From: Halopiger aswanensis
GTDB taxonomy: Archaea; Halobacteriota; Halobacteria; Halobacteriales; Natrialbaceae
Direction of reading: 5' to 3'
Assembly (NCBI RefSeq): GCF_003610195.1
Contig: NZ_RAPO01000002.1
Location: 558,001 to 622,000 of the forward strand
Length of the DNA: 64,000 nucleotides
Positions within the stretch are counted from its first letter, which is position 1; every line of letters starts with the position of its first letter. Below, in pieces: positions 1 to 64,000 of the stretch. The notes under the pieces were generated by a model. The model was not told the origin of the DNA. It searched no databases and saw only the letters and a list, made by a program, of their open reading frames with translations. The position numbers and the translations under genes are program-made.

Positions 1-1094
1 GGACGGTCGTCGCTGTCGACGATCTGGATCTCGAGATCGAGGACGGCGAGTTCGTGACCGTAGTCGGACCGTCGGGTTGCGGGAAGACGACGACGCTTCG
101 CATGCTCGCCGGCCTGGAGGAGCCGACGGACGGACGCATCGAGATCGGGGGCGAGGACGTCACCGACGTTCACGCGAAGAATCGAGACGTCGCGATGGTG
201 TTCCAGAACTACGCGCTGTACCCGCACAAGACGGTCTTCGAGAACATGGAGTTCGGGCTCCGGATGAGCACCGATCTCGAGGAAAAAGAGCGCCGACAGC
301 GGGTCGTCGAGACCGCCGAGATGATGGACATCGAGGAACTGCTCGAGGACAGGCCGGACGAACTCTCCGGCGGCCAGAAACAGCGCGTCGCGCTGGGGCG
401 GGCGATCGTCCGGGAACCCGACGTGTTCCTGTTCGACGAACCGCTCTCGAACCTCGACGCCAAACTCCGGACCTCCATGCGCGCGGAGATCCAGCGGCTG
501 CAGGACGAACTCGGGATCACGTCGGTCTACGTCACCCACGACCAGCACGAGGCGATGACCATGGGCGACCGGATCGTCATCCTCAACGACGGCAAGCTCC
601 AGCAGCAGGGCGAGCCGACCGAGGTGTACGAGAACCCCGCCAACGAGTTCGTCGCCGGCTTCATCGGTTCGCCCTCGATGAATTTCATCGACGTCGACGT
701 CGAGCGGACCGGCGATTCCCTGCGGCTGGTCGGCGCCGAAGGCGGGTTCGCGTTCGACCTCTCGACGTCGTTCCTCGCCGACCGCGGAGTCGACCTCGAG
801 TCGAGTCGGTACACGCTCGGTATCCGGCCCGAGAAGGTCTCGATCGCCGACGCGGGTGCGGACAACTCGCTCACGGCGACGATCGACGTCGTCGAACCGG
901 TCGGCTCGGACAACTACCTCCACCTCGATCTCGGCGCGGAGTTCATCGCCCGCGTCGGCACCGACGTCGACCTCGAGCCCGGCGATCAGGTGACGCTGAC
1001 GTTCGACGAGGCCGATATCCACCTCTTCGACGCCGAGACCGGCCGCAACGTCTTCGCTCGAGAGCGAACCGCGCCGGCGGCGACGCCACCGTAG
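1..1094 (+). CDS. Sugar ABC transporter ATP-binding protein (5' end outside window)
   Basis: The reading frame is open from the left edge, so the N-terminus is missing. The visible part has a complete ATPase core: Walker A GPSGCGKTT, the Q-loop in VFQNYALYP, signature LSGGQKQR, Walker B VFLFDEPLSNLDA and the switch His in VTHDQ. A C-terminal TOBE-like regulatory part follows (IRPEKV). This is the MalK/UgpC/MsmX class, which powers carbohydrate importers from the cytoplasmic face of the membrane. The permeases and binding protein presumably lie upstream. It converges with the glucoamylase gene and sits two genes from TrmB, which favours a glucose or maltooligosaccharide substrate, but that is inference. 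Confidence 0.93.
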   Translation, partial: TVVAVDDLDLEIEDGEFVTVVGPSGCGKTTTLRMLAGLEEPTDGRIEIGGEDVTDVHAKNRDVAMVFQNYALYPHKTVFENMEFGLRMSTDLEEKERRQRVVETAEMMDIEELLEDRPDELSGGQKQRVALGRAIVREPDVFLFDEPLSNLDAKLRTSMRAEIQRLQDELGITSVYVTHDQHEAMTMGDRIVILNDGKLQQQGEPTEVYENPANEFVAGFIGSPSMNFIDVDVERTGDSLRLVGAEGGFAFDLSTSFLADRGVDLESSRYTLGIRPEKVSIADAGADNSLTATIDVVEPVGSDNYLHLDLGAEFIARVGTDVDLEPGDQVTLTFDEADIHLFDAETGRNVFARERTAPAATPP

Positions 1095-1221
1095 CCGGCT
1101 CGCGACATTTCCCACCGCGTAGCGGAGTCGATTTTCAGTACGGTTTCGCCGCAGAACTCGTTCTTTCGTCCGCAGAACCCGCTCGCCGTTGCAGTGCGGC
1201 CGCGAAAATACCCGTGACTCG

Positions 1222-3306
1222 TTACTCGCGAAGCGGCACAGTCCCCTCCGCACTCTCGCTCGCGACCGGATCGGCGTCTCGTTCCGTCGCCTCCAGCGCG
1301 ATCGCCGTCGTCAGCCGCAGCGCGTGGGGCCAGCCCAGCGGCGTCGCGCTATCGGGCGTGCCGTCGTCGAAAAACTGCTCCGGCAGGTACTCGCCGTCAC
1401 CGCGCAGCGTCCCGCCGGGTTCGACGAGCGCGAGCAACGCCGTCGCCCACTCGTCGAACGCGTCGGCAGCCTCGTGATCTCGAGCGGCCAGCAGGTCGCC
1501 GAACTCGGCGGCCGCGTGGGCGCCCCACGCGGTCGTCACCGTCCAGACCTTCGGCTCGGCCTGCTCTTTCACGCGCCACGGGTCGTCCTCGAACCGCGCC
1601 AGGCCCTCGATCGGACCGTCAGGATCGCGGTACAGCCCCTCGAGCGTCGTCTCGAGGTGGGAGACGAGTCGCTCGATGCGCTCGTCGTCGATCGTCGTAT
1701 CCTCGAGCGCCGCGTACTCGGCGTGGGCCGACGCGAGCGCGAAGGTGCTGCCGTCGAGGCGCTCGTCCAGGTCGTCGCCGTCGAGCCGCAGCGCGTAACA
1801 CGCGCGGTCGGGCACCCACAGCCGATCGATCGCGTCGTAGACGATCCGGGCGTTCTCGGCCGCACGCTCCCGGTACTCGGCGGCGATCGGCGCCCGAGCG
1901 ATCGCGGCGTAGGCCTCGAGGTAGGTTGCCGCGGTGTGGGTGAACCGGCCGGTCATGTTCTCCCAGGCGTTCTGGACGCGTTCGGGGAGCCCGTCGTCTG
2001 CCAGGGTCGCGTCGAGCCCGTCGAGCGCCGCGAGCAGCGCCTCGCGGACCTCGTCGTCCGCGTCGTCGACGACGCGAAGGTACGTCGCGAGGAAGGTCGC
2101 GACGCTCGCGCTCTGGTCGGCCTGGTAGTCCGTCCCCGCGGAATCGCCCTCGAGGCGACCGTTCGCCCAGCCGGGTGCGATCTCGCCGTTGTGGGCCCAG
2201 ACGCGGTGGGGCCACGTGCCGTCCTCGAGTTGCGTCTCGACGTAGAAGCGGGCGCTTTGCCGGTGCCACGCCTCGAGGCCGAGGTCTGCCTCGCGGTCGG
2301 CGGCCAGCAGGAAGCCGGCGATCTCGGCGTCGTCGCGGAACCACGTGTAGCCGTAGCCGCCGGAGTACCGGAAGAACGGATCGAACTCGGGGCCGGCGAT
2401 CCGGGCGCCGTTCGACGCTCGCAGCAGGGACAACGTGCGCAGGTCCTCGACGATGCCGTCAACGCGACCGCCGGTCGCCCCTGCCACGTCGGGTAGTCGC
2501 GTTTGCACTTGCGTTCGGCCCGCCTCGAGGATCGACTCGCGGTCGCCGTGATCGGCCGCACCGGTGCGGACCTGCTCGAGGGCGTCGCTTCGACTGCTCC
2601 CATCGGCGTCGGTAAGCAGCGTCGCCACCGTCGTGCTCGGCTGTGCGCCGGTCAACTCGATTTCGGCCGTCGCGATCGGGCTGAGCCGCGTCTCCTCGTA
2701 GCGACCGTCGCCGTCCGAGCGGGGGAGTTCGATCGGCTCCCCGTCGAGCAGCTCCTCGAAGTACGGCGGCACCTGCCCGTCGATCTCGAGCGCCGTCGAC
2801 GCGGTGACGTAGTCGCGCTCGCGGTCGTGGTAGATCTCGACGGTGTCGTCGTGGCGGAGTTGCCCAGTGCGCTCGACTCGTCCCTCAGGGGCGAAGCCGA
2901 GACAGGCGTAGAGCGTTCCGCCGGAGTCGTCCGCATCCGCACCGTCACCCTCGAGTTCGAAGTGCGTGAGGTGCAACGCGCCGACCGTGACGTCGTACTG
3001 GCGAAGCGTCCGGTCGCCGACGTCGTGGACCGTCTCCACGACGGCCGTCTCGTCGACGTAGCGTTGCTCGCCGCCCTCGAGCCAGTGCATGCTGCCGTCG
3101 AGTTCGATTCCGAACCGCGAGCGCTCGATTCCGACGAGCCCCGAGAGCGGATAGGAGTAGTCTCTGACCGACCCGTCGGGAGCGACGTGAACGAGCCGTT
3201 CGTCGAGCCCCGAGAACAGCCCCGTCGTTGACCGGCGTTCGCCGGGGAACCGACGGGGGTCGCCCTGCGACCGTTTGACGTCGTTCAGGGCGCTGTGAAG
3301 TGTCAT
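1222..3306 (-). CDS. Glycoside hydrolase family 15 (glucoamylase / glucan 1,4-alpha-glucosidase type)
   Basis: The 694-residue protein has an N-terminal beta-rich part (about 1-300) and a GH15-type alpha/alpha-barrel part from about 310 onward. GH15 landmarks are GYGYTWFRDDAEIAGFLL, the TWPHRVWAHNGE region, a DYQADQSA segment, and C-terminal LPEQFF plus PLGWPHALRL. These enzymes release glucose from the ends of alpha-glucans or from short alpha-glucosides. No signal peptide is visible, so it probably acts on imported oligosaccharides in the cytoplasm. I chose the ATG at 3306: a TATA-like ATTTTAAT lies 28-35 nt upstream, and the longer frame to 3363 runs through that promoter. It is divergent from trmB, with which it shares a 150-nt promoter region. 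Confidence 0.88.
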   Translation of the reverse strand: MTLHSALNDVKRSQGDPRRFPGERRSTTGLFSGLDERLVHVAPDGSVRDYSYPLSGLVGIERSRFGIELDGSMHWLEGGEQRYVDETAVVETVHDVGDRTLRQYDVTVGALHLTHFELEGDGADADDSGGTLYACLGFAPEGRVERTGQLRHDDTVEIYHDRERDYVTASTALEIDGQVPPYFEELLDGEPIELPRSDGDGRYEETRLSPIATAEIELTGAQPSTTVATLLTDADGSSRSDALEQVRTGAADHGDRESILEAGRTQVQTRLPDVAGATGGRVDGIVEDLRTLSLLRASNGARIAGPEFDPFFRYSGGYGYTWFRDDAEIAGFLLAADREADLGLEAWHRQSARFYVETQLEDGTWPHRVWAHNGEIAPGWANGRLEGDSAGTDYQADQSASVATFLATYLRVVDDADDEVREALLAALDGLDATLADDGLPERVQNAWENMTGRFTHTAATYLEAYAAIARAPIAAEYRERAAENARIVYDAIDRLWVPDRACYALRLDGDDLDERLDGSTFALASAHAEYAALEDTTIDDERIERLVSHLETTLEGLYRDPDGPIEGLARFEDDPWRVKEQAEPKVWTVTTAWGAHAAAEFGDLLAARDHEAADAFDEWATALLALVEPGGTLRGDGEYLPEQFFDDGTPDSATPLGWPHALRLTTAIALEATERDADPVASESAEGTVPLRE

Positions 3307-3333
3307 CGTACGCAGCCGGTACGACCCCCACCG

Positions 3334-3341
3334 ATTAAAAT
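3334..3341 (-). promoter_or_regulatory. TATA-like box of the GH15 gene
   Basis: ATTTTAAT on the minus strand lies 28-35 nt before the chosen ATG, which fits a leaderless haloarchaeal transcript. No clear TrmB-type TACT-N7/8-GAGTA site is visible beside it. Confidence 0.5.
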
Positions 3342-3456
3342 TTGTTGTAATATGTATTCTCACTTTTCGTCAGCCGGCGAACGGGTCGGGACGCTGCGAA
3401 CGCGCGACGAAGAACCTTTTTACCACCCCCGCCGATGCCGTACGTACTGGGAACTC

Positions 3457-4515
3457 ATGGATACAGACGGGCTCGCCGGACTCCTCGAGCGGTTCGGTCT
3501 CTCTGAGAAGGAAATCGACACGTATCTCGCGATTCTCGACCACGGAGAGTCGAAAGCGAGCACGATCGCGGACGCCGCGGACGTCTCCAAGCGCTACGTC
3601 TACAGCATCAGCGAGGAACTCGAGGAACGCGGGTTCGTCGAGGTCGACGATCACGCGGTGCCGACGGTGATCCGCCCGGTCGATCCGGAGACGGTCGTCG
3701 AGCGGCTCACCCGCAGCGTCGAGGAGATGGAGCCGGAACTGCGATCGCGCTACACCACGACTGAGCGGCCGACCGAACAGTTCGAGGTCATCAAGTCGCG
3801 CCAGACCGTCCAAAAGCGCATCGAGAGCCTGCTCGCCGAGGCCGAGACGGAGGTCACGCTCTCGATCCCCGCGTCGGTGCTGCCGCAGGTCCGCGAAACG
3901 CTCGAGGAGACCGCCGAGCGCGGCGTACTCGTCTTGCTCCTGCTCGGGACGGCCGACAGCGACGTCGACACGGCGTCGCTCGCCGGCGTCGCGAGCACGG
4001 TTCGGACCTGGAACGCCCTCGTGCCGACGATGGTGACGGTCGACCGCCAACACGGCCTGCTCTCGCCGAGTCAACTGCTGACGACCTCGACGAGCGACAC
4101 GAAGGCGATCGCGCTCTCGCAGGAGCAACTCGTCCCCGTCCTCGCCGGCTCGTTCCTGGCGAACTACTGGCCGATCGCGGAGGAACGGTACGTGACGACG
4201 GCCGACGACCTCCCCGCGACCTACGAGGGGTTCCGCCACGCGGTCTTCCAGATCGCGCTCCATCTGGCGACCGACACGCCGCTCGAGGTCGACGTCACGG
4301 GCTCGCCGGTCGGCGACCGCGACCTCCCGTCGACGCTGACCGGCGAGGTCGTCGACGTCCGGCAGAGCCTCGTTCGCCCCGCCACGTCGACCGTCCCGAT
4401 CGAAAACGCGTTCGAGATCGACGTCGACGGCGACCGGTACACGATCGGGGGCGCCGGCGCCTTCCTCGAGGACTTCGAGGCGCAGTCGGTGACGATTCGG
4501 CCGCTCGAGGAGTAG
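3457..4515 (+). CDS. trmB: TrmB-family sugar-sensing transcriptional regulator
   Basis: The 352-residue protein starts with a winged helix typical of TrmB (LLERFGLSEKEIDTYLAIL, then a recognition-helix region around VSKRYVYSISEELEERGFV). A long effector domain follows, with QTVQKRIESLLAEAETEV and a sugar-binding-type C-terminal half. TrmB in Halobacterium senses glucose status and controls sugar catabolism and gluconeogenesis. I chose the ATG at 3457; the frame is open back to 3295, but a TTTTTA box at about 3417-3422 suits the inner start and the TrmB domain begins there. It lies directly upstream of KDPG aldolase (150-nt gap), next to a GH15 gene, and near two promoters with TrmB-like sites, so it is probably the local regulator. 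Confidence 0.9.
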   Translation: MDTDGLAGLLERFGLSEKEIDTYLAILDHGESKASTIADAADVSKRYVYSISEELEERGFVEVDDHAVPTVIRPVDPETVVERLTRSVEEMEPELRSRYTTTERPTEQFEVIKSRQTVQKRIESLLAEAETEVTLSIPASVLPQVRETLEETAERGVLVLLLLGTADSDVDTASLAGVASTVRTWNALVPTMVTVDRQHGLLSPSQLLTTSTSDTKAIALSQEQLVPVLAGSFLANYWPIAEERYVTTADDLPATYEGFRHAVFQIALHLATDTPLEVDVTGSPVGDRDLPSTLTGEVVDVRQSLVRPATSTVPIENAFEIDVDGDRYTIGGAGAFLEDFEAQSVTIRPLEE

Positions 4516-4652
4516 CCCGGCCGCTTTTGCTCGCACGCGCATTCCGCCCCGACCTTCTTGCGGATGGGCGGTGGACACCGATTCGATGACCACAAACGCG
4601 CTGCGCACAGCGGCTCACGAGTCGAATCGGACGCGAGTTACCGGTGCCGGAC

Positions 4653-4659
4653 GGAGGTG
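4653..4659 (+). promoter_or_regulatory. Shine-Dalgarno sequence deciding the KDPG aldolase start
   Basis: GGAGGTG lies 6 nt before the ATG at 4666. It supports that start over the open frame extending back to 4558, and implies a leadered message, perhaps shared with trmB. Confidence 0.7.
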
Positions 4660-4665
4660 TCGCCG

Positions 4666-5319
4666 ATGACCGATCGCCGGACGGTCGAGGAACGGATCGT
4701 CGAGAGCGGCGTCATCGCGGTCATGCGCGGAATCAGCACGGAGCGGATCGTCCCCGTCGCCCGCGCGCTCCACGAAGGCGGGGTCGACGCCCTCGAGATC
4801 ACGGCCGACGAACCCCACGCCCGCGACAAGATCGCCGCGGTCGACCGGGAACTGGCCGATCCCGACGTGGTCGTCGGCGCCGGCACCGTCCTCGACGCCG
4901 CAACTGCCCAATCGGTGATCGACGCGGGCGCGACCTTCGTCGTCTCGCCCCACGTCGACCGGGAGATTATCCGCACCTGCAACCGCCACAACGTGCTCGC
5001 CTCGCCCGGCGTCATGACCCCGACGGAGGCGGTCACCGCGCTCGAGGCCGGCGCGGACATCCTCAAGATGTTCCCCGCCGAAACGGTCGGCCCGGGCCAC
5101 ATCGGCGCGCTCAAGGGGCCGCTGGGAAACGTCGAGATCATTCCGACCGGCGGCGTCTCCGCGGACAACGTCGCCGACTACTTCGACGCCGGCGCGCTGG
5201 CCGTCGGCGCCGGCAGCGCCCTGATCGATTACGACGCGATCGCGGACGACGACATGGACGGCGTCCGAGAGCACGCCGAATCGTTCGTCGAGGCGGTCGA
5301 AGACGCCCGCAGCGAGTAA
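4666..5319 (+). CDS. eda: 2-dehydro-3-deoxy-6-phosphogluconate (KDPG) aldolase
   Basis: This 217-residue class I aldolase of the bacterial Eda type splits KDPG into pyruvate and glyceraldehyde 3-phosphate, the last dedicated step of the semiphosphorylative Entner-Doudoroff route. The Schiff-base Lys is K134 in DILKMFPAE. The family Glu is E44 in ALEIT, and the phosphate-binding PTGGV is at 160-164. Length matches the family. It follows trmB after 150 nt on the same strand, with its own Shine-Dalgarno sequence, so the two may be co-transcribed. It could also act on the galacto epimer (KDPGal). KDG kinase, which makes its substrate, is not in the window. Confidence 0.92.
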   Translation: MTDRRTVEERIVESGVIAVMRGISTERIVPVARALHEGGVDALEITADEPHARDKIAAVDRELADPDVVVGAGTVLDAATAQSVIDAGATFVVSPHVDREIIRTCNRHNVLASPGVMTPTEAVTALEAGADILKMFPAETVGPGHIGALKGPLGNVEIIPTGGVSADNVADYFDAGALAVGAGSALIDYDAIADDDMDGVREHAESFVEAVEDARSE

Positions 5320-5494
5320 CTCCGACCACCGACTCGAGCCGTTTCCGTAGCGGACGAACGGATCGTCGGTTCGTTCTTGCTGACTGATGACCGGAGGTCC
5401 GGTTGCTGGTCCGCTGATACGAATTTCCCGGTAGTCGGAACCAGGGCGTGTGAATCACAACCATACTCGATTATTGTACCTGTGGATCCGAATT

Positions 5495-5512
5495 AGCGCC
5501 TCGAGCGGCGCT
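5495..5512. repeat. Small inverted repeat in the KDPG aldolase-glucose dehydrogenase gap
   Basis: AGCGCC-N6-GGCGCT forms perfect 6-bp arms, about 175 nt after the aldolase stop. It could be a weak terminator stem or a protein site. There is no T-tract directly after it. Confidence 0.35.
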
Positions 5513-5542
5513 GATACGACCGATACCTGATCTCGAATTCTT

Positions 5543-5558
5543 TACTACGGACTAGGTA
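5543..5558 (+). promoter_or_regulatory. Degenerate TrmB-like site in the glucose dehydrogenase promoter
   Basis: TACT-N7-AGGTA resembles the TACT-N7/8-GAGTA motif reported for Halobacterium TrmB, with two mismatches in the second half-site. It sits just upstream of the TATA-like TCTTTTAT at 5561-5568, roughly over the BRE position. Confidence 0.45.
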
Positions 5559-5560
5559 AA

Positions 5561-5568
5561 TCTTTTAT
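5561..5568 (+). promoter_or_regulatory. TATA-like box of glucose dehydrogenase
   Basis: TCTTTTAT lies 24-31 nt before the ATG at 5592, as expected for a leaderless transcript. Confidence 0.6.
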
Positions 5569-5591
5569 CCGAGGCGAACCTTGGGAGACGT

Positions 5592-6662
5592 ATGCAAGCG
5601 ATCGCAGTCGAACCGGGGGCCGGCGAACCGACGCTCGTCGAGCGGCCTCGACCCGAACCCGAATCCGGGGAAGCGCTCGTGCGCACCCTTCGCGTCGGCG
5701 TCGACGGAACCGACCACGAAGTCATCGCGGGCCACCACGGCGACGTACCGAACGACGATACGCAACTCGTCCTCGGCCACGAAGCCGTCGGCGTCGTCGA
5801 GGACCCCAACGGCACCGACCTCGAGGCGGGACAGATCGTCGTACCGACGGTCCGACGGCGACCGAACGGGCACGGCAACGAGTACTTCGAGCGCGGCGAA
5901 CCCGACATGGCGCCCGACGGCGAGTACGTCGAGCGCGGGATCGTCGGCGCCCACGGCTTTATGGCCGAGTACTTCACCAGTCCCGCGGAGTACCTCATTC
6001 CGATTCCGGAGGAGCTCGCCCACCTCGGCTTCCTCGTCGAGCCGATCAGCATCTCCGAGAAGGCGATCGAACACGCGGTCGCCTCCCGCTCGGCGTTCGA
6101 CTGGGACCTCGAGTCGGCGCTGGTGCTGGGCAACGGCTCGCTCGGGCTGCTGACGCTCGGGATGTTCGCGGACGTCCTCGATATCGAGCGGACCTACTGT
6201 CTCGGACGGCGGGATCGACCGGATCCGACGATCGACATCATCGAGGAACTGGGCGGGACCTACATCGACTCCCGCGAAACGCCAGTGTCCGAAATTCCCG
6301 CCGCCTACGAGGGGATCGACCTCGTCTACGAGGCGACCGGCTACGCGAAACACGCCTTCGAGACGGTCGATGCGCTCGCCCCGAACGGCGTCGGCGTCCT
6401 GCTCGGCGTCCCCGAACCCTGGGAGTTCGAGGTCGACGGCGGACGGCTCCACCGCGAGATGGTCCTGCACAACAAGGCGCTGCTGGGCACCGTCAACTCC
6501 CACCGCGGCCACTTCGAGTCGGCCGTCGACACCCTCTCGCAGCTGCCGACGTGGCTCACGGGCGACCTCGTGACCGGCGTCTACGGCCTCGAGGAGTTCC
6601 AGCGGGCGTTCGAAACCGGCGACGGCGTCATCAAGACGGCCGTCGAGTTCTCGGCGCTCTGA
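5592..6662 (+). CDS. gdh: Glucose 1-dehydrogenase, halophilic zinc-dependent type
   Basis: This 356-residue medium-chain dehydrogenase oxidises glucose to gluconolactone, the first step of the semiphosphorylative Entner-Doudoroff pathway. The residues used for zinc and catalysis in Haloferax mediterranei glucose dehydrogenase are at the same positions: D38, H63, E64 and E150. The nucleotide fold has GNGSLG at 180-185. No structural-zinc Cys cluster is visible. It stands between KDPG aldolase and gluconate dehydratase on the same strand but has its own promoter, so the three genes are probably separate units under a common regulator. Confidence 0.94.
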   Translation: MQAIAVEPGAGEPTLVERPRPEPESGEALVRTLRVGVDGTDHEVIAGHHGDVPNDDTQLVLGHEAVGVVEDPNGTDLEAGQIVVPTVRRRPNGHGNEYFERGEPDMAPDGEYVERGIVGAHGFMAEYFTSPAEYLIPIPEELAHLGFLVEPISISEKAIEHAVASRSAFDWDLESALVLGNGSLGLLTLGMFADVLDIERTYCLGRRDRPDPTIDIIEELGGTYIDSRETPVSEIPAAYEGIDLVYEATGYAKHAFETVDALAPNGVGVLLGVPEPWEFEVDGGRLHREMVLHNKALLGTVNSHRGHFESAVDTLSQLPTWLTGDLVTGVYGLEEFQRAFETGDGVIKTAVEFSAL

Positions 6663-6725
6663 GACTGAGTGCGCGCAACGCGGACCCGTTTTCGACCGAC
6701 CGGATACTCACGAGATAGAAACTAT

Positions 6726-6741
6726 TACTACCGTCGGAGTA
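6726..6741 (+). promoter_or_regulatory. Exact TrmB-type operator in the gluconate dehydratase promoter
   Basis: TACT-ACCGTCG-GAGTA matches TACT-N7-GAGTA exactly. It overlaps the only TATA-like stretch (CTATTACTA, 6722-6730) and ends 12 nt before the ATG. A protein bound here would block the promoter, which suggests repression of this gene; direction and ligand are inferred. Confidence 0.72.
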
Positions 6742-6753
6742 AGGGTTCTTCCC

Positions 6754-7992
6754 ATGGGAGTCGATTACTCGCAGTTGCACGATCCAAACGCCGAGTATAC
6801 GATGCGGGACCTCTCGTCGGAAACGATGGGCGTGACCCGCGACCGCGGCGGCGACCGCGACGTCGAGATCACCGACGTCCAGACGACGATGGTCAACGGC
6901 AACTTCCCGTGGACCCTCGTGCGCATCTACACGGACGCGGGCATCGTCGGGACCGGTGAAGCCTACTGGGGCGCCGGCGTCCCCGAACTGATCGAGCGGA
7001 TGAAGCCGTTCATCGTCGGCGAGAACCCGCTCGACATCGACCGACTCTACGAACATCTCGTCCAGAAGATGTCCGGCGAGGGGTCGATCGCCGGCGTCAC
7101 CATCACCGCCATCTCGGGTATCGAGGTCGCCCTGCACGACCTGGCGGGCAAGATCCTCGAGGTGCCGGCCTACCAGCTGCTCGGCGGCAAGTACCGCGAC
7201 GAGATGCGCGTCTACTGCGACTGCCACACCGAGGAGGAAGCCGACCCCGACGCCTGCGCCGACGAAGCCGAACGCGTCGTCGAGGAACTCGGCTACGACG
7301 CCCTGAAGTTCGACCTCGACGTTCCCTCGGGCCACGAGAAGGACCGCGCGAACCGCCACCTGCGCGAGCCCGAGATCGAACACAAGGCCGAGATCGTCGA
7401 GAAGGTCACCGAGCGCGTCGGCGACCGCGCCGACGTCGCCTTCGACTGCCACTGGACGTTCTCCGGCGGCAGCGCCAAGCGACTCGCCGAGCGCCTCGAG
7501 GAGTACGACGTCTGGTGGCTCGAGGACCCCGTCCCGCCGGAGAACCACGACGTCCAGCAGGAGGTTACCCAGTCGACGACGACGCCGATCACCGTCGGCG
7601 AGAACGTCTACCGCAAGCACGGCCAGCGCCGCCTGCTCGAGGAGCAGGCCGTCGACATCATCGCGCCGGACATGCCCAAGGTCGGCGGCATGCGCGAAAC
7701 CCGGAAAATCGCCGATATGGCGGACACCTACTACGTGCCCGTGGCGATGCACAACGTCGCTTCGCCGGTCGCAACTATCGCCGGTGCCCACGTCGGTGCC
7801 GCGGTGTCGAACTCGCTGGCCATCGAGTACCACTCCTACGAACTCGAGTGGTGGGAAGACCTCGTCGAGGAAGACGTCATCGAGGACGGCTACATCGAGA
7901 TCCCCGAGGAGCCGGGTCTCGGCGTGACGCTCGACCTCGATACCGTCGAGGAGCACATGGTCGAGGGCGAGACCCTCTTCGACGAGGCGTAA
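6754..7992 (+). CDS. Gluconate dehydratase (enolase superfamily)
   Basis: This 412-residue protein belongs to the mandelate racemase/muconate-lactonizing subgroup. Metal ligands read as D231 (AFDCHW), E257 (WWLEDPV) and E283 (VGENVY), with K185 (ALKFDLD) and H333 (AMHN) as likely acid/base residues. In haloarchaea this family includes gluconate dehydratase (gluconate to 2-keto-3-deoxygluconate) and the related xylonate dehydratase. The neighbours, glucose dehydrogenase and KDPG aldolase, favour gluconate. An N-terminal stretch of about 35 residues precedes the usual family start. A TrmB-type operator overlaps its promoter. Confidence 0.88.
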   Translation: MGVDYSQLHDPNAEYTMRDLSSETMGVTRDRGGDRDVEITDVQTTMVNGNFPWTLVRIYTDAGIVGTGEAYWGAGVPELIERMKPFIVGENPLDIDRLYEHLVQKMSGEGSIAGVTITAISGIEVALHDLAGKILEVPAYQLLGGKYRDEMRVYCDCHTEEEADPDACADEAERVVEELGYDALKFDLDVPSGHEKDRANRHLREPEIEHKAEIVEKVTERVGDRADVAFDCHWTFSGGSAKRLAERLEEYDVWWLEDPVPPENHDVQQEVTQSTTTPITVGENVYRKHGQRRLLEEQAVDIIAPDMPKVGGMRETRKIADMADTYYVPVAMHNVASPVATIAGAHVGAAVSNSLAIEYHSYELEWWEDLVEEDVIEDGYIEIPEEPGLGVTLDLDTVEEHMVEGETLFDEA

Positions 7993-8131
7993 GCCGCCAC
8001 AGCGCCTCGAACCTTCTCTCTGCAGTTGTTGCAGCCTCGTCAGCCGCCGCTCTCGACAACGACAACCGTAATTCGTCGGGCTGACGGTGCCGGGACGTGT
8101 TTTAATACCGTCGTTGGAGTCGAACGCCGTG

Positions 8132-9331
8132 ATGCCCGACCAACAGCAGACGCGATTCTCTCGACGGCAGCTCATCAGCGCCGCGGGTGCCGCGTCGATA
8201 CTCGGCGTTGGCGCCGCGAGCACGGCCGCACAGAACGAGTCCGACGACTCGAGCGACATCGGCGGGAACGAGAGCGACGGAGCCGGGACGGACGATCAAA
8301 CCGGATCGGCTGACGAGAGCCAGTACACCGCGGTGTACCGCGACGTGATCGATTCCGTCGTGCTGGTTTCCGTCTCCCTCGGGCCGACCGACGGTCCCGG
8401 TGGCGGCGGCGGGAGCGGCCTCGGCTCCGGGTTCGTCGTCGACGACCAGTACATCGTCACGAACAACCACGTCGTCCAGGGCGCGACCGAGGGCGGCATC
8501 GAGGTGCAGTTCAGCAACGAGGAGTGGGCGACGGCGTCGATCGTCGGCACGGATCCGTACAGCGACATCGCCGTGTTGAGCGTCGAGGAGATGCCCGACG
8601 AGGCCGAACCTCTGTCGCTCATCGACTCCGAACCCGCAATCGGCCAGGAGGTCCTCGCGATCGGCAACCCGCTCGGCCTCGACGCGTCGGTCTCGCAGGG
8701 GATCGTCAGCGGCACGAACCGCGTCCTGCCCAGCCCGGTGGGCACCTCGATCCCGGCGACCATCCAGACCGACGCGCCGATCAACCCCGGCAACAGCGGC
8801 GGCCCGCTGGTGAATCTCGAGGGCGAGGTGCTGGGAGTCGTCTTCGCCGGCGCGAGCCAGACGATCGGGTTCGCGATTTCCTCGCGCCTCGCCACCCGGG
8901 TCATCTCCGCGCTCGTCGAGGACGGCACCTACGAACACTCGTACATGGGCGTCGGCGTCGTCCCTGTCGGCCCGGAGATCGCGGAGACGGTCGGGCTCGA
9001 GGAGGCGACCGGCGTGCTGGTCGCCCAGGTCGTGCCGAACTCGCCCGCGGACGGCGTACTGGAGTCGGCCAGCGCGGGCCAGCCGGGAACCGGCGACGTT
9101 ATCGTCGCGATCGACGGCCAGGAGGTGACGACGCAGGCCCAACTCCTCTCGTATCTGGCGCTCGAGACCTCGCCGGGCGACACGGTCGAACTCGAGGTCG
9201 TCCGCGACGGCGAGCGACAGACCGTCGAGTTGGAACTCGCCGCACGACAGGAGTTCGACCGACAGCAGACCCCGATCGGCGGGCAGCCCGGGAGACCGCC
9301 GGGTGAACAGCCGCCGTTCCCCGACTCGTAG
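8132..9331 (+). CDS. Tat-exported HtrA/DegP-like serine protease with PDZ domain
   Basis: The 399-residue protein begins with a twin-arginine signal (SRRQLIS, then a hydrophobic stretch ending TAAQ), followed by an acidic linker to about residue 65. The trypsin-like domain has the triad H113 (TNNHVV), D145 (YSDIAVL) and S222 (NPGNSGGP). One PDZ domain spans about 285-385, with a Gln/Pro-rich tail. It is a secreted quality-control protease. The ATG at 8132 was chosen because a TTTTAATA box lies about 25-32 nt upstream and the Tat motif follows; the frame is open further to 8087. The next gene begins 2 nt after its stop, so they are probably co-transcribed. Confidence 0.92.
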   Translation: MPDQQQTRFSRRQLISAAGAASILGVGAASTAAQNESDDSSDIGGNESDGAGTDDQTGSADESQYTAVYRDVIDSVVLVSVSLGPTDGPGGGGGSGLGSGFVVDDQYIVTNNHVVQGATEGGIEVQFSNEEWATASIVGTDPYSDIAVLSVEEMPDEAEPLSLIDSEPAIGQEVLAIGNPLGLDASVSQGIVSGTNRVLPSPVGTSIPATIQTDAPINPGNSGGPLVNLEGEVLGVVFAGASQTIGFAISSRLATRVISALVEDGTYEHSYMGVGVVPVGPEIAETVGLEEATGVLVAQVVPNSPADGVLESASAGQPGTGDVIVAIDGQEVTTQAQLLSYLALETSPGDTVELEVVRDGERQTVELELAARQEFDRQQTPIGGQPGRPPGEQPPFPDS

Positions 9332-9333
9332 CG

Positions 9334-10290
9334 ATGACTGACGTCGGCTACAAACTCATCTGCGAGGAACACGGCCCGAACGATCTCGTCGAGTACGCTC
9401 GACTCGCCGACGAGTCGGCCTTCGACCACGCGCTGATCTCCGACCACTACCATCCCTGGCTCTCGAGCCAGGGCGAGAGTCCGCTGGTCTGGAACGTGCT
9501 CGGCGGGATTTCGCAGGCGGTCGACGACATTCCGCTGGGGACCGCGACCACCTGCCCGATCATTCGGGTCCACCCTGCGATCGTCGCGCAGGCGGCCGCG
9601 ACCGCCGCCGCGATGGCGCCCAGCCGGTTCTCCCTCGGTCTCGGCACCGGCGAGAAACTCAACGAGCACATCACCGGCCAGCGCTGGCCGGAACACGAGG
9701 TCCGCCTCGGGATGCTCGAGGAGGCGCTCGAGATCATTCGCGCGCTCTGGACGGGCGAGACGACGAGTTACCACGGCGAGTACTACACGGTCGAAAACGC
9801 GCGCCTCTACACGCTGCCCGACGAGACGCCGCCGATCCCGATCGCCGCGGACGGCCCGAAGACGGCCAGATTTGCGGGCGAGATGGGCGACGGCCTCATC
9901 GCGGTCCGGCCCGACGAGGAGTTGATCGAGGCGTTCGAAGCCGGCGGCGGCAGCGACAAGCCCCGATACGGCGAAGTCGGTGTCTGTTACGCCGACGACG
10001 AGGCCGACGCGATCGAACAGGCCTACGAGAACTGGACGATCGAAGGGCTGCCCGGCGACCTGATGTGGGAACTGCCGACGCCGGCGCACTTCGAGCAGGC
10101 GACGCAGGCGGTCTCCGAAGAGGACATCGCGGACCTGCTCACCTGCGGGTCGGACCCCGACGAGCACATCGAGACGATTCGGGAGTACGTCGACGCCGGC
10201 TTCGATCACGTCGTCGTCCACCAGATCGGCTCGAATCAGGCCGAGTTCGTCGAGTTCTACGAAAACGAGGTGTTGCCGGCGATCGAGTAG
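9334..10290 (+). CDS. F420-dependent LLM-class oxidoreductase
   Basis: The 318-residue TIM-barrel protein has luciferase-like monooxygenase family features: an ISDHYHPW start region, TTCPIIRVHPAIVAQ and FSLGLGTGEKLNEH. It resembles the branch related to F420-dependent glucose-6-phosphate dehydrogenase. These enzymes move hydride between an alcohol or alkene and deazaflavin F420. The substrate cannot be read from the sequence. It starts 2 nt after the HtrA stop, which suggests translational coupling, although a functional link with the protease is not obvious. Confidence 0.85.
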   Translation: MTDVGYKLICEEHGPNDLVEYARLADESAFDHALISDHYHPWLSSQGESPLVWNVLGGISQAVDDIPLGTATTCPIIRVHPAIVAQAAATAAAMAPSRFSLGLGTGEKLNEHITGQRWPEHEVRLGMLEEALEIIRALWTGETTSYHGEYYTVENARLYTLPDETPPIPIAADGPKTARFAGEMGDGLIAVRPDEELIEAFEAGGGSDKPRYGEVGVCYADDEADAIEQAYENWTIEGLPGDLMWELPTPAHFEQATQAVSEEDIADLLTCGSDPDEHIETIREYVDAGFDHVVVHQIGSNQAEFVEFYENEVLPAIE

Positions 10291-10326
10291 GGCGGCAAAA
10301 AGCGGGGTAGGGTGTGACGCCGGCGT

Positions 10327-10545
10327 TCAGGCTTCTTCTTCCTCCTCTTCCTCCCCTACCGGTTCTGCCTCCTCGAGATCCTCGAGGTCCTCAGCCTCTT
10401 CCCGCGGGGCGTTCTGCGTGCCGAGGTCGCTGTCGCCGTCGTCGACCTCGTCCGGATCGCGGTCGACGCGCTCCATTTCCTCCTCGATTTCGGCCTCGTG
10501 CTCCGCTTCCTGTTCGTTCGTGCGGTCGACGTTGTCCTCTGCCAT
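10327..10545 (-). CDS. Small highly acidic protein of unknown function
   Basis: The 72-residue protein is almost entirely Glu, Asp and Arg/Gln and ends in a run of Glu residues. It has no recognised domain and is probably disordered or helical. I chose the inner ATG at 10545 (MAEDNVDR) because the upstream extension is Arg/Pro-rich and unlike the rest. It converges with the F420 oxidoreductase gene and diverges from secE. Confidence 0.6.
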   Translation of the reverse strand: MAEDNVDRTNEQEAEHEAEIEEEMERVDRDPDEVDDGDSDLGTQNAPREEAEDLEDLEEAEPVGEEEEEEEA

Positions 10546-10684
10546 GGCCGGTCGTTCGCGCTCCGACGGTTTGGCCCTCGGGCCGTCGCATGCAACGTCG
10601 ACCGGCAGATCGGGTGGCGCCCTCGAGCAGTGCGGGCGACCGGCGTGGCCGATCGAACCGATAGTCCGCAAAACACGAAAGACA

Positions 10685-10692
10685 GATAAAAG
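10685..10692 (+). promoter_or_regulatory. TATA-like box of the secE-spt5 operon
   Basis: GATAAAAG lies 25-32 nt before the secE ATG, so the transcript is probably leaderless. Confidence 0.6.
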
Positions 10693-10716
10693 ACGCCGCG
10701 TTGTGAACAGACAGAT

Positions 10717-10896
10717 ATGGATATCCCCTACGACCTCTCCTCGTACGTCCGGGTGCTGAAGATGGCGACGACACCCACGACCGAGGAGTTCACGCAGGTA
10801 GCGAAAATCGCCGGTGCCGGAATCCTGTTCGTCGGTCTCATCGGGTTCGTCATCGGCGCGATCATGCTCCTCCTCCCGGCGGGTGGTGGCGTCTAA
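10717..10896 (+). CDS. secE: Preprotein translocase subunit SecE (Sec61-gamma)
   Basis: The 59-residue protein has an amphipathic N-terminal part ([16 protein letters not shown]) and one C-terminal membrane helix (about 32-54), the usual archaeal SecE form. It clamps SecY in the translocation channel. It overlaps the Spt5 gene by 1 nt (TAATG). The secE-spt5 pair is conserved in archaea and supports both calls. Confidence 0.93.
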
Positions 10897-11333
10897 TGGG
10901 CATCTACGCTGTCAAGACGACGGCGAGTCAGGAGCGCACCGTCGCGGACATGATCATCAACCGCGAGGAGCCGGAGATCCACGCCGCGCTCGCGCCCGAC
11001 TCGCTGACGTCGTACGTGATGGTCGAAGCCGACGGCGACGCGGTCCTGAACCGCGTCCTCGAGGATATCCCACACGCGCGGAGCATCGTCCCGGGCGAGT
11101 CCGACATCTCGGAGGTCGAGCACTTCCTCTCGCCGAAGCCGGACGTCGAGGGCATCGCCGAGGGCGACATCGTCGAACTCATCGCCGGCCCGTTCAAGGG
11201 CGAGAAGGCGCAGGTCCAGCGCATCGACGAGGGCAAGGACCAGGTGACCGTCGAACTGTACGAGGCGACGGTCCCGATTCCGGTCACGGTGCGTGGGGAT
11301 CAGATCCGCGTGCTCGACAGCGACGAACGCTAA
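10896..11333 (+). CDS. spt5: Transcription elongation factor Spt5 (archaeal NusG)
   Basis: The 145-residue protein has an N-terminal NGN domain ([18 protein letters not shown]) and a C-terminal KOW domain ([19 protein letters not shown]). With Spt4 it forms the elongation clamp factor on RNA polymerase. Its start overlaps the secE stop, so translation is coupled. It is followed by two short hairpins. Confidence 0.94.
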
Positions 11334-11350
11334 TGCGCTCGTCGAGCAGT

Positions 11351-11371
11351 CAGCGCGGCGCCGCCGCGCTG
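11351..11371 (+). terminator. GC-rich hairpin after spt5 (possible terminator or processing site)
   Basis: CAGCGCGGC-GCC-GCCGCGCTG has 9-bp perfect arms, 18 nt after the spt5 stop. A second perfect stem, GACGAAC-GGTA-GTTCGTC, lies at 11380-11397. Neither is followed directly by a T-tract, so classical termination is uncertain. Confidence 0.4.
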
Positions 11372-11619
11372 AATACAGCGACGAACGGTAGTTCGTCGGA
11401 CCGTGTGAACGGGAATTTATGCCCGTATACAGACAGCGACGAGCGCCGTGCTCCCGCCGTTCCATTCGCTCAGCAGTTCGGAGCTACCGGCAGGAAACTC
11501 CATATCGCGGCTGCGTCCCGAGTCGAGTGCAAATCGGCGTTCCATCGTGACCGCCGAATGGTCGTAACGGTCGGTGAGGAACGTGTCAGCAGTCGCGTCG
11601 ATGCTGGCCTGGACCCGCC

Positions 11620-11916
11620 CTATCGCAGTTCCGTGACGATCGACTCTAGATCCGCAACCTCCTCGATCTCCTCGAGGAGTTCCTCCCGTTTGCGGACGTC
11701 TTCGGAGTTCGCGCCGTAGGCGCGGACGTACTCGGCGCGGCTGTGTTCGGTGAACGCGTGGCGGATCGCGAGGTAGCCGTCGGGAACGACGGTGCCACAG
11801 ACCTTGCACTCGCGGCGCTCGTGTTCGGTCGCCTGGTGGATGACTGCCGACTCGACGTCCGCAAACATCGACCCGCAGCCGCTGATTCCGCATTCCCACG
11901 CCATTTGATACGACAT
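11620..11916 (-). CDS. Tandem C2H2 zinc-finger protein (haloarchaeal)
   Basis: The 98-residue protein has two regular Cys/His units: C9-x4-C14-x12-H27-x4-H32 and C37-x2-C40-x12-H53-x4-H58. Both have the spacing of classical C2H2 zinc fingers. A charged helical tail (about 72-98, RKREELLEEIEEV) follows. It may bind DNA, RNA or protein; the sequence does not say which. The ATG at 11916 is used; a second in-frame ATG four codons later (11904) is equally possible. Most of the 287-nt stretch between this gene and spt5 is non-coding, apart from hairpins and a doubtful 42-codon frame. Confidence 0.78.
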   Translation of the reverse strand: MSYQMAWECGISGCGSMFADVESAVIHQATEHERRECKVCGTVVPDGYLAIRHAFTEHSRAEYVRAYGANSEDVRKREELLEEIEEVADLESIVTELR

Positions 11917-12023
11917 CGAGCGGCCGTCCTAATGGTCTTTTCGCCGCGGTCGTCGGTGGACAATACCCCAGCAAGCTGGTATCTCCCGACAGAGCGTCTG
12001 TCCCGTTCGGATACAGAATCAGA

Positions 12024-12032
12024 ATGCATAAC
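12024..12032 (+). promoter_or_regulatory. TATA-like element deciding the start of the PHP gene
   Basis: ATGCATAAC lies 25-33 nt before GTG 12057. The in-frame ATG at 12024 is inside this element, so it is unlikely to be the real start. Confidence 0.5.
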
Positions 12033-12056
12033 TCGCCCGTCGCGAAAGGGGCGACT

Positions 12057-12821
12057 GTGAGCGACGGCACGACGTCGGCGGTCGACTGTCACGTGAAGGC
12101 GCTCGACGAACGCGTCGTCGAGCGAGCGACGCGAGCCGGCCTCGACGCGATCGTCTACGCCCCCCACTTCACCCGTCTCCCGGATATCCGCGAGCAGGCC
12201 GCCGCGTACTCGAGCGACGACCTCCGAGTGATTCCCGCCCGCGAGGTCTTTACCGGTGCGTGGCACGAGCGCAAGCACATCCTCGCCCTCGGCCTCGAGG
12301 AGCCGGTGCCGGATTTCATCCCGCTCGAGGCGGCGATGGCCGAGTTCGAACGGCAGGACGCGGTCGTTCTCGCCCCGCATCCCGGGTTTCTGAACGTCAG
12401 CCTCTCCGAATCGGAGCTGCGGCGGTACCGGGACGTGATCGACGCCGTCGAGATTTTCAACCCGAAACACCTGCCACACCACAACCGTCGCGCCCGCCAC
12501 CTCGCCGAACGGCTCGAGTATCCCCCCTTCACGTCGTCGTACGCCCACATCTCGCGCACGGTCGGCGTCGCCCACACCGAATTCGACGCCGCCATCGAGA
12601 GCGAAGCCGATCTCTGTCGGGCGCTCGAGGACGACGTTTCGCGGCGCATCGTCCACGAGAACGGCCTCGCACACTGGGGAGCAACGGCGGGCGAACTGGC
12701 CCACCTCGGCTACGAGAACACCTGGAAGAAAGCGGATCGGTTCTTCCTCTCGGGGACCGAACCGACGCATCCGCGACACATCGCCTACGACGGTCGGTTC
12801 GACGACGTCGCGGTCTACTAA
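12057..12821 (+). CDS. PHP-domain metal-dependent phosphoesterase
   Basis: The 254-residue protein has PHP-fold features: DCHVKA near the start, IVYAPHFT, a VIPAREVF Glu region, LAPHPGF, and late His motifs (SSYAHISRTVG). PHP proteins are cytoplasmic phosphoesterases or nucleases using two or three metal ions; the substrate is unknown. The start is GTG 12057, chosen from the position of the TATA-like element. The DCH motif differs from the usual HxH of PHP motif I, so metal binding may differ. It overlaps the convergent small gene by 4 nt. Confidence 0.72.
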   Translation: MSDGTTSAVDCHVKALDERVVERATRAGLDAIVYAPHFTRLPDIREQAAAYSSDDLRVIPAREVFTGAWHERKHILALGLEEPVPDFIPLEAAMAEFERQDAVVLAPHPGFLNVSLSESELRRYRDVIDAVEIFNPKHLPHHNRRARHLAERLEYPPFTSSYAHISRTVGVAHTEFDAAIESEADLCRALEDDVSRRIVHENGLAHWGATAGELAHLGYENTWKKADRFFLSGTEPTHPRHIAYDGRFDDVAVY

Positions 12822-13006
12822 CCTGTCTCGTTCTCCGTGTCCGTCTCCGATTGTGTCTCTTCGAGCGCGTCCGCGATCCGCTCGAGTTGGATGCCGACGT
12901 AGCAAAGCGCCTGCGTCTGCATGATCGCGGGGTCGTCGCTCCACTCGTTGGTGATGTACGCCGCCTGACGGCCGGCACGGTCGAGGGGGTCGTTGTCGTT
13001 CGGCAT
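12818..13006 (-). CDS. Conserved-looking small protein of unknown function
   Basis: The 62-residue acidic protein contains a helical centre (TQALCYVGIQLERIADALEE) and a Glu/Thr-rich tail. No domain is recognised. It has haloarchaeal composition and a normal ATG. Its 3' end overlaps the convergent PHP gene by 4 nt. Confidence 0.6.
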   Translation of the reverse strand: MPNDNDPLDRAGRQAAYITNEWSDDPAIMQTQALCYVGIQLERIADALEETQSETDTENETG

Positions 13007-13104
13007 CGTCCCCCGTTCATCACAGAGGGGTGAAACGGTTGTGCTGGGATGTGTCGGGGTAGCATGGTCCCGAGGAACTGGCCGACCGGCGGGGGATTTC
13101 CTTG

Positions 13105-13587
13105 TTACTCGTCCTCGCGGCCCTCATCGCGTTCCTCGAGCCCCGACAGCGTCGCTGCGACCCGATCCCAGTGGCTGCCGCGCCAGAAGTGCTGCCCGCA
13201 AGACCGACACGTCCAGACAGCAGTTTCGGCCGGATCGGGCGCGTACTCGGGCGTCGACGCCGTCGAGCCGACCGGCTCGAGCCGTCCGTTACACCGGCCG
13301 CAGAATCGCGGCTCGTCGGCCAGCGAGAGGTCGACGCCCGCTGCGGCGAGTTCGGCGAGTTGGTCCTCGACGTCGCGCGACTCGAGCAGGATCGACCCCG
13401 TCGATTCGTCGGCGCGGTTCGCGAGTTCGACGTCGCGCGTGACGACCGTCCGCTCCTCCTCGCGGGCGACCGCCAGGAGAGCGTCGTCGGCCTCGAGGTC
13501 GCGATCGCCGGCGTAGACCGTGTCGTGGTTGCACATTCGGAGATACGAGACGGGACCGCCGCACATGACGTCGAGGAGCAGTTGCAT
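13105..13587 (-). CDS. Mut7-C RNase domain protein
   Basis: The 160-residue protein has the Mut7-C layout: a PIN-like N-terminal half (LLLDVMCGG, DRDLEADDALLAVA, RTVVTRDVELANR) and a C-terminal zinc ribbon, FCGRCNG...WTCRSCGQ. The conserved HFWRGSHW follows the second Cys pair, as in this family. Mut7-C proteins are predicted RNases; the RNA target is unknown. It is on the same strand as polX, 37 nt downstream of it, so the two may be co-transcribed. Confidence 0.86.
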   Translation of the reverse strand: MQLLLDVMCGGPVSYLRMCNHDTVYAGDRDLEADDALLAVAREEERTVVTRDVELANRADESTGSILLESRDVEDQLAELAAAGVDLSLADEPRFCGRCNGRLEPVGSTASTPEYAPDPAETAVWTCRSCGQHFWRGSHWDRVAATLSGLEERDEGREDE

Positions 13588-13624
13588 CGTTCTCGAGTTC
13601 GAAGAGGAGAAGAAGCTGAAGCGG

Positions 13625-15376
13625 TCAGTGGAGGAACTCCCGGATCTCCTCGAGCTCCCAGGTGTTGATCACGTCGTCGGCCTCGACCCAGCCGCGCCGG
13701 GCGGTGTGGACGCCCCAGCGCATGTACTCGAGCGTCGACGGCTGGTGGGCGTCGGTGTTGATCGCGATCGGCGCGCCCTCCTCGATGGCCGCCTGAACGG
13801 CGCTGCCCCACAGATCGAGCCGCCGCGGGTTGGAGTTGACCTCGAGGGCGGTGTCGTGCTCGGCGGCCGCGCGGCCGAGCGCAGTCGCGTCGAAGTCCAG
13901 CCCGGAGCGCTCGTTGAGCAGGCGGCCGCTCGGGTGGCCGAGCACGTCGATCGCGGGGTTCTCGATCGCGCGGACGAGCCGCTCCGTGGCGGTCTCGGCG
14001 TCCTGATCGAGCGCGCTGTGGGTCGAGGCGACGATGACGTCGAGCGCGTCGATGACCTCGTCGGAGAGGTCGATCTCCCCCTCGGCGTCGACGTTCGCCT
14101 CGATACCCGCGAAGACCTCGATGTCGCTCGCGGCGTCGACCTCGCGGATCTGTTCGACCTGCTCCAAGATTTCGGTGTCCGAGAGGCCCATCCCGCCGAC
14201 GATGCCGGGGCCTTCAGCGTGGTCGGCGACGGCGTAGTAGTCGTACCCCATCGATTCGGCGCCTGCGACCATTTCTTCGATAGTGTTGTTGCCGTCGGAC
14301 CACTCGGTGTGGCTGTGTAGGTCGCCGCGGATGTCCTCGCGCGTCAGCAGGTCAGGGAGGTCGCCGTTCGCGGCGGCTTCAATCTCGCCGCGATCGGTGC
14401 GCAGTTCCGGCGGAATCCACTCGAGGCCGAGCGCTTCGTACATTCCCTCTTCAGTCTCGCCGGCGACGCGCTCGCCGACGCGCTGGCCGGCGTCGGGGTC
14501 GTCGATCTCGCTCACGTCGAAGGCCCCGTACTCGTTTAGCTTCATCCCGCGATCGATCGCGTAGTTGCGCAGGCTGACGTTGTGGTCCTTGCTGCCGGTG
14601 AAGTACTGGAGCGCGGAGCCGTACTCCGCAGGGACGACCACGCGCAGGTCGACGCGGATCTCGCCGACGCGGACGCTCGCTTTTTCGGGGCCGGACTCGA
14701 TCTCGCTGTCGACCGAGCCCCAGCCGAGGAATGCGTCGATCACCGCCTCGCCGTCGTCGGTCGCGACCAGCACGTCCACGTCGCCGATCGTCTCGCGCCA
14801 GCGACGGATCGAGCCCGCCACCTCGCAGCGCTCGACGGCGTCGACCGACTCGAGAAACTCGAGCACGTCGTCGGCCAAGGGACGTGCCTCGCCCAGCAGC
14901 TGGCGCTGGCCGACCTCGCGGGCGAATTCGATGTTCTCGAGGATGTTCTGCTCGGTCTTCGGGCCGAAGCCCTTGACCTCCTGCACCTCGCCGGCTTCCG
15001 CGGCCTCCTCGAGGTCGTCTAAGGTCTCGACGCCGAGTTCGCGGTAGAGTTTGCCCGCCGTCTTCGGGCCGACGCCCTCGATGCGGGTGATGTCGGCGAT
15101 GTCGATCGGCAGCTCCGCGCGCAGCCCCTCGAGTTCCTCTATCTGGCCGGTTTCGACGTACTCGACGATTTTGTCCGCGATGGCCTCGCCGACGCCGTCG
15201 ATGTCCTCGATGGCCTCGCGGTCGCCGTCCTCTACGTAGCCCGATATCGGCCGGGGATGGCCGCGGATGTGCTCGGCGGCCCGCCGGTACGCGCGGGGTT
15301 TGTACTCGACGTCGTCGGCCTCGAGTAGGTCGGCGAACTCCTCGAACCGGCCGGCGATTTCGGCGTTGGTCGCCAT
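13625..15376 (-). CDS. polX: DNA polymerase/3'-5' exonuclease PolX
   Basis: The 583-residue protein combines an X-family polymerase with a PHP phosphoesterase, the usual bacterial/archaeal PolX design. It has an N-terminal 8-kDa-like part, helix-hairpin-helix elements (DIDGVGEAIADKI, IEGVGPKTAGKL, VKGFGPKTEQNI) and the nucleotidyltransferase motif GS(188-189) with D199, D201 and D243. The C-terminal PHP domain begins at about 350 (GDLHSHTEWSDG, H354/H356). It acts in gap filling and end cleaning during base-excision repair. Its ATG overlaps the upstream gene's stop (TAATG). Confidence 0.95.
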   Translation of the reverse strand: MATNAEIAGRFEEFADLLEADDVEYKPRAYRRAAEHIRGHPRPISGYVEDGDREAIEDIDGVGEAIADKIVEYVETGQIEELEGLRAELPIDIADITRIEGVGPKTAGKLYRELGVETLDDLEEAAEAGEVQEVKGFGPKTEQNILENIEFAREVGQRQLLGEARPLADDVLEFLESVDAVERCEVAGSIRRWRETIGDVDVLVATDDGEAVIDAFLGWGSVDSEIESGPEKASVRVGEIRVDLRVVVPAEYGSALQYFTGSKDHNVSLRNYAIDRGMKLNEYGAFDVSEIDDPDAGQRVGERVAGETEEGMYEALGLEWIPPELRTDRGEIEAAANGDLPDLLTREDIRGDLHSHTEWSDGNNTIEEMVAGAESMGYDYYAVADHAEGPGIVGGMGLSDTEILEQVEQIREVDAASDIEVFAGIEANVDAEGEIDLSDEVIDALDVIVASTHSALDQDAETATERLVRAIENPAIDVLGHPSGRLLNERSGLDFDATALGRAAAEHDTALEVNSNPRRLDLWGSAVQAAIEEGAPIAINTDAHQPSTLEYMRWGVHTARRGWVEADDVINTWELEEIREFLH

Positions 15377-15816
15377 TAGAGCCCCCTCCGCGCGTTATTG
15401 GCGTCTTCCTGGCCCAGCGCCTTCTTCAGGAACGACATCCAGCGCTTCTTGTCGGCGGCCTGCTGGGCCTTCTGTTCGCGCTCGAGATCGGTCGGGCCGA
15501 GGTTCTCCAAGGCGTTCAGCGCCCGGTCGATCCCGATGATGCTCCGGGCGAGTTCCTCGCCGCGCTCGCGGGAGATGTCGCCCTCCTCGATCTGCTCGAG
15601 GCGCTCGAGGCGCTCCCGGCGCAGGTTTCGCTTGGCCTGCTCGACGCGCTCGCGTTCGCCGGGCGGGACCGTCTCGCGGCGCTTGATCTCGAAGACGAAG
15701 GTCTGGAGATCGATCTCCTCCCCCTGGACCTCGATGGTGTCCGGGATGTCCGCGCCGACGGTCGCGCCCTCGCGCTCGACGCGCTCGAGCAGTTGCTTGC
15801 GCTCGTACTCTTGCAC
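15376..15816 (-). CDS. DUF5788-like haloarchaeal coiled protein
   Basis: The 146-residue, charged, mainly helical protein has an early conserved-looking core (ATVGADIPDTIEVQGEEIDL) and a long basic/acidic helix region. It resembles a haloarchaeal family of unknown function (DUF5788, from memory). I chose GTG 15816 (VQEYERKQ) because a T-rich box lies about 25-36 nt upstream and the longer frame to 15978 is Arg-rich and overlaps the divergent rhomboid start. It overlaps polX by 1 nt, so a role linked to PolX expression is possible. Confidence 0.7.
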   Translation of the reverse strand: MQEYERKQLLERVEREGATVGADIPDTIEVQGEEIDLQTFVFEIKRRETVPPGERERVEQAKRNLRRERLERLEQIEEGDISRERGEELARSIIGIDRALNALENLGPTDLEREQKAQQAADKKRWMSFLKKALGQEDANNARRGL

Positions 15817-15977
15817 GTCCGTTCGTTGGGGGCTGACCGGCAAAAATGTAGTCACGTTTCGCGCTCGAGTTCGGCGTCGGACGACGGCCCTGTCGACGGT
15901 TCGCGAACGGGTGTGGGACTCCAGCGTGCGATACGGAACCCCAAATCCCTTAGCAACGCCGCACTTACCCCCCACCA

Positions 15978-16922
15978 ATGGCCAAATGCGACGTGTGTGG
16001 GAAGGACGAAAACATGCCGTACAACTGTCGGCACTGCGGCGGCACCTTCTGTGCCGACCACCGGCTTCCCGAGAACCACGACTGCACGGGGTTGCAGGAC
16101 TGGAACGACCCCAGCGGCGTCTTCGACAGCGGCTTCGACGACAGCGTCAACGGCGGCACCGGTAGCGCGTCGGCCTCCTCGAGAGTGCTCGATAAGTTGC
16201 CGATCGACACCGGTCCCGGCGGCCCGCTGGCGTACTTCCGCGGGAACATGACCTACACGTTCCTCGCGCTGATGTGGCTCACGTTCGGACTCCAGCTTAT
16301 TATCGGTGCGGTCAGTGCGGAGCTAATGCGGAGCCTGTTCATACTCCACCCGTACTACCCCCAGTACGTCTGGACGTGGTTCACCTCGATATTCGCCCAC
16401 GGCGGTCTCTACCACATCGTCGGGAACAGCATCGTGATATTCTTCTTCGGCCCGCTCGTCGAGCGCTACGTCGGCTCTCGAGACTATGCGATCCTGTTCC
16501 TCGTGAGCGGTGCGCTCGCAGGGCTGGGACAGATCACCATCCAGATCATTCAGGCCGGCGGGGCATCGCCGTTCATGGGCGGCGTCCTCGGTGCCAGCGG
16601 CGCCGCACTCGCGATCCTAGGCGTTTTGACCGTCCTGAACCCGGGGCTCAAGGTGTACCTCTACTTCATCCTGCCCGTTCCGATCTGGCTGCTCGCGGCC
16701 GGCTACGCGGTCTTCAGCGTATTCTTCCTCGGGACCGGCGGCGGCGGTAACATCGCCCACGGTGCGCATCTGATCGGCCTCCTGCTCGGCCTCGGCTACG
16801 GCGAGTACGTAAAGCGAACCCAGAACGTCCGCGCGCCGAATCAGTTCCAACTCGGCGGCGGCCCTGGCGGTCCCGGCGGCCCGGGCGGTCCGGGTGGCCC
16901 CGGCGGTCGTCGGCGGTTCTAA
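15978..16922 (+). CDS. rhoII: AN1 zinc-finger rhomboid intramembrane serine protease
   Basis: The 314-residue protein starts with an AN1-type zinc finger (C4, C7, C17, C20, C25, H28, H34, C36), then a Gly/Ser linker. A six-helix rhomboid core (about 92-275) follows, with the catalytic Ser207 in GASGA and His264 in AHGAHLIG. The C-terminus is a Gly-Gly-Pro repeat tail (about 293-312). The layout matches Haloferax volcanii RhoII, which also lies near endonuclease V; there rhomboid loss affects surface-glycoprotein glycosylation. The symbol rests on this resemblance. Substrates are not known from the sequence. Confidence 0.9.
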   Translation: MAKCDVCGKDENMPYNCRHCGGTFCADHRLPENHDCTGLQDWNDPSGVFDSGFDDSVNGGTGSASASSRVLDKLPIDTGPGGPLAYFRGNMTYTFLALMWLTFGLQLIIGAVSAELMRSLFILHPYYPQYVWTWFTSIFAHGGLYHIVGNSIVIFFFGPLVERYVGSRDYAILFLVSGALAGLGQITIQIIQAGGASPFMGGVLGASGAALAILGVLTVLNPGLKVYLYFILPVPIWLLAAGYAVFSVFFLGTGGGGNIAHGAHLIGLLLGLGYGEYVKRTQNVRAPNQFQLGGGPGGPGGPGGPGGPGGRRRF

Positions 16923-17016
16923 CGCGCCGATCACCGACCCTCTACGCTCCCTGTATCGTTCCGCTGCGTCGCAACCCCGGAACTGATTTTCGCGCGCTGC
17001 CAACCGTTCCCTATCG

Positions 17017-17874
17017 ATGCACGTTTCCCGACCCGATCTCGTTCCCGACGCCGGACTCTCGCGCGAGGAGATGGAAGCGCTCCAGCGCGAGATCGCCGCC
17101 GCTGCCGTCTTCGAGGACGATTTCGCGTTCGACCCTCGGGCCGTGGCCGCCTCGTCGTCCGGACTCGAGGAGGGGACACAGACGACCCTCGCGGATTCGG
17201 CGGCCGGTTCCTCGAGCGCCTCGAGCGGCGATCCGACTGACGCCGAGCCCCCGGTAGTCGTCGGCGTCGACCAATCGTTCCTGACGAACGACGACGGCGA
17301 TCAGGACCGCGCGCTGTCCGCCGTCGTCGCCACGCGGGGCGGCGAGGTGATCGAGCGCGCCTACGCCGTGACCGACCTCGAGATTCCCTACATTCCCGGC
17401 CTGCTCTCGTTCCGCGAGGGGAAACCGATCCTCGCGGCGCTCGAGGGGTTGTCGGTCGATCCCGACCTCCTGCTGTTCGACGGCAGCGGCCGGATCCACT
17501 TCCGCCAGGCCGGCATCGCGACGCACATGGGCGTCGTGCTGGACGCCCCCAGCATCGGGGTCGCGAAGAGCCTGCTCTGCGGGACGCCGACCGAGGAGGC
17601 CGACAACCTTCCGGAGGGAACCCGCGTCCCGATCGAGTCGAACTCGCGGGTCGACGCGCCCGACGGGACGCTGCTGGGCTACGCCGTCCAGACGCGACAG
17701 TACGACTCGCCGAACCGCTACATCAATCCGCTGTACGTCAGCCCCGGCCACCGCGTCGGGCCGGAGACGGCCGCCGATATCGTCCTCGAGTGTGCCACCT
17801 CGTACAAACTGCCAGAGCCCGTGCGACTGGCGGATAACTACGCGGGCGAGGCGAAGCGGGAGCTACAGGACTAA
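17017..17874 (+). CDS. nfi: Endonuclease V (deaminated-DNA repair)
   Basis: The 285-residue protein has the EndoV core: D85 (GVDQSF), the wedge-like PYIPG with E134 (SFRE), D155 (LLFDGSG) and K184 (GVAKSLLCG). It nicks DNA or RNA beside inosine. A low-complexity Ser/Gly/Glu insert of about 35 residues (45-78) separates the N-terminal helix from the first catalytic strand and makes it longer than the usual 220-250 residues. It lies 94 nt after the rhomboid gene on the same strand. Confidence 0.92.
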   Translation: MHVSRPDLVPDAGLSREEMEALQREIAAAAVFEDDFAFDPRAVAASSSGLEEGTQTTLADSAAGSSSASSGDPTDAEPPVVVGVDQSFLTNDDGDQDRALSAVVATRGGEVIERAYAVTDLEIPYIPGLLSFREGKPILAALEGLSVDPDLLLFDGSGRIHFRQAGIATHMGVVLDAPSIGVAKSLLCGTPTEEADNLPEGTRVPIESNSRVDAPDGTLLGYAVQTRQYDSPNRYINPLYVSPGHRVGPETAADIVLECATSYKLPEPVRLADNYAGEAKRELQD

Positions 17875-17955
17875 TCGGGAAACGGCCACGAAGCGATGCA
17901 GTAGCACCGGCCGGTATCGATACGCTGATACGACGCATGCCCGTTCTGCTCGCGT

Positions 17956-19335
17956 ATGCGGCTGGCCGAGCGGGTCGATCGACGGCGGGTGCTCGTGCTC
18001 TGGCGGCGCACGGCTGCGCTCTCGTGGCCGATCGCGCTCCAGCAGACGTTCAACACGCTGATGCGGACCGTCGACGTCGTCGTCACCGGGCTCTTCTCGC
18101 CGGCGGCCGTCGCCGCGATCGGCCTCGCGGATCTGTACGCGCAACTGCCGCTGCGAGTCGGACTCGGACTCGGCACCGGCGCGATCGCCCTCTCGAGCCA
18201 GGACACCGGCCGCGGGGCGACGGCGACCCGCGACCGGGCCATCACGCAGGCGTTTTGCATCGGCTTCGCGCTTGGACTCCCGCTGATCGCGGTCGGGTTC
18301 GCGATCTCGGAACCGCTGATCGCCGTGCTCGGCGCCGAACCCGCGGTCGTCGCCATGGGCGGACAGTACCTCGCGCTCGTCTTCGCCGCGGCGCCGATGC
18401 GCATCGTCGGCCTCGTGGGCGCGCGGTCGTTACAGGGGACCGGCGACACGCGCACGCCGATGGTCGTCAACGTGATCGCGAACGCGGTCAACATCCTCGC
18501 GACCGTCGGCCTCGGACTGGGACTCGTCGGCCTGCCGCGCCTCGAGATCGTCGGCGTCGGCCTCGCGACGGCGATCAGCCGAACGCTCGAGGCCGGGCTG
18601 GTTACGGCAGCAATTGCGAGCACACGAACTGACCTCGGCTTCGCCCGGCCGCGGTCGCTGACGATCACTCGTCAACTCGTCGCGGTGAGCCTGCCCAACT
18701 TCGCCGAGGGGATGAGCACCTCGCTCGCGAACTTCCCGTTTAACGCGCTCTTGCTCACGTTCGGCACCGAGGTAACGGCGGCCTACCACATCGGACGCCG
18801 GATCTACCAGCAGCTGACCGGGCCGCTGTACCGCTCGTTCAGCGTCGCCGCGAGCATCATCGTCGGCCAGACGCTCGGCGAAGGTGACCCCGCGGACGCG
18901 CGGTTCGCCGGGCTGGCGATGACCGCGCTCAGCCTCGTCACGCTCGGGGCCGCCGGCGCCGTGCTGGTCGCCGGCGCGACGCCGATCGCCCGCGTGTTCA
19001 CGAACGACGCCGCGACGCTCGAGCACGCAGCCGCCTTTACCCGCGTGTTCGGCGTCTCGATGGTCTTCTTCGGGCTCTTCTTCCCGATCTCGGGAAGCCT
19101 CAAGGGCGCCGGCGACACGCGGACGCCGTTCTACGCCCGCCTCACCGGAACGGTCGCGTTCATGCTCGGCCTGTCGTACCTCGCCGGCGTGACGCTCGGC
19201 TTCGGCCTGCCGGGCGTCTACGCGGGTATCGTCTGTAGCTACGCCTGGTGGTCCCTCGTCGTCGCGGTCGGCTTCCAGTGGGGCGACTGGGCCGACAAGG
19301 CCGCGGACATGATGGCTGAACGGGCAGGGGCGTGA
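17956..19335 (+). CDS. MATE-family multidrug/metabolite efflux transporter
   Basis: The 459-residue protein has about 12 membrane helices and two MATE repeats, each with a typical GxGDTRTP loop (GTGDTRTPM and GAGDTRTPF). MATE pumps export cationic drugs or metabolites using sodium or protons. The ATG at 17956 puts the first helix at about residue 20. The substrate is unknown. A second, unlike MATE lies about 5 kb away on the other strand. Confidence 0.9.
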   Translation: MRLAERVDRRRVLVLWRRTAALSWPIALQQTFNTLMRTVDVVVTGLFSPAAVAAIGLADLYAQLPLRVGLGLGTGAIALSSQDTGRGATATRDRAITQAFCIGFALGLPLIAVGFAISEPLIAVLGAEPAVVAMGGQYLALVFAAAPMRIVGLVGARSLQGTGDTRTPMVVNVIANAVNILATVGLGLGLVGLPRLEIVGVGLATAISRTLEAGLVTAAIASTRTDLGFARPRSLTITRQLVAVSLPNFAEGMSTSLANFPFNALLLTFGTEVTAAYHIGRRIYQQLTGPLYRSFSVAASIIVGQTLGEGDPADARFAGLAMTALSLVTLGAAGAVLVAGATPIARVFTNDAATLEHAAAFTRVFGVSMVFFGLFFPISGSLKGAGDTRTPFYARLTGTVAFMLGLSYLAGVTLGFGLPGVYAGIVCSYAWWSLVVAVGFQWGDWADKAADMMAERAGA

Positions 19336-19477
19336 CGCGTCTGCGGACAGCGTGCTCAGACTCCCGCTCGGGTTCTCGCTCGAGCCCGCAAGCCCGCAAA
19401 CTCGTCCCGCCACCGAACAGTTCGGCGAGCGAGACAAACCGTCGCTACTTAGGTGTCGTCGCACGAACGTCTCCCAC

Positions 19478-20440
19478 ATGGCCACCGCTGAGGAAGTCGA
19501 AGACGGCGATTCCGACGGCGCCGTCGAGGCGGACCGCGATACTGGAACTGGGACCGCGAGCGCAACCGACCGCGAGCGCGCCGCCGCCGAGACCGGGGAC
19601 GACCGCTACACCCGCAAGAAGAGCGTGCTGATCACCGGCTGCTCCTCCGGCATCGGCCGCGCGACCGCGCGGGCGTTCCTCGAGGACGACTGGCAGGTGT
19701 TCGCCACCGCGCGCAACCCCGACGACATCACGGACCTCGAGCAGGCGGGCTGTACGACCTTCGAACTCGACGTCACCGACCCCGATCAGGTCGCGCAGGC
19801 CGTCGAGCGAACCGTCGATATCGCCGGCGCGATCGACTGTCTGGTCAACAACGCCGGCTACGCACAGATGGGCCCGCTCGAGGACGTGTCGACGGCCGAC
19901 CTCCACCGCCAGTTCGACGTCAACGTCTACGGACCTCACCGACTCGTCCGCGCGGCGCTCCCGCACATGCGCGCCCAGGGCGCCGGCCGGATCATCAACG
20001 TCTCGAGCGTCGCCGGCCGCGTCTCGTTCCCGGGCTCGGGCGCCTACTCGGGCTCGAAGTACGCACTCGAGGCGATGAGCGACTCGCTGCGGGCCGAAGT
20101 CGAAGAGTTCGGCGTCGACATCGTCGTGATCGAACCCGGCCCGGTCGAGACGAACTTCACCGACCGCGTCGACGAGGAACTGCCCGAATCCGAGCGCACG
20201 CCGGCCTACGAGACGCTGTACGAACTGTACGACGAGATGCAACTGATCGGCGGCGGCAGCGGCGGTCCCTTCGCCTCCCAACCCGAAGACGTCGCCCGGG
20301 CGATCCTCGAGGCCGGCACGACGCCCGAACCGCCGGCGCGCTATCCGGTCGGCCCGCTCGCCCAGTACGGCGTCTACGCGCAGTACCTCCCGGACTGGCT
20401 CCGCGACGCGGGATACGGACTGCTCCGGAAGCTCGTCTGA
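19478..20440 (+). CDS. Short-chain dehydrogenase/reductase (SDR)
   Basis: The 320-residue classical SDR has the cofactor motif TGCSSGIG (53-60), the NNAGYAQMG strand and the catalytic pattern with Ser in INVSSVAG and YSGSK. An acidic, probably disordered extension of about 45 residues precedes the fold. The C-terminal part (RYPVGPLAQYGVYAQYLPDW) resembles SDRs acting on lipophilic alcohols, but the substrate is unknown. The ATG at 19478 is supported by a CTACTTA box about 27-33 nt upstream. Confidence 0.87.
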   Translation: MATAEEVEDGDSDGAVEADRDTGTGTASATDRERAAAETGDDRYTRKKSVLITGCSSGIGRATARAFLEDDWQVFATARNPDDITDLEQAGCTTFELDVTDPDQVAQAVERTVDIAGAIDCLVNNAGYAQMGPLEDVSTADLHRQFDVNVYGPHRLVRAALPHMRAQGAGRIINVSSVAGRVSFPGSGAYSGSKYALEAMSDSLRAEVEEFGVDIVVIEPGPVETNFTDRVDEELPESERTPAYETLYELYDEMQLIGGGSGGPFASQPEDVARAILEAGTTPEPPARYPVGPLAQYGVYAQYLPDWLRDAGYGLLRKLV

Positions 20441-20714
20441 CTCGCGGGACGCGCAACCGCGGGACTCTCGAGGGTGGCTACCGGTAACCGACTCAAATCG
20501 CGGCCGAATTCTCGTACGAGGACCGACGACCGTCTCGTAGCCGCGCATGCCGATCCTCCGTCCTCCGTTCGACACCGTCCGATCGAGGACAGCTCAGGTC
20601 GTCTCGAGAGCAATCGGCGGCGGTCCGCACTCCCGGCTTTCGGACTCTCGATGAGAGTAGTAACTCCAAAACCGGTTGACGCATCCGCGGCGCGCTGTGA
20701 CGCTGCGCGAAGAA

Positions 20715-20960
20715 TCAGTCAGCAGCCATCGATTCCGCTCGTCGCTGGCCCTCCTCTGCGAGGGTGTACGTGCCGGCGATACCGCGCCGGACGTACCCCT
20801 CTCGCTGGAGGAGCCGACACTGTCGCTCGATCGTCATCGGATGCGTCTCCAGCGCCGCGGCGAGTTCCGCAGCGGTTGCTTGATTCGTTCGGTCGAGGAC
20901 CTCGAGGATCGAACGGTCCCACCCCTGTGCGGTTGGTTCGCTGTGATCGCGGTACGACAT
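20715..20960 (-). CDS. Small winged-helix DNA-binding protein
   Basis: The 81-residue protein is a single winged helix: WDRSILEVLDRTNQATAAELAAAL, a recognition helix around PMTIERQCRLLQREGYV, and a wing (GIAGTYTLAEEG). It resembles PhiH1-repressor/MarR-like small regulators common in haloarchaea. Its target is unknown. It follows the SLC13 gene on the same strand. The 275-nt stretch between this gene and the SDR gene shows no other gene. Confidence 0.75.
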   Translation of the reverse strand: MSYRDHSEPTAQGWDRSILEVLDRTNQATAAELAAALETHPMTIERQCRLLQREGYVRRGIAGTYTLAEEGQRRAESMAAD

Positions 20961-21146
20961 TACCCCTCACGCTACGTTTCGACAAGACGCCTATCAAGGA
21001 CTCCACTCATTCCCGAATTTCGAGAATGGGCGTACAGGCACGTATCCGGCCCGAGAACGATCGAATTCGAAATACCATAACGATCGATAGCTTATAATAG
21101 GGGCGGGCAGCGATGCCGATTGCGATCCGGAATCACGGCCGCCGAC

Positions 21147-23078
21147 TCACCCCGACCACGCCTCGACGAACTCCGTCGGGAGCGTCCCGAGGTCGATCCC
21201 CCAGGCCAGCGGCAGCCAGACGAGCGCGACCAGCGTGATCAGCGCGATGCCGATAACGTTGAGCCCGACGCCGACGCGGGCCATTTGGGGCAGCGTGATG
21301 TAGCCGCTGCCGAAGACGATCGCGTTCGGCGGCGTCGCGACCGGGAGCATGAACGCGAACGAGGCCGCCGTCGCGCCCGCGATCATCAGGCCGTAGGGGT
21401 GGACGCCGATCCCGACCGCGACCCCGGCGAGGATCGGCATCAGCATCGCCGTCGTCGCCGTGTTCGACGTGACTTCGGTGAGAAAGACCGTCATCACGAC
21501 GACGGCGAGCAGGAGGACGATCATCGACACGCCCTCGAGTAGCTGGAGCTGTTCGCCGATCCAAGCGGCGAGGCCGGTGTCGCCGAAGCCGCTGGCGATC
21601 GCGAGGCCGCCGCCGAACAGGAGGATGACGCCCCACGGAATGTCGACCGCACTGGCCCAGTTCAGCAGGAAGGTGTGTTCACCCTCCTCGGTCCTCGTCG
21701 GCACGGTAAACAGCACGAGCGAGCCGCCGATGGCGACGATCGTGTCGACGTCGTCCGGAATCGGCGCCGTGAATATCGGCTCGAGCAGCGACGTCAGTGC
21801 GCCGGGCACGATCCCGGGGACGGACTCGAACTGCCCGAGCAAGCTGCCGCCGATCCAGGACAGCGCCATCGCGACGAAGACGACGAGCACCAGTCGCTCC
21901 TGTCGACCCATCGGACCGAGCTCCTCGAGTTCGCTGTCGATCGTGCCGGCTCCGATGGGGAGTTCGTCGAACTCCGGGGCGACCGCCAGCCGCGTGACGT
22001 AGACGTAGACGGTCGCTATGCCGACGATCGCGATCGGAACCCCGTAGAGCATCCACTCGGCGAAGGAAATCGTCGCGTCGAACAGTTCGCTGGCCTGGCC
22101 GGCGAAGAGGATGTTCGGCGGCGTCCCGATGAGCGTCCCGACGCCGCCGACCGACGCGCCGTAGGCGATACAGAGCATCAGCGCGATGCCGAACGAGAAC
22201 TCGCCCTCCCGAGTATCGATCTCGAGGCCGGCTTCCGCGGCCAGGTCCGCGGTCTGGTAGATGACCGCCAGCGCGATCGGGACCATCATCATCACCGTCG
22301 CGCTGTTGGAGACCCACATCGAGAGGAACGCGGTCGCGATCATAAACCCGAGGATGAGTCTCGAGGGCTCGGTGCCGACGGCCTTGATCGTCCGGAGGGC
22401 GATGCGCCGGTGGAGCCCCCACCGCTGCATCGCCATCGCGAGGAAAAAGCCGCCCATGAACAGGAAGATGATCGGGTCCGCGTAGGACGGCGTCGTGTCT
22501 TCGACGGGGAGCGCACCCGTCAGCGGAAAGAGGACGATCGGCAGCAGCGACGTTGCGGGGATCGGAATGGCTTCGGACATCCACCAGACGGCGACCCAGG
22601 CGGTGACGGCGGCGACGGCCTTTCCCGCCGCGGTCAGTCCCTCGGGCGTCGGCGAAAGGTAGATGAGCGCGAACAGGGCTGGGCCGAGGACGAATCCGAC
22701 CTGCTGGCGGCGGCCGTACGCGCCGCTGACGTCGAACGAGGAGCCGTCGCCGTCGTCATCGTCGTCGTCGCCGGCGTTGCTACTGCCACCGTCGGTGCCA
22801 CCACTACCAGTGCCGCCGGAATCACCTGCAGCCGTCCCGGAACCACCCGAATCACCGGTACCGGATCGGGAACCGGAATCGTCACCCGGTCCGCGACCGC
22901 CGTCCGGGAACGCCGCTCGAGCGAGCTGTCGTTCGTCGTCCGAGAGACACTCCATGTCCCTCGCGATCGCCGGCGCGTCGAGGGAGAGATACGATTTCGT
23001 CTGCGCGTTGTATCGCCACAGGGTCGCCCACAGCCTGCGAACGGCGGACAGGACCGTCTCTCGGAACGAAGACGTCAT
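21147..23078 (-). CDS. SLC13/DASS-family anion (dicarboxylate-type) transporter
   Basis: The 643-residue protein has about 12-13 helices with the DASS signatures SNSAT and SNTAT, one in each repeat, each near a GTPPNI/ATPPNA motif. Such carriers import dicarboxylates, citrate or sulfate with sodium. A soluble N-terminal region of about 115 residues comes first, ending in a Ser/Gly/Asp-rich linker with seven consecutive Asp. The ATG at 23078 was chosen because a TATTTACT box lies about 27-37 nt upstream; the frame is open to 23372 but that part is Arg-rich and overlaps the neighbour. Confidence 0.88.
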   Translation of the reverse strand: MTSSFRETVLSAVRRLWATLWRYNAQTKSYLSLDAPAIARDMECLSDDERQLARAAFPDGGRGPGDDSGSRSGTGDSGGSGTAAGDSGGTGSGGTDGGSSNAGDDDDDDGDGSSFDVSGAYGRRQQVGFVLGPALFALIYLSPTPEGLTAAGKAVAAVTAWVAVWWMSEAIPIPATSLLPIVLFPLTGALPVEDTTPSYADPIIFLFMGGFFLAMAMQRWGLHRRIALRTIKAVGTEPSRLILGFMIATAFLSMWVSNSATVMMMVPIALAVIYQTADLAAEAGLEIDTREGEFSFGIALMLCIAYGASVGGVGTLIGTPPNILFAGQASELFDATISFAEWMLYGVPIAIVGIATVYVYVTRLAVAPEFDELPIGAGTIDSELEELGPMGRQERLVLVVFVAMALSWIGGSLLGQFESVPGIVPGALTSLLEPIFTAPIPDDVDTIVAIGGSLVLFTVPTRTEEGEHTFLLNWASAVDIPWGVILLFGGGLAIASGFGDTGLAAWIGEQLQLLEGVSMIVLLLAVVVMTVFLTEVTSNTATTAMLMPILAGVAVGIGVHPYGLMIAGATAASFAFMLPVATPPNAIVFGSGYITLPQMARVGVGLNVIGIALITLVALVWLPLAWGIDLGTLPTEFVEAWSG

Positions 23079-23173
23079 CGATCCGTCGCTTCCAGCGACA
23101 GGTAGTAAATAGCAATCCTGTAAAAATGAACTAAAGCAAGGTAAGAGCGGCTTACAGCGAGTGTTACGGCCAA

Positions 23174-24838
23174 TCAGTCCGCCGAGCTGCCCGCAACGGC
23201 GTCGACGCCCTCGTCCTCGATGTACTTCTCCTTCCAGGTGCCCCGGGTGAACCACGCGACGCCGACGAGTGCCCCGAGAACGTTCCCGACGGCCATCCCG
23301 ATCCAGACGCCGGTCGCGCCCCACCCGAGAATGAACACGAGCGTGAAGACGGTGCCGACGCGACCGACCCACAGCGTGATGATCGAGATGACCATCGCGG
23401 TCTTCGTGTTGCCGGCCCCGCGGAACGCGCCGAGCATCACCTGCGAGACGCCGATGAAGGCGAACTCGACCGACCGGACCCGGACGTACTCGACGCCGTA
23501 CGCGATCGTTTCCGCCGCGCCGTCGACGTCGCCGAGGAACGCGCTCACGATCGGCTCGGTGAACGCGACCGCGACGACGGCGACCAGCAGCATGATTCCG
23601 GAGCCGGTCGCCGCGGCCAGCCAGGTCGAGCGGGCGGCCCGATCGGCCCGATCCGCACCGAGGTTCTGGCCGACCATCGTGTCGATCGCGCGGCCGAGGC
23701 CCATCGCGGGCAGGAAGACGATCGAGATCAGCCGGTTCCCGAGCCCGTAGGCTGAGACGATCGGCGGCGAGAAGGTGACGACCATCGCCGTCAGCGAAAT
23801 CATCGCCAGCGCGCTCATGCTCTGCTCGACCATGCTCGGCGTCCCGAGGCGAACGATGTCCTCGATCAGGTCGAGATCCGGCTTCAGGTGCTCGAGACTC
23901 GCCCGCGGGCCGAGGTCGGTCCCGAATAACAGTCCGAGCCCGATGGCGGTGCCGACGCCCCGTGCGAGGATCGTCGCGAGCGCGGCACCCTCGATGCCCA
24001 TGCCGGCGAAGCCGGTCGTCGCGTAGAGGCTCTCCTCGAGGCCGGTCATCCCGACCCAGCCGAATAGCGGGTTCTCCTGAAAGCCGAAGATGAAGAACGG
24101 GTCGAGGACGACGTTGATGAACACCGAGACGACCATGACGAGCATCGGCGTTCGCGTGTCGCCGTAGCCCCGCATCAGCGCGGAGAAGACGAAGAAGCCG
24201 AACATCAGCGGCAGCCCGAGGAAGACGATCTCCATGTAGTCCGCCGCCAGCGGGATGACGGCCGCGGCGGTCTCCTGATCGCTGGGCAGGATCTCGAGCG
24301 CCGGCCGGGTGTAGAAGTAGCCGACGACGCCGAGGACGATCGAGAGCAGGCCGACGAAGGAGACGGTCTGGCCGGTTACGACGCCCGCGGAGCGGTCGCC
24401 CGACGCGCCGGTGTACTGGGCGACCAGAATCGCACCCGCCGTCGTGAAGCCGCCGGCGACGGCGATCAGCAGGAAGATCAGCGGAAAGGCGAGGCTGATC
24501 GCGCCGACGGCGTCGGAGGAGAGCCGGCCGAGATAGAGCGTGTCGACGACGTTGTAGGTGACCTGCAACAGCTGGATGACGACGATCGGCCAGGCGAGGT
24601 GAAAGAGCGGCCGCACGAGGCTGCCCTCGGTGATCGAGCCGCTCACGTCGCCGAGGGTCGGCTCGAGGTCGGGACCGTCCGGTTCGCCCGGGTCGTCGGA
24701 TCCATCGGAACCACGGGGGTCGTCGGAGTCGCCGGCCTCGGTATCCGATCCGATCCTCGAGTCCGGATCGCCGTCTGCCGCCGAATCGGCGTCGTTCGCG
24801 GACGGGTCCGGCTCGTCGGAGGGGCTCCCGGGACTCAT
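23174..24838 (-). CDS. MATE-family efflux transporter with acidic N-terminal extension
   Basis: The 554-residue MATE protein has 12 helices and paired loops (RGYGDTRTP and RGAGNTKTA), with FPLIFLLIAVAGG early. About 75 acidic Ser/Asp/Pro residues precede the first helix and would sit in the cytoplasm. It resembles the NorM/DinF branch more than the other MATE here. A TetR-like palindrome lies about 160 nt upstream, just after a TATA-like TCTTTAGC on the minus strand, so drug-responsive repression is plausible although no TetR gene is in the window. Confidence 0.88.
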   Translation of the reverse strand: MSPGSPSDEPDPSANDADSAADGDPDSRIGSDTEAGDSDDPRGSDGSDDPGEPDGPDLEPTLGDVSGSITEGSLVRPLFHLAWPIVVIQLLQVTYNVVDTLYLGRLSSDAVGAISLAFPLIFLLIAVAGGFTTAGAILVAQYTGASGDRSAGVVTGQTVSFVGLLSIVLGVVGYFYTRPALEILPSDQETAAAVIPLAADYMEIVFLGLPLMFGFFVFSALMRGYGDTRTPMLVMVVSVFINVVLDPFFIFGFQENPLFGWVGMTGLEESLYATTGFAGMGIEGAALATILARGVGTAIGLGLLFGTDLGPRASLEHLKPDLDLIEDIVRLGTPSMVEQSMSALAMISLTAMVVTFSPPIVSAYGLGNRLISIVFLPAMGLGRAIDTMVGQNLGADRADRAARSTWLAAATGSGIMLLVAVVAVAFTEPIVSAFLGDVDGAAETIAYGVEYVRVRSVEFAFIGVSQVMLGAFRGAGNTKTAMVISIITLWVGRVGTVFTLVFILGWGATGVWIGMAVGNVLGALVGVAWFTRGTWKEKYIEDEGVDAVAGSSAD

Positions 24839-24999
24839 GTGTCGCCGGTAGACGGGGCTCGAAGCCGGCGGCCGTCGCCGGCGCTGGCGGTTGCGGGGAC
24901 GAATCGCGGTCGGAACGGACGGCGCTCGGAGCCGTGTCGAGGGCCCGCTCGGGCCGCGACTGCTCCGCTACCGTTGGCTGGAATGGGCTCGATACTCAC

Positions 25000-25017
25000 T
25001 GACTGCCTAGTCAGTCA
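25000..25017. promoter_or_regulatory. TetR-like palindromic operator between MATE and tautomerase genes
   Basis: TGACTG-CCTAGT-CAGTCA has perfect 6-bp arms and a mostly symmetric centre. Matches continue outward to 24997-25020 with a few mismatches. It resembles operators of TetR/AcrR repressors. The surrounding 274-nt gap holds no gene. Confidence 0.55.
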
Positions 25018-25111
25018 TTGCAGCTAAAGACCTTTCGAATCCGGAACACGTTCGGCGTCCAAACGCGACGGTACCGGCAACGTAGAAGGCGGCGGGCCGC
25101 CAAGCCGACGT

Positions 25112-25516
25112 ATGCCCCTCTTACAGTTCGACACGACCCTGTCACTGTCGCCCGACCAGAAAGAGGCATTCGCCGACCGCGTGACCGCCATCTACACCGA
25201 GGAGATGGCGACGACCGCGGGCCACGTCGCCGTGACGATCCGGGAACACGAGTCCGCGGCGCTGCACCTCGGGCGCGCCGTCGAGGGGCCGCTGTGCTTT
25301 CTCGACGCCGAGATCCGGCGAGGACGGCCGTTCGAGCGCAAGCGCGCGTTCGCCCTCGAGACGATGGCGTTCGTCGGCGATCGGTTCGACGTCCCGGACG
25401 AGAACATGAAGGTGGTCTTCACGGAACACCGCGGCGAGTCGATGATGGGCGTCGATCGAGTCGGCGGCGAGTGGGATGGGAGTGGCGGTGGAGACGGCGC
25501 CAACGGGGGCGAGTAA
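25112..25516 (+). CDS. Tautomerase-family protein (MIF / 4-oxalocrotonate tautomerase-like)
   Basis: The 134-residue protein begins MPLLQFDTT, so Pro2 becomes the N-terminal catalytic proline after Met removal. It has the tautomerase beta-alpha-beta pattern (KEAFADRVTAIYTEEM, then HVAVTIRE). A flexible Gly/Asp tail follows residue 115. The substrate is unknown. It is followed after 74 nt by an MFS transporter on the same strand. Confidence 0.75.
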   Translation: MPLLQFDTTLSLSPDQKEAFADRVTAIYTEEMATTAGHVAVTIREHESAALHLGRAVEGPLCFLDAEIRRGRPFERKRAFALETMAFVGDRFDVPDENMKVVFTEHRGESMMGVDRVGGEWDGSGGGDGANGGE

Positions 25517-25590
25517 CCGAACCGACCGCCGCGCCTGCGTCCGATTGCGCCACAGTAAAGCGACTCCTCGGCAAACGTCGGCTCGACGCG

Positions 25591-26823
25591 ATGGCACGGT
25601 CGCAATCGGACTCGCAGTCCCACTCCGGGTCGCGGTCCTCCTGGCGGACCGTCTCGCTCGTCACGCTCTGGCAGGTCGCCGCCAGCATCTGTTACTACAC
25701 CGTCTTCGCCGCGACCGCGCTCTTCCGCGAGGAGTTCGGCCTCTCGAGGTTCTCCGTCGGGTTCGTCGTGACCGCGCTGACGCTCGGCTACGCGACCTTC
25801 CTGCTGCCGGTCGGCGCGCTGATCGATCGCTACGGCGAGCGCCGGACGCTCGTGATCGGCCTGTTGGGACTCTCGAGCGGCGCCGCTCTGGTTGCCGGCG
25901 CGCCATCGTACGCGCTCTTGCTCGCCGCCGCGTTCGTCCTCGGCTCGCTGTACGCGACGGCGATTCCGGGCACGAACAAGGCGATCTACGACAACGTCGC
26001 GGCCGGTCGCCAGAACCTCGCGATGGGGATCAAGCAGGTCGGCGTCACCGCCGGCAGCGGGATCAGTTCGCTGCTCGTAACGGGGCTGGCCGGCCTGTTC
26101 TTCTGGCAGGCCGGCTTTCTGGTCGCGGCCGGCGTCGGGCTGGTCGTCGTCGCGCTTTTCGCCGCCCTATACCCGGGTTCGGACGACGCCGGCCGGGCGG
26201 ACTACCCCGACTTCCGCGCGCTGTCCCGGAATCGCCCGTACCGGGTTCTCGTCGCCGCCGGCTTCTTCCTCGGGGCCGCGCTGTTCACGACGACCGGCTA
26301 CACCGTGTTGTTCGTCGCGGAGGAGATCGGCACCTCGGTCGCGTTCGGCGGCGTCGTCCTCGCGCTGGTCCAACTGACCGGCAGCGGCGGCCGCATCGTC
26401 ACGGGGTGGCTGAGCGACGCGCTCCCCGGCGAGCCGCGGGTCCGGATCGGCGCAATCTTGATCGTGCAGGCGCTCAGCAGTGCCGCGCTGTTCGTCGCCG
26501 TCGCCGCCACCGCGACGCCGCTGTCGGCGACGATCGTCTTCGCGGCGCTCGGCTTTTTCGTCCTCGGGAACACCGGCGTCTACTACTCCTGCATGGCGAC
26601 GCTGGTCGGCGCCGACGAGATGGGCGGCGCGACCGCCGGCGGGCAACTGGCGCTGGTCGCCGGTTCGATCCTCGCGCCGCCCGCCTTCGGCTACCTCGCC
26701 GATACCGTCGGCTATCGGGCCTCGTGGTGGCTGCTGGCTGCCGGCTGCCTCGCCGCCGCCGGGCTGCTGGCGTACGCGATCCGCCTCGAGCCGCCGATCG
26801 ACGAGCCGGCGATGGTCGAGTAA
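25591..26823 (+). CDS. MFS transporter
   Basis: The 410-residue protein has 12 predicted helices and the MFS loop motif between helices 2 and 3 (GALIDRYGERRTL), repeated more weakly in the second half (VTGWLSDALPGEPR). The substrate cannot be read. The ATG at 25591 follows no clear Shine-Dalgarno sequence; the longer open frame is discarded because it runs antisense-like over the tautomerase gene. Confidence 0.88.
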   Translation: MARSQSDSQSHSGSRSSWRTVSLVTLWQVAASICYYTVFAATALFREEFGLSRFSVGFVVTALTLGYATFLLPVGALIDRYGERRTLVIGLLGLSSGAALVAGAPSYALLLAAAFVLGSLYATAIPGTNKAIYDNVAAGRQNLAMGIKQVGVTAGSGISSLLVTGLAGLFFWQAGFLVAAGVGLVVVALFAALYPGSDDAGRADYPDFRALSRNRPYRVLVAAGFFLGAALFTTTGYTVLFVAEEIGTSVAFGGVVLALVQLTGSGGRIVTGWLSDALPGEPRVRIGAILIVQALSSAALFVAVAATATPLSATIVFAALGFFVLGNTGVYYSCMATLVGADEMGGATAGGQLALVAGSILAPPAFGYLADTVGYRASWWLLAAGCLAAAGLLAYAIRLEPPIDEPAMVE

Positions 26824-26895
26824 CGCCGGCGCTCGGCGGCCGAACAGCCGCCGGCCCCGCGAACGACTTTACGTCCCGGCGTGGAACGATCCCGC

Positions 26896-27363
26896 ATGTA
26901 CCGCGTACTGCTTCCCGTCGCGGACGACCCGGCTCGAGCGCGCGGGCAGGTCGAAGCGGTCCTCGAGCTGCCGCAGGCTGCGTCCGAGGTCTTCGTCGAC
27001 GTGCTCCACGTGCACGACGAGGCGGCGACGGCCGACGCCGAGTGGGCGGCCGGCGGCTTCGCGGAGTCCTACGAGGCGGAGATGGACGAACTGCGGGAGC
27101 TCCAGCGCATCCCGGAGGCCGTCGAAACGGCGATCGATCGCCTCGAGGACGCCGGTCTCGAGTACGCCGTCCACGAGGCGACGGGCGATCCGGCCGAGAC
27201 GATTCTCGCGCGCGCCGACGAGTACGACAGCGACGCGATCGTCGTCGGCGTCCGCAAGCGATCGCCGGTCGGGAAGGTGCTGTTCGGCAGCGTCGCGCAG
27301 GCGGTCATCCTCGACAGCGATCGGCCGGTGACGGTCGTGCCGGCGGCGTCCGAGGCGGCGTAG
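26896..27363 (+). CDS. Universal stress protein (UspA family)
   Basis: The 155-residue Usp domain starts MYRVLLPVADD and ends with the ATP-binding pattern VVGVRKRSPVGKVLFGS. Family members bind ATP or AMP and accumulate under stress. The inner ATG (26896) is preferred over GTG 26881 because the beta-1 strand begins there. It lies 72 nt after the MFS gene. Confidence 0.88.
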   Translation: MYRVLLPVADDPARARGQVEAVLELPQAASEVFVDVLHVHDEAATADAEWAAGGFAESYEAEMDELRELQRIPEAVETAIDRLEDAGLEYAVHEATGDPAETILARADEYDSDAIVVGVRKRSPVGKVLFGSVAQAVILDSDRPVTVVPAASEAA

Positions 27364-27394
27364 CGGCGGGCGGGTCCGCCAGCCCGCGACTCGG

Positions 27395-27913
27395 TCACTC
27401 GAACAACTGGTCGTGTCGCTGCGCCAGATCGGTGTACTCGCCCGAGGAGAACGACTCGAAGATGGCCTCGGGATCGATCGTCGTCTCCTCCAGGGGCGTG
27501 ATTTCGGCGGGAACGCCCCGAACGAACGATTCGGACGGGATCTCGTACTCGTCCGGAACGACCGTCCCGGCGGCCACGACGGAGCGGCTGCCGACGGTGA
27601 CGTCGGTGTTGATCGTCGCGTTGAATCCGACGAGCGCTCCTTCCTCGACGACGGCGTCGTTCAGGACCGCCCCGTGGCCGATCATGACGCGGTCCGCGAG
27701 CCGCGAGGCGTGGATCGTCGCGTTGTCCCCGACGTGGGTCTGCCGGCCGATCCGGACCGGTCCGATGTCGCCCCGCAGCACGACGCCGGGCCAGACGCTC
27801 GCCTCAGCAGCTACCTCGACGTCCCCGACGAGCACCGCCTCGCGACTCACCCGCGCCGCGTCGTCGATCGACGGCTCCGCCCCCTCGAACGGATACGTTC
27901 TGCTGTCGACCAT
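27395..27913 (-). CDS. Gamma-carbonic-anhydrase-like left-handed beta-helix protein
   Basis: The 172-residue hexapeptide-repeat protein has the family elements VWPGVVLRGDIG, VGDNATIH and MIGHGAVL. Two of the three usual zinc histidines appear as H68 and H80, but the third position (the LH of GHxxxLH) reads N85. Carbonic anhydrase activity is therefore doubtful and another acyl- or metal-related role is possible. ATG 27913 is preferred over GTG 27928. Confidence 0.83.
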   Translation of the reverse strand: MVDSRTYPFEGAEPSIDDAARVSREAVLVGDVEVAAEASVWPGVVLRGDIGPVRIGRQTHVGDNATIHASRLADRVMIGHGAVLNDAVVEEGALVGFNATINTDVTVGSRSVVAAGTVVPDEYEIPSESFVRGVPAEITPLEETTIDPEAIFESFSSGEYTDLAQRHDQLFE

Positions 27914-28042
27914 GCCAAAACCTACCACGAGGAACGGGATAACAGTAGCTTCGCCGCGGCTGACAGTCAGTTCAGGCGACGGCTGGCCGCCGATCGCCTG
28001 CGTCGGTCGCTCGAGACTCGAGGCGCGTCCGCCGTCCCGTCC

Positions 28043-29287
28043 TTACCGCAGACAGGCCGCGACGACCTCGAGCATCCCCTCGCCGCGGACCTCGTCGGCG
28101 AACAGCGGGACGCGGCGGACGTCGGTGCCGCGGAACAGGTCCTGAGCCTCCGCGAGCGCGCCCTGCTGGACGTCCCAGCGACGCTGGCAGAACTCGCAGT
28201 CCTCGAGGTTCGGCTGGAGGAACTCACCCTGCACGTCGTCGGTCACGTCCGAGAGGGGTTCCATCACGCGGTTGACGACGATCGTGCCGACGGGAATGTC
28301 GAACTCCTGGAGTTGTTGGCGCAGGCGCTTGGACTCGAAGACGCTCATCTCCTCGGGGATCATGACGATCCGAAAGTCCGTCCGTGCAGGATCCTGCAGG
28401 ACCGCGCGGAGCCGCTCGATCCGATCGCGGAGTTCGTCCAGATCCTCGAGGTCGCTCTCGTCCTCGGGCGGCTCCTGGCCGCCGAACAGTCCCTTCATCC
28501 CCTCGAACATGCCGCTGAGCCGCTGGCGGAGTTTGATGATGCGCCCCATCATGGTGTCCATCAGTTCGGGCAGTTTCAGCAGCCGGAGGGTGTGGCCCGT
28601 CGGCGCGGTGTCGACGACCACGCGCTCGAATCGAGGGTCGTCCATGTACTCGAGCAGGAGTTGCATGGCAGCGGCCTCGTCGGCGCCGGGCATCGCGCCG
28701 CCGAACAGCGCTTCCATGGGGGACTCGCCGCCGAGCATCTCGCCGAGGCCGCCGAGGTCCCCGAGGGGGCCGCCGGCCCCGGGTCCGGCGCCGGCGCCGG
28801 GGCCTGAATCGGCGCCCGCTCCCATCCCCATCGGACCCTCGCCCGCGGCGTCTCCCTCGCCGGGACCGCCAGATCCGCCGAACATCGCCGTCTTCCCCTG
28901 CTCCATCGCGGCTTCGGGGTCGATCTCGGCCGCGTAGAGGGGGATGTCGTCGCGGATCCGGCCGGGCTCTGCGGGGACTTCGGTCTCGAACGTATCCGAC
29001 AGCGAGTGCGCGGGGTCAGTCGAGACGACGAGCGTGCTGGTGCCGCCGCGGGCGCTGTCGAGCGCGGTCGCGGCCGCCATCGTCGTCTTGCCGACGCCGC
29101 CCTTCCCGCCGTAGAGGATGTAGTCGGGCCCTTCGATGGGCTCGTCGGACGGCTCGACGTCGATCGTTTCGCGGTCCGCATCGTCGACCGAGTCCGTCGG
29201 CGTCACCTCGATCGTGTTGTCGTCGCCGTCCGTGGCCGTGTCGTGCGCCTCGCTCTCGTCGACCGGCTCGACGTCGATTCCGCTCAT
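28043..29287 (-). CDS. ArsA/Get3-family ATPase
   Basis: The 414-residue P-loop ATPase has the deviant Walker A GGKGGVGKTT (60-69), STDPAHSLSD, the switch DTAPTGHTLRLL and VVNRVM. Late CEFC could bind metal as in Get3/ArsA dimers. The family targets tail-anchored membrane proteins or drives anion export; no arsenical genes are nearby, so a Get3-like role is more likely. Two additions stand out: an acidic N-terminal tail of about 52 residues and a Gly/Ala/Pro-rich insert (about 137-180) containing several GAG/GPG units. Confidence 0.9.
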   Translation of the reverse strand: MSGIDVEPVDESEAHDTATDGDDNTIEVTPTDSVDDADRETIDVEPSDEPIEGPDYILYGGKGGVGKTTMAAATALDSARGGTSTLVVSTDPAHSLSDTFETEVPAEPGRIRDDIPLYAAEIDPEAAMEQGKTAMFGGSGGPGEGDAAGEGPMGMGAGADSGPGAGAGPGAGGPLGDLGGLGEMLGGESPMEALFGGAMPGADEAAAMQLLLEYMDDPRFERVVVDTAPTGHTLRLLKLPELMDTMMGRIIKLRQRLSGMFEGMKGLFGGQEPPEDESDLEDLDELRDRIERLRAVLQDPARTDFRIVMIPEEMSVFESKRLRQQLQEFDIPVGTIVVNRVMEPLSDVTDDVQGEFLQPNLEDCEFCQRRWDVQQGALAEAQDLFRGTDVRRVPLFADEVRGEGMLEVVAACLR

Positions 29288-29362
29288 ACCGCTCCGTTCC
29301 AGCGCCCGGCACGAGTATTCGTCGGTCTCGAGCGGTCGTCGCGCGTCGCAAACTCCGAGCGA

Positions 29363-30463
29363 TCACGCGAAGTACGTCGCCAGCCGCTCTGCCGCCTCCT
29401 CGACGCGGGGCGTCACCAGCGCGAAGCGCAGCCAGTCCGACCGCGACTCGCCGAAAGCGTTGCCGGGCATCCCCGCGACACCGGCCTCGTCGATCAGTTG
29501 GAAGACGTTCTCGAGCGTCCCGGGGTAGTCCTCGAAGCGCGCCAGCACGTAGAACGAGCCCTCGGGCGTCGTGTACTCGGCGCCCGCGGCGTCCAAGGCG
29601 TCGGTGAACGTCTCTACGCGCTCGCGCAGGAGTTCGCGGTTCGCCTCGTAGTACGCGGGGTCGGTCTCCCGGAGCGCCCGCAGGACCGCGTACTGGGCCG
29701 GCCGGCTCCCGGCCACGTTGACCAGCATGTGGCGGCTCCTGGCCGCCTCGACCAGCTCAGGCGGGAAGATCGCGTAGCCCACCCGGAAGCCGGTGATCGC
29801 CAGGGACTTCGAGAAGGCGTTGGTGACGATCCGGTGATCGGAGTCGACCGCGAGCGCGCTCGAGAAGGTCCCCGAGAGGTCGTAGTGGTCGTACACCTCG
29901 TCGCTGACGAGGATCGCATCGTACTCCTCGGCGATGGCGACGAGTTCCCGGATCGTTTCTTCGGGGTAGACTGCACCCGTGGGGTTGTTCGGCGAGTTGA
30001 CCACGATCGCACCCGTCTCCTCGCTCGCGGCCGCGCGCACGTCCGCCGGATCGAGTTGCCCGTCCTCGTCGGCGGCGACGAACCGCTGGGTCCCGCCGAG
30101 CATCGTCGTCTTCCCGGGGTAGTAGGGGTAGACGGGGTCGGTCAGCAGGACTTCGTCCCCGCGGTCGCGCTCCAAGGCCCGGGCCATCGCGAGGTAGTTG
30201 GCCTCGCCCGCGCCGTTGGTGACGACGACCTGCTCGACGTCGACGCCGCGTCGGGCGGCGATCTCCTCGCGCAGCTCGCGCAGGCCGTCGCTGGGCGGGT
30301 ACTGGAACGCCGAGGACTCGAGGTCGGCGTACTCGTGCAGTCCCTCGCGCAGCGCTTCGGGCGGGTTCCAGTCGGGGTTCCCGCTGACCATGTCGATGAC
30401 GTCGCGGTCCGCGCTCGAGGCGTACTGCATGACGCGAAAGAACAGCGGCGTCTCGTACTCCAT
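29363..30463 (-). CDS. Pyridoxal-phosphate-dependent aminotransferase (class I/II)
   Basis: The 366-residue fold-type I aminotransferase has VTNGAGEANY, NSPNNPTGAVYP, VSDEVYDHYDL and the PLP-lysine motif NAFSKSLAITGFRVGY, plus a C-terminal Arg region (SDWLRFALV). It converts an amino acid and a 2-oxo acid; aspartate or aromatic amino acids are possible. The ATG at 30463 opens at MEYETPLFFRV. It diverges from the CinA gene with a 117-nt promoter region. Confidence 0.9.
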   Translation of the reverse strand: MEYETPLFFRVMQYASSADRDVIDMVSGNPDWNPPEALREGLHEYADLESSAFQYPPSDGLRELREEIAARRGVDVEQVVVTNGAGEANYLAMARALERDRGDEVLLTDPVYPYYPGKTTMLGGTQRFVAADEDGQLDPADVRAAASEETGAIVVNSPNNPTGAVYPEETIRELVAIAEEYDAILVSDEVYDHYDLSGTFSSALAVDSDHRIVTNAFSKSLAITGFRVGYAIFPPELVEAARSRHMLVNVAGSRPAQYAVLRALRETDPAYYEANRELLRERVETFTDALDAAGAEYTTPEGSFYVLARFEDYPGTLENVFQLIDEAGVAGMPGNAFGESRSDWLRFALVTPRVEEAAERLATYFA

Positions 30464-30580
30464 GGGCGCCACTGCGCGGGGGACGGTCGTCGGTTTTTCG
30501 CTTCCGACGGCGACGCCGGAGACGCCGGAGACACCGGAGACACTGGAACATTCACAACGGTACCGCTCGTTGCCCCGGGT

Positions 30581-31102
30581 ATGCACGAGGATATCGATCT
30601 CGAGTACGCGCGCGACGTCGGCGACGCGCTGCGGGAAACCGACGGCACGCTCGCGGTCGCCGAGTCCTGCACCGGCGGGCTGATCGGCGCGACGATCACG
30701 GCGGTGCCGGGCGCGAGCGACTACTTCGACTCCGGGGCGACGACCTACGCCTACGACGCCAAGCGCCGCGAACTCGGCGTCAGCCGGGAGGCGCTGGACG
30801 AACACGGCGCGGTCTCGGCGCCGGTGGCCCGCGAGATGGCCCGCGGCGTCCGCGACACCGCGGACGCGACCTGGGGCGTCGCCGCGACCGGCGTCGCCGG
30901 CCCCTCCGGCGGGACCGAGGAGACTCCGGTCGGAACGGTCTACGTCGGCATCGCCTACGCCGGCCCGTGGGGCAGCGAGTCGTCGTACGCCACCGCCACC
31001 CGCTACGAGTTCGACGGCGATCGGGCCGCCGTTCGAGCGAAAACCGTCGAACAGGCGCTCGCGGATCTGCTCGAGGCGATCGAATCGCGACCATCCGTTT
31101 GA
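30581..31102 (+). CDS. CinA-family nicotinamide-nucleotide amidase
   Basis: The 173-residue single-domain CinA C-terminal type has TLAVAESCTGGLIGATIT, DYFDSGATTYAYDAKRRELGV and the Gly-rich TGVAGPSGGTEETPVGTVY. The domain deamidates nicotinamide mononucleotide in pyridine-nucleotide salvage. The N-terminal MoCF-like part of longer CinA proteins is absent, as in many archaea and PncC. Confidence 0.9.
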   Translation: MHEDIDLEYARDVGDALRETDGTLAVAESCTGGLIGATITAVPGASDYFDSGATTYAYDAKRRELGVSREALDEHGAVSAPVAREMARGVRDTADATWGVAATGVAGPSGGTEETPVGTVYVGIAYAGPWGSESSYATATRYEFDGDRAAVRAKTVEQALADLLEAIESRPSV

Positions 31103-31150
31103 GGTCGATTGACACACCGCCGCAGCCCGGTCTTTGACCGTTTGACCTCG

Positions 31151-31188
31151 GAGAGTAAACAGCGATGCTGAGAGTCTCGAGAGTAAAC
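31151..31188. repeat. Two direct repeats upstream of a YdjM-like gene
   Basis: GAGAGTAAAC occurs at 31151-31160 and 31179-31188, a 28-bp period. A TATA-like AAACTATT overlaps the end of the second copy, 27-34 nt before the ATG at 31220. The two copies could be paired binding sites for a regulator. Confidence 0.4.
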
Positions 31189-31219
31189 TATTCCACTCTC
31201 GGCTCTCGAGTATCGGGTG

Positions 31220-31702
31220 ATGAACAAGAAGGGACACGTGTTGAACGCCGTGCTGTTGGGTATCGGGTTGGGGTATCTGCTGGAGCCGACGGGGGATCTG
31301 ACGACCTTCCGAACGATCGTCGAGATCGGCGTGCCGGTCACGCTCGGGGCCATGGTTCCGGACATCGACACGGCCTTCGGGAAACACCGCAAGACGCTGC
31401 ACAACCTCCCGCTGCTCGCAGGGTTCGTCGCCTTCCCCTACTTCTTCGGGAACCTCGAGTACGTCTGGATCGGAATTCTGACGCACTACGTCCTCGACGT
31501 TGCGGGGAGCAAGCGCGGCATCGCGCTGTTCTACCCGGTCTGGAAGAAGGAGTTCGGCCTCCCGATCGGCGTCGCGGTCAGCAGCAAGCGCGCGGACCTC
31601 ATGATGGTCGCCGTCACGGTCGGCGAGCTGCTGATCGCGGCTGCGATCGTCTATCAGTTACCACCGCTGCTTGATGCTGGACGACAGGCGTTCGGGCTGT
31701 AG
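31220..31702 (+). CDS. YdjM-like membrane-bound metal-dependent hydrolase
   Basis: The 160-residue protein has four hydrophobic segments and the YdjM-type polar motifs GHVLNA, VPDIDTAFGKHRKTLHN and ILTHYVLDVAGS, which place His and Asp residues near the membrane face. The family (PF04307-like) is predicted to be hydrolytic; the substrate is unknown. GTG 31217 precedes the ATG directly; the ATG at 31220 is used. Confidence 0.78.
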   Translation: MNKKGHVLNAVLLGIGLGYLLEPTGDLTTFRTIVEIGVPVTLGAMVPDIDTAFGKHRKTLHNLPLLAGFVAFPYFFGNLEYVWIGILTHYVLDVAGSKRGIALFYPVWKKEFGLPIGVAVSSKRADLMMVAVTVGELLIAAAIVYQLPPLLDAGRQAFGL

Positions 31703-31792
31703 CTGGTCGCTGCGGTGAGGGTGGTTCGGACCTGGTTTTCGACGGAATCCGTAGAAAACGAGCGCCGAGTCGGAGAAGCCGACTGAATCTGA

Positions 31793-32839
31793 CTACTCGC
31801 GTCGATTCGGCGTCCACTCGTCGCAGGCGTCCATGTCGTCCATCGCCGCGTCGTGTCGGGCGCAGTAGGGAACCATCCCCTCGGAGGACGAGCGGACGTA
31901 CTTGAAGTGTCGGCAGTTGCCGCAGTAGCGGTCGGCGTGATCGTCGGGAGAGCCGCCGGTGGCAGCGTCGGCGGGGGCGCTCAGTCCCGTCCCCGCGGAC
32001 TCGACGATTTCGGCGTCGAACTGTTCGGCGCTCGCCTCGGTTGCAGCGCCACCGTCGAGCGGCGAGGAGATGTCCGAGGCCGCCGTTCCGCCGTCACTCG
32101 TCGGCGTCGTCCCGGCGCCGGACATCGGCGACTGTGTGCCCCCGGTCGATTGTCTCGCGCCAGAGGGCTCGTCGAACGAGAGCGTCGTTCCGTCGTCGCC
32201 AGCCTCGCCGCCCCCTTCGGCCGCGTTCGTCTGCGTCTCGACGTCGCCGTCCGGCGTCCCGCCGAGGAAGCCGATCCCGCCGAGTCCGCCCGACGAGTCG
32301 TCGTCCTCGTTGACCTCGACGATCGTCTGGTTTCGGCGAGTGACGTTCATCTCGAGCATGCCGCCCGGATCGTTGCGCGTCTTGAAGTTGACGACGGCGG
32401 TGAACAGACACCAGACGGCCGTGAAGAGCCCGAGGAGGTAGATGGCCGAGACCTCGAGCGTGAGGGTCTGCTCGCCGTAGCGCCAGTTTTCGGGATAGGC
32501 GTGCCAGAACAGGACGACGCCGAGCAGGCAGAGGCTGGCGCTGATCGCGGCGGCCGCTCGGACGCGACGGCCCGCCGGCAGGACGATGAAGACGCCGACG
32601 AGGGCGGCCGGGACGCCCATGCCCGCGAGGACGCCGGCGACGCGGACGACCGTGAACTGCTCGGCCATTCCCCAGTCGGTGAACCCGACGACGAGATCGG
32701 CGAAGAGATCGGTCGTTGCCACGAGCACGGCCACGACGGCGAGGACGGCGCCGCACAGGACGAGACCGGAGCCCGCGTACAGGCGCCGGCGGCTCACGCC
32801 CCGGCCGTTCCCGTCGTAGACCTCCGTCAGGCTTGTCAT
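31793..32839 (-). CDS. Haloarchaeal membrane protein with C-terminal Cys cluster
   Basis: The 348-residue protein has four membrane helices (about 22-155), then a long acidic Ser/Gly/Thr-rich region (about 180-300). A compact C-terminal CGNCRHFKY...CARHD...CDEWTP module follows, which could bind a metal ion. I do not recognise a characterised family. The ATG at 32839 is chosen over 32866 because it starts a normal polar lead (MTSLTEVYDG). Confidence 0.7.
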   Translation of the reverse strand: MTSLTEVYDGNGRGVSRRRLYAGSGLVLCGAVLAVVAVLVATTDLFADLVVGFTDWGMAEQFTVVRVAGVLAGMGVPAALVGVFIVLPAGRRVRAAAAISASLCLLGVVLFWHAYPENWRYGEQTLTLEVSAIYLLGLFTAVWCLFTAVVNFKTRNDPGGMLEMNVTRRNQTIVEVNEDDDSSGGLGGIGFLGGTPDGDVETQTNAAEGGGEAGDDGTTLSFDEPSGARQSTGGTQSPMSGAGTTPTSDGGTAASDISSPLDGGAATEASAEQFDAEIVESAGTGLSAPADAATGGSPDDHADRYCGNCRHFKYVRSSSEGMVPYCARHDAAMDDMDACDEWTPNRRE

Positions 32840-32981
32840 GCGCGGGCATTCGACCTCCCACCACAAAACGCTACGTCAGACACATCTCGACGGTTGGAGA
32901 GGTCCGGTCCGTCGGCGCCGATTGCGTCGATCCACCGGCGGAAGCGAAACCTTGAATCGACGCGCTCGCGAATCGCCGTCC

Positions 32982-33266
32982 ATGAGCGACGACGAGGACG
33001 AGGAACCGGCCGTTTCGCTCGGAGAGCACACGCCCGTCGAGGGCGCCCCCCTCGCTCGGGTGACGTCGCGGCTGACCTGGCCCAAGGAAAAGAGCGAGAT
33101 CGATCGCCTCGAGGGCGACAGCGTGATCCGCACGCCCGACGGCCCCCGCGAGCTATCGGCGGTTCTCGAGGCGGTCGACGAGACGTACTTCCAGCGCCAC
33201 CAGGAGTTCGAGCGTCACGTCCGCGACGTGATCGGGACGGGCCCGATTCCGACCGCGGACGAGTAA
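32982..33266 (+). CDS. DUF5789-like small haloarchaeal protein
   Basis: The 94-residue acidic protein contains LTWPKEKSEIDRLEGDSVI and RELSAVLEAVDETYF, features I associate with a small haloarchaeal family (DUF5789, from memory). Function unknown. The downstream CPBP gene starts 3 nt after its stop, so the two are co-transcribed. Confidence 0.68.
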   Translation: MSDDEDEEPAVSLGEHTPVEGAPLARVTSRLTWPKEKSEIDRLEGDSVIRTPDGPRELSAVLEAVDETYFQRHQEFERHVRDVIGTGPIPTADE

Positions 33267-33269
33267 CCC

Positions 33270-33962
33270 GTGGCGGCGGAAGCGGGCCGCGGCGTCGGCT
33301 GGCTTCGCGAGCAGTTCGACCGCCTCTCGTGGGTCCAGAAGTCGCTACTGGCGGGTGCCGTTCTGACGCTGCTGTGGATGTACTTGGTTCCCGCCGAGCT
33401 GGGGCCACGAACGGTCGTCGACAGCGTTCTACTGATCGGTGGCCCCCTCGCGCTGGGCCTGTCGCACGGGCGCCACGTCGGCTGGAATATCAACCGGGTC
33501 GCCGTTCGGAACGCCGTCTTGCTCGCGCTGTTCGTGCTCCCCTTTTATCTGGTAGGCTCGACGCTCCCGCCGATCCGCGCGTTCTACCCGATCTGGGAGA
33601 CGTCGGCGGCGCCGTCCGAGTTCGTGCCCCACGCGATCAAGCTGTTCACGCTGGCGCTGGCCGCCGAGACCTACTACCGCGGACTGCTCTGCGTCGGCGT
33701 CAAGGAACTGGGGTTCAAGGCGGTGTTCATCAGCCCCGTCGTCTACATGCTCCACCACGCCTCGAAGCCGACCCTCGAGTTCGTGCTCTCGGGGCCGACG
33801 GACGTCCTCTTCGGCGCGATCGACTACAAGTCCGACTCGATCCTTCCCTCGGTGATCGCCCACGGCGCCGGCCTCGTCCTGCTGGACTGGCTGGTGCTCC
33901 ACGAGCCGCTGTTCGATCCGACGCCGTTCCTGCGGGCCCTCGAGTGGCTGCCGCTGTTCTGA
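33270..33962 (+). CDS. CPBP-family intramembrane protein (Abi/CAAX protease-like)
   Basis: The 230-residue protein has six to seven helices. The CPBP motifs are present in altered form: A132-E133-TYY-R137 in place of EExxxR, VYMLHH for FxxxH, and SVIAHGAG with the last His. Loss of the first Glu may weaken or change catalysis. The GTG start at 33270 lies 3 nt after the previous stop. A role in membrane-protein processing is inferred from the family. Confidence 0.78.
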   Translation: MAAEAGRGVGWLREQFDRLSWVQKSLLAGAVLTLLWMYLVPAELGPRTVVDSVLLIGGPLALGLSHGRHVGWNINRVAVRNAVLLALFVLPFYLVGSTLPPIRAFYPIWETSAAPSEFVPHAIKLFTLALAAETYYRGLLCVGVKELGFKAVFISPVVYMLHHASKPTLEFVLSGPTDVLFGAIDYKSDSILPSVIAHGAGLVLLDWLVLHEPLFDPTPFLRALEWLPLF

Positions 33963-34027
33963 CCGGGCTCGTGCGGATGTCAGGCACGACGGGACCGATT
34001 AAGGCCCGCGGGCGCGAATGGACGCCT

Positions 34028-34498
34028 ATGAGTCTCCCCATCGATCCCGCGACGATCGACCCCGAGGCGTTCGGCGAGAAGCAGGCCGTCCTCGAGATGG
34101 ACCACGAGGCGGCGATCGAGCACGTCCGCGAGGTCTGCGAGGACGTCGGGTTCGGTATCCCCGTCGAGTTCTCGCCGTCCGAGTTGCTCAACGAGAAGGT
34201 CGACGCCGACCGCGACCCCTACTACGTGCTCGGCGCCTGCAACCCCGAAATCGCGGACCGGGCGCTCGACGAGACGCCCCGCATCGGCGGGCTCTTTCCC
34301 TGTAACATGATCGTCTGGCAGGAGGAGCCGGGCCGCCAGCGGGTCTACCACGTCTCGATCATGAAGATCGCGCGCCTGCTCGGGACGGCGCCGAACAACG
34401 AGGAGTGGGCCGACATCGTCGACACGACGGGCGATCTCACCGAAGAAGCGTTCGAGCGGTTCGACTCGGTCGAGACCGAGACCGAAGACGCGGACTGA
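34028..34498 (+). CDS. DUF302 domain protein
   Basis: The 156-residue soluble protein has DUF302 features: IEHVREVCEDVGFGIPVEF, YVLGACNPEIADRAL and GLFPCNMIVWQE. The family forms small beta-barrel dimers of unknown function. ATG 34028 is used. It follows the CPBP gene after 65 nt on the same strand. Confidence 0.85.
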   Translation: MSLPIDPATIDPEAFGEKQAVLEMDHEAAIEHVREVCEDVGFGIPVEFSPSELLNEKVDADRDPYYVLGACNPEIADRALDETPRIGGLFPCNMIVWQEEPGRQRVYHVSIMKIARLLGTAPNNEEWADIVDTTGDLTEEAFERFDSVETETEDAD

Positions 34499-34604
34499 CG
34501 GCCGATCAGCGCGGACAGACTGCTTTTCGCTCGCGCTCGCAGATCGAACTCGAGTCGGGAACGTACGAAACCGAAAACAGGACGTCAGCAGGGGTATCGG
34601 GCGA

Positions 34605-36041
34605 TCAGTCGGCGTGTTGCACGCGCTCGGTCCGACTCGTCGTCGGAATGCCGAACCCGGACAACGCCATGGCAAATAGCACCAGCGGCGAGAGGAAGCC
34701 GAACAGGTAGAACGGCGCGTACTCGAGCGTGGGAACGCCGGTTGCGCCGGCCATGAAGACGCCGCCGGCGTGCCACGGCAGGAGCGCACCGGTCGGCGTC
34801 CCGGCGGCCTCGACGGCGCGGGACAGTTCCTCGCTGTCGAGTCCGAACTCGTCGTAGAGGTTCCGCAGCGTCACGCCCGGCAGGACGATGCTCATGTACT
34901 GCTGGGCGGTCAATGCGTTGATGACGATCGCGGAGACGCCGGTGCCGGCGATCAGACTGCCCGAACTTCGGACGCCCTGCGAGAGCCGGTGCGCGAGCAC
35001 CGCGAGGACGCCGATGCGCTCGAGCAGACCGCCCAGCGCCAGCGCCGCGACGACGACGGTGATCGTCCAGGCCGAGCCGGTGAGCCCGCCGGTGGCGAGC
35101 AGGTCGTCCACGAGCTCCGACCCCGTCTCGGGTGCGGTGCCGCCCATGAAGACTTCCCAGGCGGGGACGAAGCCCGTTCCCTGGACGAGGATCGTGGTGA
35201 TAATGCCCGCGAAGACGCCGGCGACGAGCGTCGGCAGCGCCGGGTAGCCCCGGAGCGCGAGGCCGAACGTGACCACGAGCGGCACGAACGCGAGCACGGA
35301 CAGCGAGTACGTGTCCGCGAGCGCGGTCTGAATCTCCGCGATCTGATCGGCCGGCACGGCGCCGCCGAACTGGAGGCCGAGCGCGGCGAAGCCGAGCACC
35401 GAGAGGCCGAAGGCGATCACGGTCCCCGTCCGCATGCGGTAGATGTGGTCGTACAGCGGCGTGTTCGTTACACCGGCTGCGAGGTTCGTCGTGTCCGAGA
35501 GCGGGGACTGCTTGTCCCCCGCGTAGGCGCCCGAAATGACCGCGCCGACGGTCATCGGGGCGGGAACGCCGAGTCCGGCGCCGATGCCGACGAACGCGAC
35601 GCCGAGCGTTCCGACCGTCGTCCACGAGGAGCCGATCGAGAACGCGACGACGGCCGCCAGGATCGCCGCCGCGGGCAGGAACACCTGCGGCGAGAGCAAC
35701 TCGAGGCCGTAGTACATCATCGCCGGGATCGTGCCGGCGTCGACCCAGGTCGCGATCAGGGCGTAGATGGTGAAGATGATCAGCAGCGCTTGCATCCCCA
35801 TCACCAGCCCGTTCGTGATCCCCTCGGAGAGGTCGTCCCAGGTGTAGCCGAGGTAGCGGCCGAACGCGCCCGTCGCAACGATGCTCCAGAGCAGCGGTCC
35901 GTGGGGGGCGAGGCCGAGCACGGCCGAGCCGATCCCCAGAAAGAGGACGACCGCGAGCACCGGAACGAGCGCCAGCCGGAACGAGGGGCGCCGATCCGGA
36001 TCGAGGTCGTCGATCGTCGTCGGTGTAAAGTCGAGTGCCAT
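34605..36041 (-). CDS. nhaC: Na+/H+ antiporter NhaC family
   Basis: The 478-residue protein has about 11-12 helices and NhaC-type motifs: SIGSSWTTVGTLGVAF, SGAYAGDKQSPLSDTTNLAA and ALTAQQYMSIVLPG, with GALLPWHAGG near the end. It exports sodium in exchange for protons at the cytoplasmic membrane, as expected in a salt-dependent organism. An AT-rich TATA-like box lies 23-30 nt upstream. Confidence 0.92.
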   Translation of the reverse strand: MALDFTPTTIDDLDPDRRPSFRLALVPVLAVVLFLGIGSAVLGLAPHGPLLWSIVATGAFGRYLGYTWDDLSEGITNGLVMGMQALLIIFTIYALIATWVDAGTIPAMMYYGLELLSPQVFLPAAAILAAVVAFSIGSSWTTVGTLGVAFVGIGAGLGVPAPMTVGAVISGAYAGDKQSPLSDTTNLAAGVTNTPLYDHIYRMRTGTVIAFGLSVLGFAALGLQFGGAVPADQIAEIQTALADTYSLSVLAFVPLVVTFGLALRGYPALPTLVAGVFAGIITTILVQGTGFVPAWEVFMGGTAPETGSELVDDLLATGGLTGSAWTITVVVAALALGGLLERIGVLAVLAHRLSQGVRSSGSLIAGTGVSAIVINALTAQQYMSIVLPGVTLRNLYDEFGLDSEELSRAVEAAGTPTGALLPWHAGGVFMAGATGVPTLEYAPFYLFGFLSPLVLFAMALSGFGIPTTSRTERVQHAD

Positions 36042-36063
36042 CGGTGGCGATATGCACTTGGTG

Positions 36064-36071
36064 AATAAAAA
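36064..36071 (-). promoter_or_regulatory. TATA-like box of nhaC
   Basis: TTTTTATT on the minus strand lies 23-30 nt before the nhaC ATG. It indicates a leaderless transcript. Confidence 0.6.
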
Positions 36072-36213
36072 TACGACGATGTATTACCCAAGAGCATGCA
36101 GTCCGGTACCGAGAGCCACGGGGACACCGCTCAAATTCACGGACGGCGACGGGTCAATCCGATAAGGGATCGAAACCCTAGCGACTAAGCCGCCCGATCG
36201 CCTCCATACGGGT

Positions 36214-36444
36214 ATGGCGTTCGACCCTGTCGCCGCCCTCGCGCTGGCACTCCTGACGCCGAATCTCCTCGGCGTGATCGGCATGCTCGTCTTGCTCGTG
36301 GGCGTCCCGCTGCTCGTGATCGCCGTCATCGCCGTCCTGACGGGGTACGTCGAGCAGGATGCCGCGCAGTTCCTCGAGAAGTTGGAGCGAGAAGACGTGG
36401 ACGACTTCGACCTCGAGCCGGATCTCGAACCGGAAGACGACTGA
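36214..36444 (+). CDS. Small membrane protein of unknown function
   Basis: The 76-residue protein has two hydrophobic helices (about 5-45) and an acidic C-terminal tail (EDVDDFDLEPDLEPEDD). No family is recognised. The ATG is the first in the frame and the composition is typical of haloarchaeal small membrane proteins. Confidence 0.62.
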   Translation: MAFDPVAALALALLTPNLLGVIGMLVLLVGVPLLVIAVIAVLTGYVEQDAAQFLEKLEREDVDDFDLEPDLEPEDD

Positions 36445-36553
36445 CGACGGAGCCGCAGTCTGCTGTGTCAGGCGGCAACAGGCCGCGTCAGGCGGTCGTG
36501 ATACCACGACTCGCGGAACCCTTATACTCGTCTCACCCCTCTCTCTGGTTGTA

Positions 36554-36748
36554 ATGGCAACTGGTACTGTTGATTTCTTCAACGACACGGGCGGTTACGG
36601 TTTCATCTCGACTGAGGACGCGGACGACGACGTGTTCTTCCACATGGAAGACGTTGGCGGCGACGACCTCGAGGAAGGACAGGAACTCGAATTCGACATC
36701 GAACAGGCTCCCAAGGGCCCGCGAGCGACGAACGTCACTCGCTTCTAA
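36554..36748 (+). CDS. cspA: Cold-shock-domain RNA-binding protein
   Basis: The 64-residue protein is a single cold-shock domain: GTVDFFNDTGGYGFIS (RNP1) and DVFFHMED (RNP2), ending in a typical QAPKGPRATNV strand. It binds single-stranded nucleic acid and acts as an RNA chaperone. A CTTATACT box lies about 26-33 nt upstream of the ATG. A hairpin with a T-run follows the gene. Confidence 0.95.
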   Translation: MATGTVDFFNDTGGYGFISTEDADDDVFFHMEDVGGDDLEEGQELEFDIEQAPKGPRATNVTRF

Positions 36749-36764
36749 CGACGACGCAGTTCTC

Positions 36765-36801
36765 GTCGCCTAACGGCGACTGATTCTCGTCTACCGTTTT
36801 T
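36765..36801 (+). terminator. Hairpin plus T-run after cspA
   Basis: GTCGCC-TAAC-GGCGAC (36765-36780) forms a perfect 6-bp stem 17 nt after the stop, followed by a T5 run at 36797-36801. It is the clearest terminator-like element I found. Confidence 0.5.
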
Positions 36802-36892
36802 CAAGTACAATAGATCCCAGTCCGCGGAGCGCTGCCGACGATCGGTCTCGGTACTCGATGCTGGTCACCTGAGGCTCGTCACTCGAGGCTCG

Positions 36893-38194
36893 TCACTCGA
36901 TACTCGAGAACGCGCTGAGGTTCGCCTGCAGCCCGGCCGCGAGTTCCGACTTGCGGCGGAGTCGCTGGCGGGAAACCGGCAGTTGGGTAGCGATTTCGGC
37001 GACCGCGCCGTGGAACGTTTCGGCCTCCCCGTACTCCCCGTCGAAAGCGTTGCGGACGCTCTCGCGGACCTGCCAGACGCCGACCGGCGCCCAGTAGTCG
37101 TCCGACACCTCCCGGAGCACGAGACACTTCGCCTGGCGGCCGATCGACTCGAGGTGCTCGAGGACGCCCAACCGAGCGGCGTAGTAGGCGCCCGCAGTCT
37201 CCTCGACGTAGCTCGAGCGACCCTCGTACCCCTCCGAGGCGCTGGCCATCCACGTGTTGCCCTCGGGATCGGGGTTCCAGATGCTGCCGGGCGCCTTCAT
37301 CTCGACGAGTTCGAACTCCCAGTTGCCGGGCGCGAGGACGACCCAGTAGCGGTTGCCCATGTACTCGTTGGCCCAGACCTGTACCTCGTCGATGCTCGGC
37401 GCGTTGCGGATGCGCCCGCGAAGGAACTGGCCGACGGTGTCGTCGACGGCCGTGATCGACCACCGCGTCGGGACGAGCCGACGCTGTTCGGCCTCGCCCA
37501 GGGCGCCGGCCGACAGGATCGAGTTGATCTCGTAGACGTCGAACCCGCGCCGGTAGAGGTAGGTCATCGCGCCCTGAGCCTGCCAGTCGTCGTCCTCTAA
37601 GGTCTTCTTGACCGGCTTCGGCACGTAGGGATTCTCCCGGAGCTCGGCGTTGCGGGCGTTCGCGCGCGGGCCGCGGGGCGTCGCGACGTCCGTCCCTGCG
37701 TCGAGACCGAGGTCCGGCGTATCGTCGAGCCCGATCTCTAAGTCGACCGGCCGGTCCGCGATCGCGACCTCGCGCTGGACGCCGACGAAGCCGTTCCAGG
37801 CGTCGTGGACGTTCGGCGTGAGCCGGCTCGCGATCGAGGGCGAGTCGACGTTCGCGCGCTTGTTCGAATTCAACAGCCCCGTCCGGCGCTGGAGCACGTC
37901 GTTGATCGCGTATCCCTGTTGGTACCACTCGCCGTCGGTGACGTAGTCCTCGGCGTCGTCCTCGTCGCCGACGGGCGAGAGCAGGCCGACGGGGATATCC
38001 GGGTAGTTCGACCGCCCGACGAAGATCGAGGGCGAGGTCGAGCCGACGAGCGTGTCGCCGCTGAGCGCGTCGTCGAACCGCTGCTCGAACTCCTCGAGGT
38101 GGTCGGTGATCTCGTAGGACTTCTCCTTGGCGAGGCGGCGACGCTGGGCCTCCTCGTCGGGCTCTAAGTCCTCGATGTACTCGTCGAGGCGCAT
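36893..38194 (-). CDS. nreA: DNA repair protein NreA
   Basis: The 433-residue protein has the archaeal Nre features: SPSIFVGRSNYPDIPVGLL near the start, ENPYVPKPVKKTLEDDDWQAQGAM, and a late AYYAARLGVLEHLE region. Nre proteins act in repair of DNA damage such as interstrand crosslinks in Haloferax. The extreme C-terminus, QANLSAFSSIE, fits a PCNA-interaction box (QxxLxxF). A CATTCAAA-like box lies about 28-35 nt before the ATG. The 317-nt stretch to the next gene holds the two divergent promoters and nothing else I can see. Confidence 0.9.
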   Translation of the reverse strand: MRLDEYIEDLEPDEEAQRRRLAKEKSYEITDHLEEFEQRFDDALSGDTLVGSTSPSIFVGRSNYPDIPVGLLSPVGDEDDAEDYVTDGEWYQQGYAINDVLQRRTGLLNSNKRANVDSPSIASRLTPNVHDAWNGFVGVQREVAIADRPVDLEIGLDDTPDLGLDAGTDVATPRGPRANARNAELRENPYVPKPVKKTLEDDDWQAQGAMTYLYRRGFDVYEINSILSAGALGEAEQRRLVPTRWSITAVDDTVGQFLRGRIRNAPSIDEVQVWANEYMGNRYWVVLAPGNWEFELVEMKAPGSIWNPDPEGNTWMASASEGYEGRSSYVEETAGAYYAARLGVLEHLESIGRQAKCLVLREVSDDYWAPVGVWQVRESVRNAFDGEYGEAETFHGAVAEIATQLPVSRQRLRRKSELAAGLQANLSAFSSIE

Positions 38195-38510
38195 TCACCG
38201 GAAGTAGGAGTGCGGCCGGTTTGAATGTTGCCGACCGCGGTGTCAGAGGCACGGCCCACCGGCGTTCGGGCAGTTCACCAGTATCGGGCCGCACACGTTC
38301 GTACCGGCCGATCGGTAAAATACCCGTCAGCGCGTTTTCCGAGCCAGAAAATCCGGTCCGCAACCGGTGGTGATCCGTCCTCGCGGGAAACGGTTGCCGT
38401 CGCTCTCGAGCCGAGCCCTCGAGTCGAAGTCCTCGAGTCCTCGAGACCGAGTCGCACGCGCGAGCCCTCGAAAGACAACCGTTAAAAACGGCGGGCGGGA
38501 AAGGACGGGT

Positions 38511-38690
38511 ATGAGTACGACCGACGACCGCGAGACGCGCTCGTGTGTCTCCTGCGGGCTCAACATCGCGGGGACGAACGCCGCAGCGTTCAAGTGCCCC
38601 GAGTGCGGCCAGCAGATCTACCGCTGCGCCAAGTGTCGCAAGCAGAGCAACCTCTACGAGTGCCCCGACTGCGGGTTCACCGGACCATAA
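38511..38690 (+). CDS. HVO_2753-type small zinc-finger protein
   Basis: The 59-residue protein has four CxxC motifs (CVSCG, CPECG, CAKCR, CPDCG), enough for two zinc sites. Length and motif order match Haloferax HVO_2753, a zinc-binding small protein linked to swarming and biofilm formation. A TTAAAAA box lies 24-30 nt upstream. It precedes aEF-1beta by 10 nt, so the two are an operon, which hints at a translation-related role. Confidence 0.9.
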
Positions 38691-38700
38691 CACTACCGCC

Positions 38701-38967
38701 ATGGGTAAAGTAGCCGCCAAAATCAAGGTCATGCCGAACAGCCCCGAGATCGACCTCGACGCGCTCCAGGAGCGCCTCGAGAGTTCCCTCCCCGAGGGCG
38801 CGAAGATTAACGGCGTCGAGCGCGAGGAAGTCGCGTTCGGCCTCACCGCACTCTACCCCACCGTGATCGTCCCGGACGGCGCGGGCGGCACGGAGACCGT
38901 CGAGGAGAACTTCTCCGAGGTCGAGGGCGTCGAGAGCGTCGAAGTCGACAACGTCGGCCGCATCTAA
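38701..38967 (+). CDS. aef1b: Translation elongation factor aEF-1beta
   Basis: The 88-residue protein has the archaeal EF-1beta pattern [35 protein letters not shown] and a C-terminal VEGVESVEV strand. It is the nucleotide-exchange factor for aEF-1alpha. It is co-transcribed with the small zinc protein 10 nt upstream. Confidence 0.95.
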
Positions 38968-39106
38968 GCGTCGACGGCCGCTCTCGAGCGTTCTCGAGCG
39001 ATTTTCACCGTTCTTCAGTTCGAAACCGAGACGATCCCGTAGCTGGAGTGCCGCGGGTTTCGAACGTATCACAACGCTTACCGTACCGAACGGGGAATGA
39101 CCGCCT

Positions 39107-40417
39107 GTGACCGTACTGTCGGATCCCGCGAAACGTCGCTGGGTCGCGTGGGGGGCACTGGCGACGGTCTTCCTGCTGGTCAACCTGCACCGGCTCTCGA
39201 CGGCAGTGCTATCGGAGCGACTGACCGCTGCCTTCGGAACGTCGGCCTCGCAGTTGGGAACGTTACACGCCGCCTTTTTCCTCATCTACGCCGTCGTCCA
39301 GATTCCGGTCGGCGTCCTCGTCGATCGAATCGGGCCGCGACGGATCGGTTCGATCGGCGGGATCGTTCTGAGCGTCGGCGCGATCGCCTTCGCCCTAAGC
39401 GAGAGCTACGTCGTCGCGTTCGCCGCACGCGCGCTCATCGGCTTCGGGAGCGGCGCCATCTTCGTCTCGATCCTCCGCTTTTGCGCGAACTGGTACCGGG
39501 CTGACGAGTTCGCGACCATGACCGGCCTGACCGCCGGCGTCGCCGGGCTCGGGGCGATCCTCGCGACGACGCCGCTCGCCGTCGCCGTCGATGCGGCCGG
39601 CTGGCGACCGACCGTCCTGAGTCTGGGCGTGGTCGGCCTCCTCGCAGCCGTCGCGGTCGCCGCCCTGGCCCACGACTCGCCGGCAGCTGCCGACCTCGAG
39701 CCGATCGCGGGCGTCCCCGAGCGCGCGACGACGTCGCTTGCGGAAACGCGCGAGCACCTCCGGACGCTCCTGCGAGACGGCGACCAGTGGCTCCTATCGA
39801 TCGCCTTCTTCGCGGGCAACGGCACGGTGCTGACGCTGATCGGCCTCTGGGGCGTCCCGTATCTGGTCGTCGTCTACGGCCTCGACGTGACGACCGCGTC
39901 GTACTTCACGCTGCTCGGCTCGATCGGGATGTTGGTCGGCTCGCCGGCCGTCGGTTGGCTCTCGGATCGCCTCGAGCGCCGGCTGGCGTTGCTGTCAGCC
40001 GGTCTCGCGATCTTCGCGGTCGCGCTCGCGGTCATTCCCGCGTTCGGCCGACCGCCGCTGCCGGTCGTCGCGGGCGTCTACTTCGTCTGTGGGTTCCTCC
40101 TGGGTGCCGTCATGCTCTCGCTGTCGGTCATCAAGGAGCGGTACCCCGCGAGCGCGAGCGGCGTGGCGACGGCGACCGTCAACGCGGCCGGCTTCGTCGG
40201 TGGGACGGTGCTTCCGACCGTTCTGGGGATGGCGCTGGACGCGTACCGAACCGGCGATACCGTCGAGGGGACGGTCGTCTACACCCAGTTCGGCTACCGC
40301 GTCGCGTTCGGCATCCTCGCCGTCGGCGTCGGCGTCGCCTTCCTGTGCTCGCTCGCGCTGCTCGCGCGGACCGGGCGGCGCGGAACGGAAGCGCCGGAGC
40401 GGTCGCTCGAGGGGTGA
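39107..40417 (+). CDS. MFS transporter (nitrate/hexuronate-type sub-branch)
   Basis: The 436-residue protein has 12 helices, an MFS loop motif (VGVLVDRIGPRRIG), ALIGFGSGAIFVSILRF, and in the second half GWLSDRLERRLAL. It resembles metabolite and nitrate carriers rather than drug pumps, but the substrate is not determined. The start is GTG 39107. The downstream neighbour is convergent. Confidence 0.87.
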   Translation: MTVLSDPAKRRWVAWGALATVFLLVNLHRLSTAVLSERLTAAFGTSASQLGTLHAAFFLIYAVVQIPVGVLVDRIGPRRIGSIGGIVLSVGAIAFALSESYVVAFAARALIGFGSGAIFVSILRFCANWYRADEFATMTGLTAGVAGLGAILATTPLAVAVDAAGWRPTVLSLGVVGLLAAVAVAALAHDSPAAADLEPIAGVPERATTSLAETREHLRTLLRDGDQWLLSIAFFAGNGTVLTLIGLWGVPYLVVVYGLDVTTASYFTLLGSIGMLVGSPAVGWLSDRLERRLALLSAGLAIFAVALAVIPAFGRPPLPVVAGVYFVCGFLLGAVMLSLSVIKERYPASASGVATATVNAAGFVGGTVLPTVLGMALDAYRTGDTVEGTVVYTQFGYRVAFGILAVGVGVAFLCSLALLARTGRRGTEAPERSLEG

Positions 40418-40459
40418 GCGCCGAACTACCAAAAGGGCCGCGTCGCTGAGCGCTGCTCG

Positions 40460-41137
40460 TCAGTCCAGCGTCCGCTTTTCTTCCGGATCGACCGTCGCGA
40501 GGTACTGCTCGAGCAGGTCGGGAAACTCCCGGCCGCGGATGTACCGCAGGCCGAAGTCCTCGGTCCAGGCGATGATTCCCCTGTCTTCGGTGACGACGCC
40601 GGCCTCGAGTTCCCGGGCGAGGATCAGCAGGTCGAAGTCCTCCCGCGAGTCGAGCACGCCGGTTCGCATCGCGCTGCGGTACTTCTCCCGCAGATCGGAG
40701 ATCACCGCGTCGATCTCGGTCTTGTACTCGTGGTCCTCGAGTGGCTGCTGGCCGTTGGTTTCCTCGGCGCGTCGGACCGCCTCCTCGGAAACGCGGAGTC
40801 CGCGGTCGACCCGATCGCTCATTTCGTCGACGAAGCTGTAGACGACGTTGGCCGGAATGGACACCTCGTACCGGTCGGGATGTTTCCGCACGACCCAGGT
40901 GTTGAGTTTCGCGTACACCTCGTCGTCGACCTCGCGGGCCTCGAGTATCGTCGTGAGTTCGTCGTGGATCGTCGGCGGCACGTAACAGGAGATGCCGAGG
41001 TTGAGCCGCGCGTGGGCGATCAGATCGAGCAGTCGGCAGACGGCGTCCTCGAGCGATTCGTCCTCGCGGCGGATCTCCTCGGTGACGAACAGCGACGTGT
41101 CGAGGACGAACCGCTGTTTAAACGCATCGGCGGACAT
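40460..41137 (-). CDS. RNA ligase partner protein (PIN domain)
   Basis: The 225-residue protein starts [14 protein letters not shown] (PIN-domain first Asp) and has [36 protein letters not shown] and a late [10 protein letters not shown]. It matches the archaeal family found with the Rnl3-type RNA ligase. PIN domains are metal-dependent RNases, so it may trim or recognise RNA ends for the ligase. The ligase is present 1.65 kb away on the other strand. Confidence 0.88.
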
Positions 41138-41227
41138 CTCGTTCTCGAGTTGGTGCTGAACGGGGAAATAACTGGCTCGCGGTCCGCGGCAAGCGGGACC
41201 ACCGCCGTCGGTACGTCGGCGCCGCCG

Positions 41228-41746
41228 TTACTCTGCCGGTTCCGTATCGTCCTGTATCCACGGCTCTCGGCCGCCCCGGGAGGCCCGCGGGCCGCTCTCG
41301 AGCGGACCGACGACACCCCTCTCGAGCGCCTCGAGACACTCCGCGACGGTGTAGGTCCGCTCGCCGTCGGCGCAAGGCGTGACACACTGCAGCCGTTCGC
41401 CCTCGTAGACGGCCACGGAGACGATCGGAACCTGGATTTCGGCGGCGTGGCAGTCCTCGAGCCGGGACGACGTTTCCCGCCGTGCGAACCCGGGTTCGAG
41501 GGAGTACCCCTCGCGGTCGGCCCACGAGCGGAACGTCGCCACCGTCGGCGCCACCGACGGGCCGTCGTCGCTGAGTTCCTCGAGCGTGGGGCAGACCGGC
41601 GCCCAGTTCGTCACGCGGACGTCGGTCACCGAATCGGTCGCTTCCAGCCGGCGCGCTCGCGCGACGAGGTCGCGAAGCCGTTCGACGACGCCCGGCGGCG
41701 TCCGCGTTCGGAGGAAGACTTCGACGCGAACCGGGTCCGTCGACAT
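41228..41746 (-). CDS. HTH-domain-type haloarchaeal protein
   Basis: The 172-residue protein (DPVRVEVFLRTRTPPGVVERL, then NWAPVCPTLEEL and CHAAEIQVPIVSVAVYE) resembles a haloarchaeal family often annotated as HTH proteins; I cannot see a strong helix-turn-helix myself. The start is uncertain: ATG 41746, 41764 or 41770. A perfect 17-bp palindrome at 41779-41795 lies just upstream of all three and argues against the longest frame (41812). Confidence 0.62.
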   Translation of the reverse strand: MSTDPVRVEVFLRTRTPPGVVERLRDLVARARRLEATDSVTDVRVTNWAPVCPTLEELSDDGPSVAPTVATFRSWADREGYSLEPGFARRETSSRLEDCHAAEIQVPIVSVAVYEGERLQCVTPCADGERTYTVAECLEALERGVVGPLESGPRASRGGREPWIQDDTEPAE

Positions 41747-41778
41747 GGTAGTGGATTCTGTCATAGGCATCAGGGCGG

Positions 41779-41795
41779 GGATGCAAGTTGCATCC
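41779..41795. promoter_or_regulatory. Perfect 17-bp palindrome upstream of the HTH-type gene
   Basis: GGATGCAAGTTGCATCC has 8-bp perfect arms around one central base. It lies 9-33 nt before the candidate starts, a place where a bound dimer would block transcription. Autoregulation is a guess. Confidence 0.6.
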
Positions 41796-41982
41796 GTTAC
41801 TGTCGCCGGCACTGCCGCTTCGCTTAAAGCTAACAGTCTGTCAGCGAACGCGAGTCTTGCCGTCGGTGGACGGGTTCCGTTCCGACGATCGATGCGAGCG
41901 GCGAGAAGTGCGAGCGGGCGCGGGATGAGACCGGGCGCGTCGGCTCGAGTCGTTCGGGACGCCGTTCAGGTGGGGCCCCGAG

Positions 41983-42426
41983 TCAGTAGTCGGGCTGGCG
42001 CTCCGGATCCGCGCCGAGATCGGCCTGCGAGACGATTTCGGCGCCGGCGTCCGAGAGGTCGACGGTCACGTCCTCGTCGACGACCTTGCTGATTTCGTCG
42101 ATGTTGCCGGCCAGCACGGTCAGAATGTCGTTCGGGTTGACGTAGAGGAGCATGTTGCCGTCCTGACCTTCCGCGACGAGTTGCGTGTCGTTCAGGACGA
42201 CCTGATCGTTCTGGATCGTCGCGGCGACGACCGGCAGTGCCTCGGGCTTGCCCGGTTCGTCGTCGCGGACCCGACGGATGTGGACCGCATCGAGGTCGAG
42301 GACCTCTTTGTGCTCTTGAATCCGCTCGGCGCAGTTGACCATGTCCTGCAGCAGCGCCGTCTTCTGCGGGCTGCTGTCGTGATCGCCGTCGAGACAGTGC
42401 TGGCAGACGCGGAGTTCGAGTCGCAT
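41983..42426 (-). CDS. Haloarchaeal protein of unknown function with N-terminal CxxC
   Basis: The 147-residue acidic protein begins MRLELRVCQHCLDGDH, which could bind a metal ion. A helical segment (KTALLQDMVNCAERIQEHK) and beta-rich parts (VVAATIQNDQVVLND, NMLLYVNPNDIL) follow. I do not recognise the family. It lies in the RNA-ligase locus, 90 nt after a zinc-ribbon micro-gene on the same strand. Confidence 0.65.
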   Translation of the reverse strand: MRLELRVCQHCLDGDHDSSPQKTALLQDMVNCAERIQEHKEVLDLDAVHIRRVRDDEPGKPEALPVVAATIQNDQVVLNDTQLVAEGQDGNMLLYVNPNDILTVLAGNIDEISKVVDEDVTVDLSDAGAEIVSQADLGADPERQPDY

Positions 42427-42516
42427 TACCCCTCGCTTATCGCTGGACGCCGATGAGAATTCCGTTTCGGGACCCGCAGAACGGTTTCGAAGCGTCCGCT
42501 CGAGCGCGGCGACAGC

Positions 42517-42639
42517 TCAGACTCGATTTGCGGGTAACGTGCCGAGACAGTTGCGACAGTACGTGTAGAAGCCGTCGTTTTCGGTGCCGCAGACGCGGCA
42601 GCTCACTCGGTTCCGGGACTGGGGCTGTCGTCGAGCCAT
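42517..42639 (-). CDS. 40-residue zinc-ribbon micro-protein
   Basis: The open frame extends to 42837, but only the last 40 residues (from ATG 42639, MARRQPQS) look like a protein: CRVCG...CRNCL, a CxxC pair that could bind one zinc ion. Such micro-proteins are frequent in haloarchaea. It diverges from the RNA ligase gene across a 145-nt promoter region. Confidence 0.6.
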   Translation of the reverse strand: MARRQPQSRNRVSCRVCGTENDGFYTYCRNCLGTLPANRV

Positions 42640-42784
42640 ACCCGCTACTAACGATACCAGCCGGAAATCCGCACGCCTGACGTTCGCAAGTCTCCGCCGG
42701 GTCAGCGCCGATCGATCTCGGGCAGGGTCCGAGACGGAGCGGGCATGGTCGGCTTTCTTTGCCCTGTCAATGGTATCCGCACAC

Positions 42785-43939
42785 ATGACCGACACCGGTG
42801 CCGACGCCGACGGCGAGGAACGCACCGAGTACCACACGCTGCTCGGGATCGGAGCGGAAGCCTTCGAGAGCCTCGAGCCCCACCTCGAGACCCGGTCGTA
42901 CGAGGACCGGGAGTACCGCCACGTCCCCGACTACCGCCGCGGCGTCGAGCGCGGTACCACCCTGCTCGAGGGAACCGTCGTCCGCGGGTTCCCGAAGGTC
43001 CCCCGCACGCTCGTCCTCGAGGAGGGGATCCCCGAGCAGTTCGGCGACCGCGAGGAGATCGCCGTCGAGGAGAAGCTAAACGGCTACAACGTCCGCGTCG
43101 CCCGCGTCGACGGCGAGGTCCTCGCGTTCTCCCGTAGCGGGATGATCTGTCCGTTCACGACTCGCATTCTCGATCGGCTCGTCGACCTCGAGCCGTTGTT
43201 CGACGAGTATCCGGCGGCGATGGTCTGCGGCGAGATGATCGGGCCGGAGAACCCCTACACCGCCCACGACTACCCCGACGTCGAATCGATCGCCTTCCGC
43301 GCGTTCGACTGGCGGGACCGCGAGTCCGGCGAGCCCCTGCCGGTCCGCGAGCGCCGCGAGCGCTACGAGCGGTTCGACGTCCCGCAGACGCCGCTGCTCG
43401 GAATCTACGCCGTCGACGAAGCGGCCGACGAGGTGCGCGAGCTCATCGCGGATCTAAACGAACGGGGTCGCGAAGGGGTCGTGATGAAATCACCCGACGG
43501 CGACGTGCAGCTAAAGTACACGACCTCGGCGGCGAACCGGGGCGATCTCGCGTACGCCTTCTCCTTTCCCTTCGACTACGGACAGCCGTTCATGTTCCGG
43601 CGGCTCATCCGCGAGGCGTTCCAGTCCGTCGAGTGGGGTGAATCCGATGAGCAGGCTCGCGAGCGGGCGCACGACCTCGGCGAGGCCATCCTGCTGTCGA
43701 TGCGCGACACCGTCGAAACCGTCGCCGACGGCGACCGCGTCGGCGAACGCCACACCGTCCGCGCCAGTTCGGACACGATCGACGTCCTGTTCGAGCACCT
43801 CCGCGGACAGGGACTGGATATCGAAATAGAGGACGACCGGCGCGAGGACGGGGACCGCGTCGTCACCTTCCGCAAGCGGACGCAGTCGACCAACGACAAG
43901 ACGCGAAACTACCTCGAGGGGCAGATCGTCCGCGAGTGA
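42785..43939 (+). CDS. ATP-dependent RNA ligase, Rnl3 / Pab1020 type
   Basis: The 384-residue protein has covalent nucleotidyltransferase motifs: motif I EEKLNGYNVR with the likely adenylated Lys97, ICGEM-like VCGEMIGPENPY (motif III area), GREGVVMKSP (motif IV) and VQLKYTTS (motif V). A C-terminal helical domain follows. The archaeal family joins or circularises RNA ends. Its usual partner (PIN protein) is encoded nearby. The ATG at 42785 (MTDTGADADG) gives an acidic N-terminus typical of the host. Confidence 0.9.
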   Translation: MTDTGADADGEERTEYHTLLGIGAEAFESLEPHLETRSYEDREYRHVPDYRRGVERGTTLLEGTVVRGFPKVPRTLVLEEGIPEQFGDREEIAVEEKLNGYNVRVARVDGEVLAFSRSGMICPFTTRILDRLVDLEPLFDEYPAAMVCGEMIGPENPYTAHDYPDVESIAFRAFDWRDRESGEPLPVRERRERYERFDVPQTPLLGIYAVDEAADEVRELIADLNERGREGVVMKSPDGDVQLKYTTSAANRGDLAYAFSFPFDYGQPFMFRRLIREAFQSVEWGESDEQARERAHDLGEAILLSMRDTVETVADGDRVGERHTVRASSDTIDVLFEHLRGQGLDIEIEDDRREDGDRVVTFRKRTQSTNDKTRNYLEGQIVRE

Positions 43940-44156
43940 CCCCGTACCGACGCTCCTCGACGCCGCTCGGCGACGGGAAAGTTTAAAGTTAACACAATGA
44001 CATCTTCACGTCGACACCGATGAGTCCCCTCCTAACCGCTCTCCGATCAGCGTCACGCGGTTTTCACGGCGTCGCTACCGCTCGGGGCCGATTCGATCGT
44101 CGCGCGAGCGAGAACGTTCCGTCCACCACTAGTGACGGTCCGTTACGTCACGGTGC

Positions 44157-44855
44157 ATGATCGACGATCGGTTCGTCGCGCTCGCCGTCGCGCTCGTCTG
44201 TCTCCTCGCCGCCTCGACGGTCGCCGCGACGTTCGAAGCGATCGAACTCGAGGGCGGATTCGACGCGCCCGGCGGCCCCGCAGAACCGATCGAATCCGAC
44301 TACGGCAGGACGGTCGGTTCGAGCGCCGACGACGGCGACGGGGGCGTTCCCGTCGTGTTCCGGACGCTCCCGATCGACGATTCGACGGCGGCGTCGGCGG
44401 AACGAACGGCCGATCCGCCCACCGGGGTAGCGGTCGCCGCGTTAGTGCTGGTCCTCGCGGGGATCGTCGGAATCGGTTATCGCTTCACTCGCGGCGAGTC
44501 GGTCGACCGAGATGGGGACGAAACCGGAACCGAGGACGGAGACGACTGCGAGGTCGCCAGCCTGGCTCGCGGCGATCGAATTCGGGAGCCGTCGAACGAC
44601 GTCGTCCGTGCCTGGCTGCTGTTCGCTCGGTCGACGGTACCCGATCCGGAGCGCAGGCGAACGCGAACGCCCGGTGAAATTCAGCGGCGAGCGATCGGAA
44701 ACGGCTACGATCGGACGAGCGTGCGCGAACTGACGGGCCTCTTCCGTGATGTCCAGTACGGCCCGATCGAGGCCGACCCCCGCCGCGAACGACGTGCGGC
44801 CGCGCTACTGACACGAATTGCCGAGTCGAACGTCGGCGAGGGTGATTCGGCGTGA
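44157..44855 (+). CDS. DUF4129 domain membrane protein
   Basis: The 232-residue protein has an N-terminal helix or signal anchor (about 7-27), an acidic extracellular-looking linker, a second helix (about 90-110), and a C-terminal DUF4129-like domain (VVRAWLLFARSTVPDP...TPGEIQRRAI...SVRELTGLFRDVQYG). The family occurs with DUF58 and MoxR genes in cell-envelope or metal-insertion systems. It overlaps the DUF58 gene by 4 nt. Confidence 0.85.
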   Translation: MIDDRFVALAVALVCLLAASTVAATFEAIELEGGFDAPGGPAEPIESDYGRTVGSSADDGDGGVPVVFRTLPIDDSTAASAERTADPPTGVAVAALVLVLAGIVGIGYRFTRGESVDRDGDETGTEDGDDCEVASLARGDRIREPSNDVVRAWLLFARSTVPDPERRRTRTPGEIQRRAIGNGYDRTSVRELTGLFRDVQYGPIEADPRRERRAAALLTRIAESNVGEGDSA

Positions 44856-46924
44856 CCGGGACGAAACCGTCTCACGATGGCAAGCACGCCGCGGGACGTA
44901 GTCGCGGGCTCGCGCTCGCGTTTTTCGTCGTACTGGGCGGCGTGATCGTGCTGCTCGAGCCGACGCTCGTTCCCGACGTCGGCGTCCCGATGATCGCCGT
45001 CGCGGCGCTGGCCGTGCTGGCGTTCGGACTCGGTGCGTTCAGGCTCCGTCGCGGACTCCGGAACCGATCGGTCGACGGTCGCGGGTGGCTCGACGAGTCG
45101 ACGAGCGACCGCACGGCGCCGGCGCCCGGCGACGACTGGTACCGACGGCTCCGATCGGTCGCGGTCGGAGCGGCGACCGAACGGAAGGCCGTTTCCCCGG
45201 AAGCGATCACCGCGGACCTCGCGGAGCTCGCCGGAACCGTTCTCGAGACCGAGTCGACGTCGGACCGCCGACCGTCGCCCCGTGACGATTCGTGGACGGA
45301 CGATCCGTACGCGAGGGCGCTCTGTACGGGTGAGCCGTACTCGCTGCGGGAGCACCTTCGGTGGTGGTTGACCCGGACGTCGCCGTTCTCGCACCGCGTC
45401 GTCCGGTTTGCCGACGAACTGTCGGCTCGAGCCGCGGATCGCGGCGACCGCGAAGCGAGCGGGTTCGAAGACCGATCTCTGCACCGGTCCGACCCGGACG
45501 CGGACCCGGTCGACGGGGTTCGATCGAAACCGGCGGACCCGTCCGACCGCGCCCCATCCGAGCGGGATGACGTCGACGTCCTGGTGCAGCGAACCGGTCG
45601 ATGGAACGGGGTCGGGGCGACCGCCGTCGCGTTCGGCCTCCTCGCGCTCGGCATCGTCGCCCGAAACCCCGGACTGTTGCTCGCCAGTGCGTGTGCCGTC
45701 GTCGCCGCCGTACTCGTTCGGTTCGCGTCGCCGCCACCGGCTGCGCTCGAGATCGAACGCCGGTTCGAGCCGCCCGAGCCCGAGTACGGCGACGAGGTCG
45801 ACGTGACGGTGACCGTTACGAACGCCGGCTCTCGGATCCTCCCCGACGTTCGACTGGTCGACGCCGTTCCGCCGGGGGTCCCGGTTCTCGACGGCGTCCC
45901 CCGGGCCGTCGCGGCGCTTCGTCCGGGGGCGTCCACGTCGTTTACGTACACCGTCAGCGCCGGCCGCGGCCGACACCGGTTCGGCCCCCTCCGCGTCCGA
46001 TACCGCGACTGGACCGGCGGATGGGAACGGCTCGAGCGGACGACCGTCGACTCGAGCGACGGCGCGTCCGAACGGGAGTTCGCGTGTCTCGCCTCGATCG
46101 AGCCCGCCGAAGGGTCGCTCGAGTCAATTCGAGCGACGGGGTATCCCGGGACGACGACGGTTTCGGCGGCCGGATCGGGGACGGCATTCCACTCGCTTCG
46201 GGAGTACCGACGCGGCGACCCGGTAAACCGGATCGACTGGCGACATCGCGCAAAGACCGGCCGCCTCGCGACCAAACGCTATCACGACGACCGACGGCCG
46301 TCCTTCGCGTTGGCGGTGGACGCCAGGCGAGCTGCCCGTCGGACGGACTCGACGGGCCGGTCGACGGTCGATCGCACCGTCGCGATCGCGGGAACGCTGG
46401 CGGCGACGCTGCTCGCGGATCGTTCCCGCGTCGGAATCCAAATCCTCGGACCCGAGTCGGTCTCCGGCGTCCCGGTCGACCGGGGCCGCGTTCACCGCGA
46501 ACGGCTCGAACGCGTGCTATCGTTCGACGAGACCCTCGTGCGAGGCGTCCCCGGCAACCACCGTGTCGACGCCGGTTCGGTCGCCGACACCGACCGCGAG
46601 GTACCGGAGCTCGATCTCGAATCGACTATCGCCGACCTTCTCGACGGGATCGCGCCCGGCACGCAGGTGATCGTCGTCTCGCCGCTGACCGACGACGGGG
46701 TCGTCGAGATCATCGAGCGGCTGTCGGCCCGAAACCGTCCGCTCTTCGTCGTCAGCCCGGATCCGACCTACTGGAACGATCCCGTGAGGGCGCTCGCCGG
46801 CCTCGAACGACTCGAGCGGCTCGATCGACTCCGAACAGCCCGCATTCCCGTGCTCGACATCGGCCGGGGGACGGCGGACGACATCGTAAATCGGCTGCGG
46901 ACCCACCCGCGCACGATCGCATGA
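44852..46924 (+). CDS. DUF58 protein fused to an N-terminal DUF7269-like region
   Basis: The 690-residue protein starts with two helices (about 19-65) and a charged region with EHLRWWLTRTSPFS, which in related clusters I recall as a separate DUF7269-type gene. A second helical pair (about 255-292) is followed by a CARDB-like beta domain (VDVTVTVTNAGSRILPDVRLVD). The DUF58 core then has GTAFHSLREYRRGDPVNRIDWRHRAKTGRLATKRY and a vWA-like end. DUF58 proteins work with MoxR AAA ATPases, none of which is in the window. The 4-nt overlaps on both sides indicate one operon. Confidence 0.85.
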   Translation: MTGTKPSHDGKHAAGRSRGLALAFFVVLGGVIVLLEPTLVPDVGVPMIAVAALAVLAFGLGAFRLRRGLRNRSVDGRGWLDESTSDRTAPAPGDDWYRRLRSVAVGAATERKAVSPEAITADLAELAGTVLETESTSDRRPSPRDDSWTDDPYARALCTGEPYSLREHLRWWLTRTSPFSHRVVRFADELSARAADRGDREASGFEDRSLHRSDPDADPVDGVRSKPADPSDRAPSERDDVDVLVQRTGRWNGVGATAVAFGLLALGIVARNPGLLLASACAVVAAVLVRFASPPPAALEIERRFEPPEPEYGDEVDVTVTVTNAGSRILPDVRLVDAVPPGVPVLDGVPRAVAALRPGASTSFTYTVSAGRGRHRFGPLRVRYRDWTGGWERLERTTVDSSDGASEREFACLASIEPAEGSLESIRATGYPGTTTVSAAGSGTAFHSLREYRRGDPVNRIDWRHRAKTGRLATKRYHDDRRPSFALAVDARRAARRTDSTGRSTVDRTVAIAGTLAATLLADRSRVGIQILGPESVSGVPVDRGRVHRERLERVLSFDETLVRGVPGNHRVDAGSVADTDREVPELDLESTIADLLDGIAPGTQVIVVSPLTDDGVVEIIERLSARNRPLFVVSPDPTYWNDPVRALAGLERLERLDRLRTARIPVLDIGRGTADDIVNRLRTHPRTIA

Positions 46925-47412
46925 CTGAGTATTCGGTTCCCCGGCTGTCGGCGCTCGCGTCCCTGATCGCCGGCGGACTGTGCGTCGTCCTCACCGCGAC
47001 GTCGGCGGCCGGCCTCGGCATCGGTGCGGTCGCCGTCGGTGCGATGGGACTCGGACTGTACGCCGGCCGGGACGGACCGGTCGTACTCGGGACGGTCGGT
47101 CTGCTCGGACTGCTCGCCGTCGGCGCGGTTCTCGGGGTTGGAATCGAGTTCGTCCTCGTCGCTGCGGCCGCGATCGCGATCGCGTACGACCGGGCGCACA
47201 CGGCGATCGGACTGGGGTACGATGCCGGGCTGGACGTTCCGACGCGGACGGTAGAGATCGTGGGGCTGAGCTACGCGCTCGGGGTCGTAACCGCCGTGAT
47301 CGGCGGCGGATACGTCCTCTTTAGGTCCGTCCCCCGACAGCCGTCACCGTCCGCGATGGTGGTCATTCTAGTCGGCTTCCTGGCGCTCACGTACGTCGTC
47401 GGCTCCCGATGA
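46921..47412 (+). CDS. DUF7519-like small membrane protein
   Basis: The 163-residue protein has five to six hydrophobic, Gly/Ala/Val-rich segments over almost all its length. It is the third gene of the DUF4129-DUF58 operon, with an ATGA overlap. The DUF7519 name rests on position in the cluster and my memory of it, so it is tentative. Function unknown. Confidence 0.65.
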   Translation: MTEYSVPRLSALASLIAGGLCVVLTATSAAGLGIGAVAVGAMGLGLYAGRDGPVVLGTVGLLGLLAVGAVLGVGIEFVLVAAAAIAIAYDRAHTAIGLGYDAGLDVPTRTVEIVGLSYALGVVTAVIGGGYVLFRSVPRQPSPSAMVVILVGFLALTYVVGSR

Positions 47413-47429
47413 CGGCCGGGACTGCGAGA

Positions 47430-48119
47430 CTATTCGTCGGCCGAGTGCTCGGCGATTTCCGCGATCCGATCGCTCCCTTCGTCCACGTAGCCGCCGTGGT
47501 AACAGACGGTGTGCTCGACCTCGAGGTCGGCCAACTTCCCGACGGACTCGAGCGCGCGGTCCATGTCGGGCGTGAACTCGGGCCGCGGGCCCGCAAGCGT
47601 CTCGTCGTCGACGACGAGCGCGTCGGCCGCCAGCAGCAGGTCGCTCTCGGGGAAGTGCAGGGAGGTGTGTCCCGGCGTGTGACCGGGCGTCTCGAGGACC
47701 TCCATCGGCCCGGCCAGCGTCGGAATCCGGACGCCCTCGACGAGTTCCAGATCGACCGAGACGGGCGGGTAGCGGTCGTCGCCGTCGCCCTTGATCGGGT
47801 CCCGTTCGCCGGCGACGTACGGCGCTTCGTCGCGGTGGGTCGCGACGGTCGCGTCCGTCCGCGCGAGGAGATCGTCGAGGCCCCCGGCGTGATCGGCGTC
47901 GTGGTGCGTGATCAGCGCGAGCCAGACGTCCTCGAGGTCGTAGCCGAGGCTGTCGATGTGCGTCTCGAGGTAGCGGATGCTGTCCTCGGGGCCGACGTCG
48001 ATCAGGACCAGGCCGCGCTCGGTTTCGACGACCGCGGGGTTGAACGTGACCTCGCGCTCGCCGTACTCGACCGTGATCGGGAGCGCGTGCAAGCCGGGTT
48101 CGTCGTCTCGGGTGGTCAT
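47430..48119 (-). CDS. Metallo-beta-lactamase-fold hydrolase
   Basis: The 229-residue protein has the MBL signature ITHHDADHAGG, a second metal His in ETPGHTPGHTSL, DALVVDDE with the bridging Asp, and a late CYHGGYV His. It probably hydrolyses a thioester, lactone or phosphodiester; the exact substrate is unknown. ATG 48119 is preferred to 48140. It converges with the DUF58 operon. Confidence 0.88.
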   Translation of the reverse strand: MTTRDDEPGLHALPITVEYGEREVTFNPAVVETERGLVLIDVGPEDSIRYLETHIDSLGYDLEDVWLALITHHDADHAGGLDDLLARTDATVATHRDEAPYVAGERDPIKGDGDDRYPPVSVDLELVEGVRIPTLAGPMEVLETPGHTPGHTSLHFPESDLLLAADALVVDDETLAGPRPEFTPDMDRALESVGKLADLEVEHTVCYHGGYVDEGSDRIAEIAEHSADE

Positions 48120-48195
48120 ACGCGGCCGTTCGGTCGACAACGGGAAAGAACTGCAGGATCGTCGCTCGAGAGCGAACCGACCGGTCGAACCGCGA

Positions 48196-49383
48196 TTACT
48201 CGAGGGCGGCGTCGATCGCCTGCTCCAAGTCGGCGATCAGGTCGTCGACGTGTTCGATGCCGACGCTCGCCCGAATGAGGCTGTCCTCGAGGCCGGCTTC
48301 GATTCGTTCCTCGCGGGGGATGGCGGCGTGGGTCATCGGCGCGGGCTGTTCGATCAGGCTCTCGACGCCGCCCAGGCTCTCCGCGAGCGTGAAGACCTCG
48401 GTGTTCGAGACGACCTCGCTGGCTTCCTCCATGGTGGCGTCGAGTTCGAAGCTCACCATTCCGCCGAAGTCGTCCATCTGCTCGCGTGCGATCTCGTGAC
48501 CCGGGTGGGACTCGAGACCGGGGTAGTAGACGCGGTCGACGTCGGGGTGGTCCTCGAGCCACTCCGCGATCGCGCGGGCGTTCTCGCAGTGGCGATCCAT
48601 CCGAACGGGGAGGGTCTTCGTCCCGCGGAGGACGAGGAACGACTCGAAGGGGCCCGGCGTCGCGCCGACGGCGTTCTGGTAGAAGCCGAACTCCTCGTCT
48701 AACTCCTCGTCGTTGGTCAGCAGGGCGCCGCCGACCACGTCGGAGTGGCCGCCGAGGTACTTGGTCAGCGAGTGCGAGACGATGTCCGCGCCCAGGTCGA
48801 GCGGGCGCTGCAGGTACGGCGTCGCGAAGGTGTTATCGATCGCACAGAGCGCGTCGTGTTCGTGGGCGATCTCGGCCGCGCCTTCGATATCGACGATCGA
48901 CAGCAGCGGATTGGTCGGCGTCTCGAGCCAGAGCAGTTCCGTCTCTTCGCGGAAAGCGTCCTCGATGGCCTCGAGGTCGGTCATGTCGACGAAACTGAAA
49001 TCGAGGTCGTAGTCCTCGTAGACCTGCGTGAAGATGCGGTGGGTGCCGCCGTAGACGTCGTTGCCCGTCACGACGTGGTCGCCGGCCTCGAGCAGGTTCA
49101 GGACCGTATTGATGGAGGCCATCCCGCTGGCGAAGGCCCGTCCGTACTCGGCGTTCTCGAGGCTCGCGAGGTTCTGCTCGAGGTCGGTGCGGGTTGGGTT
49201 GCCGGTCCGGGAGTACTCGTAGCCGCGGTGCTCGCCGGGCGCGTCCTGCTTGTACGTCGAATTGGCGTGGATCGGCGTCATCAGCGCGCCGGTCTCCTCG
49301 TCGGGGTCCTGCCCGGCGTGGATCGACCGGGTTTCGATCCGATGGTCGTCGGGCTCGGAGCTGCCGTCGTGCTCGTCGGTCAT
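48196..49383 (-). CDS. metB: Cystathionine gamma-synthase-type trans-sulfuration enzyme
   Basis: The 395-residue PLP enzyme has YEYSRTGNPTR, ASGMASINTVLNLLEAGDHV, the PLP-lysine motif SHSLTKYLGGHSD (K208), and the late TLAESLGGVESLIEQP. The family covers cystathionine gamma-synthase and gamma-lyase. Gamma-synthase is the likelier role because two methionine-synthase genes lie in the same window, but lyase activity cannot be excluded. It lies on the same strand as, and 76 nt upstream of, the MBL-fold gene. Confidence 0.88.
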   Translation of the reverse strand: MTDEHDGSSEPDDHRIETRSIHAGQDPDEETGALMTPIHANSTYKQDAPGEHRGYEYSRTGNPTRTDLEQNLASLENAEYGRAFASGMASINTVLNLLEAGDHVVTGNDVYGGTHRIFTQVYEDYDLDFSFVDMTDLEAIEDAFREETELLWLETPTNPLLSIVDIEGAAEIAHEHDALCAIDNTFATPYLQRPLDLGADIVSHSLTKYLGGHSDVVGGALLTNDEELDEEFGFYQNAVGATPGPFESFLVLRGTKTLPVRMDRHCENARAIAEWLEDHPDVDRVYYPGLESHPGHEIAREQMDDFGGMVSFELDATMEEASEVVSNTEVFTLAESLGGVESLIEQPAPMTHAAIPREERIEAGLEDSLIRASVGIEHVDDLIADLEQAIDAALE

Positions 49384-49511
49384 GGTCGAGACGAGGCGCG
49401 GGCGGCAGTTACGTCTGTCCTTCGTCGGCCCGCCGTGTCAGAGAGTGTCCCGCTTTCGGACGGTGTCGACCGGATACGCTTTTCCCGCGTAGTGTGAATG
49501 CAACAACACGT

Positions 49512-49934
49512 ATGGGACGACCCTGGAAACGAATCGCGCTCGATTTCGTCGTCGGGATTACGGCACTGATCGCGGCGCGACAGCTCCGTCTGCTCGAGGG
49601 CGATGCCGATTCCGACGACGGCGATGACGACGACCGTTCAGTTCGGTTGGATCCCGAATGGGCGCTCGTCGGCGCCGCCTCGAGCGTCGGCTGGACGTAC
49701 GCATACGATATCGACGCGCTCGGCCTGCGGCGGTCGGCGAAACGACGGCTGGCGCTGACAGCGTGCTGGACCCTCTTCTCCCGCCGGTTCCTTCCGAACG
49801 ACGTTTCGAACGACGTCTCGAGGACGTACAGTCACACCGTCGGCACGGGCATCGGAGCGCTGTGCTACCGGTTCTGGTTCGGGCTCGTCCGCCCGCGGCC
49901 CGGATCGTGGGGCTCGAACGGAGCGAGTGAGTGA
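49512..49934 (+). CDS. Haloarchaeal protein of unknown function
   Basis: The 140-residue protein has one possible N-terminal helix (about 7-28) with an acidic run after it (GDADSDDGDDDD), and a mixed hydrophobic middle (WALVGAASSVGWTYAYDI). No family is recognised. It stands between the cystathionine gamma-synthase gene (divergent) and the eL21 gene. Confidence 0.58.
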   Translation: MGRPWKRIALDFVVGITALIAARQLRLLEGDADSDDGDDDDRSVRLDPEWALVGAASSVGWTYAYDIDALGLRRSAKRRLALTACWTLFSRRFLPNDVSNDVSRTYSHTVGTGIGALCYRFWFGLVRPRPGSWGSNGASE

Positions 49935-50043
49935 CGGCATCGGGAACCGCGTCCGTCGAATCCGCGGGGGTCGCCCGCGCGGGCGCTGACGAACCCGGAA
50001 CGTGCGTTTTATAACCATCACCAAGTAAGAGGGGCGTACGACT

Positions 50044-50352
50044 ATGCCGAACTCTAATGGCCCACGTCAAGGAACCCGAGGCAAACTCTCGAACGATCCG
50101 CGAGACCGCGGCTCCTCGCCGCCCCAGCGCGCGATTCAGCAGTACGAGGAGGGCGAGAAGGTCCACCTCAAGATCGACCCGAGCGTCCACAAGGGTCGCT
50201 TCCACCCGCGCTTCGACGGACACACCGGCGAAGTCGTCGGCAAGCAGGGCGACGCGTTCAAGGTCCGCATCAACGACGGCGGCAAGGACAAGACGCTGAT
50301 CGTGACCGCGGCCCACATGCGCGCCCAGGACCGGTCCGAAGACCGGGTCTGA
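50044..50352 (+). CDS. rpl21e: Large-subunit ribosomal protein eL21
   Basis: The 102-residue protein has the L21e pattern [39 protein letters not shown] and [27 protein letters not shown] box about 31-38 nt upstream gives a short leader. It heads the conserved archaeal series eL21-Rpb4-DUF655, with Rpb4 15 nt downstream. Confidence 0.95.
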
Positions 50353-50367
50353 GCCCTACAGAACAAG

Positions 50368-50724
50368 ATGACGATCTTCAAAGAGATCGTCGACGAGGAG
50401 TTCCTCACCGTCTCGGAAACCAAGGAACTGCTCGCCGACATCGAAGCCGAACGCGCACTGGACGAGGAGCGCGAACTCCCCTACGAACTCGCGCGAGCGA
50501 TCGAACACGCCAACCGATTCGCCGTCCTCGAGCCCGAGGAGGCCCAGCAGCTCGTCGACGACCTGCAGGACCTCGAGAAGGTCGACGAGCCGACGGCCTA
50601 CAAGATCGCCAACCTCCTGCCGCGCAACCGGGACGAACTCCGGTCGGTCTACGCACAGCAGCGGTACTCGCTGTCGGGGGACGAACTCGACGAGATTCTC
50701 AACGTCGTGGCGCAGTACGCCTGA
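50368..50724 (+). CDS. rpoF: RNA polymerase subunit Rpb4 (RpoF)
   Basis: The 118-residue helical protein (EFLTVSETKELLADI, EPTAYKIANLLPRNRDELRSVYAQQRYSL) has the archaeal RpoF pattern and pairs with Rpb7 in the polymerase stalk. It follows the eL21 gene by 15 nt, one operon. Confidence 0.94.
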   Translation: MTIFKEIVDEEFLTVSETKELLADIEAERALDEERELPYELARAIEHANRFAVLEPEEAQQLVDDLQDLEKVDEPTAYKIANLLPRNRDELRSVYAQQRYSLSGDELDEILNVVAQYA

Positions 50725-50923
50725 GCCGGTGTCTGTTTCGGGCTTCGATTTCCGAGCGTCGGTTGCCGGGCAGGTGTGCAGTGTCGGAGTTCGTTTCGAC
50801 AGCGACGGCCATAGAGCGCATTCGGCAGTGACGCCCCGGAAGCGAGTGTCGCGGTCGCAGGTCGCCACGGGCGGAGGTCCGCGCGACCCACCCGCGGTGG
50901 TGGCTCCTGAACATGGGCCGACT

Positions 50924-50931
50924 CTTTAAGT
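50924..50931 (+). promoter_or_regulatory. TATA-like box of the DUF655 gene
   Basis: CTTTAAGT lies 25-32 nt before the ATG at 50956. It shows that DUF655 has its own leaderless promoter, apart from eL21-rpoF. Confidence 0.55.
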
Positions 50932-50955
50932 ACAGCGTACCCGTATTCGGAGATA

Positions 50956-51552
50956 ATGAGCGAAGCCGACGGCGACGAGACGGACGTTCGGCGCGCAGTC
51001 GTGTTGGACTACCTCGCACACGGGCTGTCGGACGACGGGCGACCGCAGTACGAGAAGTCTCCAGCGGGATATGCGCTCGAGGTCGACGAGTTCCGCCTCT
51101 ATCAGGTCGCATTCGACGAGGACGAACGGCTCACGATCGGCAGCGAGGTGGTCGTCGAGCCGCCGGAAGAACGCACGGTCGTCACCAAAGCCCACCGCGT
51201 CGACTACGAGGACCTCTCCTCGGGCGCCCAGTCGGAGCTCGAGTACGTGGTCCAGGACTTAGTCGAGGAAAACGAGGAGCGGTTCGTCGACTTCTACAAC
51301 GAGGCCCAGCCGATCACGCTGCGGCTCCACCAGCTGAATCTGCTGCCGGGCATCGGGAAGAAGCTCCGCAACAGCATCCTCGACGAGCGAAAGCGCAAGC
51401 CCTTCGAGAGCTTCGAGGAGCTGTCCGAGCGGGTCTCCGGACTCCACGATCCCGACGAGATCCTCGTCGAGCGTATCCTCGAGGAGCTTCGCGACGACGA
51501 CCTGAAGTATCAAACGTTCGTCGGTCGACAGGAAGAGGAAAACGCCCGCTAA
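50956..51552 (+). CDS. DUF655 nucleic-acid-binding protein
   Basis: The 198-residue protein combines an OB-like N-terminal half with a helix-hairpin-helix (QLNLLPGIGKKLRNSIL) typical of DUF655. It is found in archaea beside eL21, Rpb4 and the RsmA gene and is thought to act in RNA metabolism. Here the RsmA gene is displaced by about 1.9 kb. Confidence 0.92.
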   Translation: MSEADGDETDVRRAVVLDYLAHGLSDDGRPQYEKSPAGYALEVDEFRLYQVAFDEDERLTIGSEVVVEPPEERTVVTKAHRVDYEDLSSGAQSELEYVVQDLVEENEERFVDFYNEAQPITLRLHQLNLLPGIGKKLRNSILDERKRKPFESFEELSERVSGLHDPDEILVERILEELRDDDLKYQTFVGRQEEENAR

Positions 51553-51633
51553 CGTGCCACGCAGCGGGCTGCTCGGACATCCTGCTGACCGGTCACCAGT
51601 ACGTTTAAGAATACGGGAACTGAAAGGAAAACG

Positions 51634-52110
51634 ATGATTGAGACGATTTTACTCGCGATCGGTCCGAGCGATAGCGACCGCATCGACGAACTGACCCAGC
51701 AGACGATCGACGTCGCCGAGCCGACGGGTGCGACCGTCGTTCTGGCACACGTCATCTCGACCAGCGAGTACGAGGACGAGGTCCACAACTACCACGAGGC
51801 CATCGACAAGATGGGTATCGACCTCGAGAACCGGGATCTCACACCCGAAGCGCTGGCCCGGGAGACGGAGCCGGTCAGCGAGATTTCCGATCGACTCGAG
51901 GAGGCGGGCGTCGACGTCGAGATTCGCGCCGCGGTCGGCGACCGCGCCGAGGAGATCATCGAACTAGCTGAGGATGTCGACGCCGACAACGTCATCGTCG
52001 GCGGCCGAAAGCGCTCGCCGACGGGGAAGGCGGTGTTCGGCAGTACGGCCCAGAAGGTGCTGCTCTCCTCGCCGTGTCCGGTCACGTACGTCCGGAGCGG
52101 CACGGTCTGA
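51634..52110 (+). CDS. Universal stress protein (UspA family)
   Basis: The 158-residue Usp protein starts MIETILLAIGPS and has the ATP-binding pattern VIVGGRKRSPTGKAVFGSTAQ. A GTTTAAGA box about 24-32 nt upstream marks its own promoter. It interrupts the usual DUF655-rsmA order. Confidence 0.88.
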   Translation: MIETILLAIGPSDSDRIDELTQQTIDVAEPTGATVVLAHVISTSEYEDEVHNYHEAIDKMGIDLENRDLTPEALARETEPVSEISDRLEEAGVDVEIRAAVGDRAEEIIELAEDVDADNVIVGGRKRSPTGKAVFGSTAQKVLLSSPCPVTYVRSGTV

Positions 52111-52357
52111 GCACCGCCGGATAGCACCGACTTGCGGGGGGACGGCACGAATCACAACGTAGGTCATCGCCATCGCTCGCGCTTCGGTCAAACGACAGGA
52201 GACAGGGGGAGGGAAGATTATCTCGCCGTTGTCACCGCGCTGATCGCAGTATGCGGGCAGAACGTACAGACCGTATCCGTAGCCGTCGAGTACCGACCTT
52301 TAATAGCCCAGTCCGTGAACCCTCGCGGCGACGGCCGCCAGCGGCCGCGCTCAGACG

Positions 52358-53329
52358 ATGACTGACATCGACATTCTCGTCCTGCGACGCGGGACGCACG
52401 GCATACCGGCGCGGGAGTACGTCGACGCTCTCGAGGACCGACTCCCGGACCGCCGGATCGAACTGGCGACGACGCCCCGAGAAGAACGCGACCTCGCCGA
52501 GCAGGCGCGCGTAATCACCTCCACGGACATCGATCTCGACCTGCTCGAGCGAGCAGCCGCCCTCGAAGTGTTCGCGGGCGTCGCGGCCGGCTACGGTCAC
52601 CTGCCGCTCGAGGAGTTGGCCGAGCGCGGCGTCGCGGTGACGAACGCGTCGGGGATTCACGCGCCCAACATCGCGGAGCAGGTGTTGGCGTACGTGCTGG
52701 CCCACACCCGAAACCTCCGGACGGGCTACGAACGTCAGGCCCAACGGGAGTGGCGCCACTTCCAGGCGGGTGAACTGCAGGGGTCGACGGTGACGGTCGT
52801 CGGCCTCGGCGCGATCGGGACGGCGATCGCCGAGCGCCTCGAGCCCTTCGGCGTCGAGACGATCGGGGTCCGCTATACGCCCGAGAAGGGCGGGCCGACG
52901 GACGAGGTGATCGGCTTCGACGCGGACGCTCTCCACGAGGCGCTGGCCCGGACCGACTACCTGCTGATCGCCGCGCCGCTGACCGAGACGACGCGGGGGC
53001 TGATCGGCGAGGCCGAACTCGAGACGCTGCCGCCGGACGCGTACCTGGTGAACGTCGGTCGCGGCCCGATCGTCGAGACGGACGCGCTCGTGACGGCGCT
53101 TCGCAAGGGCCACCTCGACGGCGCGGCGCTGGACGTGACGGATCCGGAGCCGCTGCCCGAGGACCACCCGCTCTGGAACCTCGGGAACGTCACGATCACG
53201 CCGCACAACGCGGGCCACAGTCCGAAACTCTGGGATCGACTGGCGGATATCGTCGCGGAAAACGTCCGGAAACTGGACGATGGTGCCGACCCCGAAGCGC
53301 TGACGAACCTCGTTCGCGCGCCGGAGTAG
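52358..53329 (+). CDS. D-2-hydroxyacid dehydrogenase
   Basis: The 323-residue protein has the nucleotide fold VVGLGAIGTAIA (G149-x-G151-x2-G154) and the catalytic residues R235 (VNVGRGPIVE), E264 (TDPEPL) and H283 (TPHNAGH). R172 follows strand beta-2 (GVRYTPEKGG), where NAD-specific relatives have an acidic residue, so NADP(H) use is likely. Haloferax mediterranei has such a 2-keto acid reductase. A CTTTAATAG box lies about 60 nt upstream in the 247-nt gap, implying a leader. Confidence 0.9.
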   Translation: MTDIDILVLRRGTHGIPAREYVDALEDRLPDRRIELATTPREERDLAEQARVITSTDIDLDLLERAAALEVFAGVAAGYGHLPLEELAERGVAVTNASGIHAPNIAEQVLAYVLAHTRNLRTGYERQAQREWRHFQAGELQGSTVTVVGLGAIGTAIAERLEPFGVETIGVRYTPEKGGPTDEVIGFDADALHEALARTDYLLIAAPLTETTRGLIGEAELETLPPDAYLVNVGRGPIVETDALVTALRKGHLDGAALDVTDPEPLPEDHPLWNLGNVTITPHNAGHSPKLWDRLADIVAENVRKLDDGADPEALTNLVRAPE

Positions 53330-53426
53330 CGGGTACCGGTGCGAACCTCGAGGCTGGCGACTGCGATCCGCTCGAGCGGAACCCCGAGACGGTGCGTTTA
53401 CACGCACCCCCGCCCAACCGCCGGCA

Positions 53427-54266
53427 ATGAGAGACCCCGACGCGCTGATCGCCCGGGCCGGCGTCCGCGGCGATCCGGACCGCGACCAGCACTTCCTCGT
53501 CGACGACCGCGTCCTCGATCGGCTGCCGACCTATTTAGAGGAGATCGACGCCGATACAAGCCACCTACTCGAGATCGGCGGCGGAACGGGGGCGCTGACC
53601 GACCGCCTCCTCGCGATCGCGGACGCGGTGACGGTCGTCGAGCGCGACCGAAAGCTCGCCGCCTTCCTGCGGGAGGAGTTTCGCGAGGCGATCGACGACG
53701 GGCAACTCACCGTGATCGAGGGAGACGCCCTCGAGGTCGATCTGCCCGACTTCACGGCCTCGGTGTCGAACCTTCCCTACGGCGTCTCGAGCGAGATCGC
53801 CTTCCGCCTGCTGCCGGAAGGGAAGCCGCTCGTGCTGATGTTCCAGCAGGAGTTCGCCGAGCGGATGGTCGCCGAACCCGGCACCTCGGAGTACGGCCGG
53901 TTGTCGGTTTCGACCCAGCACTACGCCGACGTGGAAATCGTCGAGTCGATCCCGAAGGAGGCCTTCTCCCCGCCGCCGGCGGTCCAGAGCGCGGTGATTC
54001 GCGCGGTGCCGCGAGAGCCCGACTACGAGGTCGACGACGAGGAGTTCTTCCTGCGGTTCGTGAAGGCCCTCTTTACGCAGCGCCGGAAGACGATCCGGAA
54101 CGCGATCCGGAACACGGCCCACATCACGAACCTCGAGGCACCCGACGCGGTCGTCGAGGCGGCCGACGAGGACCTACTGCAGAAGCGAGCGGACGCGATG
54201 GAACCGCAGGAGTTCGCCGCGCTGGCGCAACTGGCACTCGAGGTCGGCGAGCCGGCGGACGACTGA
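53427..54266 (+). CDS. rsmA: 16S rRNA dimethyladenosine transferase RsmA/KsgA
   Basis: The 279-residue methyltransferase has the SAM motif LLEIGGGTGALTDRL (48-61) and the catalytic NLPY (115-118), with the C-terminal helical domain LFTQRRKTIRNAIRN. It dimethylates two adenines in the 3' hairpin of 16S rRNA during small-subunit maturation. It lies 91 nt before mscS on the same strand. Confidence 0.95.
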   Translation: MRDPDALIARAGVRGDPDRDQHFLVDDRVLDRLPTYLEEIDADTSHLLEIGGGTGALTDRLLAIADAVTVVERDRKLAAFLREEFREAIDDGQLTVIEGDALEVDLPDFTASVSNLPYGVSSEIAFRLLPEGKPLVLMFQQEFAERMVAEPGTSEYGRLSVSTQHYADVEIVESIPKEAFSPPPAVQSAVIRAVPREPDYEVDDEEFFLRFVKALFTQRRKTIRNAIRNTAHITNLEAPDAVVEAADEDLLQKRADAMEPQEFAALAQLALEVGEPADD

Positions 54267-54357
54267 TAGCGACTCGCTGGCACGGTCGTCGACTCGAGCG
54301 CCGACCGACGAATACTCAAAGCTGCGCGGACGATTCGCTCGAGAGACGACGATCATC

Positions 54358-55518
54358 ATGGTAGGGGCACTGACCGAACTCGACCGGCTGGGGGGAGAGC
54401 TGGTCCAGACGACGGAACTCAAGCTCGTCGTCACCTTCGCCGCCGTCGGACTCCTGCTGTTCGTGCTCCTCTCGTACCGGCAGTTGCAGACGCAACTGAG
54501 CGAGCGGCTGCGATCGGTGTACGGGGAGCTCATCTCGACGACGATTCTCGTCGGTACCTGCGCGGGGACGGCTGCCGTCGTCCTCGGCGTCTGGGAGCAG
54601 GCCAACACGATCGTCGACATCTATCAGCAGCAACTCGGGTTCGGCGAGGACGTCCTCGCGAAGACGATCGTCTCGATCATCCTCCTCATCGCCACCTACC
54701 TCTTCACACGGTTCCTCCGCCAGATCCTCGACGAAGTGCTCGGGTCGTCCTCGGCCGTTACGGACCACCAGCGCGAGATCACCCATCGGATCACGCAAGT
54801 GATCATCTGGTCGGTGTCGCTGGTCGTCGTCCTCGGCTACTGGGTCGACGACCTCGGCGGCCTGCTGGTCGGGGCCGGCTTCCTCGGTATCGTCGTCGGT
54901 ATGGCCGCCCGACAGACGCTCGGCACGGTGCTCGCCGGCTTCGTCCTGATGTTCGCCCGCCCGTTCGAGATCGGCGACTGGATCGAAGTCGAGGACGAGC
55001 AGGGGATCGTCACCGACATCTCGATCGTCAACACCCGCCTGCGGAGCTTCGACGGCGAGTACGTCATGATCCCCAACGACGTCATCTCCTCGAGCACGGT
55101 GACGAACCGGTCGCGGCGCGGGCGACTGCGGCTCGAGGTCGAGGTCGGCGTCGACTACGAAACCGACCTCGAGCACGCCGCTGAAATCGCCGAATCGGTC
55201 GTCGGTGACCTCGAGTACTCGCTGGCCGCGCCGGGACCGCAGGTCGTCGGGAAGGAGTTCGGGGACTCGGCAATCGTCCTCGGCGTGCGGTTCTGGATCG
55301 ACAAGCCGAGCGCCAGACGCCACTGGCGGGCTCGCACCGCCGCGATCAACGCGATCAAGGACGCGTTCGACGACGAGGGGATCAAGATCCCCTTCCCGCA
55401 GCAGGAACTGTCGGGACGGGCCGAAACCGGCGGCTTCCGGATCGCCGGCGACGGAGCGGAATCGGCCGGCGCCGACGGCGACCGCGAACAGCAACTAACG
55501 CCACCGGAGGGGAACTAA
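54358..55518 (+). CDS. mscS: MscS-family mechanosensitive channel
   Basis: The 386-residue protein has five hydrophobic segments, the pore-helix region LLVGAGFLGIVVGMAARQTLG and the MscS beta domain (PFEIGDWIEVEDEQGIV...RSFDGEYVMIPND), then a mixed C-terminal domain. It releases solutes during hypo-osmotic shock, important for a halophile. The methyltransferase gene begins 1 nt after its stop. Confidence 0.92.
   Translation: MVGALTELDRLGGELVQTTELKLVVTFAAVGLLLFVLLSYRQLQTQLSERLRSVYGELISTTILVGTCAGTAAVVLGVWEQANTIVDIYQQQLGFGEDVLAKTIVSIILLIATYLFTRFLRQILDEVLGSSSAVTDHQREITHRITQVIIWSVSLVVVLGYWVDDLGGLLVGAGFLGIVVGMAARQTLGTVLAGFVLMFARPFEIGDWIEVEDEQGIVTDISIVNTRLRSFDGEYVMIPNDVISSSTVTNRSRRGRLRLEVEVGVDYETDLEHAAEIAESVVGDLEYSLAAPGPQVVGKEFGDSAIVLGVRFWIDKPSARRHWRARTAAINAIKDAFDDEGIKIPFPQQELSGRAETGGFRIAGDGAESAGADGDREQQLTPPEGN
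55506..55510 (+). promoter_or_regulatory. Shine-Dalgarno sequence of the HemK2-type gene
   Basis: GGAGG lies 9 nt before ATG 55520, inside the end of mscS. It indicates a translated second cistron. Confidence 0.55.
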
Positions 55519-55519
55519 C

Positions 55520-56116
55520 ATGGATCTCAGCGACCGACGCGACGTCGAGACCGAGGTGTACCAGCCGGCCGAAGACTCGCAACTGCTGGCCGCGACGACC
55601 TGCGAACGACTCAACGAGAACGACGACGAGTCCGATGCCGACCCTCCGCTCGTTCTCGAGGTCGGCACCGGCTCGGGGTACGTCGCCCGCCGCGTCGACG
55701 AGGAGACAACGGCTCGCGTGATCGCGTCGGATCTGAACCCCCACGCCGTCCGGCAGGCCCGCGAGGAGGGTCTCGAGACGGTCCGGGCGGACCTCGTCTC
55801 GCCGTTCGCCGACGAGGCGTTCGACGCCGTCCTGTTCAACCCGCCGTACCTGCCGACCAACCCCGAAAACGAGTGGGACGACTGGATGGAACGCGCGCTG
55901 TCCGGCGGCGAGGACGGTCGCGCGGTCATCGATCCGTTCCTCGAGAACGTCGGCCGAGTGCTCGCACCAGACGGGGTCGTCTACCTGCTGGTCAGCAGCC
56001 TCACCGGCGTCGACGAGGTCGTCGAACGGGCCGGCGAGGAAGGATTCAGCGCCGCCGCCGTCGCCGACGAGTCGTTCCCGTTCGAGACGCTGACCGTCCT
56101 CGAGCTATTCCGCTAA
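55520..56116 (+). CDS. HemK2/Mtq2-type protein or rRNA N6-methyltransferase
   Basis: The 198-residue class I methyltransferase has the SAM site LEVGTGSGYVARR and the N-methylation motif NPPY (107-110) in VLFNPPYLPT. Archaeal HemK2 methylates the GGQ glutamine of release factor aRF1 with Trm112. It shares an operon with mscS and overlaps the convergent permease gene by 4 nt. Confidence 0.9.
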   Translation: MDLSDRRDVETEVYQPAEDSQLLAATTCERLNENDDESDADPPLVLEVGTGSGYVARRVDEETTARVIASDLNPHAVRQAREEGLETVRADLVSPFADEAFDAVLFNPPYLPTNPENEWDDWMERALSGGEDGRAVIDPFLENVGRVLAPDGVVYLLVSSLTGVDEVVERAGEEGFSAAAVADESFPFETLTVLELFR

Positions 56117-57504
56117 GCCAGCGGCAGGATCGTCGAGAAGACGAGCGTGCTGATGAGGCCGACGACCCCGATGAGAATTGTCGAGACGGTCCACGTCTTC
56201 AGCGTCTCCGCCTGGGTGAGCCCGCCGATCTCCTTGACGATCCAGAAGCCGCTGTCGTTGTACCACGAGCAGAAGGTCGCGCCGGCACCGATCGCCATCA
56301 CGAGGTAGGCGGGATTGGCGGCCATGGCGTCGGTCAGCGGCGCCGCGATGCCGGCCGTCGTGGTGATCGCGACCGTCGCTGAGCCTTGAACGACGCGGAC
56401 GCCGGCCGCGATCAGCCACGCCGTCGCGATGACGCCGAGACCGATTTCCTGGAGGCCGCCGGCGATGAAATCACCCGCACCGGCCTGCTGGAGCATGTAC
56501 CCGAACGCGCCGCCGGCGGCCGTGATCGCCGCGATGTTCCCGCCGCTCTTGAGGGCCTCCGTGAGCTCGTCCGAGAAGTCGTCGCTCGAGAGGTCGCTCA
56601 TCCGGTAGTAGGTAAACGCCGCCGACAGCGCGGCCACCGTCAGCGCGAAGTTCGGATCGCCGATGAACCCGGTGAAGCCGGCGAGGGCGCTGTCCTCGCC
56701 GAGGGCGGTCTCGACGACGGTGTTCGAAGCGACGAGCGCGACGGCGAGGAAGATCGGTAGCTGGGCTTCGAACAGCCCCGGCAGTTCGCTGGTCGGCGTC
56801 TCGACTTTCTCCTCGATCTCCGCGACCGTCGTTCCCATCGCGTCGCGCAGCGGAATCTCGATGCGGTTGTTGATCCAGTAGCCGTATCCCAGTCCTGCGA
56901 CCAGCGCGGTCGGCAGCCCCGTGAGCAGTCCGATGAGGATCGTCGACCCGAGGTCGGCGCCGACCTCGCCGGCCGCGAGCAGCGGGCCGGGAGTCGGCGG
57001 GACGAACCCGTGGGTGACCGCTCCGGCCGCGCCGATAGCGACGATAAACAGGGCGTAGTTTCGCCCGGTTCGCGACCGGGCTGCCCGTGCGAGCGGCGCG
57101 AGCAGGTAGAACACGTTATCGAAGAAGACCGGGATCGACATGACGAAGCCGCTGCTGAACAGCGACACCTCGGAGTTCTCCTGGCCGAACACGCCGTTGA
57201 AGAACCGGACGATACGGTCCGCAGCGCCGCTCTCGATCATCGCTTTTCCGATGATCGCCGCCATCAGGATCGGAATCCCGATCCCCGCCATGTTTTCGCC
57301 GAACGCCCCCGCGAACTCGCTGGGGACGTCGGCGAACGCGATGGCCGGCGCGACGACGCCTACGGCGAGCCCCGAGACGACCAGCGCGATGAACGGCGGC
57401 AAGTCGAGGACGACCAGCAGGAGAACGATCGTCGCGATCCCCACGACGAGCGCGATGAGCGGTGCCTGTCCGCCGATCTGCAGTGGTGTGGTAACGGGAG
57501 CCAT
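56113..57504 (-). CDS. GntP-family gluconate:H+ symporter
   Basis: The 463-residue protein has about 12-14 helices and GntP features: MAAIIGKAMIESGAADRI, SIPVFFDNVFYLLAPLARA, THGFVPPTPGPLLAAG and a late GAGATFCSWYNDSGFW. It imports gluconate or a similar sugar acid. That would feed the gluconate dehydratase pathway encoded 50 kb away, which is an inference. The 279-nt gap upstream holds a likely TATA box (TGATAATTG, about 27-36 nt away) and no other gene. Confidence 0.9.
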   Translation of the reverse strand: MAPVTTPLQIGGQAPLIALVVGIATIVLLLVVLDLPPFIALVVSGLAVGVVAPAIAFADVPSEFAGAFGENMAGIGIPILMAAIIGKAMIESGAADRIVRFFNGVFGQENSEVSLFSSGFVMSIPVFFDNVFYLLAPLARAARSRTGRNYALFIVAIGAAGAVTHGFVPPTPGPLLAAGEVGADLGSTILIGLLTGLPTALVAGLGYGYWINNRIEIPLRDAMGTTVAEIEEKVETPTSELPGLFEAQLPIFLAVALVASNTVVETALGEDSALAGFTGFIGDPNFALTVAALSAAFTYYRMSDLSSDDFSDELTEALKSGGNIAAITAAGGAFGYMLQQAGAGDFIAGGLQEIGLGVIATAWLIAAGVRVVQGSATVAITTTAGIAAPLTDAMAANPAYLVMAIGAGATFCSWYNDSGFWIVKEIGGLTQAETLKTWTVSTILIGVVGLISTLVFSTILPLA

Positions 57505-57782
57505 ATACCGGATCGTTCAATAACGTGCGTGTTAGCAATTATCAACCATTTCCTGAATGTTGGAGCGCGACGAGTGTCGTCGTCGGTGGAATCGAGTCCA
57601 CGCGTACCGCTTCGAACGCAGTCCCTCCCGCAACTCGAGCGCCCCGGCGAGACGGTTTCGAACCCTCCATCGCCGTCGCCGAGGCGTTTCCTGGTCGGGA
57701 CGGTGCCGTCCTCGAGCCGTTTCGGAGACCGCGTCGCTCCTCAAAATACTTATTCCTGGTTTGAGAAGTCGACCGAACGGAC

Positions 57783-59000
57783 ATGCCCTCTAGACGGACG
57801 TTTCTGACGACCGCCGTCGCCGGGAACCTCGCGCTCACCGGATGCTCAGCGTTGTCGCGGACAGCGACTTCGACTCCGGAACCGGACGATCCGCCGCCGT
57901 CCGGCGTCGACGAACTGCCCGACCCCGACGGACACGTTGCCGGCGCCACCGGCGACTGGTCTACCTTCGGCTGTAACGCGGCCAATACCCGCGCGGTCGC
58001 CGACGGCGAAGCGCCGGTCGACGTCGTCAGCGAGCGCTGGCGCGTCGAGGTTTCCGGGTTCACCCAGCACGAACCCGTCGTTGCTGACGGCCGGGTCTAT
58101 CAGACGGATCACCGGACGCTCCGGGTTTTCGACGCTGCCGACGGGACGGAACTGTGGACGCTCGAGGACGTCTGGGCATCGCCGCTGCTCTGGAACGACG
58201 TGGCCTACGTCCCGACGCGCGGCGGCCTCCAGGCCCTCGAGGCTGCGACGGGCGAGCGGCTGTGGGTTCGCGAGTTCGACACGCCCGGCCGGGTGACGAC
58301 GCCGGCGACGTACGCCGGCCGCCGTCTGGTTTGTGGGGCGGGCGAACAGGTCGTCGCGCTCGATCCGGCCGACGGCGCTGTCGAGTGGCGACGCCAGGTG
58401 TACGGACGACTCCTCGATCATCCGGCCGTCTTCATGGGCTACGGATTCGCCCTTGCGACCGAGGCCGGCGAGGTCTACCTGCTCGAGGAGAACGGCATGG
58501 GCTGGCGGCGGTGGCAACTCCCCGCGCCGCCGATGTGTCCGCCGACGGCCGGACCCGACTCGCTCTACATCTCTTGCCAGGACGCGCAGACGTACGCACT
58601 GATGGACGAGGGGACGACGTCCGATGCAACGACCGACTGGACGACTGACACCGGCTGGATCAAACACGGAATCGGGCTCGTCGACGGGATCGTCCTCGGC
58701 GTCGGCAGTCAGGAACTCCACGCGCTCGATTCTGAGACCGGCGATCGGTACTGGACATACGCGACGGGCGACTGGATACGCACAGCGCCGGCCTACGGCC
58801 GGGACACCGTCTTCGTCGGCGGGGATCGACTACGGGCGCTCGACCCGACGCCGGGGGACGACCCGGCCGACGGCCCCGCGCTCCGGTTCGAGCGGGCGTT
58901 CGCCGGTCGCGTCGGCCCGGGCCCGGTGCTCGACGACGGCGTCCTCTACGTGATCGCGGAAGTCGACGACGAAACGTACGCGTTGCTGGCGCTCGAGTGA
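57783..59000 (+). CDS. Tat lipoprotein with PQQ-like beta-propeller
   Basis: The 405-residue protein has a Tat motif (SRRTFL) and a lipobox (LALTGC, Cys21), so it is anchored at the outer face of the membrane. Repeated blades follow the pattern W..FDAADGTELWTL, LEAATGERLWV, LDPADGAVEW and LDSETGDRYWTY. No catalytic PQQ residues are evident, so a scaffold or assembly role is as likely as an enzyme. An AAAATACTTATT box lies about 26-41 nt before the ATG. Confidence 0.88.
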   Translation: MPSRRTFLTTAVAGNLALTGCSALSRTATSTPEPDDPPPSGVDELPDPDGHVAGATGDWSTFGCNAANTRAVADGEAPVDVVSERWRVEVSGFTQHEPVVADGRVYQTDHRTLRVFDAADGTELWTLEDVWASPLLWNDVAYVPTRGGLQALEAATGERLWVREFDTPGRVTTPATYAGRRLVCGAGEQVVALDPADGAVEWRRQVYGRLLDHPAVFMGYGFALATEAGEVYLLEENGMGWRRWQLPAPPMCPPTAGPDSLYISCQDAQTYALMDEGTTSDATTDWTTDTGWIKHGIGLVDGIVLGVGSQELHALDSETGDRYWTYATGDWIRTAPAYGRDTVFVGGDRLRALDPTPGDDPADGPALRFERAFAGRVGPGPVLDDGVLYVIAEVDDETYALLALE

Positions 59001-59228
59001 CTCGAATCGGACAACAGTCGACCAGCGGCGACGGGAAACGGCGACTCGCTCGAGGGCAGTCGGGCCAATCGAGGAAGAGTCACGTCGGTGCGCGAATTTT
59101 CGGCGACGTCCCGTCCGTATCGACGGATGAACCAGCGACTTCTGTCACTATTTTCTCGCATTGATTACTGGGGGGCATTAGATGGTATGGAAAATATTAA
59201 GCGTCGGTATAGCTTACCGATGCCTACG

Positions 59229-60236
59229 ATGACCGACTACGTTTCGACCACGCCGGGGCTCTATCCGCTCCCGGACTGGGCGAAAGACGACCTTTCGGAC
59301 CTCAAGGGGCACCAGAAACACGACCTCATCAGCGGCGACGAAAGCGAGGAGATCACCGCGGCCTACGAGGAGGCCCGCGAGGAAGTGATCGGCGTCCAGC
59401 AGGACGCCGACCTCGACCGCATCGTCGAGGGCCAACTGCGCTGGGACGACATGCTCGCGCACCCGCTTGCCGTCCACGACGCCGTCGAGACCCGCGGCAT
59501 CGTCCGCTACTACGACAACAACAACTTCTACCGGGAGCCCGTCGTGCAGGACGACCTGGACTTCTCCGGCGACGTCGCCTCGGAACTCGAGGCCGCCTCG
59601 GAACTGCTGGCCGAGGACGACGACCTGCAGGCCGTCCTTCCCGGCCCGTACTCGCTGGCCGACCTCGCGACCGACGAGCAGTACGGCGACGAAGCCGAGT
59701 TCCTCGGCGCGATCGCCGACTTCCTCGAGGGCGAAGTCGACGCCTTCCCCGAGCACGAGACGCTGTTCCTGCTCGAGCCCTCGCTGGTCGAGTCGGCGCC
59801 CGAAGACGGCCTCGACGAGCGCGCCAGCGAGGCGATCGATCAGGTCGCCGGCGCCACGAACGCCGACGTCGTCGTCCAGCCCTACTGGGGCGCCCTGGAG
59901 GAGAAGGTCTACGCGCACCTGCTCGACGCCGATATCGACGCGGTCGGCTTCGACTTCGTCGCTGAGCAGGACGACAACCTCTACAACATTCAGGAGTACG
60001 GCGCGACCGACGACGTCTCGCTGGGTCTGGCGGACGGCCAGAACACGCTCGTCGAGGACCCCGAAGCGATCCGCGACCGCGTCGAGTGGGTCTACGACCA
60101 GCTGCCCGTCGCCGAGTTCGAGACGGTCTACCTGACGACCAACACCGAGACGTTCTATCTCCCCTACGGCAAGTTCGAGGAAAAGCTCGAGATCCTTGCC
60201 GAAGCCGCGGCCCTCGCGGAGGTGAAAGCAGCATGA
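59229..60236 (+). CDS. MetE N-terminal-type half of a split methionine synthase
   Basis: The 335-residue protein has the archaeal MetE-like start (YVSTTPGLYPLPDWAKDDL), a TIM-barrel pattern with VLPGPYSLADLA, and DVVVQPYWGALEEKV. It is followed at once by the second half, with an ATGA overlap, as in other haloarchaea. Together they are thought to transfer a methyl group to homocysteine. ATG 59229 matches the usual N-terminus; ATG 59220 is also possible, with the AAAATATTAA box at 59191-59200. The 228-nt gap upstream shows no gene. Confidence 0.85.
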   Translation: MTDYVSTTPGLYPLPDWAKDDLSDLKGHQKHDLISGDESEEITAAYEEAREEVIGVQQDADLDRIVEGQLRWDDMLAHPLAVHDAVETRGIVRYYDNNNFYREPVVQDDLDFSGDVASELEAASELLAEDDDLQAVLPGPYSLADLATDEQYGDEAEFLGAIADFLEGEVDAFPEHETLFLLEPSLVESAPEDGLDERASEAIDQVAGATNADVVVQPYWGALEEKVYAHLLDADIDAVGFDFVAEQDDNLYNIQEYGATDDVSLGLADGQNTLVEDPEAIRDRVEWVYDQLPVAEFETVYLTTNTETFYLPYGKFEEKLEILAEAAALAEVKAA

Positions 60237-61309
60237 GTTCGAACGAAAACAAGGACCAGTTCCGACCCGAGGATCACGAGAACGACCACTTCCTGCTGAC
60301 GACCGTCGTCGGCTCCTACCCCAAGCCCAAGTGGCTAAATCGTGCGAAGGAGCTGTACCAGGACGAGGACCACGAGTTCGACGAGGACGACTGGCAGGAG
60401 GCAAAGGACGACGCCGCCCGCCTGATCACGGACGAACACGAGCGCGCCGGCCTAGACGTGGTCGTCGACGGCGAGATGCGGCGCAACGAGATGGTCGAGT
60501 TCTTCGCCCACCGCATCGAGGGCTACGAGTTCAACGGCCCGGTCAAGGTCTGGGGCCACAACTACTTCGACAAGCCCTCCGTCGTCTCGGAGGTCGAGTA
60601 CGACGACTCCTGGCTCGTCGACGAGTACGAGTTCACCGCCGCCGCCAGCGACCGTCCGGTCAAGGTCCCGATCACGGGCCCCTACACGCTCGCGAACTGG
60701 TCCTTTAACGAGGCCTACGACGACGACGAGGAACTCGCCTACGATCTGGCCGACCTCGTCAACGAGGAGATCGAGAAGCTCGTCGACGCCGGCGCCCGCT
60801 ACATCCAGATCGACGAGCCCGCCCTCGCGACCACGCCCGACGACCACGCCATCGTCGGCGAGTGTTTAGAGCGCATCGTCGCCGACATCCCCGAGGAGGT
60901 CCGCATCGGCCTGCACGTCTGTTACGGCGACTACTCCCGTATCTACCCCGAAATCCTCGAGTTCCCCGTCGACGAGTTCGACCTCGAGCTCGCCAACGGC
61001 GACTACGAGCAGTTGGACGTCTTCAAGGACCCCGACTTCACGAAGGACCTCGCCCTCGGCGTCTGCGACGCCCACGTCGCCGAGGTCGAGTCCGTCGAGC
61101 AGATCGAGGCGAACATCAAGAAGGGCCTCGAGGTCGTCCCGCCCGAGCAACTGGTCGTCTCGCCGGACTGCGGCGTGAAGCTGCTGCCCCGCGAGGTCGC
61201 CTACGGCAAGATGGCGAACATGGTGGAGGCGGCCCGCAACGTCGAACGGGACCTGGACGAGGGCAACATCGACATCGAACGCGGCACGGCCGCGACGGCG
61301 GACGACTGA
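60233..61309 (+). CDS. metE: Cobalamin-independent methionine synthase (MetE C-terminal type)
   Basis: The 358-residue protein carries the zinc and substrate motifs of MetE: TVVGSYPKP near the start, VVDGEMRRNEM, IQIDEPAL, the HVC of GLHVCYGDY and the late Cys in SPDCGVKLLP. It methylates homocysteine to methionine with a folate- or pterin-type donor. Translation is coupled to the first half. A T-rich tract after the stop (61333-61350) may end the transcript. Confidence 0.92.
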   Translation: MSSNENKDQFRPEDHENDHFLLTTVVGSYPKPKWLNRAKELYQDEDHEFDEDDWQEAKDDAARLITDEHERAGLDVVVDGEMRRNEMVEFFAHRIEGYEFNGPVKVWGHNYFDKPSVVSEVEYDDSWLVDEYEFTAAASDRPVKVPITGPYTLANWSFNEAYDDDEELAYDLADLVNEEIEKLVDAGARYIQIDEPALATTPDDHAIVGECLERIVADIPEEVRIGLHVCYGDYSRIYPEILEFPVDEFDLELANGDYEQLDVFKDPDFTKDLALGVCDAHVAEVESVEQIEANIKKGLEVVPPEQLVVSPDCGVKLLPREVAYGKMANMVEAARNVERDLDEGNIDIERGTAATADD

Positions 61310-61494
61310 TCGGTCGACCGCTGTAGCGTCGGCTCCTCCTTTTCTCTCACTTTTCGCCGTCCCTTTCACCGACTCTCGAGATCGGTAGTGAATCGTTCGT
61401 CCGTCACACGAGAACACGATCCGGCGACGCGACCGTTACCTGGTCACCCCGCCGTCCGGGAAAATACACGTATATCGAGCCGAAACAAACTGCC

Positions 61495-62121
61495 ATGCAA
61501 GAGACCGCGTCGAAACGAGACGGACTCCGCGACGAAGTCGCCGAACACCGCGACCCCGAGCACGACGTCGATCCGCTCTTCGTCAACCGCTGGTCGCCCC
61601 GCGCGATGACCGGCGACCCGCTCGCGGAAGCCGAGTATCTTCCGCTGTTCGAAGCTGCCCGCTGGGCGCCCTCGGCCTTTAACAACCAGCACTGGCGGTT
61701 TCTGTACGCCGACCGCGAGGACGAGGAGTGGGACACCTTCGTCGGCCTGCTCAACGAGATGAATCAGGCGTGGGCGACCGACGCGGCCGTCCTCGTGGTC
61801 ATCGTCTCGAAGACGACGTTCGACCACAACGACGAGCCGGCGCCCACACACGCCTTCGACACCGGTGCCGCCTGGCAGAACCTCGCGCTCGAGGGGACGC
61901 GCCGCGGCCTCGCCGTCCATCCGGTGGCCGGCTTCGATTACGAACGAGCGGCCGAGGAACTCGACGTGCCCGAAGCGTACGAGGTGCAGGCGATGGCCGC
62001 GATCGGCGAGCGCGCCCCGCCGAAGACGCTGCCGGACGACCTCCGGGAGCGCGAGCAGCCGAGCGATCGGAAGCCACTCGAGGAGATCGTCCATCGGGGC
62101 GGGTTCGACGGCGAGGAGTAG
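61495..62121 (+). CDS. Nitroreductase-family flavoprotein
   Basis: The 208-residue protein has NRWSPRAM, FEAARWAPSAFNNQHWRFL and GAAWQNLALEGTRRGLAVHP, the nitroreductase flavin pattern. It reduces quinones, nitro compounds or similar substrates with FMN; the natural substrate is unknown. An AAAATACACGTATAT box lies about 25-35 nt upstream. Confidence 0.9.
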   Translation: MQETASKRDGLRDEVAEHRDPEHDVDPLFVNRWSPRAMTGDPLAEAEYLPLFEAARWAPSAFNNQHWRFLYADREDEEWDTFVGLLNEMNQAWATDAAVLVVIVSKTTFDHNDEPAPTHAFDTGAAWQNLALEGTRRGLAVHPVAGFDYERAAEELDVPEAYEVQAMAAIGERAPPKTLPDDLREREQPSDRKPLEEIVHRGGFDGEE

Positions 62122-62207
62122 ACACCCGCTCTCCGGCCGAACTGCCGAGCGCTCGAGGGCGAGGCTTCAAGCTGAACCGCTTTTCGTCCGGCGACCGAAC
62201 GGGCCGT

Positions 62208-63242
62208 ATGGACGAGGACGGCCCGCTGTCGCGGGACACGCTCAGGGGGCGAACGGGCGAGAGCTCGGTCGCACACTGGTTCTTGCTCGATGCCGACCGG
62301 TGGCTGCTCGCGGGGGTGCTCTCGGTCGCGGCCTTCGCGACCTTCGTCGGCCTCGGCACGGTCGCCATGCCGCTCCGGGCAGCGATGGAGAGCGGAACGC
62401 CGATCGATACGGCGTTTCAGGCGCTGGTCGCCGCAATTCTCACCGGCGTGACGCTCGTCGTCTCGATCAACCAACTGGTACTTTCCCAGGAGCTCGGGCG
62501 GCTGGGCGACCAGCAGGCGTGGATGGACGAGGCGATGGAGTACCGCCGCAGCGTCGAGGAGTTGTTCGGCTCGGTCGGCCCGCCCGACCCGTCGCAGTTC
62601 CTGCAGGCGCTCGTGCAGACGAGCAGCGACCGGGCCGAGGCGCTGCGGGACGCGGTCGCCGATAGCGACGACGACCAACTCCGACGGCGGACCGAGCGGC
62701 TGGTCGAGAACGTCTGTCGCAACTCCGAGGAGATCCGCTCGCAGCTCGAGACCTCTACGTTCGGCGAGTTCGGCGTGCTGCGGTCGGGACTGAACTACAA
62801 CTACTCCTGGAAGATCTACGCGGTCAGGCGGTTGCGCCACGAACACGAGGACAGCCTCGGCGAGGACGAACTGGCGGCGTTCGACGACCTGATCGACAGC
62901 CTGACGCTGTTCGGCCCGGCGCTCGAGCACTTCAAGTCGCTGTACTTCCAGTGGGAACTGGTCCATCTCACGCGGTCGATCCTGTACGCCGGGCTCCCCG
63001 GCGTGGTGGCCGCGACGGCGACAGTGCTGTACCTCGATCAGGAGTCGGTACCGGGAACGACGCTCGGCGTGGATAATCTGGTGTGGGTCGTCAGCACCAG
63101 CGCGACACTCTCGCTCGTGCCGTTCTTCCTGTTAGCGGCCTACGTCCTTCGAATTGCGACGATTTCGAAGCGAACCGGTTCCCTCGGGCCGTTCATCCTC
63201 CGACGCGCCGAGCGGACGGAGGCGATCGATTGGGAGCAGTAA
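62208..63242 (+). CDS. Haloarchaeal four-helix membrane protein of unknown function
   Basis: The 344-residue protein has two N-terminal helices (about 33-55 and 70-90), a long charged helical soluble part (about 95-260) and two C-terminal helices (about 263-285 and 297-320). The soluble part has QQAWMDEAMEYRRSVEELFG and RNSEEIRSQLE, coiled-coil-like. I do not recognise the family. ATG 62208 is the first reasonable start after the nitroreductase gene. Confidence 0.7.
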   Translation: MDEDGPLSRDTLRGRTGESSVAHWFLLDADRWLLAGVLSVAAFATFVGLGTVAMPLRAAMESGTPIDTAFQALVAAILTGVTLVVSINQLVLSQELGRLGDQQAWMDEAMEYRRSVEELFGSVGPPDPSQFLQALVQTSSDRAEALRDAVADSDDDQLRRRTERLVENVCRNSEEIRSQLETSTFGEFGVLRSGLNYNYSWKIYAVRRLRHEHEDSLGEDELAAFDDLIDSLTLFGPALEHFKSLYFQWELVHLTRSILYAGLPGVVAATATVLYLDQESVPGTTLGVDNLVWVVSTSATLSLVPFFLLAAYVLRIATISKRTGSLGPFILRRAERTEAIDWEQ

Positions 63243-63432
63243 CCGAGTCGTCGGCTGCACGGGATCGACGACTCGAGTCGGTAAGCTCGACTCGCGCAGT
63301 GTCGGACTCGACCCGACCGAGACGCGCCGTCACTCGAGCGGGCCGCTCGCCGACGAGTAGTCGAGCCGTATCCGACCTGTATCTCGCCGATACGAACCGC
63401 ACCGCGACCGTATTCGATTGTACGCTGAAAAT

Positions 63433-63442
63433 GTTTATTATA
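63433..63442 (+). promoter_or_regulatory. TATA-like box of the GH3 gene
   Basis: TTTATTATAT lies 25-34 nt before the ATG at 63467, within the most AT-rich stretch of the window end. Confidence 0.6.
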
Positions 63443-63466
63443 TTTCGAGTTCCGTTACCGCCCCGC

Positions 63467-64000
63467 ATGACGGACGGTAACTCACAGGCGACAGAATCGG
63501 CCGAAGTAGACGAGTCGCGGCGGACGTTCATGAAGGCCACCGGCGCCGCGACGGCGGCGTCGGGCGTCGGGCTCGGCGCGAACAGCGCGGCTGCGTCGAC
63601 GGGCGGCGACCGCCGCTCGATCGACCTCGACCGCCTGCTCGAGGAGATGACCATAGAGCAGAAGGTCGGCCAGATGACTCAGGTCGCGATCGACGATCTC
63701 GGCGAGGGGTTCGGCCCCGAGACGGCGTTCAACGATCACGAGGAGCCGGCGACGCTCGGCGAACTCTTTACCGAACTCCACGTCGGCTCGATCCTCAACG
63801 GCGGCGCCTCCGGCCCGACCTACGACGGCGAGGAGTTCGTCGCCGGGTTGAATCGGCTCCAGCAGTACAACGTGGCCAACAACGGCACCGGAATTCCGTT
63901 CATCTGGGGCGGCGACGCGCTCCACGGAAACACGCTGCTCGACGGCTGTACGAGCTTCCCGCAGCGGCTCAACATGGGGATGACCCGCGACATCGACCTC
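63467..64000 (+). CDS. Tat-secreted glycoside hydrolase family 3 (3' end outside window)
   Basis: Only the first 178 residues are visible. They contain a twin-arginine signal (SRRTFMKATG, then a Gly/Ala-rich hydrophobic stretch) and the start of the GH3 barrel: LLEEMTIEQKVGQMTQ, VGSILNGGASGP and IPFIWGGDALHGN. GH3 enzymes remove glucose or xylose from beta-glucosides. The nucleophile Asp lies past the edge. It is probably extracellular. Confidence 0.9.
   Translation, partial: MTDGNSQATESAEVDESRRTFMKATGAATAASGVGLGANSAAASTGGDRRSIDLDRLLEEMTIEQKVGQMTQVAIDDLGEGFGPETAFNDHEEPATLGELFTELHVGSILNGGASGPTYDGEEFVAGLNRLQQYNVANNGTGIPFIWGGDALHGNTLLDGCTSFPQRLNMGMTRDIDL

Follow-up and report, generated by a model that had tools for sequence, protein, structure and literature searches.

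TrmB-family regulators act according to where they bind: sites over or downstream of the BRE/TATA elements bring about repression, and sites upstream bring about activation (PMC4158304). Halobacterium salinarum TrmB recognizes the motif TACT-N(7-8)-GAGTA (PMC3794607; PMC4158304). In Haloarcula hispanica, the motif of TrmB (HAH_1548) is 19 bp long and partly palindromic, and ChIP peaks that contain it map to gdh, gapII, and ppsA (PMC10817205, Table 2). The gad gene is not among the 15 TrmB ChIP peaks of that species, and gdh, which is bound, showed no detected change in expression (PMC10817205).

Here we analyzed a 64,000-nucleotide stretch of the Halopiger aswanensis genome (the window). It carries kdgA, gdh, and gad, which make up the semi-phosphorylative Entner-Doudoroff set, together with a gene for a TrmB paralogue (Table 1). 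We name gad as a putative gluconate dehydratase on the basis of family and gene context; matches of its product to the specific NCBIfam models fall below their cut-offs. A second gad (G000:C2:550819-552054; L054:7819-9054), located 13.9 kb upstream of the one in the window, encodes a protein 95% identical to the product of the latter. Its promoter contains only TTCCTACGGCTCGAGCCAA, which scores 10.5 bits with a position weight matrix (PWM) against 25.7 for the window gad, and the sister genome G024 has the same pair of gad copies.

Table 1. Features of the window around the gad operator.
Feature	Position	Strand	Basis or remark
TrmB paralogue, HTH VSKRYVYSISEEL	3457..4515	+	PF01978 and PF11495, both above cut-off
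KDPG aldolase (kdgA)	4666..5319	+	PF01081 and TIGR01182, above cut-off
Second putative operator, TTACTACGGACTAGGTAA	5542..5559	+	gdh promoter; right arm over BRE position
Glucose dehydrogenase (gdh)	5592..6662	+	Glu_dehyd_C
BRE adenines, -34/-33 from ATG	6720..6721	+	ATG-anchored profile; BRE position from PMC4158304
TATA-like element, overlapped by operator left arm	6723..6729	+	Sequence and ATG-anchored profile
19-bp near-palindromic putative operator, TTACTACCGTCGGAGTAAG (TTAC-N8-GAGTRAA)	6725..6743	+	Conserved upstream of gad
Gluconate dehydratase-like gene (gad)	6754..7992	+	Enolase superfamily, 412 aa, MR_MLE_N/C

The first-pass annotation had singled out an exact TACT-N7-GAGTA match 12 nt before the gad start codon, over the TATA region. 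The letters and the open reading frame bear this out: TACTACCGTCGGAGTA at 6726-6741 (+ strand) matches the Halobacterium motif exactly, 12 nt separate it from the ATG at 6754, and an ATG-anchored alignment puts it across the TATA, reaching about -13. No other exact N7 match occurs in the window, where a mean of 0.03 is expected from 100 dinucleotide shuffles, two of which contained at least one. The annotation had also proposed a genome count, expecting enrichment upstream of sugar genes. Across the genome the short motif was not enriched: TACT-N7-8-GAGTA gave 17+17 oriented matches and its reversed pattern 14+14 (34 versus 28), although one other exact match lies upstream of a glucokinase gene (see below). 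More than half of the genome-wide short-motif matches inspected fall in coding DNA. A refined pattern, TWACT-N7-RRGTNA, was likewise not enriched across the genome (16 oriented matches versus 14 in the control), and gdh, gad, and gapII account for 3 of its 12 sites in the genome. On these counts, the exact match is by itself weak evidence; conservation, rather than the exact match, is what makes the predicted site real.

In the promoters of gad orthologues, TTAC-N8-GAGTRAA keeps a constant distance amid diverging flanks. In its strict form, TTAC-N8-RRGT, the pattern occurs in 69 of 111 gad promoters, beginning at -28 or -29 in 63 of these 69, against a background of 0.8% of random 60-nt stretches. 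When the right arm was relaxed and one extra spacing base permitted, the element was found over the TATA and the stretch after it in 61/65 Natrialbaceae promoters, and in 18/34 promoters from other families. Anchored at the ATG, the gad profile shows AA at -34/-33 (BRE), a TATA rich in T and A at roughly -30 to -26, and a separate right arm, GAGTRAA, kept at about -16 to -10; as read from this profile, the right arm is not core promoter. The distances of BRE and TATA from the ATG suggest that the gad transcript is probably leaderless, with the site overlapping the TATA. The 6726-6741 match is thus most likely part of a real TrmB operator, as judged by conservation. A one-mismatch site just upstream (6705-6720) is alike in the sister genome and not kept beyond the genus, and we did not count it.

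The same architecture recurs at other promoters. The gdh promoter carries a second element (Table 1), which is kept in relatives. ACT-N7-GAGT, with a background of 1.4% per 120 nt, lies upstream of the TATA in the gapII promoters of 27 of 29 genomes, and a looser version of the element lies upstream of the TATA in the ppsA promoters of 19 of 22. A PWM trained solely on gad sites of genomes without a trmB of the window type recovered, in most genomes, the gapII element at the same position; the ppsA element was recovered less reliably. Another Haloarcula TrmB target, fbp, sits directly 3' of another CDS in most genomes examined and so has no promoter of its own to compare.

Several other sites in the genome drew our attention. 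A perfect TAACTCAATTTCGAGTTA palindrome (G000:C3:263363-263380; L353) lies between divergent genes for type I and type II GAPDH, so that one TrmB site could face both a glycolytic and a gluconeogenic enzyme. TAACTCCGTCCGGAGTGA (G000:C1:174953-174970; L349) stops 11 nt short of the ATG of a gene for an acetate--CoA ligase of alpha type, probably ADP-forming, in a geometry that matches the site at gad. Another possible TrmB target is a gene for a glucokinase of the ROK family, which has an exact TACT-N7-GAGTA palindrome (G000:C1:793345-793360; L004) some 50 nt upstream. A different palindrome, TACTCG-N4-6-CGAGTA, stands right where the reading frames begin for several small, mutually related proteins (MMWQDLVFLAGS...) that are membrane-like and have no Pfam match, at L076 (G000:C3:359755), L354 (G000:C3:711970), and L021 (G000:C3:610421); it is probably the operator of another regulator, one that would inflate the count of the short TrmB motif.

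Which TrmB would read the gad site? The gene that the first-pass annotation had proposed does end 2.2 kb upstream of it, but a nearby gene named trmB need not be the intended regulator in a genome that carries four proteins above the PF11495 cut-off. We used as reference the H. salinarum protein (VNG1451C); the sole PF11495 protein of G136 is identical to that of H. salinarum DSM 3754. It is 65% identical to a protein encoded on another contig (G000:C1:14209-15270) and 29% identical to the product of the window gene. The NCBIfam equivalog for halobacterial TrmB (NF047392, cut-off 500 bits) scores the first at 608 bits, H. salinarum TrmB itself at 580, and the window protein at 134, which leaves the last outside the halobacterial TrmB family and makes the gene on the other contig, hereafter core TrmB, the true H. 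salinarum TrmB orthologue. One part of the earlier interpretation is supported: a glucose-catabolic gene has a TrmB-type operator, conserved across the order, on its core promoter. Its choice of the neighbouring trmB as the Halobacterium regulator does not hold.

The paralogue could nevertheless be the cognate repressor, possibly sharing the operator with core TrmB: it adjoins kdgA-gdh-gad, has both TrmB domains, and within the family its close orthologues frequently lie in the vicinity of gad. We consider this unlikely. Beyond its low identity and score, its recognition helix is divergent, and the site does not come and go with it. Of 121 Natrialbaceae, 46 carry a trmB of the window type (75% identity or more). 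Within this family the gad element is equally common in genomes with it (31/32) and without it (30/33; Fisher p 0.61), and the gdh element, too, is kept in genomes that lack it. Some genomes counted as lacking it carry a relative at 50-53% identity; many others, among them G008, G036, G079, G095, and G108, have nothing closer than about 30%. The gad element is independent of the neighbouring trmB, and the core TrmB found order-wide is the best candidate and most likely the regulator.

Genomes that have lost core TrmB offer built-in controls. Five of them keep gad (G158, G069, G038, G011, and G056), and none of the five has the gad element, compared with 79/99 genomes with TrmB (Fisher p 6e-4, which overstates the case because the five represent only two lineages). 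In the Natrialbaceae genome G011 (L326), the element is lost at gad, gapII (L085), and ppsA (L166) with the genes kept, and the TATA regions remain at gapII and ppsA; this genome looks like a natural knockout of the TrmB regulon. Core TrmB and gad are both present in G149 and G157, in whose gad promoters the element was not found, and in G081, the one TrmB-bearing member of genus g12, whose gad site is weak; we therefore set g12 aside as a clean case of TrmB loss. H. salinarum does not use carbohydrates for energy. Its gad site (L320) looks decayed, and TTTACAC-N6-CGAGTGAA is kept in the members G147, G193, and G140 of its genus group.

These losses also bear on whether the conserved element is simply the core promoter (BRE, TATA, and initiation region), with the TrmB match a coincidence. 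In favor of this, the left arm does coincide with the TATA, and the short motif lacks genome-wide enrichment. However, the GAGTRAA arm is conserved outside BRE and TATA, the same pattern appears away from the TATA in gdh, gapII, and ppsA, and the TrmB-less G158 retains its AT-rich core and has lost the right arm, all of which makes a core promoter alone very improbable. We give equally little credence to another sugar regulator reading the gad element, such as GfcR, which in Haloferax volcanii activates genes for the degradation of glucose and fructose and whose mutation in Har. hispanica leads to poor growth on glucose (PMC11519228). One would not expect an activator on the TATA and downstream of it. 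The element also fits the TrmB motif, is found again at TrmB ChIP targets, gluconeogenic genes among them, and is missing where core TrmB is missing.

We therefore favor control by core TrmB, and think it probable that the 19-bp element is an operator at which this protein, acting in trans, represses gad and gdh without glucose and activates gapII and ppsA, with glucose causing its release. Sequence, position, conservation, orthology, and independence of the neighbouring trmB are observed directly; binding, its direction, and the glucose signal are inferred. Without glucose, core TrmB would bind over the gad TATA and the DNA just downstream, blocking TBP/TFB or polymerase and keeping gad repressed; the second operator, overlapping the gdh BRE, would repress gdh likewise. 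Operator copies upstream of the TATA at gapII and ppsA would meanwhile switch gluconeogenesis on. Glucose would then free TrmB from its operators and open the Entner-Doudoroff branch. The direction of each effect is predicted from position, with operators over the TATA (gad) and BRE (gdh) pointing to repression and those upstream of the TATA (gapII and ppsA) to activation; that glucose is the signal for release is assumed by analogy with H. salinarum and Har. hispanica.

If one TrmB acted in both directions in this way, depending on where it binds, it would switch haloarchaea between breaking glucose down and making it. Published Haloarcula work covers mainly the activating, gluconeogenic half of TrmB control, and for the other half the Entner-Doudoroff dehydratase gene, with its conserved operator on the TATA, offers a predicted repressed target that can be tested. 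More speculatively, and with clearly less confidence, gad may be a direct core TrmB target that is conserved order-wide and did not show as a peak in the single saccharolytic species with ChIP, the gad with a decayed operator 14 kb apart may supply enzyme so that the cell has it both with and without glucose repression, and the local paralogue may add a second sugar input.

How does this locus compare with described systems? The operators of TrmB, TrmBL1, and Tgr in Thermococcales (TACT-N3-AGTA and TATCAC-N5-GTGATA) are likewise palindromes that repress from over or downstream of BRE/TATA and activate from upstream, with sugar controlling binding, but their half-sites or spacing and their target genes are different. 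The regulon proposed here resembles that of Har. hispanica TrmB in the targets gdh, gapII, and ppsA, and the motifs of the genes repressed there overlap the BRE, as the gdh operator does here; the Haloarcula motif and the gad element were set side by side by description, and the two systems differ in that gad is absent from the Haloarcula peaks. As for H. salinarum TrmB, the gad site matches its operator motif exactly and its orthologue is encoded in this genome, but where H. salinarum has no sugar catabolism and a gad site that looks decayed, the target here is a glucose-catabolic gene.
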